Shown here: positions 1 through 64,000 of the stretch, in pieces
Position numbering within the stretch: the stretch's first letter is position 1
Layout: every line of letters starts with the position of its first letter
From: Apostichopus japonicus
Taxonomy: Eukaryota; Echinodermata; Holothuroidea; Aspidochirotida; Stichopodidae
Length of the DNA stretch: 64,000 nucleotides
Assembly (NCBI RefSeq): GCF_037975245.1
Contig: NC_092576.1
Coordinates: 42,505,111-42,569,110, forward strand
Reading direction: 5' to 3'
The notes under the pieces: generated by a model
Told to the model about the DNA's origin: nothing
Databases searched by the model: none
The model's input: only the letters and a program-made list of their open reading frames with translations
Translations under genes and position numbers: made by a program

Positions 1-20
1 ATTTTCATTCTCCTTGATAG

Positions 21-4754
<4,734 letters not shown>

Positions 4755-6160
4755 GTTGTTGTTGTTTTTGTTTGCTTCAAATTTTACCAAAGATCATCCT
4801 GCGAGTACGAAAGTTACATTTCAGTTGATACCATGTATATTCCAAGAAATCTCAACGTGACCAGGGAGGAACTTCAAATTCTGCTAAATTAGGACTATCA
4901 TGATTATTAGCATATGATCTGCTAGATCCTTACTCTCTGCTCAGAGAGTAAATGAAAAAAAAAAACAGTAAAATTACTAACATCGACCAAAAAAGGCACC
5001 ACCATCGACATATAAGAATATATACATTTTTTACATATAATATTTACATTAACATCAACCCTATACATAGCAACAACAGTTAACAAAAGAGTTTACGAAG
5101 ATACACAAAGTGTGCACATGAAGGCCCTTACACACTTGCTACATTATTGACCATGCTTGATAATTTATTCAAGAATTTATGAATATTCATTACGGACTTT
5201 GGCAACTCTTCACTTCCTGACCAGCGTTCCACGTAACGTGTTACTATATACTGTCATACAAAAATAATATGTGTTATTGCAATATGTACATCACTATTAA
5301 TAATGTACATAATATTAATTATGTACATCATATTAATTATGTACATAAATATTGCTTTATAAACCGAAGCAATACTATAGAACAATTGATGTATTATCTG
5401 TCTTATTTTACCTTTTATTTAAAAAAAAAAGAAAAAGAAAAAAAAATGAAAAAAAAGAAGAAAAAAAAGGCAATTTTACTATATGATTAATTAAAAGAGT
5501 GACGTAAAAGAAAAACATGTTTTAATGTCTCTACTGAGAATTAAAATAAAGATGTTAATCATTATGAATATTGTACAGCTCAAATTGAACAGCTATAGAT
5601 ATTGTGGTGAAATTTCACTGTTTGTATACAAATACCATTGTCACATTCCTTTGTAATATATATAGTTAGTTTCCTTGCTTTTGAAATGATTCTATAAAAA
5701 AAATGAAAAAAAAGAAGGAAAAAGAAGTAGTTTGTTATTTCATCTTTCTCATAAATTCTAGCCCACCTGTATATAGTTGACTTAAATTTGATGTATACGT
5801 TGTTCCACGGTTACGTCAGTGTGAATTGCATGGTAGTACCGGTCTATGTTGATCATGTTTGTAATTTAATTGAGTTTGTGTATATATATTGCGAGATATG
5901 GTTTTGAGTGTCATTTTGTTTAAGTGGGATAATATATGATTAAAGGGATACTTTAGGATTACAGAATCATACAGTTTACTGTGATTACAAAAAATAGACA
6001 AATATACAAATAATTTGTATGATTATACGTAGATATATTAAATACAGAAATAATAGGATGGAAGTTTATTAGTACATCTGAATGGGTGATGTATTATGAG
6101 ACAAATATGACTTCAAATAGAGTATGCACGATTACGATAAATAATCAAAACGGATGATTT
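4755..6160. other. 3' UTR and intergenic DNA downstream of the GPS-type gene
   Basis: No convincing further coding exon is seen. The stretch holds an imperfect repeat of about 20 bp built on ATTATGTACAT (5280-5345), an A-rich tract at 5420-5470, and AATAAA at 5545-5550, the most plausible poly(A) signal for the upstream gene. Confidence 0.5.
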
Positions 6161-6164
6161 GTAA

Positions 6165-6985
6165 GATTACAGGTAAGAACTGTGTGATTACAGATAGGTA
6201 ATATGTGATTACATAAATACAATGTGATTACATACAAACACTGTGATTACATAACTAATGTGCCATTGCATAAATACGGCGTGATTACATAACTACTGTG
6301 CCATTGCTTTAGTACTGTGTGATTCCATAAGTACTCTGAGATTACATAAGGACTGTTTGATTACATAAGTACTGTGTGGTAACAAAAGTACGGTGTGATT
6401 ACACAACTAAGATGTGATTACATTAATACTGTGCCATTGCATAAGTACGGCGTGATTACATAACTACTGTGCCATTGCATAAGTACTGTGTGATTAAATA
6501 AGTACTGTGTGATTACACAAGTAAGATGTGATTACAATAATACTGTGTGAGTACATAAATACTGTGTGATTACATACATACAGTGTGATACCACAAGTAC
6601 GGTGTGATTACATAAGTACAGTGTGATAACATAACTACTGTGCCATTGTACAAGTACTGTGTGATTAAATATGTACTGTGTGATTACACAAGTAAGATGT
6701 GATTACATTAATACTGTGCCATTGCATAAGTACGGCGTGATTACATAACTACTGTGCCATTGCATAAGTACTGTGTGATTATATAAGTACTGCGTGATTA
6801 CACAAGTAAGATGTGATTACAATAATACTGTGTGAGTACATAAATACTGTGTGATTACATACATACAGTGTGATTACACAAGTACGGTGTGATTACATAA
6901 CTACTGTGCTATTGTACAAGTACTGTGTGATTAAATATGTACTGTGTGATTACATAAGTAATGTGTGATTACATTAGGTTAATAT
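6165..6985. repeat. Degenerate 19-bp satellite with higher-order period
   Basis: About 43 units of roughly 19 bp with consensus GTGATTACATAAGTACTGT. Variants such as GTGCCATTGCATAAGTACG recur in a fixed order: the block beginning at 6431 is repeated at 6716, a period of 285 bp (15 units). This suggests an older unit-level expansion followed by block duplication. No coding potential. Confidence 0.9.
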
Positions 6986-6999
6986 ATGATTTGCAAAGA

Positions 7000-9040
7000 G
7001 ACTACACGCGATTGCAGCATTTACTATTGTTTCAACAGATCGTGTTAAACTATATATTTATTTTAAGAAAAAAAAACTATATAGTAATTCAAGTGTCGTG
7101 TTATTAAAGATATAAACATTTATGAAGATGTGTTTTGTGATTACAAATAAGTTTATAGAATTCCATAGAAAGGAAATTATTACAGAATGGTTATATATAT
7201 ATATACAGAGGCATGTTGATTGTATTATAGTTGCTACATAGTAACAACAGCTGCTTGGTAACAGAGGGCGAATATATCATACAAACAAACTATATTAGCT
7301 AAATGCCAAAAGAGCGCCGAGCGTACATACTTCAAATGAAATGTTCTGTAAGGGTACAGACTGAGATACCATATAGTAACAGAAATATTTGGTGTTTCTA
7401 TGGTTACCAGGTTACCACAGTAGCGTCTCTATTATATGTTGATAAAATTGGGTACATATGTTGCAAAGATGGTGTAGGATTCTGTACAGGCATTGTGAGA
7501 GTTACACACAAAACATGTTAGCCTCTCTGACATAAGGTTTGGAATATCAGTCTATGGAACGCGGTTCGCTCATTTTCCTATCGAGCGCTGTTTAAATGTT
7601 TACATACATGAGTAGTAGCCACAGATATATAGCCTTATAACACTACATTGCGCTTTCTCCGTGTTTTGTCTTATCAAAGAAAATAAAAATAAAAAATTAA
7701 CAAGAAGAAGAAGAAAGTAAGTTAAAAATAATTTATCGTTGTTGTTTATCTCTTTTTCTCAGATTTTCATTGTCGTGCGTTGATGCTTTATAAACTATTA
7801 CAATAATATGATGGATTATATAGCAAACTGGCTGATATAAGATTTGGAAGCCTTACAGCATGTTATATTCTCGTGCATTAAACTAGAAACGAAGACAGGT
7901 GGGTGGCGGTGGGGACAGGGAGGCAAGTGTTCTACCTAATTGCCTCACCCCCCCCCCCCTGGCCCTACCGCTAATTACTACCATTGCTCTTACTAAACTT
8001 ATTTATAATTTACAGTATAATTCGAAATCACGTTTACCAATTCTGAACACCTTTACGTGATGTGACGTATTCACAGACCCTGTAGCCAGGAGCGGATAGG
8101 CCCACCGGGAAACTGAGACAAATTTCCCGGAGGCCTTCCATCTATATCGGGACCCCTAAAGTTCCTCATATTCGCCTCCAACCTTATCAGGATTGCTCAA
8201 AATGGCCAGAAGTAAAATAGATTTCATTAAATCATATTTCCTCTTTATTCAAATGCATACGAATTGGGCACAATTCTACTTCTCAAATCTTTATATGTTG
8301 GACTCAACATCTTCATTATATTCTTGTCAAGTGCTTTGATTTTCCACATTTACATTTTTTGCGGGGTGGAGGCAACTCTTTTCATTCTAATTGGGGGACC
8401 CTCATGTTGAAAATTTCCAAAGACAGTTTTTGCTCCCATCCGCCCCTTTTATGTACCAGTATCTAAGTGGTACCAAGTACATTTGAATCTAAGCCACTTC
8501 AATTATTCTTCTTCTCCTTTTCAAAATACATTACAAAAGATTGAAGTGGCAAACACCTTTTTATTTAAATACAATGAAATGAACGAGAGAGATTAAATTG
8601 ACAAAGAGTTTGCGCACTCTAGCCTGAAAATAAAAATCAATAAATCTTCAACACCGACTTGAGAAACTGAAGTAAAACGGAGATGTCTCCATCCGTGTTT
8701 CTCTTTGTCTTTTAACAAAGACTTATTCAAGCAATTATATTGTTACGGTAAGAACTTAGATGTTCAAAAGTGTTTTTTATTTGAACTTTTGCAAAGAAGA
8801 GGGTACCAGTGTTGGCCGGGGTTAATCTTCCTCGAGTCGCTCAGTTAAAAAGATCTTTTTATACAAAAATCAAGCAAACTAAAAGCTTATTAAAGTTGAC
8901 TAAAAAAGAAACAAAACACATAAGAACAGCATTCGAGAGAAACAAGCAGATGAAGATATAAACAAAAATAATACGATAAAAATAGTCGTATTATTTGTTT
9001 AAAATAAAACTCTACTCTGCAGCTTACAGGTAACGAAGCT
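7000..9040. other. Intergenic, no gene seen
   Basis: AT-rich sequence with a short TA run near 7193-7204 and a C-homopolymer near 7950. The block 8086-8435 begins CAGGAGCGGATAGG and ends near CCATCCGCCCC. It looks like an old terminal-inverted-repeat element, but no target duplication could be matched. Confidence 0.4.
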
Positions 9041-9044
9041 AAAA

Positions 9045-9898
9045 ATGAGAGTGAGAGAGAGAGAGACAGGCAAAGAGGCAGGGAGGCAGGAAGGGAGGGA
9101 GGCAGGGAGGGAGGGAGGGGGAGGGAAGGGGAGGGAGGGAGGGAGGGAGGGAGGGAAGGGAGGGATACAGAGAGGCAGAAAGGCAGGTAGGGAGGGATGG
9201 AGGGAGGCAGGGATGCAGGAAGGCAGGTAGGGAAGGAGGGGAGGGAGGGATGCAGGGAGGCAAGAGGTTGGAAGGCAGGGATACAGGGAGGCAGGGAGGG
9301 GGAGAGGGGTGCAGGGAGGCAAGAGGTTGGAAGGCAGGGATACAGGGAGGCAGGGAGGGGGAGGGAGGGATGCAAGGAAGCAAGACGTTGGAAGGCAGGG
9401 GTACAGGGAGGCAGGGAGAGAGTGAGGCAGGGGGGGGCAGGGATGCAGGTAGGGAAAGAAGGGAGGGGGATGCAGGGAGGCAAAGAGGTTGGAAGGCAGG
9501 GATACAGGGAGGCAGGGATACAGGGAGGCAGGGAGGCAATGAGGGATTGGGTGGGAGGGATGCAAGGAGGCAAGAGGTTGGAAGGCAGGGATACAGGGAG
9601 GCAGGGAGGGAGGCAGGGAGGCAATGAGGGATTGGGTGGGAGGGATGCAAGGAGGCAAGAGGTTGGAAGGCAGGGAGGCAGGGAGGCAGGAGGCAGGAAT
9701 GCAGGGAGGCAGGGAGGTAGGAAGGCAGATAGGGAGGGAGGGGAGGGAGGGATGCAGGGAAGCAAAGAGGTAAGAAAGCGGGGATACAGGGAGGTAGAGA
9801 GGCAGGGAGGCAGGGAGGCAGGGAGACAGGGAGGCAGGGAGGCAAAAAAGCAGGGAGGCAGGGTGTCAGGGAGGGGGGCAGGGAGAGAGAGAGAAATG
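9045..9898. repeat. Polypurine (G/A) minisatellite, about 850 bp
   Basis: The plus strand is nearly all G and A with sparse C and T, built from GGGAGGCAGGGATACAGG-like blocks and longer units containing GCAAGAGGTTGGAAGGCAGG. Runs of GGG at short spacing could form G-quadruplexes, and the strand asymmetry permits triplex DNA. Frames are open on both strands through composition alone (Gly/Arg/Glu-rich on plus, Pro/Leu/Ser-rich on minus), so no gene is called. Confidence 0.93.
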
Positions 9899-9959
9899 TT
9901 CGTAGACTGCAAATCCTGTGTTGCCAAATGTTTAAAGGTTAAAAGAACATGGAAATGAA

Positions 9960-11025
9960 CATAGACGGATTACTGCACAGAATACAGTATAAAATATATA
10001 GATTTTTTACCTGATTCACCAGTGTTTAAAAAATTGTAAATATTACGTCAATTTCGCTATTTTTTGGTAATTTTCTTACCATATTTTAATTAATAGGATC
10101 GTGAGAGTTATTTTAAACATTGAAATAGAAAATTATAAAACAAATATGATAAAAACTAAAACCAACTAAATGTAAAGATATAGAACAAAGGAAGAAGCCG
10201 ATCAAGATTTACATAACATAATAATACATTTATAATACATATTTATACATAATAATACATTATAATACATGATACTACATACTAATACATATAAACACAT
10301 ACTAATATAGGGGGCAGTAATAGTATGTTTGTTTCATGTATTTGGTAATTATTTAGTTTGATACTATCATTATGGGAAACGTGGGACTTGTTTTAGCAGT
10401 CCCCTACCCTTCACCTCTCGCCCCCCAAACCCGCAACACATAAATAATATTTGGAATCCATAAATAATAACGCATCTTTAAACGAATAGAGTGCTTGGCT
10501 TATAGTTACGTGTATAACCAGAAGGTTGTTATTATCTGGTAATACAAATTTTAGTTTTTATGTTATTAGTTAATTAGGAGGCACTTTCAGTATTATATTA
10601 TGCTTACCTAAATTTAATTTGTGTTTGCTTGTAATCTGTGAATTAGGCGACGAGTCTAGCTAATAAAAGTGGTTTGAGTTAAAGAAAAAGAAAATAGTTA
10701 AAGACTGGAGCAAAAACAAACCAAAAGTTGAAGCCAAAAAACACCCCTTACAATCTGAAACTCACAGCCTGATATAGAAAAATAAAAAGCACACAGTGTG
10801 CTACAGTGCTTTAAGATACTAGGTAAATATTGTCTTAAATGACAAGTACCTTTTAAACTATACCATTCAGTCGTTCCTTTCAAATGCTTCAAATCATCTA
10901 AACAAACAAGGGCCGATCTATCCTAACAAAGAACCCACATCTTATCCTCCGCATACATTTACACAATGAAACAATAGGAAACAGACTTACAATAGGACAG
11001 CTACTTCTCGAGCAAACTACCAGGA
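9960..11025. other. Intergenic, AT-rich, with an ATAATACAT repeat
   Basis: At 10206-10305 there are about ten degenerate copies of (T)ATAATACAT. Nothing else recognisable lies here before the promoter of the proline-rich protein gene. Confidence 0.5.
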
Positions 11026-11030
11026 TATAC

Positions 11031-11106
11031 GTGACGTCACACGACGTCACCCGACATAAGATTACAAAGAAAAGGGGGCGCATTGGTAACTTAAAGTTTA
11101 TATAAG
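11031..11106 (+). promoter_or_regulatory. Putative promoter of the proline-rich secreted protein gene (CRE, CCAAT, TATA)
   Basis: GTGACGTCAC (11031-11040, a full cAMP-response-type palindrome) is followed by ACGACGTCAC (11041-11050), an inverted CCAAT box (ATTGG near 11082) and a TATA box (TTTATATAAG, 11097-11106). A donor site lies at 11205/11206 and an acceptor just before the start codon at 12976, so a 5' UTR exon is plausible. The order and spacing are typical of animal RNA polymerase II promoters. The link to the gene is inference. Confidence 0.55.
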
Positions 11107-11129
11107 AAACCAAAGCACGTTTCAATTAA

Positions 11130-11205
11130 TAAGAGATCTCAGAGTGGTCTGGTCTTTGCTTCCGAACATATTGTACAAGACAAGTCGGTGATCTCGAAAG
11201 AAAAG
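11130..11205 (+). other. Predicted 5' UTR exon
   Basis: It starts about 25-30 bp below the TATA box and ends at AAAAG|GTAAAT. The next acceptor upstream of the coding start is TATTCCAG|ATTTTAAACTG at 12959/12960, sixteen bases before ATG. The exact transcription start is a guess. Confidence 0.42.
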
Positions 11206-12975
11206 GTAAATTTGTAATTGTCTTATTTGAAATATCGGTTAATTAAGTACAAGATTAGGCCTATGTTTTGCACAGTTTCCGATTTCTTCCCAGACTCAAG
11301 CAATCCCCTCAGTTTTGCTTTACCCTATCTTCTTCAAAGAACATTCGTCTGACTGTTAGTATGAGTTCAACAGCTTATCGTACGAGTACACCTATCTAAC
11401 TTATTTATTTATTTAACATTAAAGGATAAAATCGGTTAGCATAAAACTATAATCTCCCCTTAGGCCCTAAAGTACAAAAGCATAAGTAGAAAAAAATGCC
11501 TCTAAACGCGATTACCAACACATGTTCTTGCACTAGTACCTTACACTGTAGATTTCAAATGACCCTGAGTAAAGGTACAAATCCAAGAACGTGAATACGA
11601 TTAGAAGCAAAATATGCTACAATTCGAGTACACTTATTGGTGTACTCGAATTTCACTGTTCCTTAGTACATCATCATTATCAACTCTCACACTTTCTTGA
11701 GCAAGAAGTATAAAATCAGTGAATTAATTGTGTCATGTGGAATATTGAATATTGTCATAATATCTGTACGTTTTACATTCACCGGCGTACGTAACGGGCG
11801 TACATAATTAAAGCCATGCACGCCCCTTTTCAATCGCCCCACCTTCTCCGGTAAATTATTTCGTCAAATGAAGATTTAACGATCCGGTAAACTCGTGACT
11901 TCGAATTTAATACTCAAAATTCGTCGCCATGACACCCTTTCACATAATTCTTTAATTACAATACGGTACTTAAGAAAACGAATTATTTCATTTAACTTAA
12001 TCAAGAAAAAATGGTGAGGTTAACACTACCCTCATCATAGTAAGCTAGATATTTAAATTAAGCTATGTATTTGTATCGAAGATTCTGACCGCTAATTTTC
12101 ACAGAATCAAGATCCTGCAATAGTTTTAAAAAAGTGTTTGGTTATATAGTTCGAGCTACCATTTTACTCGCCTTTTGAGGGTATTGAAGAGAATATTATA
12201 AAGAGTCTCAAAATCAGCCGTAACAAGCGATTTTAAAGGTGATGGGTAGGCTTTAATATCATTACGTTATGTTTGTATAAAATGGCGGAATACATTTAAA
12301 GTTGATATAGTAAGTTTTATAAATCATTATTTTGATAAAAATCACTTCACGCACATTCATTATGCCGTGGAATCGATATTATATCATACATCGGTGATAT
12401 TTAAGTTTGCAATCCATATTCCTGAAAAAATAATATTCACAATATTGCGTTTGAACACGATATGGTATCTAACATAACATTTGGTAGGTTTAACGAGACA
12501 CTGTCTAATATGCGGTTAAAAATGTTAAAAATAAATCAAAAATATTAAACAAAGTCATTTTAAGCAACTAATGACCTGTAGTTTAGTATTTTTTTTCTTC
12601 ATATGTTTACCGCTTTGCATGGCTCGTATATATCTCGTCAAAGCGGTTTAGTTATAAGGCTGTCAATTTTTTTGACCAATAAAACGATAATGTTCAGATT
12701 CTTACCACTTTGCATATGAAGCTCGTCAAAACACCAGTTATTTTCAGACATTTCAAAGTTTCTCATGAAAAAATACTTTGCGATGATACAATTCGACTTT
12801 ACCACATGTTGAGTTCGTTAGTTTGATGTCCCTTCTGCGCTTCCGTAAAATACTAACGCGGTAAAGGTTATAACAATAGGAACTTGGATGAATATTTATA
12901 ACAATGTTATCATATATATTTTTAATTAATGTTATAATTCCTCCTTTGTGATATTCCAGATTTTAAACTGTCGCC

Positions 12976-15900
12976 ATGTGGAAGCAGCTAGTCTTGTTGC
13001 TGGCAGTCTTTGCGCTTGCGCAGACAGCCCCCCTACAGGAGCTTGCTAGGGCCTTGGAAGGAGTCGTGCGTGAGGAACTTGAATACGAGCTTAATGAGAG
13101 ACAAGAAGATAATAATGCCAACGACGATCAGAATCAGAATAGAAGTTTCTATCTAGTTAAAGGTAATGTTTAACTAAAATGTCACGCGATGATAATATTG
13201 GTGGCGTAGTTTACTCATTTGCAGAGGATTGCATACATTCATGTCACTTTAATTAACTCATGAATCATTGAAACTCAAATTAAGCCAGGTTTTTTTTCCA
13301 TCTGAGGTAAAATGTTATATCCGATTACCCCTTTAAAAATACAAAAGCCATTATCATTTGCTAACAATGCCATCCCTTTGTTTTCTTTATGGAGTTTTTA
13401 CAACATAAAAGATGGAGTTAAAGGCAACGACCAAACAAAAAAGTGAAGAGTTAAAAAAAAAAACGTTACAGATATGGTTGCTTTACAACTTACACCACGT
13501 GTTTATTTGTACCCCATATGCTCGCCCTCTACCTCTATCTTCCCTCTACCTCTACCTTTCCTCTCGATCCTTTATCCCAAACTCGACAGGCTCTTACGTC
13601 AAATTGCAGGACGTTTGCTAAAAAGTCCACAAACGTATCAATCATCCTCGACAATATGATCGATTAAGTTTTGTCACATGTACCATCTTAGAAATGTGGC
13701 CACCGTTCTTGCACCGCACCGCATATAATATCCATACTAATATCTATATTAAAGATATGCTGCATTGGCCCAATTATGCCAGATCTTAAATTATGGTTAC
13801 CTCTTTTTTTTCAAATTCTAAAACTAGTTTTACTACCACCATGGAGGAAATTGACCTCACTGGGACATTCAGGTATCTTGTGTGTCCATTTATTATGTCT
13901 GAAGAAAATTTCAAGAGTAAAGACCTCCAGGAAAGTACTTTTTGAAAACTTCCAGCAATTATAGCGTGCTATAATTTGGGTCCAATACTTGCTCCGTTGA
14001 AGCTACCCGTATTTCTTTCATTTCTTAAGTTGTTCTTTTCCAGTAGTAGTAGTAGTAAGTTGAGTCTCGTCTATCCGACATGCTCAGTGAGTAACCTCCG
14101 CCACGTATCACGATCTTGCGCAAGGTTTATTGCTTCCTCGAAATTGTTAATATTAATGTCCTTGAATTGCGACTTTATTTTTCCAGTACTTGTGCAAAAT
14201 ATTTATTTAAGTTTATGTTACTCCTATCAATCAATACATCTCCTCAACACACGTTTCCTCATCGACATTATAACCCTCACATATCATAATATTGTATTTT
14301 AATTATTTCTTTATTTATTTAAGTTTATACTTTCGTTTAATCGTTTTCTTCATTAAACAAGAACTCGATACACAAAACGGAACGTGTGAGTATTCGAAAA
14401 TGTTATTAGCTCAGCCTTCATCATCTTTATTGTTACATAATGCTATCTTTTTTTGCTTCAACAAATATAAATAAATGTTGGAATTCCGTGACAGTCCATT
14501 ACCGTGGAATTCATCGTAAAAAGACCTTAGAGAACGTAATGAAACCTAACGAAATATAATAAATACTGGGAAAACATACTGACGTAAGATAACTATAACC
14601 TTTCATTTATTAATTTTTATTACCATGGCACATTCAAACTACCCTCTAGATCAGGGGTGGGCAACCTTTTTGAATGAATGGGCCAGATATAAGGGTTGAA
14701 AAATTGACTGGGCCGCACCTAAGCAACGACCTGCTGTTGATTTCAAACCTTTGATTCCGAGGACTTTCAAGCAATAGGTGTGTGTACTTAATCTGTATTC
14801 ACAAATACATGTCAATACAGTACAGTTGATACTTAATGGGGATAATAGGCCTACCTGACAGCATCATTAGTGCCTATAAATTCTAAGCAGCAAGCTCGTT
14901 TTTTTGTAAAATGGATTGATTTTTTTCTTGAAACATCTCACGGGCCGCAAAAGAAAATCACTGGCGGGCCGTAGGTTGCACACCCGTGCTCTAGATGTTG
15001 CTCATTATCATAATTCGAACAGAAGTTATTCTTAATCCTCTTCGTCTGAAAAAAAGTCAAGAAAAAAAATAGGCTGAGAAAATGTTTATCTAAGATAAGC
15101 TGACTTAAGGCGTTATTACGTCACTATGCGCATACTCAATCCGCGTTGTTGTAAGTCACTTATAATGTGTCAAATATTTTTATCAACATTTACCCAAACC
15201 GTTTCATTAACTCCACAGGTTTTAATCGGCCTCCAAATACAGAGAGTCCTCCATCACGCGATCGACATCATAAACAGAGAGAAGAGTTTGCAGAACATCT
15301 CTATGAGTATCTGAGAAGGAAGGAGGAACGTAAGGATCCGGCCTTACGAGGAACAGATCAGCCACCAAGAGAAGGCCAACGTCAGCCAGATGAAGAGCCT
15401 AGCAGTCTTGACGGTAGAACAATGGACAAGAGACCACAACAAGACGGAGGCCGCGACGAGGACGACCGTAAACCACCTCCCCCAAGGGGAACTGGACAAC
15501 CACCTCCTGCAAGGGGAACAGATCAGCCAACAAGAGAAGGTCAACGTCAACCCGACCAAGGGCCACGTGGTCTTGACGGTAGTACAATGGACAAGAGACC
15601 ACAACAAGACGGAGGCCGCGACGAGGACGACCGTAAACCACCTCCTCCAAGGGGAACTGGACAACCACCTTCTGCAAGGGGAACCGGACAACCACCTCCT
15701 GCAAGGGGAACAGATCAGCCAACAAGAGAAGGTCAACGTCAACCCGACCAAGGGCCACGTGGTCTTGACGGTAGTACAATGGACAAGAGACCACAACAAG
15801 ACGGAGGCCGCGACGAGGACGACCGTAAACCACCTCCTCAAAGGGGAACTGGACAACCACCTCCTGCAAGGGGAACAGATCAGCCACCAAGAGAAGGCCA

Positions 15901-17071
15901 ACGTCAACCCGATCAAGGGCCACGTGGTCTTGACGGTAGTACAATGGACAAGAGACCACAACAAAACGGAGGCCGCGACGAGGACGACCGTAAACCACCT
16001 CCTCAAAGGGGAACTGGACAACCACCTCCTGCAAGGGGAACAGATCAGCCACCAAGAGAAGGCCAACATCAACCCGATCAAGGGCCACGTGGTCTTGACG
16101 GTAGTACAATGGACAAGAGACCACAACAAGACGGAGGCCGCGACGAGGACGACCGTAAACCACCTCCTCCAAGGGGAACTGGACAACCACCTCCGGCAAG
16201 GGGAACTGGGCAACCACCTCCACCAAGAGGAACTGGACAACCACCTCCAGCAGATGGTACAGGTGCACCACCTCCAAGAGATGGAAGCAAGTCAAGACCA
16301 AGTGGAAATGATCAACCACCAAAGAATGGTCAACAACCAGACAACAATGCACGTGGACTCGATACCGATCGTAAACCACCGCCTCCAAGGGGAACTGGAC
16401 AACCACCTCCTCCAAGGGGAACTGGACAACCACCTCCTCCAAGGGGAACTGGACAACCACCTCCAGCATATGGTACAGGTGTACCACCTCCAAGAGATGG
16501 AAGCATATCAAGACCAACTGGAAATGATCAACCACCAAAGAATGGCCAACAACCAGACAACAATGCACGTGGACTCGATACCGATCGTAAACCACCTCCT
16601 CCAAGGGGAACTGGACAACCAACTCCTCCAAGGGGAACTGGACAACCACCTCCTCCAAGGGGAACTGGACAACCCCCTCCTCCAAGGGGAACTGGACTTC
16701 CACCTCCTGCAAGGGGAACAGATCAGCCACCAAGAGAAGGCCAACGTCAACCCGATCAAGGGCCACGTGGTCTTGACGGTAGTACAATGGACAAGAGACC
16801 ACAACAAGACGGAGGCCGCGACGAGGACGACCGTAAACCACCTCCTCAAAGGGGAACTGGGCAACCACCTCCTGCAAGGGGAACTGGACAACCACCTCCT
16901 CCAAGGGGAACTGGACAACCATCTCCTCCAAGGGGAACTGGACAACCCCCTCCTCCAAGGGGAACTGGGAAACCACCTTCCGAGGGTGGCAAAGGGAGAG
17001 ATCAAGCGGAACGCGCAATGGAAGATGTCTTCTTAAAACGACTATTGGGCTTACTTGCCGACCTACGATAG
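12976..17071 (+). CDS. Secreted proline-rich repeat protein, two coding exons, 679 aa
   Basis: Coding exons are 12976-13162 and 15219-17071, joined in phase 1 (G|GT restores Gly). Residues 1-18 (MWKQLVLLLAVFALAQTA) form a clear signal peptide. A short acidic Asn/Gln-rich segment follows, then about 550 residues of disordered repeats. Module 1 (about 50 residues, with STMDKRPQQDGGRDEDDRKP) occurs six times. Module 2 (GNDQPPKNGQQPDNNARGLD) occurs twice. Between them run many copies of the 9-residue PPPPRGTGQ motif. The C-terminus is a short amphipathic helix-like end (MEDVFLKRLLGLLADLR). Each module 1 has a KR dibasic pair, so proteolytic processing is possible, but a structural, mucus or adhesive role is equally likely. 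I do not recognise a family. The sense frame is favoured by the signal peptide, the matched phase and the non-repetitive C-terminus. AATAAA occurs at 17415-17420 and 17505-17510. Confidence 0.78.
14652..14988. mobile_element. hAT-like non-autonomous element with exact 8-bp target duplication
   Basis: It starts CAGGGGTGGGCAACC and ends GGTTGCACACCCGTG, imperfect inverted termini. It is flanked by CTCTAGAT at 14644-14651 and 14989-14996, an exact 8-bp target-site duplication as expected for hAT elements. Inside are GGGCCGCACC and GGGCCGCAAAAG typical of this kind of element. It lies in the intron of the proline-rich protein gene. Confidence 0.88.
15344..16975 (+). repeat. In-frame coding repeats of the proline-rich protein
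   Basis: Modules of about 150 bp and 27-bp submodules (CCACCTCCTCCAAGGGGAAC core), all multiples of three, so frames on both strands stay open. Near identity between modules at the DNA level points to recent expansion or gene conversion. Confidence 0.9.
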
Positions 17072-17089
17072 ACAAAACTTGGAATCCGT

Positions 17090-18180
17090 AACGCCCGAAT
17101 TAGACAATCATCATGGACAACCTAATAATAATCAATAACCCGAAAGAGTTACAATTCTAGAACTGTTTTCTCAAACACTCTTAATTCTTCGCTACATAAT
17201 ACATCAGTTAGACTAAATCTCTATCATTCACTAAATATTGCTTTTAATTATCTAATGTAACGCAATATCTTAATTTAATAGTTTTTAGTAAAATTTTATG
17301 AATAAGAGTTAGACAAGGTTAGAGCTTATTCTAAAAATGATCTTGTCATTTCGACATTATTCCACATATTTTTCGGCATCACAATGTGCAGTGAGTCATT
17401 GTAAGTTTAGGAGGAATAAAAGCTCCGCCTACATCACTCCTACTGAAATGTATAGTGAACTTTGACCTCGACCAAGATCAAATACAATGGAGAATATAAT
17501 CAACAATAAATTTGTACTATTAGCATTATTACTATTATTATTAATATTTGTTATCATTACTAAGAACATTATCGAAATTATTGATTGCTTGTTAACTTAC
17601 ATTAACTTCACCCAAGACATTTTATCATTGCATGATCTCCATTCCTTATGCTAGGTCAACTGAATTTAGTTTAATATTTTCAAATATGTTGTAATTCTTA
17701 TGTAACTTTCCTTAGGTTAATAGAAGAACACATTGCAATTGAAACGACACCGACTTCTTCATATTCGTTTCTATACTTTTTAATTTAATTTTTAATCTTT
17801 AAGGTTCATATTAGATACCCCAGACTATGCGTGGACTATTCAAAGTTTGATCAAGCTTAGCTAACCATCCATTTAAAATTGTTATAACAAGTTAATGTTA
17901 CGTAGGGAATGGCTTCTTCCATTTGATGACAAAACAATGTTTTCGACCAGACAACATATTTTCATAACAATACTTAAAGCAATTTTGTTCAAAGTCTGGT
18001 GTTTATTGTCAAATATTTCCTCTACGATTTGAAATAAACGTCCTTGACTGGTAAGTTATTGAAGTGAATTTAAGTTGACCTCGAAAAGTATTCCAAGAAA
18101 ATTCAGTTTGAGGAATAGTAGGTTACGCTTAGTTTAAATTGTTCTTGTAATTTAGCGCATATAAACTGCGGTCTGTATTT
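17090..18180. other. 3' flank of the proline-rich protein gene; no further gene seen
   Basis: AT-rich DNA containing two candidate poly(A) signals (17415-17420 and 17505-17510) and a short TTATTA-type run near 17525-17550. No exon with good splice signals was recognised. Confidence 0.4.
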
Positions 18181-18183
18181 ACA

Positions 18184-18191
18184 AAAAAAAA

Positions 18192-18243
<52 letters not shown>

Positions 18244-18251
18244 TTTTTTTT
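18184..18251. repeat. (TA)n tract inside a perfect 68-bp palindrome
   Basis: AAAAAAAAGG followed by about 47 bp of alternating AT, then CCTTTTTTTT. The non-repeat flanks are exactly complementary, so the whole can extrude as one hairpin or cruciform. Confidence 0.9.
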
Positions 18252-18958
18252 GTTCAATTACCCGATCAAATCGCAAGCTATAACCTCGTAATTAATGTTA
18301 CATACATCGGCAGCTTATTAATGAGTTCTGATTGTAACAGTTAATCATTATAGTAAATCTATCAGACAGCAAATTCAACTAAGTATAAAAAAAGTACGGC
18401 GTCGCGTAAAACGCATCCTCGGGAGCAAACCAGCAAACCCTCTCCCCGCTCTCAAATCTGTTTTCCTTGTTTATGTTGAAGGTGGAGGGGTGGGTGGGGT
18501 GGGATGGTGGGGAAGTAGTAAGGACCAAGTAAATTATTGGCAATAATACAGATGTAGGAACCAATGACACACCCCAATCGTTATACCATTGATTTTGCAC
18601 ACTACATCATCAAAGTCATGTGGTCTCTAAACCTTTTAAGTTTTCATGACGAAACGCTACCTTTACGAAAATTACTTATACAGAGTGGCATATCCATGGC
18701 ACCTCTTTAGGTGTCCGTACCAAGTCCATATATACATTTGAACCTCGATAAAATTTTCGTTTGAAAATGCCTCAAGTTACGTAATGTTTGCTCCACATGT
18801 ATATTTGCTTTCATACTCTTTGTAATAGGCCAGCCAAAGAACACGGCAAAACCAACTCATATGTGGAAACATATCTAAGAAAATATATCCTTGATGATTT
18901 CTATAAGTGAGAAAATCGTCGAAAAGTATGATATTTAATCTCAGTATATTACGTGTTA

Positions 18959-19337
18959 CCTACGGCGGTCATAAGGTGACATGCGAGAGGTAAAGTTAAT
19001 ATGTTAGCATAACACGACATCTCGACAAAATATTGATTTTTTGTCGAGATACCGACTTACTCTAACTTGACATCTCGATAACATTTCTCAAATTGTCGAG
19101 TTACCATGTTCCACCTAACTCGGTATCTCGACAATATTTTGATATTTGTCGTGATATCGACTTACGCTACACTAATGCACATTATCAAATTAATTGCAAG
19201 GCTATGGCATTTTGACAAATTTTACCGACATGTCAAGTTAGCGTTTCTCGGTATCCCGACAAAATTTTCAAAAATGTGTAAAATGATTCCAACATGGTAA
19301 TTCTTCATCTCGCATGTCACCTTATGACCGCCGTAGT
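18959..19337. mobile_element. MITE with 29-bp perfect inverted termini and TA target site
   Basis: The left terminus (18960-18988, starting CTACGGCGGTCATAAGGTGA) is perfectly complementary to the right terminus (19308-19336). TA flanks both sides (18957-18958 and 19338-19339), as for Tc1/mariner-type insertion. The interior has at least six copies, in both orientations, of an ATCTCGACAA iteron forming internal hairpins. No coding sequence. Confidence 0.88.
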
Positions 19338-19987
19338 TATATGCAGCCTCTAACTTTTAAGAAGTAATCGTCTTATAAAATTGGTGGCGCTATTTCACTT
19401 AGCAAGACTATTTGTTGTTCGTTGTTTCGTTCAGCTGGCAATCTCGATATAGGGCCTTCAACCTTAGCGACTCACCAGCCTATCGGATCAACCACATGAC
19501 GCGATTTACGTCACATAGCAACATGGTAACTCGTAATACCCGATCAACGCTGCTAAGAGTGGTATTCAGTTAATGCTGTTAGTTACAATCCTGATACGCA
19601 ACCTCATACGCAGTAACAATAAAGTATGACGACGAATTATTCGAGTTTCCTCCCGATACTCGATACTACCTCGTACGCATGCGCAGTAACCATAAATTAT
19701 GACGAATTATTCGAGTGTCCATTCGGGTGAGCTGGTTTTTACGAATATGCGTTATAACTGAGGTATACGTAACGGCAACTCACCTGGAGTAACGACTCGA
19801 GCCTACCACTCAAACTCACCTATATATAGACAAATAATCATAGTCAAGTTTTGTCTTGAAGGAAGTAATTAATTATCGCCGAAGAACCCTCTTTAAAAAT
19901 AAAACTATAAATATTGCTTGATGACTCTTGCACAGACTGCAGGGAAACATTTCCTGCCTGTACAATTACACAGTGTGCCAAACTGCG

Positions 19988-19991
<4 letters not shown>

Positions 19992-20064
<73 letters not shown>
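19992..20064. repeat. (TA)n microsatellite
   Basis: About 73 bp of pure alternating AT. Confidence 0.96.
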
Positions 20065-20068
<4 letters not shown>

Positions 20069-20269
20069 CGTTCGTCGGAGTGGTAATCCGTCCAGCTCGT
20101 TTTATCAGTGTTATAGAGCAGAAAGAAGGGTAATACAGACAGATCGTTTTAAGTGTATCCAATGCTAAACAGAAAACATCTTAATTATTTTAAGTTGTTT
20201 CGTCATCAACATAGCTTTATTAAGCGTCTAGCGCTCGACGGGATTATGTGCAGTATATAATTATAGTAC

Positions 20270-20455
20270 ACAACCTTTTGGCTAAGATCATGTGTAGTAT
20301 TATGTTACCCTTCTATAGGAGAATGGTGATACACACCTGACGATGATCACACAGTCACAGTCTCGATATAATTGGACTGGGGTTAAGAGCGGATCAGTCG
20401 TTCGGTTCTTTGGGTTTTCGTGCCCAGGTACTTCCTGGGTGACTTTTCTTTATAA
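20270..20455 (+). mobile_element. U2 snRNA-headed SINE, copy A
   Basis: It begins with ACAACCTTTTGGCTAAGATC and continues TGTGTAGTAT. Apart from a few changes this is the 5' end of metazoan U2 snRNA, including the GUAGUA branch-site recognition segment. The body (GATGATCACACAGTCACAGT, then GAGCGGATCAGTCG, then GTGCCCAGGT) is not U2 but is shared with the copy at 35024-35202. No clean target duplication is seen here, though TTATAGTACA on the left loosely matches TTATAAGTATACA on the right. Confidence 0.68.
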
Positions 20456-20592
20456 GTATACAGGTACATGCTTCGATGACTACTTAAGAACCTAGACCGA
20501 CTTGTTAATTAATCTTACTCTGAAGTAACCAAGCTACCATGAAAAGTAATTCTGGTGATTATGATTAACAATTGGCTTCATATAGTCTATAG

Positions 20593-20990
20593 CAGTGGAT
20601 CTCAAACGTTTTTAGGCAACCGCCCTCTTTGTCGATCTTGAACTGTCCCAATGCCCCACTCCCCCACCCCTCCCCTCGACCTACCGTTCATAGTCGGCCG
20701 CTCTAGCGAGCAATCAGACTGTCCGAAGATATGCATATAGGAATTAAAAATATAGCCTACATTCCCTACAAGATGATGAATTTCCTCTCAACAATAGTTA
20801 TTTTTTTTTAGTTCCCAGACCCCCTGGATGCCTTATTGTGCCTTAAATCGCTGCAAAATTGTGTCGTAATCGTCAGGGATCCTCAAATCAGTACCAACGC
20901 CCCGTACTCCCCGTGCACCCTGTATCGCCACCCTGAGACTGCCCAACGCCCCAGGGGGGGGGGCGGCAGGGACCACTTTGAGAACCACTG
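20593..20990. mobile_element. hAT-like non-autonomous element with exact 8-bp target duplication
   Basis: It starts CAGTGGATCTCAAACG and ends TTTGAGAACCACTG. GTCTATAG occurs immediately on both sides (20585-20592 and 20991-20998). The interior is C-rich then G-rich, with no coding capacity. Confidence 0.9.
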
Positions 20991-20999
20991 GTCTATAGT

Positions 21000-23170
21000 A
21001 TTGGAGAGGTGTATTTCTTTAACTGGAATACATTGGGAGTGACGTAACTCTTAAGATGGATGAAAGGTTTTAACAGATGACAATTGGCTTACTAGGTATA
21101 AAGTACATATCAAGACTAAAATGCTGCGTAAATTCATACTTAAATGATGTTATGATGGCCTTGTACAAATACACTGTTCCCGAGTAAGTGTGTTAACCTA
21201 TGGAACGCCAAAAGGGACACAACGTATGATGATAATTATCAAAGTAATGATGTATATGATGATATCAACGTAGCCGATGATAATGTTAAAGCTACAAGGT
21301 GATAGCGAACATTCTGGTAATTCCGGCGTTCCTCCAGGAACTAAGCACCGGAACAGTCTGCCAATGACCGTGTATACAGGTATAAAGGTCACGTGAAAGT
21401 TAAAACCTACACATATATAGCATCGTCATAATCAATGGTATTATAATTCAGTCACGTATACTACAGAGCCTTATAAAATCATGGCATTCCTGTGTTGGTG
21501 TTTGATTACAAATTACTACTTATCATCTTGATTCTCGAAAAATCGGAAATTATCGTCAACTATTGTTTCCTAATAACCCTTATCATTGTCTAGTTTTAGT
21601 CATTCATACGCGATACTTGGTAAGAACAATCCACGCACTTGAACGTGGAAACTCACTCGCTGAGGACGTCCGGACCACTGTTTTGTATGTTTAGTTGCTA
21701 TGGTTAGCATTAACGTTAATCTATACTTCTGAAAATGTGCTGACAGTATTTAAAAGGAAGGAGAACTATATAACGTTATTATTTAGTTTCTGTTATTCAA
21801 CGTCGCAGCCGCAATATTACATCAATATTTATTTAATTTTAATTATTTTCTCTGGATATAGAGAGGGACAGGATTCTGATCTGTAACACACCGGAGCTGA
21901 CGGTTGTAATCAACTTGAGTTCATTGTTGAAGGTGAGTTTTATCATATGCTTATACGGTAACACATATAGATTATCAATTTTTCTTTTATTTCTCAATAA
22001 TGATAAACCTAAAGTGTGCATGGGAAGAAAAATGGCGACAATTGAGGATTTGTTATGTACAATTTCGTATTACAATATTTTGTTATTAATATACCATAAT
22101 TCAGAAAAATATAGATTCTGTTTTATTATCGTTATTATTCCGAAAGATAAACACTGCCACAGTTGATAGATAAAAGAGTTTGTGAAAGCTCTTAATTAAA
22201 GTTACTATGACAGAATTAGAGAGCTACGAACACATGAAATGTTTTAGGAGGTGTAATGTCCGTAATTTGATATCATTTCATGGGGAGGGGAGGGGAAGGG
22301 AGGGCCTGGCCAAGGGCAAACCATTTCCCTGTAATTATCAGCTCGTTTAAAGAGGCCCCTCGTTCACTACTGATTGGAGACTGTTCTTATCATATATTCC
22401 ATATCTGAATATACCATATGTCAGTATATCCACAAAGTACTATAGCCCCTTTGAGTACTACATAATTACACAGGCCCATCGGCAAGATTGTATATTACAT
22501 TACGCCATCGGCCCGTAATGGAGGCGATTGTGGGTGTTGGCATTTCATTAAACTTCTATGGACATTATTCATCACCTATATCGAAAGACGCTTTGCTGTG
22601 GGGGGGGGAGTGGTGGGGGAGGGGAGGGGGGTTTCGACATATTTCAAGTTTCAATTCAAAGCAAGTTAATGTACGAATAGTAATTATTCATAAAGACAAA
22701 AAACGAAAAAGAAAATCCTTTCAAAGTGCTACCTTTTGTTTTAACGAATTAGTAAATCTATCTTTAATCTCTTATCCATTGGTCAATAAACTTCTAGAAC
22801 GTGTTCAGTCGATATTATGACATATCAGATATACAAATATGATTATCGTGACAACCCGTACAAGACGTATATGGCAATGATTTCTTTCACCAACCCACAC
22901 ATGCATATCGGGTGACAGTTCCCTTTGGCATATTTATTTCGCGAATTGTGATAGATAATGTTCGTCTTGCGGTAAATGCGTCATTTGAAAAACTGACGAA
23001 AATTAAAAAAAAAAAAAAAAATGTGTAATCTATTTAAAATGGGCGATTATATATCATGCAACAGGTAAAATTTAATAAAAATTGAAAGTGTAACATATAT
23101 TAAAAGACAGTGTTATAAACAGGTTATATATGGATAATATGATGCATCGCTGAGAGCTTGTCCATGCAGT
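21000..23170. other. Intergenic, no gene supported
   Basis: Open frames here are short and lack matched splice signals. G-rich runs occur at 22279-22302 and 22600-22630. A donor-like site (GAAG|GTGAGT) near 21930 could belong to an unrecognised untranslated exon, but nothing else supports it. Confidence 0.35.
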
Positions 23171-23178
23171 ACTGAGAT

Positions 23179-23561
23179 CAAGGGCGTAGGAACCGGGGGG
23201 GGGGGGGGGCTGGGGGGTGCCAGCCCCCCCAGTGAAAAATGTGGAGGGGCGGAAGTATCATTCCGCCCCCCCGCTTCGCAAGTCAGAAAACCCCTTTTTC
23301 ATTTCCAAATGAGAAAAAAAAATCTCATTTGGAGCACCAAATTGCATCTAAGGCCTGGTGAAAATACAAAATTAAGTTTACAAAATGGAGTGGGTGTTGA
23401 AGTGTGCTATATTGCACCAAATTGCCTCTGAGGCTACCTGGAAACGCAAAAAATTCCAAAGGGGAGGGGGACACCCCCTCCCCTTAGACCCCTCCCCCAG
23501 GCCGGCTATCAGTCTTCAGCCCCCCCCCCCCCCCACTCAAAAGTACCTTCCTACGCCACTG
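23179..23561 (-). mobile_element. hAT-like family A, copy 1 (383 bp), exact 8-bp duplication
   Basis: Termini are CAAGGGCGTAGGAACC and GTACCTTCCTACGCCACTG, flanked by ACTGAGAT at 23171-23178 and 23562-23569. The same family occurs at 25091-25483 and 61255-61596 in the opposite orientation. It has an internal hairpin around CATTTCCAAATGAG and long G and C homopolymers near the ends. Confidence 0.93.
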
Positions 23562-24158
23562 ACTGAGATTAATCACGAAATTTCAAAGAAACTTAACAGA
23601 ATCTTTTTAGACAACAATTAATTTACTATAGAAGGTATATGGATATTGTTTAACGTGTATGTATCAGGTTGCGATGGTCGACAATTGCTCAATATTTCGA
23701 AGAATCTGGTGTGACGTCACAAACTGAAGACTACCAAAAATGCACTTAATATTTATGCTGGTCTTATTACTAAGAAACTAACTGCGGAAGTGCCCATGCA
23801 CCGTTTTAGTGCGTTGATTTCCGTTGTTTTCCGCAAGCGGTAGGGAAAGGGTTTTTATGATAAGAGGTATATGTATTTTCAAAGCAAAAAGCCTACACCG
23901 TGACTGTACTACGCTTTCAAACCATCCAAGTAACGTATCCTATTCGTCAGAATATAGTTTACATATAAGAATTTGGACACAAACTCTGGTTATATCATTG
24001 AATTTTGCGGCTATCTTTACTTAAGCCGACTTTATGTGCGGTTACCCAATGTAAGGAAAAGTGTATTTTTACGAACAAATTGCTCGTGAAACGTATACAA
24101 GTGACTTCTCTTTCGAATGTTAACAATGGTTTATAGGTGAAACGTATTTAGTTACACC

Positions 24159-24480
24159 GGTGCTGTGGCAGAGTGGATAAAGGCGGTGGTATTGGAATCA
24201 ATGAGGTTTAGCAATCGGGAGGTTCCGGGTTCGATACCCGGTCGTGTTATAGTAAGGTTGTTTTTTCATTCAAGAGCAATCTACGGTTTTGCCATCTGAA
24301 TTGACATTCTTAATTAAAAAGATTCCAAATTTGAGTAACATATCTTGAAATGGAAGCCACCCGACGTGTAAGTTGTAATCCACAAGCTCTTGCTGGTTTC
24401 TCCCACATTTGTGGTGGCTTAAGCGTCGCAAAAATAACTGCTGATTATTGCTATTATTATTATTATTATTATGTAGGGCG
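24159..24480 (+). mobile_element. tRNA-derived SINE or tRNA pseudogene with class-II-like head
   Basis: TGGCAGAGTGG (24166-24176) matches box A and GGTTCGATACC (24228-24238) matches box B, within a perfect T-arm stem (CCGGG/CCCGG). The anticodon stem pairs badly and the acceptor ends do not pair, so a working tRNA is unlikely. The interval between the boxes fits a long-variable-arm Ser/Leu-type ancestor. A (TTA)n run near 24451-24471 could be the SINE tail. Confidence 0.55.
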
Positions 24481-24802
24481 CCTATAAAAGTATTGGCTTT
24501 AGCCTATACTTCGAGTACATGCCCATTAGTCGCTATCATTGTTATATATTGTTCTAATAATGAGTACATTCAACAAGTTGTGTTTTGGTTTGCGGAAACA
24601 CTCGTCTGGTGACAATACGTGACCGTGTTGTTTCTACTCACTTCCGTATTGCTTATCCAAACACTTGCAATTGACAAACTGTACGTACGTATACGTATGT
24701 ACCGTATCGAGGTCACAGTGATGGTTGCATATAGGCCGATTAAATGCCTCATTGAAATACACACGGAATCATGAAAGTATAATGCAGTCCCTTAGTCTAG
24801 AT

Positions 24803-25527
24803 CAGGGGTTCCCTAACTGGGGTGCATGAACCCCAAGGGGGTGCGTGAGTCCATCCCAGGGGGTTCGTGAGACGTTTCTGAAAGTCAAAACTAGACTACT
24901 TTTTGTTGAACTAATATCTGATATATCATATAATTAGTAATGTACAAGAGTCGTACCTATCGACAAACTCTGCAATATTACACTATGAACTTGTTCTTTT
25001 ACGAAGCACTGTTATGCGTATTATAGTATGATCATGACTCAGATCGTTTCTCGAAAAGTTGGGGGCTCGTGGACAACTCTGACGTCCACACAGTGGCGTA
25101 GGAAGGTACTGTTGTGGGGGGGGGGCTGAAGACTGATGGCCGGCCTAGGGGAGGGGTCTAAGGGGAGGGGGTCTCAGATGCAATTGGTGCAATATAGCAC
25201 ACTTCAACACCCACTCCATTTTGTAAATAATTTTGCATTTTCACCTGGCCTTAGATGCAATTTGGTGCTCCAAATGAGATTTTTTTTTCTGCCAAAATGT
25301 TCTGAGCACTAAGGGCAGCGGGAATAGCATAAATGAGTAAAATGACGAATGTTGTTATCATTTATTGAGAAATGAAAAGGGGTTTCTGACTTGCGAAGCG
25401 GGGGCGGAATGATACTTCCGCCCCATATTTTTCTCTGTGGGGGGTTGGGCTCGCGCCCCCAGCCCCCGGTTCCTACGCCCTTGCATCCACAGGGGGTTCG
25501 TGGGGGAATAAAGTTAGGGAAACCCTG
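24803..25527. mobile_element. hAT-like element D carrying a nested family A insertion
   Basis: Termini are CAGGGGTTCCCTAACTGGGG and AGTTAGGGAAACCCTG. Flanks are GTCTAGAT (24795-24802) and GTCTAGGT (25528-25535), a 7/8 match. The element is interrupted by the family A copy at 25091-25483, which is therefore younger. Confidence 0.86.
25091..25483 (+). mobile_element. hAT-like family A, copy 2, nested in element D
   Basis: It starts CAGTGGCGTAGGAAGGTAC and ends GGTTCCTACGCCCTTG. Flanks are CGTCCACA (25083-25090) and CATCCACA (25484-25491), a 7/8 match. Compared with copy 1 it has an extra internal segment around 25290-25370. Confidence 0.9.
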
Positions 25528-25562
25528 GTCTAGGTAGAAGTTCTCACTAGCTAAACGCTACC

Positions 25563-26638
25563 CAGTGGCGGCGGAACCGGGGGGGGGGGGCTTCTTGGGG
25601 GCTCAGCCCCCCCAATGAAAAAGTTGAGGGGACAAATGCATGATAAGCCCCCCAATATTTACCAAGGCTCCGAAACGTGCATCTGCCCATTTTTCAAAGC
25701 ATACTTGTCGATCTGTCCGATGCACACGTATACTATATAGGTGTAATAAATTTAGTAAATGCTGGGGGACCCTCGGCCCGTCCCCTGGCTATAGACCACA
25801 TTGTCACCCCAACCGCGTCTTCACGCCCCGTGAAAAGTGGAAGCAATGAGTGTGAGTACCGGTAAGCGCAACACAACTTCGTCTTAGGCCAATGACTTGC
25901 ATCATTTCAGCCAGTTCTCCAACATCCCCTTACTCAGTGGCGGAGTGTCCATACAGTCACGGGGCGGATGCCCCCTGACGGACTCAAATGGACTGCAGGC
26001 GCCCTTTTCAGCTTTTCACTACTTTTTACTTATTCGCGATTATTGACTATTTTATTGCGCTCTCATCTACCTTTTGACATTTGCCATATTCTCTTGGTGT
26101 AATTTTTCGACCAAATGGCGACGACAGCTATTTATTCTCCGTTTATCTGCAAATTAGCAAGGCCCGGAAAGGATCATTTCCTGCAATCTAGGGAATATCT
26201 TTACTCAAAAATTTTCTGTACGCTCCGCGCCAACCTGTGGTGGCGCTCCGCTTTGATAGTGTCGAAAGCGCCCCTACAGACCATTCTTGTCCCTCTGACC
26301 AATACCCCTAGCTCCGCCACTGCCCTTACTACACTCAAAAACGTCTTTGCGAGTACACTACGAGTAATAGCTACTCTCTTAAAACACCATCGAATATACA
26401 AATTACAATGTTTTTACAGACTTTTACGTGCAATCTCAGAAATTGCAGGCTTGAGACCCATATTTTAGGGCTAGGTATTCGCAGCATAAAACACTCGGGA
26501 AGTGCCGTTTCCGGCCATCTGGGGGTTTGAAAAACCCCAAAATTTTCTTGTACGCTCCTCGCCAACCGATGGTGGCGCTCCGCTTAGATAGTCTCTACAC
26601 ATTAGCCCCCCAATAATTTTTCCGTTCCGCCGCGCCTG
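25563..26638. mobile_element. hAT-like element C carrying a nested family B insertion
   Basis: Termini are CAGTGGCGGCGGAACCGG and CCGTTCCGCCGCGCCTG. ACGCTACC flanks both ends exactly (25555-25562 and 26639-26646). The family B copy at 25935-26322 lies inside. Element C also has a stretch (GGTGGCGCTCCGCTTAGATA) resembling part of family B. Confidence 0.9.
25935..26322 (+). mobile_element. hAT-like family B, copy 1, nested in element C
   Basis: It starts CAGTGGCGGAGTGTCC and ends AGCTCCGCCACTG. CCCTTACT flanks both ends exactly (25927-25934 and 26323-26330). A second, truncated copy lies at 43018-43345 on the opposite strand. Confidence 0.92.
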
Positions 26639-26768
26639 ACGCTACCCATCACTGGACAGCTGACAAGTTGGCTTTGCATGGCAACATTACGTTTTCGTAT
26701 GATGACCATGCAGATATTTTGCTATGAGAGCCTGGAGTTTTCGTCACTTGTAAAACAAACCTCTTTAC

Positions 26769-26877
26769 TCAGAAGTAAACAATTCTCGTACGCTGCTCCT
26801 GGGAGGCCTAAAGTGGTCTTTACTAAGTAGTAAACAATTCTCGTACGCTGCCCCTGGGAGGGAGGCCTAAAGTGGTC
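26769..26877 (+). repeat. Tandem duplication of about 50-57 bp
   Basis: Two adjacent copies of a unit containing AGTAAACAATTCTCGTACGC and GGGAGGCCTAAAGTGGTC. The second has a small extra GGGA. Confidence 0.85.
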
Positions 26878-27324
26878 GAAAATTGCCTCAATTGATGCAA
26901 TGTTTGCACCACATGTACTTCCATTCATGTTCAAGTTCAACATCAAAGTCACACAACACCAGATCCTGATTGATAACGTATCAAAAGAGATGTTCTCCTG
27001 ATGCGGCATTTTGACCCATTTCCAAACTTTAATAGGAGGCTGTCACCTGAAGGAAGTTTAGTCGAGTGACCTAATCAGTTTGGAATAACTTCCGGATGAT
27101 AACATGTGTGAGTAATATACCTGGCACCTAACAGAGTATATAGTTGGAGGCACACCATATAAGCCCGGAATCCCACGCATAGTGACGTCATCACCGCGGA
27201 GGCCTATGAGTTTATATTACGGCTATAGTGACTGACGTTAATATACATTCCGTACAGTATACTAACACCGGCAGTGTTGGGGGTATTTACCTGCAGAATA
27301 ACCATTTGAATTCAGTCAAATTCG

Positions 27325-27760
27325 ACTTCACTATGTATTTCACTACGTATTTCACTTTGTATTTTACTGTGTATTTCAATATGAATTTCAATATATATTT
27401 CAATTCGTATTTCAATATATGTATTTCACTATGTTTGGCAATATGGATTACAATATGTATTTCAATATGTATTTCAATATGTATAACAACATGTATTTCA
27501 ATATGTATAAAAATATGTATTTCAATACGTATTTCAATATATGTATTTCACTATGTTTGGCAATATGGATTACATTATGTATTTCAATACGTATTTCAAT
27601 ATGTATAACAATATGTATTTCAATATGTATAGAAATATGTATTTCAATACGTATTTCAATATATGTATTTCACTATGTTTGGCAATATGGATTCCAATAT
27701 GTATTTCATTACGTATTTCAATATGAATTTCAATATGTATTTCAATATGTATTTATTTCT
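27325..27760 (+). repeat. 12-bp tandem repeat with 122-bp higher-order unit
   Basis: The basic unit is about TATTTCAATATG. A marker variant (GTATTTCACTATGTTTGGCA) recurs at 27421, 27543 and 27665, a period of 122 bp. Since 122 is not a multiple of three, the same repeat gives open frames in three phases. These are not genes. Confidence 0.92.
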
Positions 27761-27795
27761 AATGTCATGGTTACTGAGGGAGTATCGACACTGCA

Positions 27796-28933
27796 CTATC
27801 ACTAAACGTTAGTTAACATGGTGGTCTGCGCATTGACGTCACTACTAGCCTATAGTAAATCGATATATAGTAATTCAGTATAGTAATTCAGTGGCGGACT
27901 GGCCACACGGGCATTTGGGCAATGCCCGGTGGGCCGGTGGCCCGATGGGCCGGTGGGCTGGGGAGCCTGGTAACATTTACAGCCCATTTTCACAGTAGCT
28001 AATAGAATACAGACGGGCTGTGTAGAAATATATTTTAACTGTGGGAATCAGTCATGTAAAGATTGTCCTCGAGCTCTGCTGCTACAAGGGGCTCCTCAGT
28101 CGAGTTGAACATTTTTCACCGATGCTTAGAAGTGCATTGAGCTTGCTTATACAAGTTGCTGGTAACGCTACCAGTGTCACAAGTGGCATATGGACGTTCT
28201 TTCTCTTCCTTGAAGAGACTCAAAACCGTTTGAAGAAGTACAATGACACAAGAACATCTTGAGGCGATGATGTTGATGTCTGTGGAAAAAGGGATCTTGG
28301 CCAATCTTGACACTAAAAATATCATTGATGGTGTGGCTGCCAGAAGCAGCGAACTGCATAAACATGATATGTGCTCGTGTTATTGAACATATATATTTTA
28401 GTGAATTTTATTTCGGTTCTTTTTTTTCAATTTTTTCAAGCGAGTTGTCACAAAATGCTTGAAAAACTAATTAACATCCAGTCTAAAACATATATTTTTG
28501 CCTATTTTGGTTTACGTTTTTAAGTTTCCTCAGTTTAATCAAGTGTTGCTTCTGGAAATTATTTTGGGGTCTTTTTCTAATGTGTTATTGTAACCTACAA
28601 AATTAAGAAATATAGCACCATTTTGCATCTAGGCATTCCTTAACATCCAAAAAATCTCAGTGGGGATGGGGACACCCCCCAGACCACTCCCCCGGGACGG
28701 CGATCACTAGTAAGTAACATATATAATAATGGGCGGGTCTAGGTGAAAAATGCCCGGGCCTGTATAGTGGGCTAGGCTCACTCTGTAGATGTGCCGTCAT
28801 ACATGGGATTCCGGGCATAATAGGCGTGCCTATACAGTTGAACAGGGAAGATGGAAGACAATTAACTGCTATATCACTTAACGTTAGTTAACATGGTGGC
28901 CTGCGCATTGACGACACTACTAGCCTACCGATA
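27796..28933 (+). repeat. Pair of about 58-bp direct repeats, 1.07 kb apart
   Basis: Segments at 27796-27854 and 28870-28933 share AACGTTAGTTAACATGGTGG, TGCGCATTGACG and CACTACTAGCCTA with few changes. They lie just outside the hAT-like insertion at 27889-28762. Confidence 0.75.
27889..28762. mobile_element. Probable hAT-like element, no clear target duplication
   Basis: The left end is CAGTGGCGGACTGGCC followed by GGGCATTTGGGCAATGCCCG. The right end is AAAAATGCCCGGGCCTG. Flanking octamers TAGTAATT and TATAGTGG do not match, so one boundary is uncertain. No intact coding sequence was seen inside. Confidence 0.5.
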
Positions 28934-28934
28934 G

Positions 28935-29720
28935 TTTGGTATGGTAATGGTATAGTATAGTAGGCTAGGTTCACGGCTTTACAACATATACCGAGTTTGA
29001 AGTTTAGCCATTGATTCTCTATTAGTCAAATTATGGTATTTTCCATCATATTTCATGTCTAGAATGATATTACCTACAACCCTAGTTCTTATATATTGTC
29101 TATTTTCTGATAAAAGTACTATTGTGACCTCCAGTTTCGGATATCCTTGCTCAACGTATCAAAATGAAAATACAATTTGCTCGACAATGTTTACATTCTA
29201 TTGTCATGGTTACGTGCGGTAAAGATAGCCCATTAAATCGCAAAGGGAAGCCCGCGTAGGTGGAGTAAGGATAAATACCTGCTGAATATGCACCTGTGAA
29301 TTTTTCTAATAACTGTTATACAAAAAAATGTGTTTGTAATGAAATTAATATGGTTTCCGGTTGCTGCTATGAGCAGTTTTTGTCTACGGTAACAGGTCAC
29401 ATAGTAAGCTTGATTGAGGCGTACCGTTACGCTTCGCACCATTTGTATATTAAAGGTACCATGTGCTGCACAGCATTAGACGGGGGGGGGGGGTAGGGAA
29501 GGGAAGGGAAGGGAACGTGGTTCTTAAAGCGCTATAACATTTTAATCTAATTTCTCCAGTTATACGTTTTTGCAATATTGCTGTAATTTTAAAGTTTGTC
29601 TCGCAGTAGAGGGAACACTTTTTAAGGGTGGGTACCATTTTACACGGCTGACGAGGAGGTGTCGGGGAGTGGGGGGGGGGGGGGTGGACGTTCTGTTTAT
29701 GGAATAATTGGAATACTTAA
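28935..29720. other. Intergenic, no gene seen
   Basis: G-homopolymer tracts at about 29481-29494 and 29670-29684; otherwise no recognisable feature. Confidence 0.35.
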
Positions 29721-29721
29721 A

Positions 29722-29960
29722 GAGTGTTAACTAAGTGGTTAACGTCGGTGCCTTTCAATCATACGGTCCCCAGTTCGAGTCACTCCAAGATTAATGTATG
29801 TCTCCCAGTTAGGCCTACAGAGTTGCTGAAAATTGACAATTCATAATAATCATGGACGTTAAATATGAATGTAAGAGACTGACTTCGGTCAGCTTGCTGC
29901 TTTGATAAGCCAATGAGGCTTCTTCACGAGTTCCTGATTGCCGGAGGATAAAAAATACAC
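29722..29960 (+). mobile_element. tRNA-derived SINE
   Basis: A box A-like TAACTAAGTGG (29728-29738) and box B-like AGTTCGAGTCA (29772-29782) form the head. The tail AGCCAATGAGGCTTCTTCAC...GCCGGAGGATAAAAAAT is shared with 40850-40905, which shows a repeated family. It ends in an A-rich run. Confidence 0.65.
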
Positions 29961-30302
29961 ATAAATGCATACAATTTAATCAACGTTGAGGGAGAGGAGG
30001 GATCTTGCAAGAACATAGCGCTACGAATAGCTTCTCAAATTATTCATATTTATGAATTACACGGGAAACAATTCGTGCATGAATAGCGTATTATTCCCAC
30101 AACGGTAAATCCGACATATATGAGTATTAGCGTGAGATCCCTACAATACAAGTAAACACAGAAAGCGTGAAGTATCCTGCATAAAAACATAGAATAAAAT
30201 AAACACAACTTTGTTTTTAATGATGCGGTCTGGCTGTTTCCGTTTATTGTGGCTCTTTTCTCTCTTTCTATTTTTAACAGACACAAACAGAATCTTCCGT
30301 TC

Positions 30303-32477
30303 ATGATGAATATCAAAGACACCTGGCTACTGGTTTTATTACTGGAGATTTTCATCGCGTGTCTGCCAGGTATGATGATTCACACGATATAAACTAGAAT
30401 ATTCTATTAATAAATTAGATAAATAATTAAAGCGTTTCTATCCAAATAGGTTTCGAGAAATTTCTTTGTTGAAATACCGGTAACAAGCCTCCGTGCCCAT
30501 GAATGAGTCATTCTTAATAAAAGCAAAAGTAAAATTGTAGGTGCTATCCATCCATCCATCCATCCATCCATCCATCCATCCATCCATCCATCCATCCATC
30601 CATCCATCCATCCATCCATCCATCCATCCATCCATCCATCCATCCATCCATCCATCCATCCATCCATCCATCCATCCATCCATCCATCCATCCATCCATC
30701 CATCCATCCATCCATCCATCCATCCATCCATCCATCCATCCATCCATCCATCCATCCATCCATCCATCCATCCATCCATCCATCCATCCATCCATCCATC
30801 CATCCATCCATCCATCCATCCATCCATCCATCCATCCATCCATCCATCCATCCATCCATCCATCCATCCATCCATCCATCCATCCATCCATCCATCCATC
30901 CATCCATCCATCCATCCATCCATCCATCCATCCATCCATCCATCCATCCATCCATCCATCCATCCATCCATCCATCCATCCATCCATCCATCCATCCATC
31001 ATCCATCCATCCATCCATCCATCCATCCATCCATCCATCCATCCATCCATCCATCCATCCATCCATCCATCCATCCATCCATCCATCCATCCATCATCCA
31101 TCCATCCATCCATCCATCCATCCATCCATCCATCCATCCATCCATCCATCCATCCATCCATCCATCCATCCATCCATCCATCCATCCATCCATCCATCCA
31201 TCCATCCATCCATCCATCCATCCATCCATCCATCCATCCATCCATCCATCCATCCATCCATCCATCCATCCATCCATCCATCCATCCATCCATCCATCCA
31301 TCCATCCATCCATCCATCCATCCATCCATCCATCCATCCATCCATCCATCCATCCATCCATCCATCCATCCATCCATCCATCCATCCATCCATCCATTGA
31401 AGCTCATCTAGCCTGGGGCTTTTTATAATATTTTACATTCAAACTACCCGTTGATCAAAATAATGTAATCAATCCCATTGTTGTAAGTTTCTGCAGTACA
31501 TCTCTCCAATAAGTAATACGAATTTTACCATTCCTTGTGTTTCTTCCAGGAGTTTCCGCCTTTCAATGCTATGGCTGTAACAGTACAGAATCATGCAACG
31601 ATCCATTTGATCCCAGTGCAAACCACTTAATCGACTGTGACGGTTACTGTTACGTAAGTATGACATCATTAAATGTCCTCGTTCAGATTGGAGGGTCCAT
31701 GATCCAGATCTACAAAGTCGATCTCATTTAAATAAATAAGAAAGCTGGGATTTCAATTATTCATTGAGTCAATCAGAAACGATCTCGCCATATAGTAAAC
31801 GAGGGACAGGGGATGACTAGACGGTGAGGTGCGGAGGGGGGGGGGGGTGGAGGTGCATGGTGGGTATAAGAAAGGAATGTTCTATCATTCCCGTAATATG
31901 CAGTAGCACAACCTTTTTGGTATGATTTAGGTCTGATACATTTTCGATGACTAACATTCCATTATAACAAAGCCATCTATTATAACAAAGCCATCAATTG
32001 TAACAAAGCCATTCATGATAACAAATCCAACTATTGTCTTGAATTATACACAAATATAGTATCAACAAACAGAATATTTATTTTGTCCGTTCTGTTAGTA
32101 AAAGTGTTTAGAATCATCGGGCATTAAATTACCCTATACTGTCTGTTTCAAACTGTCCCCATCAGGCGAAACGTCAGGTGCTAACATGAATATGCATATT
32201 TCTAATTATTATTCATTGAATATGTATGATCTTCTTCCCACAGAAAACTACTATGAAAAACACAGAAGGACAGATGATGTTTGTAATGCGCGGTTGTCAG
32301 TCATCCAATATTTCAACTTGCCCAGATAAGTGTCTGAAAACTGGAAGCGAACAGTGTAACTTCTGTTGTAACGAAGACAAGTGCAATAGCGCCATCTATT
32401 TTCTTCCTACATGGCCTGTAATGACGTCACCCATTATTCTAACAGCGTATCGATTATTTCAAGGACCTTTTCTTTAA
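30303..32477 (+). CDS. Ly6/uPAR-type small secreted or GPI-anchored protein, gene 1 (134 aa)
   Basis: Coding exons 30303-30369, 31550-31653 and 32244-32477 join in phases 1 and 0. An acceptor at 30280/30281 implies an upstream UTR exon. Residues 1-23 are a signal peptide ([16 protein letters not shown] core). The mature part has 12 cysteines in a three-finger arrangement: FQCYGC at the start, CDGYCY at the exon 2 end, RGC, and the hallmark CCNEDKCN near the C-terminus. The final segment (about 30 residues, with [15 protein letters not shown]) is hydrophobic and may be a GPI-attachment signal, though it is weaker than in the neighbouring paralogue. Known: Ly6/uPAR proteins are extracellular binding or modulating domains. 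The ligand cannot be told. AATAAA occurs at 32719-32724. Confidence 0.8.
30546..31397. repeat. (CATC)n microsatellite, about 850 bp, in intron 1 of Ly6 gene 1
   Basis: About 210 units of CCAT with two one-base register slips, near 30999 and 31093. It ends about 150 bp before the exon 2 acceptor. His-Pro-Ser-Ile and Met-Asp-Gly-Trp open frames on the two strands are repeat artefacts. Confidence 0.98.
31962..32030 (+). repeat. Short tandem repeat in intron 2 of Ly6 gene 1
   Basis: Four imperfect copies of a unit of about 18 bp, ATTATAACAAAGCCATC. Confidence 0.8.
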
Positions 32478-32489
32478 AGTAATCGATAA

Positions 32490-33900
32490 TTGCTGCTGGT
32501 CGGCGATCGTCTCAGCTAATTTTTTTTAAAGTATTTTTAGAAAGCAATTGCAATACATTAGCTTTAGTACAAATTTTACGTCATAATTCATAGAGTTTTT
32601 ATCGATAGATTTTAAAGGGAAATTTGCGGTAGTTTTTGCAATATGGTATCATATTTTTTGTTTTCAAACAGAGAACAAACAAGGTTTGATGTCGTATTTA
32701 ACCCTAATATCACAGAACAATAAACACACAGGACAAAACGAAATTAGGTCTGAATCGAAAATAATCGTTATATAACCACTGCACTGTGTTTATTCATACT
32801 TTATAGTATTTTAATACTGGGTTAAATAGAAATACATCAGGATATATTAATCAGTTTTTGTAAAGATACGATTTTAATAATGGACAACCAGGGCCGCATA
32901 CATGATTATGAACATGGGGTTGTGTTGCCACTGGGGTTGTCGAAGCCGACTTCCATGTAGTGTAGGGGTTTCTGTGGTACCCCCATCCCCACCCCCCCCC
33001 CCCCCGTCAGAAGGAAAGCGAACTATTAAACATGAAATGGCGCATAATGAGTCATATTGAAGCTATAAACTAGATCAACAGCTAATCTAAACTTACTTTT
33101 AATGTATATTTTTAGTGGTGAAGACGGGGCTGCCCTCCCTCCCCACCCTCCCCTCATCTCCATAGATGGGTCCGAGCCTGACACATCTATGACCGTTGAT
33201 TAATCTGCTTGTTTTTAAGTACGGGCAGTGAGGTAAAAAACGAGATTAGTACTGAAATATAGTTAATAAAATTATCATTGTGGAATATTTTGCAACCATA
33301 TACAGTATAATATGGGATTGTTTTAAAATCCGACGTTGTTTTGTCTCTTACCTTGATTAATACAATCATTAGTTTTCATGAATGGAAAATAAATGTAGGA
33401 GAAAAGGTAAATTCAATAATTTTGTGTGTTATGTATTCTCTTTTTTTTAGTTTTGCTTTGTAACTACATCTATGGTCCAAATTGGAGGCAGTTTAAATGA
33501 CTCAATTCCCACTTCCTCCCCATGCCCGTTCTTCCCCGTTTCCCCTTCTTCCTCACCCCCTTCCTACCCCTCCTCACCTCCTTCCCACCCCTTCCTCCTC
33601 ACCCCCTTCCCCACCCCTCGCTCACCCCTTCATGATTCTTTAATTTGAGATGGCATACAAATTGTTACACCACGTTAATACACTGTTATTGTTTTGATGG
33701 GTCCTCCTGGCCAGATGTTCAGAAGATCACATGATCGATAAATACCAACAAGGGTAAGGAAGAAATCGATAGGGGTTCGTCCACCCTTTATATAACTTCA
33801 ATGAAACATCAATGTACGTGGTTAGAGAGTTATACACTGATATACACAGTCAATGGAAGGACCCACCCTATATGCACCGCCCAGCTATGTCAAGTCACTG
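32490..33900. other. Intergenic between the two Ly6 genes
   Basis: It contains a possible exon relic (33450-33510), a polypyrimidine tract at about 33510-33630 rich in CCCCTTCC, and C-homopolymer runs near 32990-33005. Otherwise it is unremarkable. Confidence 0.45.
33450..33510 (+). pseudogene. Possible relic of a third Ly6 exon
   Basis: After TTTTTTTTAG the sequence reads FCFVTTSMVQIGGSLND. This echoes [18 protein letters not shown], obtained by reading past the donor of gene 1 exon 2 at 31654-31700, and the CF/CY end of exon 2 in both genes. No further cysteine pattern follows. Low confidence. Confidence 0.25.
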
Positions 33901-33904
33901 CGAG

Positions 33905-33979
33905 TATATATAAGCAGTTTATCTTTTCAGTGCCTGTTGTAACGTTATAGCGGAAAACCATTTGTGCTTCTGATATAAA
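33905..33979 (+). promoter_or_regulatory. Putative TATA promoter and 5' UTR exon of Ly6 gene 2
   Basis: TATATATAAG at 33905-33914 is followed by an initiator-like TTTCAGTG and a short exon ending ATAAA|GTAAGT (33979/33980). The matching acceptor TTTCTTTAG at 35590 precedes ATTGCTATTTCATCAAG and the start codon at 35608. Confidence 0.55.
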
Positions 33980-34390
33980 GTAAGTATGATCTTAATTCTT
34001 TGAGCTATGTTAATGTTACAATACATACTTTGTTGAAAGAGGGTTGGATACTACAGTCTCGTAGACGTGTTAAATGTGTGATTAACACGTTGTTTGGTTT
34101 CCAACGATAAGGGTATATACGTCCCATATATATATATATAACTAATTCTAAGCGCAATGTCTCCACGGCATGATAAAAATTATAATAAAATCGTATTAAG
34201 TTGTAGTTTGTCGTCTTTTCGTTGGAATCAATCTGAAAGAAAAAAATAAATGAGTAAGGGGGGGGGGACAATAAATGGGAAAATAATTCTTTAAGTATGT
34301 GAAAAGCGTCATTGCATTAAAACGAAAATATTTTATTGTGGGTTAACCAAGCAGTGGAGCAATTTTATCGTTTCAAGCATGTTTGTGTCT

Positions 34391-34399
34391 AATATATAT

Positions 34400-34430
<31 letters not shown>

Positions 34431-34433
34431 AGA

Positions 34434-34480
<47 letters not shown>
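34391..34480. repeat. Interrupted (TA)n microsatellite
   Basis: Three TA blocks separated by AAAT and AAGAA interruptions, inside the predicted first intron of Ly6 gene 2. Confidence 0.9.
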
Positions 34481-34483
<3 letters not shown>

Positions 34484-34567
34484 AATTGAATGTGAAGCAA
34501 GTGGTATGACAGATATATAGTAAATCAATAAAGAATAACACACCAGAAAAATTCCACTTCACGACCG

Positions 34568-34865
<298 letters not shown>

Positions 34866-35023
34866 TTCGCAGTAATTGCTCTTAGGAAGATAATTTGACA
34901 AAGGCCATTTAAGTACATACACAACGACCGTTTGCTACAGAACTCTCTTTAAATAATCGAGGATATCTGCCTATACAATCTAAGTTTGAACTTTCTCGTT
35001 GGGCTAATATACCCGTTATCAGG

Positions 35024-35202
35024 CATCTCGGCCTTTAGGCTAAGATCATGTGTAGTATCTGTCCCCCTTTCGAGGGGTATGGTGATGCACACCCGACGAT
35101 GATCACACAGTCACAGTCCCGATGTAAGGTGACTGGGGTTGAGAGCGGATCAGTCGTTTGGTGCCCAGGTTCTTTCCTGTGCGACTTTTGCTTAAAAAAA
35201 TG
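35024..35202 (+). mobile_element. U2 snRNA-headed SINE, copy B, with 13/14 target duplication
   Basis: The head (35026-35061: CTCGGCCTTTAGGCTAAGAT, then CATGTGTAGTATCTGT) differs from the 5' end of metazoan U2 snRNA at only about two positions over some 36 bases. A non-U2 body shared with copy A follows, with a short C5/G4 hairpin (CCCCCTTTCGAGGGG), and a 3' end GCTTAAAAAAATG. It is flanked by TACCCGTTATCAGG (35010-35023) and TACCCTTTATCAGG (35203-35216), the mark of LINE-driven retrotransposition. It lies in the predicted first intron of Ly6 gene 2. Confidence 0.82.
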
Positions 35203-35607
35203 TACCCTTTATCAGGGATAAACCGTTAAACTACAGCATTACATGAATGATTAATAATGACATAGTTAATTGTTTTGATAAGAGATTTTGTCTATGAACG
35301 GAGGGAATCATTGATTATTACCGTATTTCACATTTTGTTGTTTTGCCATGCTTTTGGTTTCGTTATGTTAGTTTTGTTTTGTGTGTGAAGAACACTGGTC
35401 GGGAAACTGTCTTGATTTGATCTATATATTATAAAAACATTATTTTGGAGTAATTCTTTCACACGCTTGTTAAATTTGCCGGAAGTTGGCGATGGCGTAA
35501 GAGAAACATCAAGCAGATATTATATTTAATAATTCTTATGTTTTTTTTTTAAATTACTTCATAGATGGGTATCTAAGTTGATTTCTTTAGATTGCTATTT
35601 CATCAAG

Positions 35608-37909
<2,302 letters not shown>

Positions 37910-37920
37910 TAATTCCGCGG

Positions 37921-37926
37921 AATAAA
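37921..37926 (+). terminator. Poly(A) signal of Ly6 gene 2
   Basis: Canonical AATAAA starting 12 bases after the stop codon, followed by AT/TG-rich sequence. Confidence 0.6.
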
Positions 37927-37949
37927 GTGAACAATTGAACATTTAGCAT

Positions 37950-40030
37950 CAAAATGTCCAATTGACGAGATATGATAAGTTGTTAAGTGTTATCTAAATA
38001 ATGTACTGAAAAATGTCAACTTATGGGGCAAAGTTTTTCTTATGTTGATGGCACTTTTAAGCATCCGTAGATTAGTATTGAGTGTTTTATTGTATTCCAT
38101 GGAGACAATATATATCCTACACTTACTTGAAGCTAGCGAACAGGGTCAACCCACCCAATGGCAAAATTAGTACATAAATAAACCGAATTGAAGCTGGCGA
38201 ACGTTGTACAGTTGTTCTATTAGGCCTTTTTTTAGAGTACTCAAATTCATACAAAGTTTTGTACTGTGGAGTTTAAGGATCGCGAGATACAATTTCTCAA
38301 AGTGGCAAGGAAAACGTGGTAAATATGACTGATTAAAGGTCAATTTTAACCGAAACTTTTAGGTCATTCACAATCACAAGAATATATGAATAGGCCTAGA
38401 TAAATTAGAATCCGACTATCGCACCCAAATTTTCCAACTATCGTCAGTTTTACCAAGATTGGGGGTGAGACACCCCCCCACCCCCCTCTAGAGACTTCCC
38501 TGAGTACATGTTAACGTTGAATAAACTGGTCAAAATACCATATATACTAATAAGCTAATACAACGGAGTATATAACCACATTGATTGAGGAACCTTCTGT
38601 GTTTATTGTCTCAAAAGTCTAAAATCTGGTATTATACAGTATTACACACACTGTAGTCTCTAAGGATCTGTATACCTCACTGGTTAAAATTATAATTCGT
38701 TTGAAAAAAAAAAAACATTTTAAGACGAAATAACGGTTGTATAGAAGATCATATCGATTGATTTAATTTCATATTTAATATACAAAGATAATTTGTCATA
38801 TTCTTCAATGGTTTGGTAAAGGAGAGAAAAGAAAGAAATAAACTGAAACAGACAATGTTTCAATGAGTAAGTTTAGCTTCTTTTCTCGAGAATTTGAAAA
38901 TGGAATTTAATATCATACCTATTGTATGTTAAATATTATAAACTGAGTTACAAACTGAGAGTCGGCTAAACTTGTTTAAGCTCCGAAAAGTGAAAAAATA
39001 TCATAATTAAAAACAAAAGAATTAAAAGTAAACGAAATAAATACAATAAAGAGAGTAAACTACATTGGTATTGGCCTATTGACCGATAATCGAAAAATAA
39101 TCGACAAATCGAATAATCGAAAAATCGAAAAATCTATAGCCAAATCAATCACTCAAGAAAAGGCTGTGTAACTTCATTTTAAGAAGAATTAAAAGTATAT
39201 ACGTCATTTAAATTCTGAATGTATACACTAATTAGATTGAAGACTTACTATCGGATCCACAGCGCGGGAAACAGGGTGGCCTGGCAACCCCCCCCATTTC
39301 CCTTGCGTACAGACAATAATATCTCCATTCCCTATCCCCATCTCCGCCCCACCCCGTGTGTGTCACCCATCATATGTACATACGATTGCATATGTAATAG
39401 AAACTTCACAAGTAACAGCATGCGCCTGTATTATTGATCTCGTACTTAAACTGTTGATATCACTGACTTAGTTGATGATATCCCTGCGTAAATTGTTGAT
39501 ATCCTTGCCGAATTTGTTGCTTAACTCCGAACTACTAAGAACCCCTGGACATGGGCCAGCTAACTATAATAATAGTGCTGAGATTACTGCTTTGAGAGGA
39601 AATTAGAATAGATAATTTAGAGATTAAAATCCCCCCCCCACCAAAAAAATATCTCTTGGTTTTAATATGTGTCGTGGTTTTTTATCTTTCCTACATGCCA
39701 GTAATTCTCGATTTTTTTTTAACCTTGTAACTGTCCATTTTATTTTCCTCATTTTATGATAATTTTTACAATCTAAAGTGAAACTTTAAAAAAAACCCAA
39801 AAATAACCAGTAATTTATACAAGTGACAGAGGTTTTCAGCATAAAACCAAGGTCTCACGTCAAGGTTGGTGGTTATTGATATTAATAACTATAACTTTTA
39901 TGATATAATCAAAGGTCGTATAATACTTTTATAGTGATGTGAACTTGACTGAAACAACCCACATTTGCTTCAATATGCACTTCCTATACGGACGTTCCGA
40001 AGCCCAGCAGTTATTTCCGTGGCAAATATT
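37950..40030. other. Intergenic, no gene seen
   Basis: AT-rich. It contains a C-rich run at about 38470-38490 and a small array of AATCGAAAAAT-like units at about 39090-39135. No exon was recognised. Confidence 0.4.
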
Positions 40031-40089
40031 CGTCGTTAAAGGGCAACGGGAATTCACACACACACCCACCCACACATGTTGTGTTTCAT

Positions 40090-40345
40090 TCAGACCGAGG
40101 ACCCCATTGTATTTTCCATTGTTCAAATCCATGTACCCTAACTTTAACAATACCCCATAAAATAGAATTCTTCCAAGGACGTGGTGATTCTTTAGAAATC
40201 ACAACCGAGGACCTGAAATTCTTTTGTTCAAGTCCTCGGTCAGATAGCAAAACAAATGCACCCACATAATACAGCTGTGTTTTACATTCACACCGAAGAC
40301 CTCATTGTCTTTTCCCTTAACAACAGAATTCTTGCGAGAAGGCGG
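40090..40345 (+). repeat. Degenerate direct repeat with GAGGAC/GTCCTC hairpin between
   Basis: CATTCAGACCGAGGACCCCA (from about 40088) and CATTCACACCGAAGACCTCA (from about 40287) each lead to AGAATTCTTCCAAGG or AGAATTCTTGCGAGA. Between them ACCGAGGAC and GTCCTCGGT can pair. Confidence 0.5.
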
Positions 40346-40849
40346 TGGGAAAAGAAAAATGTCGGAAGAGTTGTCGAGCGGTGTTACTAAATTTTTTCTC
40401 AATGAATATTATTTGAAAGAAAAATGCGTGATAAAATAGGAATATAATGTTCAGTAAATTGGTTAGGCTATACAAAAGCAATGCCTTATACACTGCTGAT
40501 CAGTGCCAGTACAAATACCTAATCAGACTACGGTAACTCATATTAACTTGCAGTGTACTATACTAACTTGCAAATACTGCCTATCGGATTGACTCTATAG
40601 CTAGTCGAGTCTGTGAATCTCGAACCAAAAGTGAACTTCTCTGTAGAATTTCACCCGGGCACTGTGATACATAATCGATACAACCGTCAGTCATACAATA
40701 TAATACATTAAAAAAATGGCCAAATTTGGCCGATATAAGAAACCGTTAAACAATTGGCCAGGTTTGGCCGATTTAGGGAATAGTGAAAGAATTAGCCAAA
40801 AGTAACTATCTGCCGAATTTGTCCCTTCAAGGGCAGCTCAAGACAGATA

Positions 40850-40905
40850 CAGTCAATGAGGCTTCTTTGCGAGTACCTGCTTGCAGGAGGATCTAAAATT
40901 CATAC
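40850..40905 (+). mobile_element. SINE tail fragment, same family as 29722-29960
   Basis: TCAATGAGGCTTCTTTGCGA followed by GTACCTGCTTGCAGGAGGAT parallels the 3' part of the SINE at 29.9 kb. No tRNA-like head is visible upstream. Confidence 0.55.
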
Positions 40906-41409
40906 AGGAGTCTAGTGCAATGAAATCATCGAAACCTCAATGCATTTTGCATTCTGGTATCGCTCTGTGTATGGAAACTTGTAAGTGTCATCATTGTTAC
41001 ATCTTATTGTCAACATAGTCCCACTCTTCCACAGAAATATTACATCGTAAACACAAATGATTTTCAAACGCATTCGCAAACAGTTGTCTAGGTAACCCTT
41101 TTCACTCTCTTAAATTGATTTCTCGACTCACGATAGGAAAACGGAGCTTCGGCCTTGTACTACAAAAGTTGCTATATGTATTTTAACGGGTGTGTGGGCA
41201 GGGGGTGGGGGAGGGGGAGGGTTATGGAAGAACTATATAGTGATCTGTTGTTGTTATTGTTGTCTAGTATCTTATCTATGGGGTTTGTTCCCTCTGGATG
41301 TAAATTGTCTCTCTATATAGGGTGATATAAAATTAACTGAGCATTCAAAACACAGCCAATACTCTCACAGTCATAACATTGGCTGATAACCACAACAAGC
41401 TTGGTCATA

Positions 41410-41830
41410 TACACTGTAAAAAAATTGTAAATTTTACAGTGAAATGGCTGTCAGCTAAAATGCCAAAAATAATTTGTAAATTTTACAATCACTTGTAAAC
41501 TAAAAAAAACAGTTAAAAACGGTAAACTAGTTAAAAACGGTAAACTTTACCATTTTTGGTAATTCAAATTACAAATTATTGTAAAAATATTTACAGAAAA
41601 CTGCAATATTTACAGTTGAAAACTGTAAAATTAACAATTTATTGTAAATTAATTTACAACAATATGTAATATATACAGATGAAAACTGTGAAATTAACAA
41701 TAAATTGTAAATGAATTTACCAAAAAATGTAATATTCACATTTTTGAAATGTAAAATTTTCCAATTTCACAATATATTACACATTACTGTAATTAATTTA
41801 CACAAAAATGTAATATTCACAATTGATTGT
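41410..41830. mobile_element. AT-rich MITE-like block of TTTACAGT/ACTGTAAA motifs
   Basis: It starts CACTGTAAAAAAATTG and holds more than ten copies, in both orientations, of GTAAATTTTACA-like motifs that can form many hairpins. The exact right end is unclear. Confidence 0.45.
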
Positions 41831-42889
41831 CTGCAGGGTCACAACAAATTTGGAAAATTAACAGGTCCTATTTCCATGGCAGTGGTATTTCACCAGTCGG
41901 TTAGCAATACAATATTTACTCGATCAAGGGCATACAATGTGACCTTCGCAAATGACCTTTGAGCTACTTGAAAAATGAAATGCTTGAACATTAAACATGT
42001 ACAAATGACCATTATATATATAAGTAAGGAATTGTAGCTTTTTTTCTGTAGACACATTTAGACTGTGGGTAAAACAGAGTAATTTTCAAAAATGGAAAAT
42101 AACAAGGAAATAGTTTATTACAACTTTATTGGAACCTTTAAATGAATACCTGTAACTGTGCTTACATTCTTACTTTCATTAAAACACCAGTCTTACATAT
42201 GGCCACGTGTTTTAATCTGGGCCAGTAAATAAGTGGCGATGTTACATCTGTGCAACACATATCAAGGGGCGGCCACTCCCTAACCCCGCCCCCCCCCCCC
42301 CCACCTCCGGGTGGATCTCGGGTCCCCCCGAAATTAGTGGTTCCCCCGTTAACCCCCTCCCCCCACGAAAACAATAACAAATACAACAGAAAAGTATAAC
42401 ATTTTGCCTCATTCGTTACCTCAAATCTCCATAATGTCTCAGAGGAAGGACATTTTGTACGAACGTATCTTCAATGTTTTCTGTTTCTTGCAAAACTTCC
42501 CAGAGAAAGAATCTGCATCATTAATATTCCGAACTGTAGCACTAAATATGGTTTCACAATATTAACCCATCGTGTACAAAAGTTATACAATGTGACAAAA
42601 GGAGGGCCTGTCACTTTCACACACAAGTTCCCAAGTACCTTGTCGCCATGAGATGGTGGCAGACCGTGATTATGATTATGTAAAGGTCGGAAGACAAACA
42701 CAATATGGTTGGTTACCTAAGTGACCCTCCTATGGGCGCCCATTCATTTTGTTAATGCTTTCGCAATCAGCCTCCGATCAGTAAACTCAACAGATAGCTA
42801 GTATGATGCTGAATTAGCCCCCTCATTTGCAAATGTTGTAAACTTTACAAAGTGTCCCTCATGTTTGCACAAGTTTTATGTGGGTCATT

Positions 42890-42910
42890 CCAAGCCAAAT
42901 TTTTTACATG
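42890..42910 (+). repeat. Isolated sequence resembling the terminus of the fold-back element
   Basis: TGGGTCATTCCAAGCCAAAT differs at two or three positions from the first 20 bases of the element at 50910-54410. It could be the end of an older related copy. Confidence 0.35.
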
Positions 42911-43017
42911 CCCAGGTGACAATTTCCTGTTTTTTTGCAGAATTGGAACTCCCTCTAATTAGTTGATAATTAATGACCAATTAAAACATTTATGTCAAAG
43001 TACATTTTTTTCACTAT

Positions 43018-43345
43018 CTAAGCGGAGTGCCAACACAGGTTGGCGCAGATCGTACAGACATTTTTGGAGTAAAGATACTCCCTAGATCGCCGGAAATGAC
43101 CCTTTCCGTGCCTTGCTAATTTGCAGATAAACGAAGAATAAATAGGTGTCATCGCCATTTTGTCAGGAAATTACCCCAACAAAATGTGACAAATGTCAAT
43201 AGGTATTTGAGAGCGCAATAAAAAAGTTAATAATCGCCAATAATTAGAAAGTGGTAAAAAGCTGAAAAGGGCGCCAGCAGTCCATTTGAGTCCGTCAGGG
43301 GGGGGGGGGCATCCGCCCCTCTGGCTGTATGGACGCTCCGCCACT
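43018..43345 (-). mobile_element. hAT-like family B, copy 2, truncated
   Basis: On the minus strand it starts CAGTGGCGGAGCGTCC and follows copy 1 (25935-26322) through the GACGGACTCAAATGGACTGC and TTATCTGCAAATTAGCAAGG segments. The distal inverted terminus is missing. Confidence 0.82.
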
Positions 43346-43481
43346 GGGTGACTCTCAAAAAAGTGCAAATGCACAGAGTGTATGACAAATTTCTCATATA
43401 GATGAGTGTCACTAACTTCTGCATGCAATGTATATAGATTCAAGATTGAGGTGAAAGTGGGAGAAAGAAGTCAGTGTTAAC

Positions 43482-43609
43482 CAGGGTGTGCATGCTATAA
43501 ATAGCTATTCAGCAGTACTGCTGAATAGCTATGAGAGCATTTACTGGTAATAGTTCTTAAATATCTAATGTCAAGATACATAGATACTGTACAGAGGCAC
43601 ACCCTTGGT
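43482..43609. mobile_element. Small MITE with central 32-bp perfect palindrome
   Basis: CAGGGTGTGC (left) pairs with GCACACCCTTG (right). Near the left end, ATAGCTATTCAGCAGT (43501-43516) is followed directly by its exact reverse complement (43517-43532). The flanks give no convincing target duplication. Confidence 0.5.
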
Positions 43610-44598
43610 TAGTATATCAACTATGAAACATGTATAAAAGTAATACACACAAACACTGTGAAGTTAGAACCATCTGGTAACTGTCCACCAACACATAAAA
43701 CTATGAACACATGTGGTTTCAAAATTAACTTTTCTTCCACATAATGATACCTCCAACCTACCACGAAAGGTAATGAACCTAAAGCAAATGTAGAACAAAT
43801 TACATCAAAACAATAACATGCATACTACAGCAGTAACAAAATACTAACAATTGCAATAACAGTTCTCGATGACTCTCTGACAATCTTCCTTCCAAAAATG
43901 ATTTATTATTTAACTCAAAACTGGTTGAACACTTGTAATAAATATGTTGGATATCGAACGGAAACCTCATGGTCAGAGGGAGGTAAGAATAAATGGCATA
44001 ACTACAAAGAAACAATTTTGTACACATGCAATCAAATAGTTCGTAGCTAGTACAGTAGTTCCATATATGTCCATGGTTAATTTGCCTAATAGTGCATGGA
44101 ACAGGCATGGTGTTATGAAGTTTGTTTGCCTTGATCTCCGGTCACCTTGGTCACCCGAGTGTTCACACTCTGGAACTGATATCCTCCAGAACAGGGGACC
44201 AACATGTCGCAGTCTGACCCTGAGTAGGATAGTATTTACACTAGGATGTTGATCTCGAGCAGGGGATATGAATCGGTCGGATCCCCTCTGTGTGTTTACT
44301 AATGTGAATAAGGCTTTTAGATGAAAGTGTTATATCAATGTAGACAATAGCATACTGAACATGTGGTACAATACCATGTCATTTCTTTGATATCTTGCCA
44401 AGTGCTAACCAATAACACAAATATATGTTAGTTGACACTGTAGTATGCAGCGGTTGCATACCACTACATTTATGCTAATAAAACAACCACAAAACTACCT
44501 AAAGTCATTGTAAATGAATAAATGGGTTTGATTATTAAATTCAGAGGTAATGTAGTGATAAACATGCTAAAATACATTGTTTATCTGAACAAAAATAA

Positions 44599-44830
44599 TG
44601 TGACGGACGTACGCGTGACGGACGTACGTGACGGACGTACGTGACGGACGTACGAAAATACGTACGTCTGTCACAGCAATTTCTGAAAAAATAAAATCCA
44701 AGGGATTAAAGGCACATTATGTAGCTATTGAGTGTTCAAAATGTGCATTGAATTGTAGATGTCTTTACATCTGGGTACTTCCTTCTGTATGAATTTTTAA
44801 AAATGTGATTTTTCTGTGACGGACGTACAC
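44599..44830. repeat. GTGACGGACGTAC iterons
   Basis: Four tandem copies of GTGACGGACGTAC at about 44600-44654, one inverted copy (GTACGTCTGTCAC) at 44662-44674 and another direct copy at about 44816. No neighbouring gene explains them. Confidence 0.75.
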
Positions 44831-44839
44831 ATGACAATT

Positions 44840-47495
44840 TACATTTGTAAAAAAATGTTATTCTCAGAAAACTGAAGATCCCTGTAACTTTATCTGTTTG
44901 TAAATTGAATCTATATATTATATCACTTTAGCAAATCCAAGAATATTTATTCCTCTAGAGATACACAGGCAAAAATAGGCATTTTGTTTTGGGGTGATTT
45001 TTGTGAAGCAAATTTTGAGATTTTTTCGGTTGACTAATACACACCTTAATCTGCCTGAAAACAATGTGTTCTATGAAACTTAGCTACATATTATGAAACT
45101 CCATAGTTTTAGCTTTCATCTGATACCGTACATGTAATGATTCAACGTTTTTTTAATTTTTGGTGAAAAGGTTTACTAGTTTACGGAACTGCCCAACTGC
45201 ATAAATAATATAAAACGTTTCCCAACAGGCGAGGAATTTTACACCTTCGTAATGGCCAGCCTAGGGCAACACATGCCAGCTGCAACACATTATAGGCCTT
45301 TTCACCTTACTGTTCCTAGACAGCAGGAATTTCCACCTCCTGAACCCACAAACTCTCAAGAGACTTGGCACTCTATAGCTATCCATAAAGGCTAAGATTA
45401 AAAGGACAAGCTCTGAGACAACTCTGTAGTGACAACAGTAACAATTATGTTCAAGATACAAAATACAAATACGTATACTCTCTTTACACTGCGAGCAGTA
45501 TAATACTCAAACTACAGGTACAATAATCATCTCTCAATACAACTGAACTGTCAGTACAGTACAATACACGTAACTGTTAATAACTCTCTGTATATAAACT
45601 CAAGGTACTGTAACACTACAGTATAAAAGTACGCAATATTACTAGCACCCATGTGCTTAACAATAAACAATACGCACTCTATAAACCCATAGGACCAAGG
45701 TCCAAAACACAACCTATCATGTACTTTGTACGGTCAAGTACAACCTAGCCACACTTAAAATCTGATTCTTTAAATTAACAATATGGGTACGTACGGCAGT
45801 AAACAATACAATATTTATGACTTAATATCTTACTAAAAGTGATGTCGGCTCGCTCGCGGTAAAGAAGAAGAAAAAGACTACGCTCGCGGATAACAAGAAC
45901 TCTCCACTCTCGCGGACATCAAGACTCCATCAGCGCTAGCTTGCTATACAGTATGTTGGTATGATCCGCCTTCTTGGAAACCAGTGGCTTCGAGCCAGAA
46001 GCCGAACCATCCAAAAACCTGAGGCATCCTGCCTCTGAGAAGGGTGACATCTCCTCACGGACTTCAGATAGTGAAGATATTGGTAAATCTGGGCTATTGA
46101 AGACCCAAGATTAAGTAAAAATTACGGAAATACAAAGGGATAACGAGGCGAGCCCCGGAGCTCTGCAGGGACGATGTTCGCCATACAACAACGTATACAG
46201 AAACTGAACAATACACGTGGACAACGCTAAAAACTCACTGTTACGAACTATTACATAATACATGCAAATACAACGGGTGCACACAACAAAATTTCACTTT
46301 ACTACATTTCTAGTCAATTTTTAGCGATACCAACGGACCTTAATTGATGGCCAAATGACTCCTGCTTAGAGTGTTTCCTCTCTGGTGACTGACAAATTTA
46401 AAACATCAAATATTGAGCAAATATTTGCCTGAAATGCTTAATGCTATGCACATTGCACTACAGTGTACACTTAGTATACCTTAGAAGGGTAACTCTGACC
46501 CACTCGAAAAAAATTTGTCCCCAAATTTTTGGGAAAGTTTTATTTTGACAGTTTCCAATCAGAATCAGACATACTAAGGACTACCTATTCCCATGCTATA
46601 TGCTATGTATCTGTGATTGAAGTTAACCACCCTGCCCGGCTGCCCTAAAGAATTGCTTTATTTTTCGAGCCGGAAATTAAAATCTTGCAAAATTTTAACT
46701 CCATTACCCAGATGGTGTGTATTTACTTACAGGAAGTTTTATGTCCTGCAAGGTTTGTCAATTTATTCACAACAAAGTAAATCATAAACTAGTTACTTTG
46801 ATGTATGTACATACAGTAGTTTTCTATAAATTAAGTATTTTTTTATATAAAAATACACACAATTGTGGGCCAAAGTTACCCTACTTAATGCACAAATGTT
46901 AATTACATTATTTCTACATACACACATGCTATCATAAAAAATGATATCCTAATATACAGTGGCACCAGGCTTCCCACAAGCTTAATTCAGCCTTGCCCAT
47001 GGGGTAACTTTGCCCACCTCAAGATAAAAAACTGGTTAAATCAAGAAAAAATGTCAATAAAAACTGAAATAAAAAAGCCGCCAAAGCATTTCGTCCTATG
47101 GCATATAGGTAATTACTAATGAGGCTATCATGACATCTCTCTGGAGAGGAATTTTGTGTAACTTTGGGGTAATTTGAGTTTTGAGACTGATGCCCCAGCA
47201 TTTAGATCCAAACTGCACTTTATAGTACACTGTATGTATAGGCAAAATCGCCCTCCTGTACCTCTTGGGAGGGCTATTTTTGTCTCAGGGAGGTTAATCG
47301 CAATCAGTCATCGCTTATTTCCTACCCTGTTCATGTTTAGTTCTGTGGGATGTATTAAATCACTCATGACGTGTCAACCATCGTTACATCACAAAAAAGA
47401 TAAGGTGATTATGGAAATCTTTGATTAGATCTCTGGAAAACATCTCATAACAGCATAGTAAATACATAGCATACAATACATACTGTACAGTAGGC
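44840..47495. other. Intergenic, no gene supported
   Basis: It includes three CTCGCGG motifs at 45850-45922 and an inverted pair around GGGCCAAAGTTACCC (46865-46880) and GGGGTAACTTTGCCC (46999-47013). The inverted pair may mark a small decayed element. No exon with matched splice sites was seen. Confidence 0.4.
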
Positions 47496-47555
47496 TTGCA
47501 TTCGATCAATCTGTATTTATATCTGAGCTTTCTAGGAAATTTAAAAGTAAATGAT

Positions 47556-47792
47556 TCACACACCTTTTTTCTTCCAACCGTGGATCAGCTTCCGAATCTG
47601 AATCGACTTCAGCATAGACAAATCATTAGACTCCACAAAGACAAGGTCGTCAGGCCCCTCTACCCCAACTTCATCACGCAGATGCGCTGCAATCGAGGAT
47701 ACTTCATCTTCAGAGATGTTACTGAGGATTCCGCGTATTGCGGACTTGATGTCTTCAATCATTTTAAGGACAGTTCCTATATGAAACCACAA
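47556..47792 (-). CDS. Small helical domain exon associated with the transposase-like gene
   Basis: Reading from about 47765 down: MIEDIKSAIRGILSNISEDE, later GVEGPDDLVFV and IQIRKLIHGWKKK. It ends at a donor-like AAAAAG|GTGTGTG. The pattern of predicted short helices is SAM-like, but I cannot assign it firmly. It overlaps the end of the transposase-like reading frame and probably starts a second gene of the same element or an alternative exon. Confidence 0.45.
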   Translation of the reverse strand: MWFHIGTVLKMIEDIKSAIRGILSNISEDEVSSIAAHLRDEVGVEGPDDLVFVESNDLSMLKSIQIRKLIHGWKKKGV

Positions 47793-50451
47793 GAAATAGC
47801 ATGTTTCAATGGGACTACAGGAGCATTTCTTCTTCCATATGCAGACAGAGAGGAGTAATCAAGAAGCTCCTTGCTGTTTACACAAACAAATCTTTTACTG
47901 ATATCCGTAGGTTCTAGTGAAAATACACGCAAGTCCATGTTCAGAATTGACTGGTGAACCCTTGCAACAATGTACACTTGTGAGTTGTCCTTTATAACTG
48001 CAAAGAGAACCTGTCCAAACAATAAACCCTTGTCATCTTTACCAATAACAATGTAATCCCCCTTTTAGTACTTTGTTCCTCGAAAAGTAAGCTCATAAGT
48101 AACTTGATCCGCAACTGTTGCATTAAGTACGTTCATACACCCTTGTAGTGCTTCTGCATACGTTTCTAAATGTAATGGAACTGTTCGTTTTGCATCAATA
48201 GCCACAGGGAAGAAAGTCCCAGCACACATGTAAGATTGTAATAGTTGATGCCTTTCTGCCAATGTAAGACACAAGTTCTTAAAGTTATGCAAATGACGCA
48301 CACATCTTTTGAAAAAGGAATGCTTACTCTCAAACCTCATAGTCCATGTTCGAATTAGAGTACCGAACTGCAGTATCAGCATAGGGTAATGGTTTAGAAA
48401 ATGATGCTTTGGTCGCATTCTACGCTCTGGAAAAAGTCGGTGACGCGACTCCAAGTACTCCTCGATAAGAAAACTCAGATTAGCAATTTCAGCCTCATCA
48501 ATACTAGGAGTACATAGAAGTTCCACCATATCATGTAGCTGAAGAAAAAACAGCCAGACTGCGTCGTTTGGATCAGAAATTTTATCGCCAATAAGAACAG
48601 GCAAAAGCCTTACAAGGCACCAATTCTCTACTGCCTGTCCGCCCAAGTTTTCGCCATTTGGATTAACTTTACTTGGTTGATTGTTTCTATCTGACCCAAG
48701 ATACTTGAACTGCATTATTCTTCTATTCAGGTCTGTGTATGTTAGCCACTTTTTCTGTTTGATGAAATAGGCTAAAATCAGTGCCACATCATAATTCAGA
48801 ACCCCTTCAAATAGATCATGGCCAAGACAAGGTGGCAAACCTGAACATACATGAAAATATTCCAGTTCTTTAAAAATGGAGTCGAACTTGATCCCCTGTA
48901 CAATTCTCATGCCCTGATCCTGGATATGTTGCAATGCTCTATTATAATTGTTTTCATTTCGGATGAGACCAACAGCACATGGGTCGTCATGAAATTCTGT
49001 ATTTGTAACTGAGCACCACCTACACCAACATGGAGTACTACTGAAGTTTTCTACGAATCCACCGATACAACGCGATCCAAGATTATCACCAGCAATAAAA
49101 CTTAAGGCACCCTTTTACTGGATGCTGCTCGCCAGCTATGTCAATACCATTTAGTTCAAGATCTTTCAGATCATCAATCAATGGTCTTAGCAACTTTTCC
49201 TGTCCAAAGTACTTAAAATCATTCTCATTGCAAAGGAGTACTAGTAACATGTGATTCACACTCGACCTGAGGTGTGGTCTGATATTAGCGAGTGTCATGT
49301 ACACTGCAAGAATTTTGTGGGTTTTTTTTCTTGCTGGACCCTAGTGGATTGCACACCTCAAAGGAATCTTGATAGAGGATTAGCTTTAAAGCCTGGCAGA
49401 AGGCATTTTCTTTAAAAGCGGCACCATCAGTTATATCATAAAATACTTTTCCCTCTTCATTAGGTCTATGGTTTCCATGATACCTAGGGAATTTGGTACA
49501 CAGATATTCCTCTTGAACAGACTTGTTCTTGAATAGGTTCTGCGAAGAATCTTTGATATGTATGTACTGAAACTCTCGTTCTCTATTGTTATCATTTCTA
49601 TCCAATTTAGTGCAACATAATTAAATTTCTTTTTATTTGTTGATTTACGGATGTAGTTTAATCGCAGGGGTCCGGTGCTACATTCGGATAATAGGTCAGA
49701 TGATTTCATTTCATTAATTAGTTCTTTCGCAGTTTGTTCTGGTATGTCTAGTTCATCAGTCAATTTTGACAACAGTTTCTGGAAAATCACTGTCTGGCCT
49801 AGGCTGTGTATATCATTGAATTGTTCTACAATGTGCTGGACAGTTGAAGAAGGAAGCAGGTATTTTGATTCTAACTGCAGATGAAACAGTAGGAGATTTT
49901 GTACAAACAAATCTTCAACGTTATCTGTTTCTTGCAGAACTTCCAATTCATCCAAAGAATTTGCATCAAATTCGGCATATACAGTAGCATCGTCCTGATT
50001 TTCGAAATTGTTCTCTATTGCAATGAGTCCTGCAGGAATATGATCAGTCATGTCTGACTTGTGACACCTTGACAAATGCGACGTGAATGATGATTTCTTT
50101 GTAAATGATGATTCACAGTTGTTAAATGGGCACAGAACAGTAGCCCCAACATCAAGGTGTTCTTTCAAGTGTTTCAACAAAGCTGGTATGTCATTACATA
50201 CTTGTCTGCAGAAGATTATATCACACTGTAATGGAATATCAACATTTCTATATCGCCTATGAACTGCTGGTTTAGAATGGTCTCTTTGTAAATGGCTAAC
50301 CAGAGTAAGTGGAAAGTTGTCGCAAGCATGCATCACGTGGACAGGGAAACGACCTGTTACACTCATTCCTGTGAAACCTACAGTGGTTAACATAACCTTT
50401 TATTGTTGTAAGTTGCTGTTCACAGTAGGAGCACTTGAAAACTTCATCCAT
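47777..50451 (-). pseudogene. Broken transposase-like gene with N-terminal zinc fingers
   Basis: It starts at ATG 50451-50449 (MDEVFKCSYCEQQL). The N-terminal third has C2H2-like fingers (CSYC...H...H, CPFNNCESSF...H...H). The rest contains EVCNPLGSSKK, GDNLGSRCIGGFVENFSS, a CWCRWC pair, GLPPCLGHDLFEGV and RPKHHFLNHYPM, motifs I associate from memory with a transposon-derived family common in fish and marine invertebrates. HDLFEG may carry a catalytic Asp, as in CMC/EnSpm-type transposases. Frameshifts are inferred near 50310-50340, 49600, 49320 (A8 run) and 49085 (T4 run), and there is an in-frame TAA at 48067-48065. The reading then continues in frame to a TAG at 47777. The breaks mean it is decayed, unless the homopolymer ones are assembly errors. 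Ends of the element were not found. Confidence 0.72.
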
Positions 50452-50909
50452 GATAGTTTAAATATATATAGTTTATTGATATTTGTAGGTCTGTGTTTCA
50501 TGAATCAATCATTCTGCAAGATATGGATGACTTCACAAACCAAAACAATCAGCATTATGCAATTGAAGTAGAGCACATGTTCCTATTTTAATACTGCTAA
50601 ACTAGTTATTGGCGACAGTTACATGTAATCCAAGCAAGTAATCTGCAGTTGTGTTCTTCGGAGTCCTGATCAATTTCTGTGTGATATGTCCTGTAAGAAT
50701 TAGGCAAAAATTTAATTACTGTGTAGATGAGTGTATTGTTATCATAATAAACTGTATATTATGGATACATTAGGGAGAGATGTATATTAAAATATTGTAC
50801 GTTTGAACTTTTTCTGTAAACCAGGGTGCAGTGTGAGGTCCGTCCGTATTGAAAAGAGTTGATAACGATATACCAATTGAAATTTATCAATAATAATAAT
50901 ATTGGTATA

Positions 50910-53900
50910 TGGGTCAATCCATGCCAAATCAACAGATTTTTGGGTCGATTCCACGTCGACCCTCTCAGAATCGCCTGAAATTGATATGGTGTCTTGCCAT
51001 ATGTCTCAAAGGATGAAATTGGGCAAAAAAAAAATTTAAAAATATTTCGTTGCTAGGATACGGCCCCGCCTAGCAACCAAATCCAGATTGCATTTTAAGC
51101 GCCCTTAATTTGTGTCAAGTTTGGAGTCATTTTTTGCATAAATGTAAAGTATTTTATGCCTGATATTGCAGATATTGTGGAAGACATGTGGCCAGTCTTT
51201 GAATTTAGCTAATTTTGAGGAAAATTTACGGTCTCAATTTTTCGTAACAAGTAATTAAAATGGCAGAAAATGAGATAGGGGTCTTTTCTGGCCCTACTTT
51301 GAGTGTGCTCTATATTCACAAGCAGAGGCATGTTTGAGTTTTAATTTCCATAGGATCCTTGTCCAGTGGTAGTTGTACGGGAAAAGTGCAAAAAAAAAGT
51401 CAAGCGGGTCGTACGTTTTACGAACAGCGCCCTCAAACTTAAGAAATCTCACTTCTGGCCCTAATTGGGGGTCCATTTTGGGCCTGTGGGTATTTTTTTT
51501 TTTTTTTTTAAATAGCATTTTTCAGGAGCGTATTGACCCTATTTTTGAAAACTCAAGTCAAAAAGTTGTGTATTTTGTGTTATCTACTCAAATTTACGAC
51601 TCGAAAATTGCGAAAATCACTTCGTTCATATGTATGAAAATGCTTGCACAAGCCGATTTGAGTAATTCAAATGACAACAACTTCATAGCATTAGCAAACA
51701 GGTGCTTAACAATTAAGAGGGTGGTCCACTAGCATAAGGGCTACAAATAAACTGCATTTTCAGGGTCATATGCCCAACGATGCCTGTGAACAGCGCCCTC
51801 AAACATCACATTTTACCAATATTTTGGGCTATTTTGGGCATTTCAAGGTCAAATTTGGTCGCAATTAAAAGTTTTATTTTCGATTTTTAATACAAAACTA
51901 GTAAGATATGTATAGTTATGATGCAAAGAATGAGCTAAAACATCTTTTATATTAGTTATTAATGCTCTGATGAGCAGCTTAAAGTGGCGTATATGAGAGT
52001 TACATCAGCTCTACAGAAACATGCTTGCGAGGGCAAACAGTGGTAAACATTGTATCCTCATTCAAGGAGATGTTAAACAACATTAGAAACTATTGAAATG
52101 TATTTATTAAAAGTGTTCTGTCTAATACTCTTTGACTCCCTGTCACCCCCACCCCCCCCCCCCAGCACCCTCCCCATAGTGCACTATGCAGATTTGTATA
52201 CATACAGTATGTGACTGACTTTTACTGCATAGAGACTGCATAAACATGCATTCAAGGTATACTGAATGTTTTGGTATGGTAATCTTCTGCTTCAAATTGT
52301 CTGTATGCATGTAACCCACCCCTCCCACCCACATCCTCTACCCAACCCTATATCAGAATAGAAAATTGTGAACCAGTGCGTACAGTGTGCACTATATATG
52401 TGTGTACATGTTCAGTACAGTGTTATATTACACCAAGCAAATAAATACACACTGTCCACAATCATGTACAGTACACACTGTGTACTGGTCATTCCATTCA
52501 ATACTGTGCATATTTCAATGTCATTTTAAATATTTGAAATGTAGTGTATGCTTTTGCTAATTCAATAAATTAAAAGACTTTCAATAATTTAAAAGGAATG
52601 TTTAACCAGTACATAAATGTGCAGTGTGTATACTGTACATGATTTTGGACAGTGTTTATTTAAAAGTGCTTGGTGAAAAATAACACTGTACTGAACATGT
52701 ACACACATATATAGTGCACACTGCATAGTGCATACTGTGCATATTTCAATGTCTTTTTAAATATTTGCAATGAAGTGTATGCATTTGCTAATTCACTAAA
52801 TTAAAAGACTTAATATTTCAAAAGGAATTTTTAACCAGTACATACATGTACAGTGTGTATACTGTACATGATTTTGGACAGTGTGTATTTAATAGTACTT
52901 GGTGTAAAATAACACTGTACAGAACATGTACACACATATATATTGCACACTGTACGCACTGGTTCACATTCATTTTCTATTCTGATATAGGGGTTGGGTA
53001 GAGGATGTGTGTGGGAGGGGTGGGTTACATGCATACAGACAATTTGAAGCAGAAGATTACCATACCAAAACATTCAGTATACCTTGAATGCATGTTTATG
53101 CAGTCTCTATGCAGTAAAAGTCAGTCACATACTGTATGTATACAAATCTGCATAGTGCACTATGGGGAGGGTGCTGGGGGGGGGTGAGAGGGAGTCAAAG
53201 AGTATTAGACAGAACACTTTTAATAAATACATTTCAATAGTTTCTAATGTTGTTTAACATCTCCTTGAATGAAGATACAATGTTTACCACTGTTTGCCCT
53301 CGCAAGCATGTTTCTGTAGAGCTGATGTAACTCTCATATACGCCACTTTAAGCTGCTCATCAGAGCATGAATAACTAATATAAAAGATGTTTTAGCTCAT
53401 TCTTTGCATCATAACTATACATATCTTACTAGTTTTGTATTAAAAATCGAAAATAAAACTTTTAATTGCGACCAAATTTGACCTTGAAATGCCCAAAATA
53501 GCCCAAAATATTGGTAAAATGTGATGTTTGAGGGCGCTGTTCACAGGCATCGTTGGGCATATGACCCTGAAAATGCAGTTTATTTGTAGCCCTTATGCTA
53601 GTGGACCACCCTCTTAATTGTTAAGCACCTGTTTGCTAATGCTATGAAGTTGTTGTCATTTGAATTACTCAAATCGGCTTGTGCAAGCATTTTCATACAT
53701 ATGAACGAAGTGATTTTCGCAATTTTCGAGTCGTAAATTTGAGTAGATAACACAAAATACACAACTTTTTGACTTGAGTTTTCAAAAATAGGGTCAATAC
53801 GCTCCTGAAAAATGCTATTTAAAAAAAAAAAAAAAATACCCACAGGCCCAAAATGGACCCCCAATTAGGGCCAGAAGTGAGATTTCTTAAGTTTGAGGGC

Positions 53901-54410
53901 GCTGTTCGTAAAACGTACGACCCGCTTGACTTTTTTTTTGCACTTTTCCCGTACAACTACCACTGGACAAGGATCCTATGGAAATTAAAACTCAAACATG
54001 CCTCTGCTTGTGAATATAGAGCACACTCAAAGTAGGGCCAGAAAAGACCCCTATCTCATTTTCTGCCATTTTAATTACTTGTTACGAAAAATTGAGACCG
54101 TAAATTTTCCTCAAAATTAGCTAAATTCAAAGACTGGCCACATGTCTTCCACAATATCTGCAATATCAGGCATAAAATACTTTACATTTATGCAAAAAAT
54201 GACTCCAAACTTGACACAAATTAAGGGCGCTTAAAATGCAATCTGGATTTGGTTGCTAGGCGGGGCCGTATCCTAGCAACGAAATATTTTTAATTTTTTT
54301 TTTTGCCCAATTTCATCCTTTGAGACATATGGCAAGACACCATATCAATTTCAGGCGATTCTGAGAGGGTCGACGTGGAGGCCACTGTTGATTTGGCATG
54401 GATTGACCCA
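50910..54410. mobile_element. 3.5-kb fold-back transposon with arms of about 1.6 kb
   Basis: The first 26 bases (starting TGGGTCAATCCATGCCAAAT) are exactly mirrored at the right end. The two arms (about 50910-52490 and 52838-54410) are nearly identical reverse complements with only small indels. TATA flanks both ends (50906-50909 and 54411-54414). The spacer of about 350 bp lies within a tandem duplication of about 230 bp. Each arm repeats the same short open frames in mirror orientation, without start or splice context, so no gene is called. The superfamily is unknown. Confidence 0.9.
52498..52960 (+). repeat. Tandem duplication at the centre of the fold-back element
   Basis: Two units of about 230 bp, the second from about 52728. 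Each holds TACTGTGCATATTTCAATGT, GTATACTGTACATGATTTTG and ACATGTACACACATATATA. The second unit runs into the right arm. Confidence 0.85.
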
Positions 54411-54895
54411 TATAGGTTTTCCCACAAAATTCTGCAGAGCCAGTATACACACAGAAATTACAATTTGTACGCTAGGAGCACTTTTGGCATCCATGATGTG
54501 GAATAGTTTGCCCTATTTCATCAATGAATGCCAATTTTGCACTCATTGTTGTGATAAATTAAAACTAGAGCATCAATGGTGCAGAAACTCATACCTTTCA
54601 GAGCCCCAAAAATGTAGGGCCCATGGAACTGTAGGGCCCACAGAATTAAAGGCGTGTTTTCAGATTCCACAAAAAATTGGAGGCCCCCAAAAATTAAAAG
54701 CCAAAAAATTTAAAGTGGCCATGACACGAAAATTTCAAAGTCCTATATTTTTGGGATCCATCAAAGAATGTTCTCTAGAACATGTATCAACCATTCTGCC
54801 AGTTTAAAACTTGATTTTTCAAGTCGAAAATTGAGAATGAATTTACCCTTTTCGGCGTTTGAAACTTTGTTTACTCGAAAATTTTCCGATTCGCA

Positions 54896-54917
54896 TGACG
54901 TCATGTGACGTCACGTT
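54896..54917 (+). promoter_or_regulatory. Double CRE-like motif in the Kolobok-like element
   Basis: CATGACGTCATGTGACGTCAC carries two TGACGTCA-type palindromes about 130 bases before the ATG at 55044. A single TGACGTCA lies at the other end, near 57714, upstream of the THAP gene. Confidence 0.5.
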
Positions 54918-55043
54918 TTGAACACATTTACGATCCTCCGAATATAACATTCACGTACACAGTAGACAAGTACACATACCACTAGTAGTTACTAAACAAA
55001 ACACCGATCACAAGTGCGATATCAAATCAAAATTTCCTGTGAA

Positions 55044-56005
55044 ATGGCGGATCCAGAACCAATTGCGGCAACCGAAGTTCAAAGTGATAATGGTTCTTCA
55101 CTAGGCAGTGAAATTGGGCTATAATTAGAGTGCCCTTTCTCATATTCGAAGCAGAGAGTGAAGGCGATGATCATTCCAATATTGAACCGAACGTTGAGGG
55201 TGGAGCGGAGGTGTTAGAACCGTATCAGTTCGAGCCTGTTAAACGAGCCGAAATTGAAGCTCCACAACATATCGAAGAAGAAATCCGTTCGAAACCATTG
55301 CAAGGAACATACAACGTGGTAAGAATTTATTAACGAAGCATTTAAAAACAAAATCCAGTCCATTTTGTGCATGTCTTGTTGGAATTCGCGGAACACCCTA
55401 AACCGTATTGTGCGTTGTGTTACGGTAACTTACAACCCATATGTAGAGTGTGTAGTACTAGTAGGGTTGTTGCATACTGAAAGTTTGGCTCGGGGATGTA
55501 AGTTGCATTATGCAGCCATGCTAGGTAGGCATATGTGTTATTTCATACTCATTATTACTTGGCTAGTACTTTGGCCTGGAGTTTTGCAAATCAATTTTCT
55601 GAAACAAAAGAATGTTTCATGATACACGGAAGGTGTAAAATCTCAACAAATGTAACCATAACTGTACATTGTATGCCTGCTTGTTATTGTGGACATCATG
55701 GCCAACATTAATACATTTTGAACTTTCATAAATTTCTTCCCAGGCAGTACAGATACATAGCCTACGGTCAACAGGTTCAATGATACTTGGGGTTCCTAGC
55801 AAGACACGTCAGGGTTGTGCTACCATCATGTGCAGTCCAAAGGATCAGAAGTGATTTTCCAGCCAATGGTCATTACACTGGATTCAAGTTGCCAGGAGAA
55901 AACTCATTGTATAGGAAGCCTTGGTTGAGAAATTCCTCCAGGAACACCTTTTCTAAACTACAATTGTGTTGGATTATCAATCCGTCAGGGTTCCCTCAGT
56001 GTTGA
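55044..56005 (+). pseudogene. Decayed gene with P2X7 C-terminal (ballast)-like domain
   Basis: It starts MADPEPIAATEVQSDNGSS and meets a TAA at 55122-55124. The next frame is acidic and contains LEPYQFEPV (about 55217-55243). After an acceptor at 55743 the last exon reads YRYIAYGQQVQ-stop-YLGFLARHVRVVLPSC, then CAVQRIRSDFP and HYTGFKLP. The arrangement (PYxFEP near the start; YRxxAYxQ, RHVRVVLPSC and IRxxFP at the end) is that of the zinc-binding P2X7 C-terminal-like proteins, common as stand-alone genes in fish and invertebrates, as I recall them. An in-frame TGA sits where the family usually has Trp. The middle cysteine-rich part is not readable, so the copy is dead. Confidence 0.6.
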
Positions 56006-57302
56006 TATATTGAAATTCAAGACTTTTAATTCAGGATGAAAAGGTTATTTTCCAGACCCAACATCAACAATGAAAGAAAAGGCATGTTTTGAAGCATTTG
56101 GACACAAGTATTGGCGTGACCGTGATGTCATATAATATGTGCATAAGGGAACGGGCATTGACCTTTTTAGGGGCATTTACCTCCCAGATGTTTGATTCGT
56201 ACCTTTAATCTGGAAGCCAAAATATCCATATCACCAATGATATTTGACAGAAAAGTCATAATAAAGACCAATGGAGGCAGCAGAACTCTTGAATGTTTAG
56301 ACTTTGTTTCTTCAGCAGCAGTTGGTTTGTTTTGTAGTCTTTCTTCAAAAACTCAGCAGTACACCCTGTTAATGGTCTTCGATTGTTTTAATGCGTGTGA
56401 TCCTGTGTTTCACATTGCCCATCAGTGTTGTACGTGTCGTCGTGCCTGTGTAACATTTTTGCATGTGAGTTACTTCGTGCAGTGTTTCTTGGTTTAAATA
56501 ACCCTTTATTGTATTTGATTCTGGATTATTCTAATTAATTTGTCACAAAAACGATTGATAGCGATGGACATGCAACTGCTTTGTAGGCTTAAAGCAAAAA
56601 AATTCATGTAAGTTGATTTCTTTTAACCTCCTTTGATGTCACAAATTACATTAGTGTAATTTAAGAATGATAATGTTTATGGAAAGTACAGTTTTACTTT
56701 TAAGTCATATAATACAATGATTGTTGTTAATGTTAGTTCAGATTGTCCAGAATGACTGTCTAGAACTGATATTGAATAAATTTTGTTCAATGATTTAACA
56801 CTTGAACTATGTTGTGTGAATTTTTGGCTCTGTGACTTTAAAATAAATCGCTTTGAGATTTAATTAAACACCCTTTGGAATAAAATCTTTTACCTACCTA
56901 TTTTGACCCATCCCCATTACCCCCACTCCCTCCACAACATAAAAAATGGTTTTCCTGGAATAGGAATAAGAAATTATTGCTATAACTAACTGATCCAGCA
57001 TATTCCAGAAATAAATTGGGGCACTGAGATTTGTTCACAAGAAGATGTAACCCATCGCTTCTGAAGCTAACCTCATAGCTTATTAGTATACAATAGAGCA
57101 ATGAAGGGGGTGTTAATTTAGATGATACAGTAAAATCTCTTCGTCTATTGCGACTTCAGTGTAGTAACGCTAATACTATAGTACTACTAGTGCTCGGCGC
57201 GCTACCTCCTAAGGATCGCCACTTGCCCCATTGGAGGTTTCCTGTTCCCCGATATGGTCTTCAGAGTAGTTTTTTGTGGATTACTTGAGAGAAGAATGAC
57301 TC

Positions 57303-57550
57303 TTTTATGTCGAACCGTTAAAGTCCATTTGTTTTATTTCATAACAAAAAGGAGGGATCGTAGTATGCTTCCGTGAAGTGTTCGCTTCATTCGGAGCTGC
57401 ATACTGGCTAGGCCCAGTGAAATCGGCGCTGGTGTTGTGCACTAACTTGGTCATAATCGCCGTGTTTTTTTCGTCCTTCAGCCATGGATGAAGGCTAATT
57501 GCATGGGTAATGATATTTATGCAGCCCCCAACAACACAACGGACCGGCAC
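57303..57550 (-). pseudogene. Decayed THAP zinc-finger gene, first exon
   Basis: MPVRCVVGGC starts at 57550, followed by ISLHPWLKDEKN, KLVHNTSADFTGPSQYA and, near the end, YEIKQMDFNGST. The THAP pattern (Met-Pro-x-x-Cys, Cys-x4-Cys, an HPW/FPKD-type basic segment, then C..HF) is recognisable. The second half (CSS and SEHFTEAYYDP) is found only in another frame at about 57420-57355, so at least two frameshifts are present. THAP domains bind DNA and occur in P-element and Kolobok-type transposons, which fits its place near the right end of the TTAA element. Confidence 0.65.
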
Positions 57551-58259
57551 TTCTCTCGGATAGTTTACAACAGTTGTAAAACAAACGTGAAATTTCTAAC
57601 GATATAGCGTAATACAGTGGTTGTTCTCTCAGTGTAAATGTGCGTGTATATGGAACGGTATGATCGTCGCGCATCCGATACATGCCTGGGCTTTGCACGT
57701 GTGTTCCTAACATGACGTCATCATTGTCTTGTTGTGAAATCGCATTCTCAGATATCTATTTTCGGATGCGAATATTAAAACGTTAATTACTAATTAGTCC
57801 TTGAGGTTTTCAAGAAGTTGAGGATAGTTTTGAACATAGATTTTCTCATAGATTTAGAGGAAGTTACTCTCGATGAGTTGGATTTTTCGTGTCATGGCCT
57901 CTTTAAGTGCCAAGCCAATTTCAGGGCAAATTTGTCGGAGAAGACTCATTTTGAGTGATTTCATAAAATGGCCCCTAGGTGAATTACTATTTCCCCTTTT
58001 TACACTGTTCTCTATTCTAAACCACCTTCCCTCTTTTTGCATAGGTTTTGCCTCAATATCCTGGGCAATTTGTACACACTCTCTCCTACAATACCACTGA
58101 ACTACCCTAATAATAGTAAGCCTTCTCCTCTGTACCAGAGCAGACAATGGACATTTGCCTCACTCACAAGTTCACCTTCCAAAGTTGTTGCTAGCTGCTA
58201 GCTGGCTACATTCTACTTCTAGTACCATGGAGTTAAAATGACTCCTTGACTTGTTAAAA

Positions 58260-59230
58260 TCGGCGAGTGCTGATTGGCTAAAAAAGGTCTCCTATACTTT
58301 AACACAGTCAACTATACATACTCTATTGGTAATAACAAATAGGAATTTTCCTTTAACTCTCCCCAGGTTTTTGTATGAGCTTAACCACAAATGTAAACAA
58401 ACATGCAGAAACTGGGGGACAAATTAAAGGAGATTTGGCGAGAGGTGTGAGCTCAGATTTTTTTTAAAGAATGGGGATTAATTGTAATTAATTAACCATT
58501 GACCAAAAATTATTAGGCATCACCTTATCCATACACAATCCAACAATCATCAGTTCAACTTTGAATATGATCCATCCAAATCCTGGTGAAGATTAGGATA
58601 TATAATAATATTACGAAGAATGACCCACGATGACCCCCTTATTTTGACCCCCTGATTTGACCTTAATTAACTGAACACCCCCCATAACCCTCATCCCAAG
58701 GAACGCTGTGACCAAGTTTCATTATAATTAGCCATACACTGTACGAACAGAGGCAATTTGAAAATATAGGGCCGTGGCCTGGGCCACAAACTGAAAGACC
58801 CCTAGTTGACCTTTGATCTCAAATCCATGAAAAACCTGAATTCACTAATACCACAGTACTATTGTCACAAACCCTCAACATTGTACCATGGAATCTGTAG
58901 GAGAAGCATTTTGCGTATTTGCACAAAATGGCCCATTACGGCCCACACGTGACCTTTGACCCCAAATTTCGGACCACCTCTAATGGCCCCACACCCAATG
59001 GTCCTTGTGTCCAAGTTTCATGAAATTCCATTAAACACTGTGTGAGTGGGAGCGGTTTTTACCAATTGTTGACGGATAGAGTGATAGAATGATAGACGCT
59101 GCACTGTAACAATAGCTCCCACCAGCATGCTGGTATGAGCTGAAAAGAAAATGATTATCACATTTACATAAGGCCCCCCAAAAAATTGTTTGCTTGCCGT
59201 CATCCGCCGCGCCTAAATTCCGAAAAATGA
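58260..59230. repeat. Dispersed-repeat-like block with TGACCTTTGACCCC motifs
   Basis: It holds TGACCTTTGATCTC (58807-58820) and TGACCTTTGACCCC (58950-58963), and CCAAGTTTCAT twice (about 58712 and 59010), then a TGTTGACGGATAGAGTGATA segment and CTCCCACCAGCATGCTGG. I recall this combination as a widespread non-coding repeat in aquatic invertebrate genomes but cannot name it. No coding sequence. Confidence 0.5.
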
Positions 59231-59234
59231 GGGG

Positions 59235-61250
59235 CAGATTTCTTTAAAAGATAACAAAATGGAACTCTTTCTTGGTTGATTTTGAAAAACGAGAAGGAAT
59301 GGGCTTTAATAAGTAAATAAAGCTGGTGAGCTTGACCTCCACGGAACTACAATATTTTAATCACAGATCTCACTCCAATTAAAGATCCATTCAATACCAA
59401 GCCACAAACTTGGCAGCAAATGAGTGGTCTTTAGTGTACATATTTATCATTTTTTTTACATAAAAATAGGTCTTCTGTAACAAATGGTAATGGGAAGCCG
59501 GAAACACACGTTAACGGCGGATATTAAAGCAATTTTTCATGTGTACACAGATGGGCAGCAGAAACAAGATTTTCCGTTGTGTTGCGCAATCTTTAACTTC
59601 GCGGGATTTTCCATTATATTGCGCAATCTTCATATCCGCGGAATTGTTACGTATGGAAACGATTAATCATTAATCGTTCGAATAATGCGTAGCGATTACC
59701 GAATAGTCAACTATTCGTACATCAACAGCCCTATAGCCTACTATTTGCATATTAGAGCGCAGGCTAGGCATTCAGCGATATCACTTTTACTGGTTATAGT
59801 AACACCTAGGGTTCGCATTATTAGCAGCGAAATGGGGGAATTGCGCAATCTGAGGCTGTGCTCCCGCGCCAACCCCCCATCCCCCCCCCCCCCCGTAGCG
59901 CCGCCACTGCAGACAGTAAAATTAGACGTAGGCCTAACATATTTTTTTCAATGGACAATTGGAGATCGCGAAATTATCGGCACTAACGATTATTCGCTAC
60001 AGTTCTTTTGTTTATCGTAATTGCTACAAAACGAACGAATAACAGTTTATCGTTAATTGCCAACAGCCCTACACTGCACTACCTACATTGTACAAATGAT
60101 CATTCCAAATACACCTTGAACAATTGGAGTACAGTAAAGAAGACTAAAGAGGGATTATAAAAAAAAAAAACATTTCTATTTCATTCATGTACTGAGTTAA
60201 TGCTCACTTATCACTCCTCCCTAACTCCTCATGCCTTTGGTAATTTGTATTTGCCTCCTCCCCACCCCTCCACCACGCAGTTCACACAGTTCAAACTACC
60301 AACCCCCTTGTGTGGGACGTCATCTATGAGTGCCCCCTAATCACTGGTAAAAAGTTGATTATTCAACATTTTTGGCATCAACTATGAACCAGTCTGATAA
60401 AAATCATATTCATGACATGTCTTTATGACTGAAATTCACAGTACTGTTTTCATCGGTACAAGTTATGATACTAAAATTCCCACAGCGTGCCATGTAATTT
60501 CTCCATTCATCTTCATCCTTAGCTAAACTGTCATTTTTTGATATTATTTCCTAACAAAATGAAGATACAGGTCAAAACACACACAAATTGGCTCTTGCGC
60601 TACACAGTTAAGGACCCTCTCGGAGTGCCGTGAGCGCTATGTTCCGTTATGATAATGTCAAATATTTGTGTAGTTATATGCAACTAAACAATTATCGTTT
60701 GGGATTTAGGGAACAAGTACTTAAAGAAACATTTTTTTCACTTAGCAAAAGCCATTATTTGTACGCTATCTCGCTGTAGGTATGTGTGTGCTCACCGGCA
60801 GAAATCCGGTGAATGCTGACAAGTGACGTCAGCACGCGCTGCCCTATTGTAATTATTTTCTCAAATTTCACAACCTGAGCCTTTGTAACTAGCCTAAATA
60901 AGATAATTTACATGAGTTGATCATTTTATTGATGCATGCAAGCGGATCTGATAGAGGCTAGTGATGGATAAACTAGTGCTACTATTCCTTTAGTACTACT
61001 AGTACTATGTTAGCATATTAAAGAAATTTAGAAATAACCTACGATTTGTTAATACTATTAACTATTATTCTCACCAGTTTGTCAAGTATACTATATGACA
61101 AAGTAGAATTCAGCCTAGCTAGTTCAATCCAAATCTCAAGTTCGAATAGTTCATATAATAGACCGAGAATATCGTTTGAATTTGAAAAAAATTCACTTTA
61201 TACCAAAGGCAAGGGCGATATTCACTATAGACTAGTAGTACTAGTAGTAC
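59235..61250. other. Intergenic with decayed repeat ends
   Basis: ATTCGTACATCAACAGCCCTA (59716 on) and GCCAACAGCCCTA (about 60059 on) look like right ends of elements whose inverted left end would be TAGGGCTGTTG. AATCATTAATCGTTCGAATA lies at about 59666. CCGCCACTG at about 59900 is a possible solitary hAT-type end. No gene was recognised. Confidence 0.35.
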
Positions 61251-61254
61251 AGGC

Positions 61255-61596
61255 CAGTGGCGTAGGAAGGTACTTTTTGAGTGGGGGGGGGGGCTGAAGA
61301 CTGATGGCCGGCCTGGGGGAAGGGTCTTTGGATTTTTTTTGCATTTCCAGGTGGCCTCAGATGCAATTTGGTGCAATATAGCACACTTCAACACCCACTC
61401 CATTTTGTAAACTTAATTTTGTATTTTCACCTGGCCTAAGGTGCAATTTGGTGCTCCTAATGAGATTTTTTTCTCATTTGGAAATGAAAAAGGGGTTTTC
61501 TGACTTGCGAACCGGGGGGCGGAATGATACTTCCGCCCTCCACATTTTTCACTGGGGGGGCTGGCGCCCCCCAGCCCCCCGGTTCCTACGCCCTTG
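61255..61596 (+). mobile_element. hAT-like family A, copy 3 (342 bp), exact 8-bp duplication
   Basis: It starts CAGTGGCGTAGGAAGGTAC and ends GGTTCCTACGCCCTTG. GTACAGGC occurs exactly on both sides (61247-61254 and 61597-61604). Confidence 0.93.
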
Positions 61597-62416
61597 GTAC
61601 AGGCCAACGCCGCACCTTGGCGGGAAAACTTACTTCGAATAGCCTAATTAACAGAGCAGAAAAGCCTAGGCTTAAGTTTGCCCCGATAACAGCGTCATGC
61701 AGTGTGTAGCCTAGGCTATATAGACCTAGCCTTGTGCTATTATTTAGCCAGTGAATTGTTGCACCAAATATGTACGATACGGAAAAAAAAAATCAGTGAT
61801 GTGTTTGTACGTATCGAAAGGGACAATTTCATAAAAGATTTGAACTCATTCCTTACCTTAAATAACGGCTAGCTAGTCTGAGACTGTGAACGGAATTCGG
61901 TCGACACGACGTGTGAGTACGAGTACACATGCGACGGGGTCCGGTACAGAGAATACGTATTGTAGCGGAAAGCTACGACTTTTCCTTAGTGAGATACCTT
62001 TCGCTCCCTCAGGGGTAACATCTGTTGCGCTCCGCGGAGGTAACGAGAGATGTTTATCCGGAACAGGAACTGATTACGTAATTTTGCTATATCGATGTAT
62101 TCCCGTGACTGGCATAGGCAGGCACGGCGGTGGGTGTGTGAGGCGATCCCATTGGTCGCAACTCACCGTAGTTATATATACAAGTAGTCCCTGATTGGTC
62201 TAAGCCTTTTTTTACAGTTTATGTACGGACGTGTGTAAACGGGGGTTATTTCCGGGGTATTAAATGCAGGGTTCTTTTGTAAATGAGTGAGTCAGAGGGT
62301 CGGAGAGTCGGTCGAGTGCAAGACGAGGAATTTTCCTTCCGGCGGCTCGTGGTAAAGCCTTTGATATTTGCTAAGTCCAAACAAATGTGTTTAAGCATTT
62401 TAGAGTGCCCGCATCT

Positions 62417-62690
62417 CTGCGCTGCCCGAGTCCAGCGGATTGCCCGACACCTGCGCTACCCGAGTCCAGCGGATTGCCCGACACCTGCGCTGCCCGAGTC
62501 CAGCGGATTGCCCGACCCCTGCGCTGCCCGAGTCCAGCGGATTGCCCGACCCCTGCGCTGCCCGAGTCAAGCGGATTGCCCGACCCCTGCGCTGCCCGAG
62601 TCCAGCGGATTGCCCGACACCTGCGCTGCCCGAGTCAAGCGGAATGCCCGAAGCCTGTGCTGCCCGACACCGGTGGATTGCAGACGTCTA
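62417..62690 (+). repeat. GC-rich 34-bp minisatellite
   Basis: Eight units start at 62417, 62451, 62485, 62519, 62553, 62587, 62621 and 62655 (the last degenerate), each near CTGCGCTGCCCGAGTCCAGC followed by GGATTGCCCGAC. Because 34 is not a multiple of three, the repeat is open in all three forward frames, each giving the same three peptides in rotation. It is much more GC-rich than its surroundings. Confidence 0.93.
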
Positions 62691-62699
62691 GACTGCCCG

Positions 62700-64000
62700 A
62701 CCTATGCGCAGCCCAGTCTAACTTAGCCATGTTTATCATTGGGTTGTGCCCGACCCCAGTGCGTTATATTGGGCAAATGTAAATATTGTACTATACGCTG
62801 TAGATGTAGAACGAGATGAGAAATTATACTTTTATTAATCTTACAACTCTGGTGTCTGCCTCCTGATTTAGAGTTAATCTGTACCCGTCCCCCATCTACC
62901 TCCCCTACTCTCCTCCAGTTGGTTTCGAGACAGGTTTTACACTACCAGACGTTGGCGGCGTTACAGTATGGTCAACCAGAGTGTATATAATAGCATGCAT
63001 GTCCCGCCTGCACGTTATGTATCGCAGCTAGCTAGCGGCGGTGCAGTATATACTATGACGTATACGTACGTCGTACGCGTAAAGTTGATATGAATACAGT
63101 ACACCGGCTGTTTTTGAAATTACCTGTTGACAATTGTATTTTATACTACGGAACTACTTTAAATTATACAGTAATTTTTACAGTGTAGTCTAAAAAAAAA
63201 ACGAGAAGAACTGTTTAATTTTGGTGGTTGCAGCGTTTGCTGTATCGCAGCTTTCTTATCAACAAGCGAACACAAGCGACTAAAAGAAAATGTCAAATTG
63301 AAAGAAAAATGTAATACTGGTACAATAAAAAGCGATTTAGCTAAGAATCACGTGACATATATATATTCTTAAACAATATTCGAATTTATGATCTGCAGCA
63401 AATTCGTTATGATATATGACGTTATCTTTTGTAATATCATGATAACGACAAATTTTATTGAAACCCTGGTTTTATTAGAGGTTAAAAAGAAGCTATTAAA
63501 TGATAACATATTTCTGCCTATAAAATTGAATTTTGTCGCATTGATTACAACAAGAATTAGTAATTACAACACGAAAGCTTAATTTCTCTGAAAGACCATA
63601 GGAAATAACATTTCAGCAATAAACCTGCATTTACTTACGTAGCTTAATTCCACAATTGCTATTTACCACAGTCTAGGCCGCCACTCATTTTATGAGAGGG
63701 TCGGAGTAGCATTACGGTTGTCTTCCAGCCTTGGAATTAGTTATTGTTCGTTTGTGCTCTTTATCGTTCATAAATATCTCTCAATCAGAAAAAAAAATAT
63801 TGGAATCTGTTCAGTGCACGAAACATATCGCTAATCATTCTACTTTAGAAGCAATTGGAATGTTAATAAGAAGTATACACTTACTAGGTATCTTCATCAC
63901 AGCCCTATTACAGAGGTATAGATCATTATCAGACGGAATAAGCAAATAAACTGGATGGAATTGCAAACATTGGGGGTTGTTACACCATCCCCTCCTTAAA
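62700..64000. other. Intergenic, no gene seen
   Basis: AT-rich, with palindromic TACGTACGTCGTACG-like sequence near 63062-63078. No exon or repeat family was recognised. Confidence 0.4.

What the first reader, a model, noticed from the sequence alone, without database searches (positions are those of the whole stretch)
35024..35202. SINE with a U2 snRNA-derived head, freshly bracketed by target-site duplications
The first ~36 bases match the 5' end of U2 snRNA with about two changes. The rest is not U2, and 14-bp flanks match at 13 positions. A second copy with the same head and body lies at 20270-20455, so this is a family and not a single retro-copied snRNA. snRNA-headed SINEs (SINEU) are, to my knowledge, known from crocodilians. 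An invertebrate family of this type would be notable. The U2 and target-duplication comparisons are by eye, the U2 one from memory.
Basis: partly seen in the sequence, partly recalled or inferred. Interest (0 to 1): 0.88.

Follow-up and report, generated by a model that had tools for sequence, protein, structure and literature searches.

The report
SINE that rides U2 snRNA genes
A short jumping DNA element in an echinoderm-like genome starts with a copy of the splicing RNA U2, and some copies sit inside the U2 genes themselves, which suggests that it borrows the U2 gene's own switch to be copied and then scatters through the genome.

Summary
The element at 35024-35202 belongs to a family with 994 places carrying the same U2/body junction (reversed control 0). 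The family head equals the species' own U2 at 45 of 45 positions. The window copy is old (87.9% to consensus). Mitochondrial COX1 fits the echinoderm code.

Key find: SINEs lie inside U2 genes of a tandem array, where U2-targeting LINEs of the same array insert, after nt 38. Six tail-U2 junctions are in the array: three follow a full-length SINE behind the native U2 spacer; two truncated SINEs have 15-bp duplications of U2 nt 39-53. Two dispersed copies match array copies at 180/180 and 187/188 bases. Dispersed sites keep a weakened U2 site, TA|YC. No Pol III boxes above chance.

Inferred model: U2-resident copies are co-transcribed from the U2 promoter and moved by a U2-targeting LINE; off-target insertions make the dispersed SINE. 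Not shown: transcription, or a LINE sharing the SINE tail. The commonest subtype was not seen in the array.

The parts
35010..35023 (+). left target-site duplication, TACCCGTTATCAGG
   Evidence: 13 of 14 identical to 35203-35216
35024..35062 (+). U2 snRNA-derived head (host U2 nt 5-43, two changes)
   Evidence: Rfam U2 hit; comparison with the species' own U2 genes
35063..35162 (+). SINE body: hairpin CCCCCTTTCGAGGGG and further sequence without an Rfam match other than U2 and without similarity to the U2-array LINE sequence read
35163..35202 (+). SINE tail: GCCCAGG..CCTGTGC hairpin, then ACTTTT..TTAAAAAAA; most family copies end ..AAAAAGTA
   Evidence: alignment of 30 copies; GTA behind the A-run in 41 of 66 copies; fold of the family tail, z -3.35
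35203..35216 (+). right target-site duplication, TACCCTTTATCAGG
20274..20455 (+). second, 5'-truncated and more diverged copy of the same SINE
   Evidence: 77.6% over 183 columns; 87.4% to an array-resident copy over 174 columns

Best explanation
The element is a dispersed copy of a non-autonomous retroelement whose source copies live inside U2 snRNA genes. SHOWN: copies sit in U2 genes of the tandem array at the site used by U2-targeting LINEs; three full-length array copies follow the native U2 spacer, so U2 nt 1-45 lie directly before the body; dispersed copies carry the same head, about half of those sampled start within U2 nt 1-5, two of them are identical or nearly so to array copies, and dispersed target sites resemble the U2 target. 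INFERRED: a U2-resident copy is transcribed from the U2 promoter, giving an RNA that begins at U2 nt 1 and runs through body and tail; a U2-targeting LINE of Keno type (APE-like endonuclease plus reverse transcriptase) nicks the target between nt 38 and 39 and reverse-transcribes that RNA. In a U2 gene the head lets the new copy rejoin the upstream U2 half, which puts it behind a promoter again. At off-target TA|YC sites the same reaction leaves a promoterless copy with a U2 head and a target duplication, which is what lies in the window.
For: Head equals the host's own U2 at 45 of 45. Tail-U2 junction ..TTCTTAAAAAGTA|TCTGTTCTTTTCAGC: 7 places, 6 exact in the U2 array and 1 with one mismatch on C20. 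L060, L040 (the same copy as L039) and L099: native spacer, U2 nt 1-45, body, tail, U2 nt 39 on. L100 and L097: 5'-truncated SINEs with a 15-bp duplication of U2 nt 39-53, of which the last one or two bases could also be SINE. LINEs sit at the same site in the same array, one read whole with EEP endonuclease, RVT_1 and a CCHC ORF1. L103 is 180/180 and L104 187/188 identical to array copies; L104 starts at nt 1 and has a perfect 15-bp duplication. Off-target sites: -2 T 13 of 18, -1 A 14 of 18; behind GTA, +1 T 12 of 22 and +2 C 14 of 22, P 0.015 and 7e-6 (after dropping duplicates, tandem copies and U2 loci; before that 15 and 20 of 29). SINE-in-SINE junctions at the U2 site of a SINE head: 9 places and 4 of the array subtype. 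5' ends: 16 of 30 within U2 nt 1-5, and none resembles the array spacer beyond nt 1 by more than 10 of 20. No A or B box above letter shuffles; T4 runs at consensus positions 15, 150 and 180.
Against: No LINE with the SINE's tail was found: five LINE 3' ends from the array score no better than shuffles against body plus tail hairpin, so the mobiliser is inferred from site and duplication only. Transcription was not tested. The 994 places are of a long-hairpin subtype that I did not see inside a U2 gene of the array; the array copies read are of the short-hairpin subtype (190 places), so for the larger subtype residence in U2 is extrapolated (L101, an old U2 copy on C20, does hold a long-hairpin SINE). 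At +3 the off-target sites do not differ clearly from background (T 10 of 22, P 0.1), and only 2 of the 29 tails are followed by TCTG as in U2, one of them the U2 copy L101. The -2 and -1 counts rest on tails chosen for beginning with GT, and if those letters came from the target the choice would favour such sites. Dimer junctions could be copied dimers and not separate insertions. Target duplications are not evident for many copies: 27 of 63 reach score 12, against 55 of 1238 mismatched pairings (the 63 include duplicates and tandem copies).
Confidence: 0.73

Rival explanations
1. An ordinary SINEU: U2 was joined once to a SINE body by template switching, the dispersed copies have their own promoter and propagate from dispersed loci, and the copies in U2 genes are occasional by-products of a LINE with some U2 preference.
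For: 994 places; none of the roughly 100 listed lies in the U2 array. The long-hairpin subtype was not seen in the array copies read.
Against: No Pol III boxes above chance and T4 runs inside; no clear similarity to the U2 upstream region in 150 bp before 30 dispersed copies (best a 16-nt match at E 0.004); full-length array copies directly follow the native U2 spacer.
Confidence: 0.18
2. Repeated independent chimeras: each copy is a separate template jump from a LINE or other RNA onto U2.
For: Template jumps onto small RNAs are reported for R2 (PMC3414825, passages).
Against: The junction is the same in 994 places within 3 mismatches of 42, so it was formed once and copied.
Confidence: 0.02
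3. An internally deleted U2-targeting LINE (a SIDE) and not a SINE.
For: Residence in the target gene and likely co-transcription, as reported for R2 SIDEs (PMC3414825, passages).
Against: Body and tail hairpin show no similarity to the one whole LINE read or to five LINE 3' ends; a LINE family not read could still be the parent.
Confidence: 0.07

Closest known systems
SINEU of crocodilians (Kojima 2015, PMC4494074: not held; content recalled; mentioned in PMC8010984, passages)
   Same: 5' head derived from U1 or U2 snRNA, dispersed short elements; recalled: linked to a Tx1-clade LINE
   Different: Found here in an echinoderm-like genome; copies shown inside U2 genes at a LINE target site; dispersed sites keep a U2-like motif; no sequence comparison with crocodilian SINEU was possible
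Keno and Utopia, U2-targeting LINEs (PMC4640811, passages)
   Same: Same site: U2 downstream of the insertion starts at nt 39; Keno is reported to have an APE-like endonuclease, as the array LINE read here does
   Different: Those are autonomous LINEs; the SINE is about 190 bp
R2 SIDEs of Drosophila (PMC3414825, passages)
   Same: Non-autonomous, live in the target gene of a LINE and depend on co-transcription with it
   Different: SIDEs are internal deletions of R2 or R2/R1, cut out of the co-transcript by a ribozyme; here the target's own 5' part is kept as the head, the body is not LINE-derived as far as read, and there are about a thousand dispersed copies

Membership tests
SINE (classical) | short, multicopy, dispersed, target-site duplications | tested here: met
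   about 190 bp, 994 places; duplications in part of the copies; L104 perfect 15 bp
SINE (classical) | internal Pol III promoter (A and B box) | tested here: not met
   best A and B matches 6 of 9 specified letters each, reached by 996 and 946 of 1000 letter shuffles; T4 runs at 15, 150, 180; by sequence only, not by transcription
SINE (stringent type) | 3' tail shared with a partner LINE | tested here: inconclusive
   not found in five LINE 3' ends of the U2 array nor, by eye, in four others (L093-L096); of the 18 LINE 3' regions first asked for four were fetched
SINEU | U1 or U2 snRNA-derived head fused to an unrelated body, copied as a family | tested here: met
   45 of 45 to own U2, then divergence; 994 places
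SINEU | sequence relation to crocodilian SINEU families | not testable with these tools
   no animal repeat library; paper not held
Keno (for the array LINEs) | U2 resumes at nt 39 behind the insertion | tested here: met
   LINE 3' ends followed by TCTGTTCTTTTCAGC
Keno (for the array LINEs) | APE-like endonuclease and reverse transcriptase | tested here: met
   PF03372 E 7.9e-13 and PF00078 E 1.3e-35 in the one ORF2 scanned
Keno (for the array LINEs) | position in the Tx1 clade by phylogeny | not tested
   no named Keno or Tx1 sequence at hand; the label is by site and domains
R2-type SIDE | derived by internal deletion of the autonomous element | tested here: inconclusive
   no similarity to one whole LINE or to five LINE 3' ends
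R2-type SIDE | resident in the LINE's target gene | tested here: met

The most novel reading that the evidence does not exclude
snRNA-headed SINEs are target-gene parasites: they have no promoter of their own, keep master copies inside U2 genes at the Keno/Utopia site and use the snRNA promoter, and their U2 head is at once the start of the transcript and the homology arm that puts a new copy back behind a U2 promoter. The thousand dispersed copies are off-target debris. This would explain where the heads of SINEU elements come from in general.
Probability: 0.5. Interest if true: 0.88.

Novelty: new variant of a known kind. Interest (0 to 1): 0.77.

Why it matters
SINEs are usually explained by an internal Pol III promoter that travels with them. 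This family appears to solve the promoter problem in another way: it goes back into the gene whose promoter it needs. It adds an echinoderm-like genome to the snRNA-headed SINEs (described from crocodilians, recalled), offers a direct origin for such heads, ties them to a known LINE target site, and makes the idea testable in one genome with one U2 array.

Tried and rejected
Chance or a lone retro-copied U2: rejected by 994 shared junctions. Other heads on the same body: a pattern for the body start in which U2 nt 33-36 are all other letters gave 26 places; by eye most look like truncations, indels or substitutions of the U2 head, and I saw no second head shared by several (only the 35 printed letters of each were read). 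A LINE with the SINE tail: a pattern for the tail hairpin with three changed letters before it gave one place, L091, whose upstream DNA I could not identify; perhaps a truncated SINE. A dispersed LINE family related to the array LINEs: L093-L095 end in long A-runs and L096 otherwise; none has the SINE tail by eye. Matches elsewhere: none in viral contigs, genome contigs or phages; these collections are not of animal genomes, so this says nothing about novelty. Papers: ten searches; their listings showed no snRNA-headed SINE from an invertebrate and no SINE described as living in U2 genes. The key paper on SINEU is not held and Repbase could not be searched, so an earlier entry may exist.

Counts cleaned on re-check: the target motif behind GTA was first taken on 29 tails, which held a U2 copy (L101), tandem SINEs and duplicates; one search keeps 22 and drops 11 (it leaves L101 and the U2 loci out beforehand), and the motif shrinks from TA|YCT to TA|YC. 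Left-side counts rest on 18 sites with full context, of 21 found among 47 tails that begin with GT, of 66 copies with an A-run. Confidence in the best explanation was lowered from 0.75 to 0.73 for this.

Full report
What is in the window. The element at 35024-35202 begins with 39 bases that follow the host's U2 from nt 5 to nt 43 with two changes, continues with an unrelated body, ends in a hairpin plus A-run, and is flanked by a 14-bp duplication with one mismatch. A second, more diverged copy is at 20274-20455 (77.6%). In Rfam the window copy matches U2 only; an array copy gives U2 and two matches far below their cut-offs.

The family. The window lies in a 671.6-Mb genome of 35 contigs. A 42-nt pattern across the U2/body junction has 994 places with up to 3 mismatches, 504 and 490 by strand, reversed control 0. 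A subtype with a shorter first hairpin has 190 places with up to 2 mismatches; overlap of the two counts was not tested. The exact 17-nt tail, with any base but A at one place behind it, occurs 457 times. The window copy is 87.9% identical to the consensus, so it is an old copy.

The head is the host's own U2. RF00004 gave 40,968 first-look candidates, of which 46 were scored and all 46 pass the cut-off: 42 on C16, in a region with a 645-bp tandem unit at 31.0-31.16 Mb, and 4 on C15; the number is a lower bound. Their 5' end and the SINE consensus agree at 45 of 45 positions, including T at nt 30, where the Rfam consensus has A. After nt 45 they part.

Which animal. Contig C35 is 16,099 bp and carries COX1. 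In the 267 codons read, AAA stands where Asn is expected and ATA where Ile is expected, so table 9 fits better than table 5 (the expectation is recalled, no alignment was run). Table 9 is named for echinoderms and flatworms; contig size favours an echinoderm (recalled). The class was not determined.

LINEs in the U2 array. Some U2 genes of the array are interrupted by LINEs. L092 holds one with an ORF1 with CCHC knuckles and an ORF2 with EEP endonuclease and RVT_1, both open. At the LINE 5' junctions read, about 30-32 nt of U2 remain upstream (in L092 with two changes); behind the LINE 3' ends U2 resumes at nt 39, TCTGTTCTTTTCAGC. A search with the last 350 aa of that ORF2 gave 116 matches, 20 of them in C16:30.99-31.17 Mb. 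PMC4640811 (passages) reports that Utopia and Keno share this 3' flank and that Keno has an APE-like endonuclease, so these LINEs are Keno-like by site and domains; the clade was not tested.

SINEs in the U2 array. The tail followed by U2 nt 39 on occurs 7 times: 6 exact in the array and 1 with a mismatch on C20. L060, L040 (the same copy as L039) and L099 show the native spacer, U2 nt 1-45 (one changed base in L040), body, tail, then U2 nt 39 on. L100 shows U2 nt 1-53, a 5'-truncated SINE and U2 from nt 39: a 15-bp duplication of nt 39-53. L097 shows a LINE 3' end, the same 15 bp, a truncated SINE and U2 from nt 39. In both, the last one or two bases of the duplication could also belong to the SINE. 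L098 shows two SINEs head to tail, joined at AAAAAGTA|TCTGTTC, the U2 site of a SINE head.

Dispersed copies. Two dispersed copies of the array subtype were fetched, of five asked for: L103 is identical to the array copy L099 over 180 of 180 bases; L104 matches the array copy L060 at 187 of 188, starts exactly at U2 nt 1 and has a perfect 15-bp duplication, the length seen in U2. L103 has no duplication that I can see, but its target reads TCTG as in U2. In 30 copies taken only for an exact internal junction, 16 start within U2 nt 1-5 and none resembles the array spacer beyond nt 1 by more than 10 of 20. In 18 sites with full left context, the base pair before the nick is T in 13 and A in 14 (P 3e-4 and 7e-5). 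In 22 cleaned sites the first base behind GTA is T in 12 and the second C in 14 (P 0.015 and 7e-6), the third not clearly different from background. U2 reads TA|TCTG, so the dispersed sites look like a weakened U2 site. The left counts were taken on tails that begin with GT; if those letters came from the target, the choice would favour such sites, though GT pairs with AC in the predicted tail hairpin. SINEs sit at the U2 site of other SINE heads in 9 places plus 4 of the array subtype, one of them in the array; by my own arithmetic about 0.002 would be expected for random insertion of some 1,200 copies, but some may be copied dimers.

Promoter. A and B boxes are no better than in letter shuffles and there are T4 runs at consensus positions 15, 150 and 180. 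The 150 bp upstream of 30 dispersed copies show nothing like the 300 bp upstream of three U2 genes beyond short matches, the best 16 nt at E 0.004. So dispersed copies have no visible promoter, while full-length U2-resident copies have the native U2 upstream region in place.

What is missing. The tail has two predicted hairpins (z -3.35), but no LINE 3' end that I read shares its sequence: five ends, scored against body and tail hairpin without the last 10 or so bases, and four by eye. Four of the five array ends share the terminal AAAGTA with the SINE. Transcription is not shown. The larger, long-hairpin subtype was seen in a U2 setting only in L101, an old U2 copy on C20. Kojima 2015 on SINEU was not available; what I say of it is recalled.

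Verdict. A real, recently active U2-headed SINE family in an echinoderm-like genome, with direct sequence evidence for residence in U2 genes at a LINE target site. I found no earlier invertebrate case in the listings of ten searches (named in Tried and rejected). The co-transcription model is inferred.

Noticed in passing
G000:C18:7756400, C13:14832650, C8:3937730 (L093-L095): A dispersed LINE family related to the U2-array LINEs ends in A-runs; two of the three 3' flanks read (L094, L095) hold what looks by eye like a tRNA gene within about 250 bp, which hints at insertion next to tRNA genes.
   Followed up: partly
G000:C17 15-25 Mb, C16 26-30 Mb, C11 13-14 Mb: Clusters of LINE frames about 30% identical to the U2-array LINE suggest another array-specific target.
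   Followed up: no
G000:C20:14906200-14906800 (L101): A U2 copy far from the arrays carries a long-hairpin SINE at the nt 39 site and much of the U2 3' part.
   Followed up: partly
G000:C5:11042410-11066025 and C2:21947819-21948685: Clusters of SINE copies: eight exact junctions in one orientation at about 2.7-4.1 kb spacing, and six exact tails within 0.9 kb.
   Followed up: no
window 15155-17071: Open frame of a proline-rich tandem repeat (PPPRGTGQPP-like) with 27-bp and longer units.
   Followed up: no
window 3587-4075: GPS motif (GPCR proteolysis site), PF01825, E 1.5e-6.
   Followed up: no
window 30546-31397: Nearly perfect (ATCC)n array of about 213 units.
   Followed up: no
window 48065-50399, minus strand: Two neighbouring long open frames, one with a weak C2H2-like match (PF17017, below its cut-off), perhaps parts of one transposon gene.
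   Followed up: no
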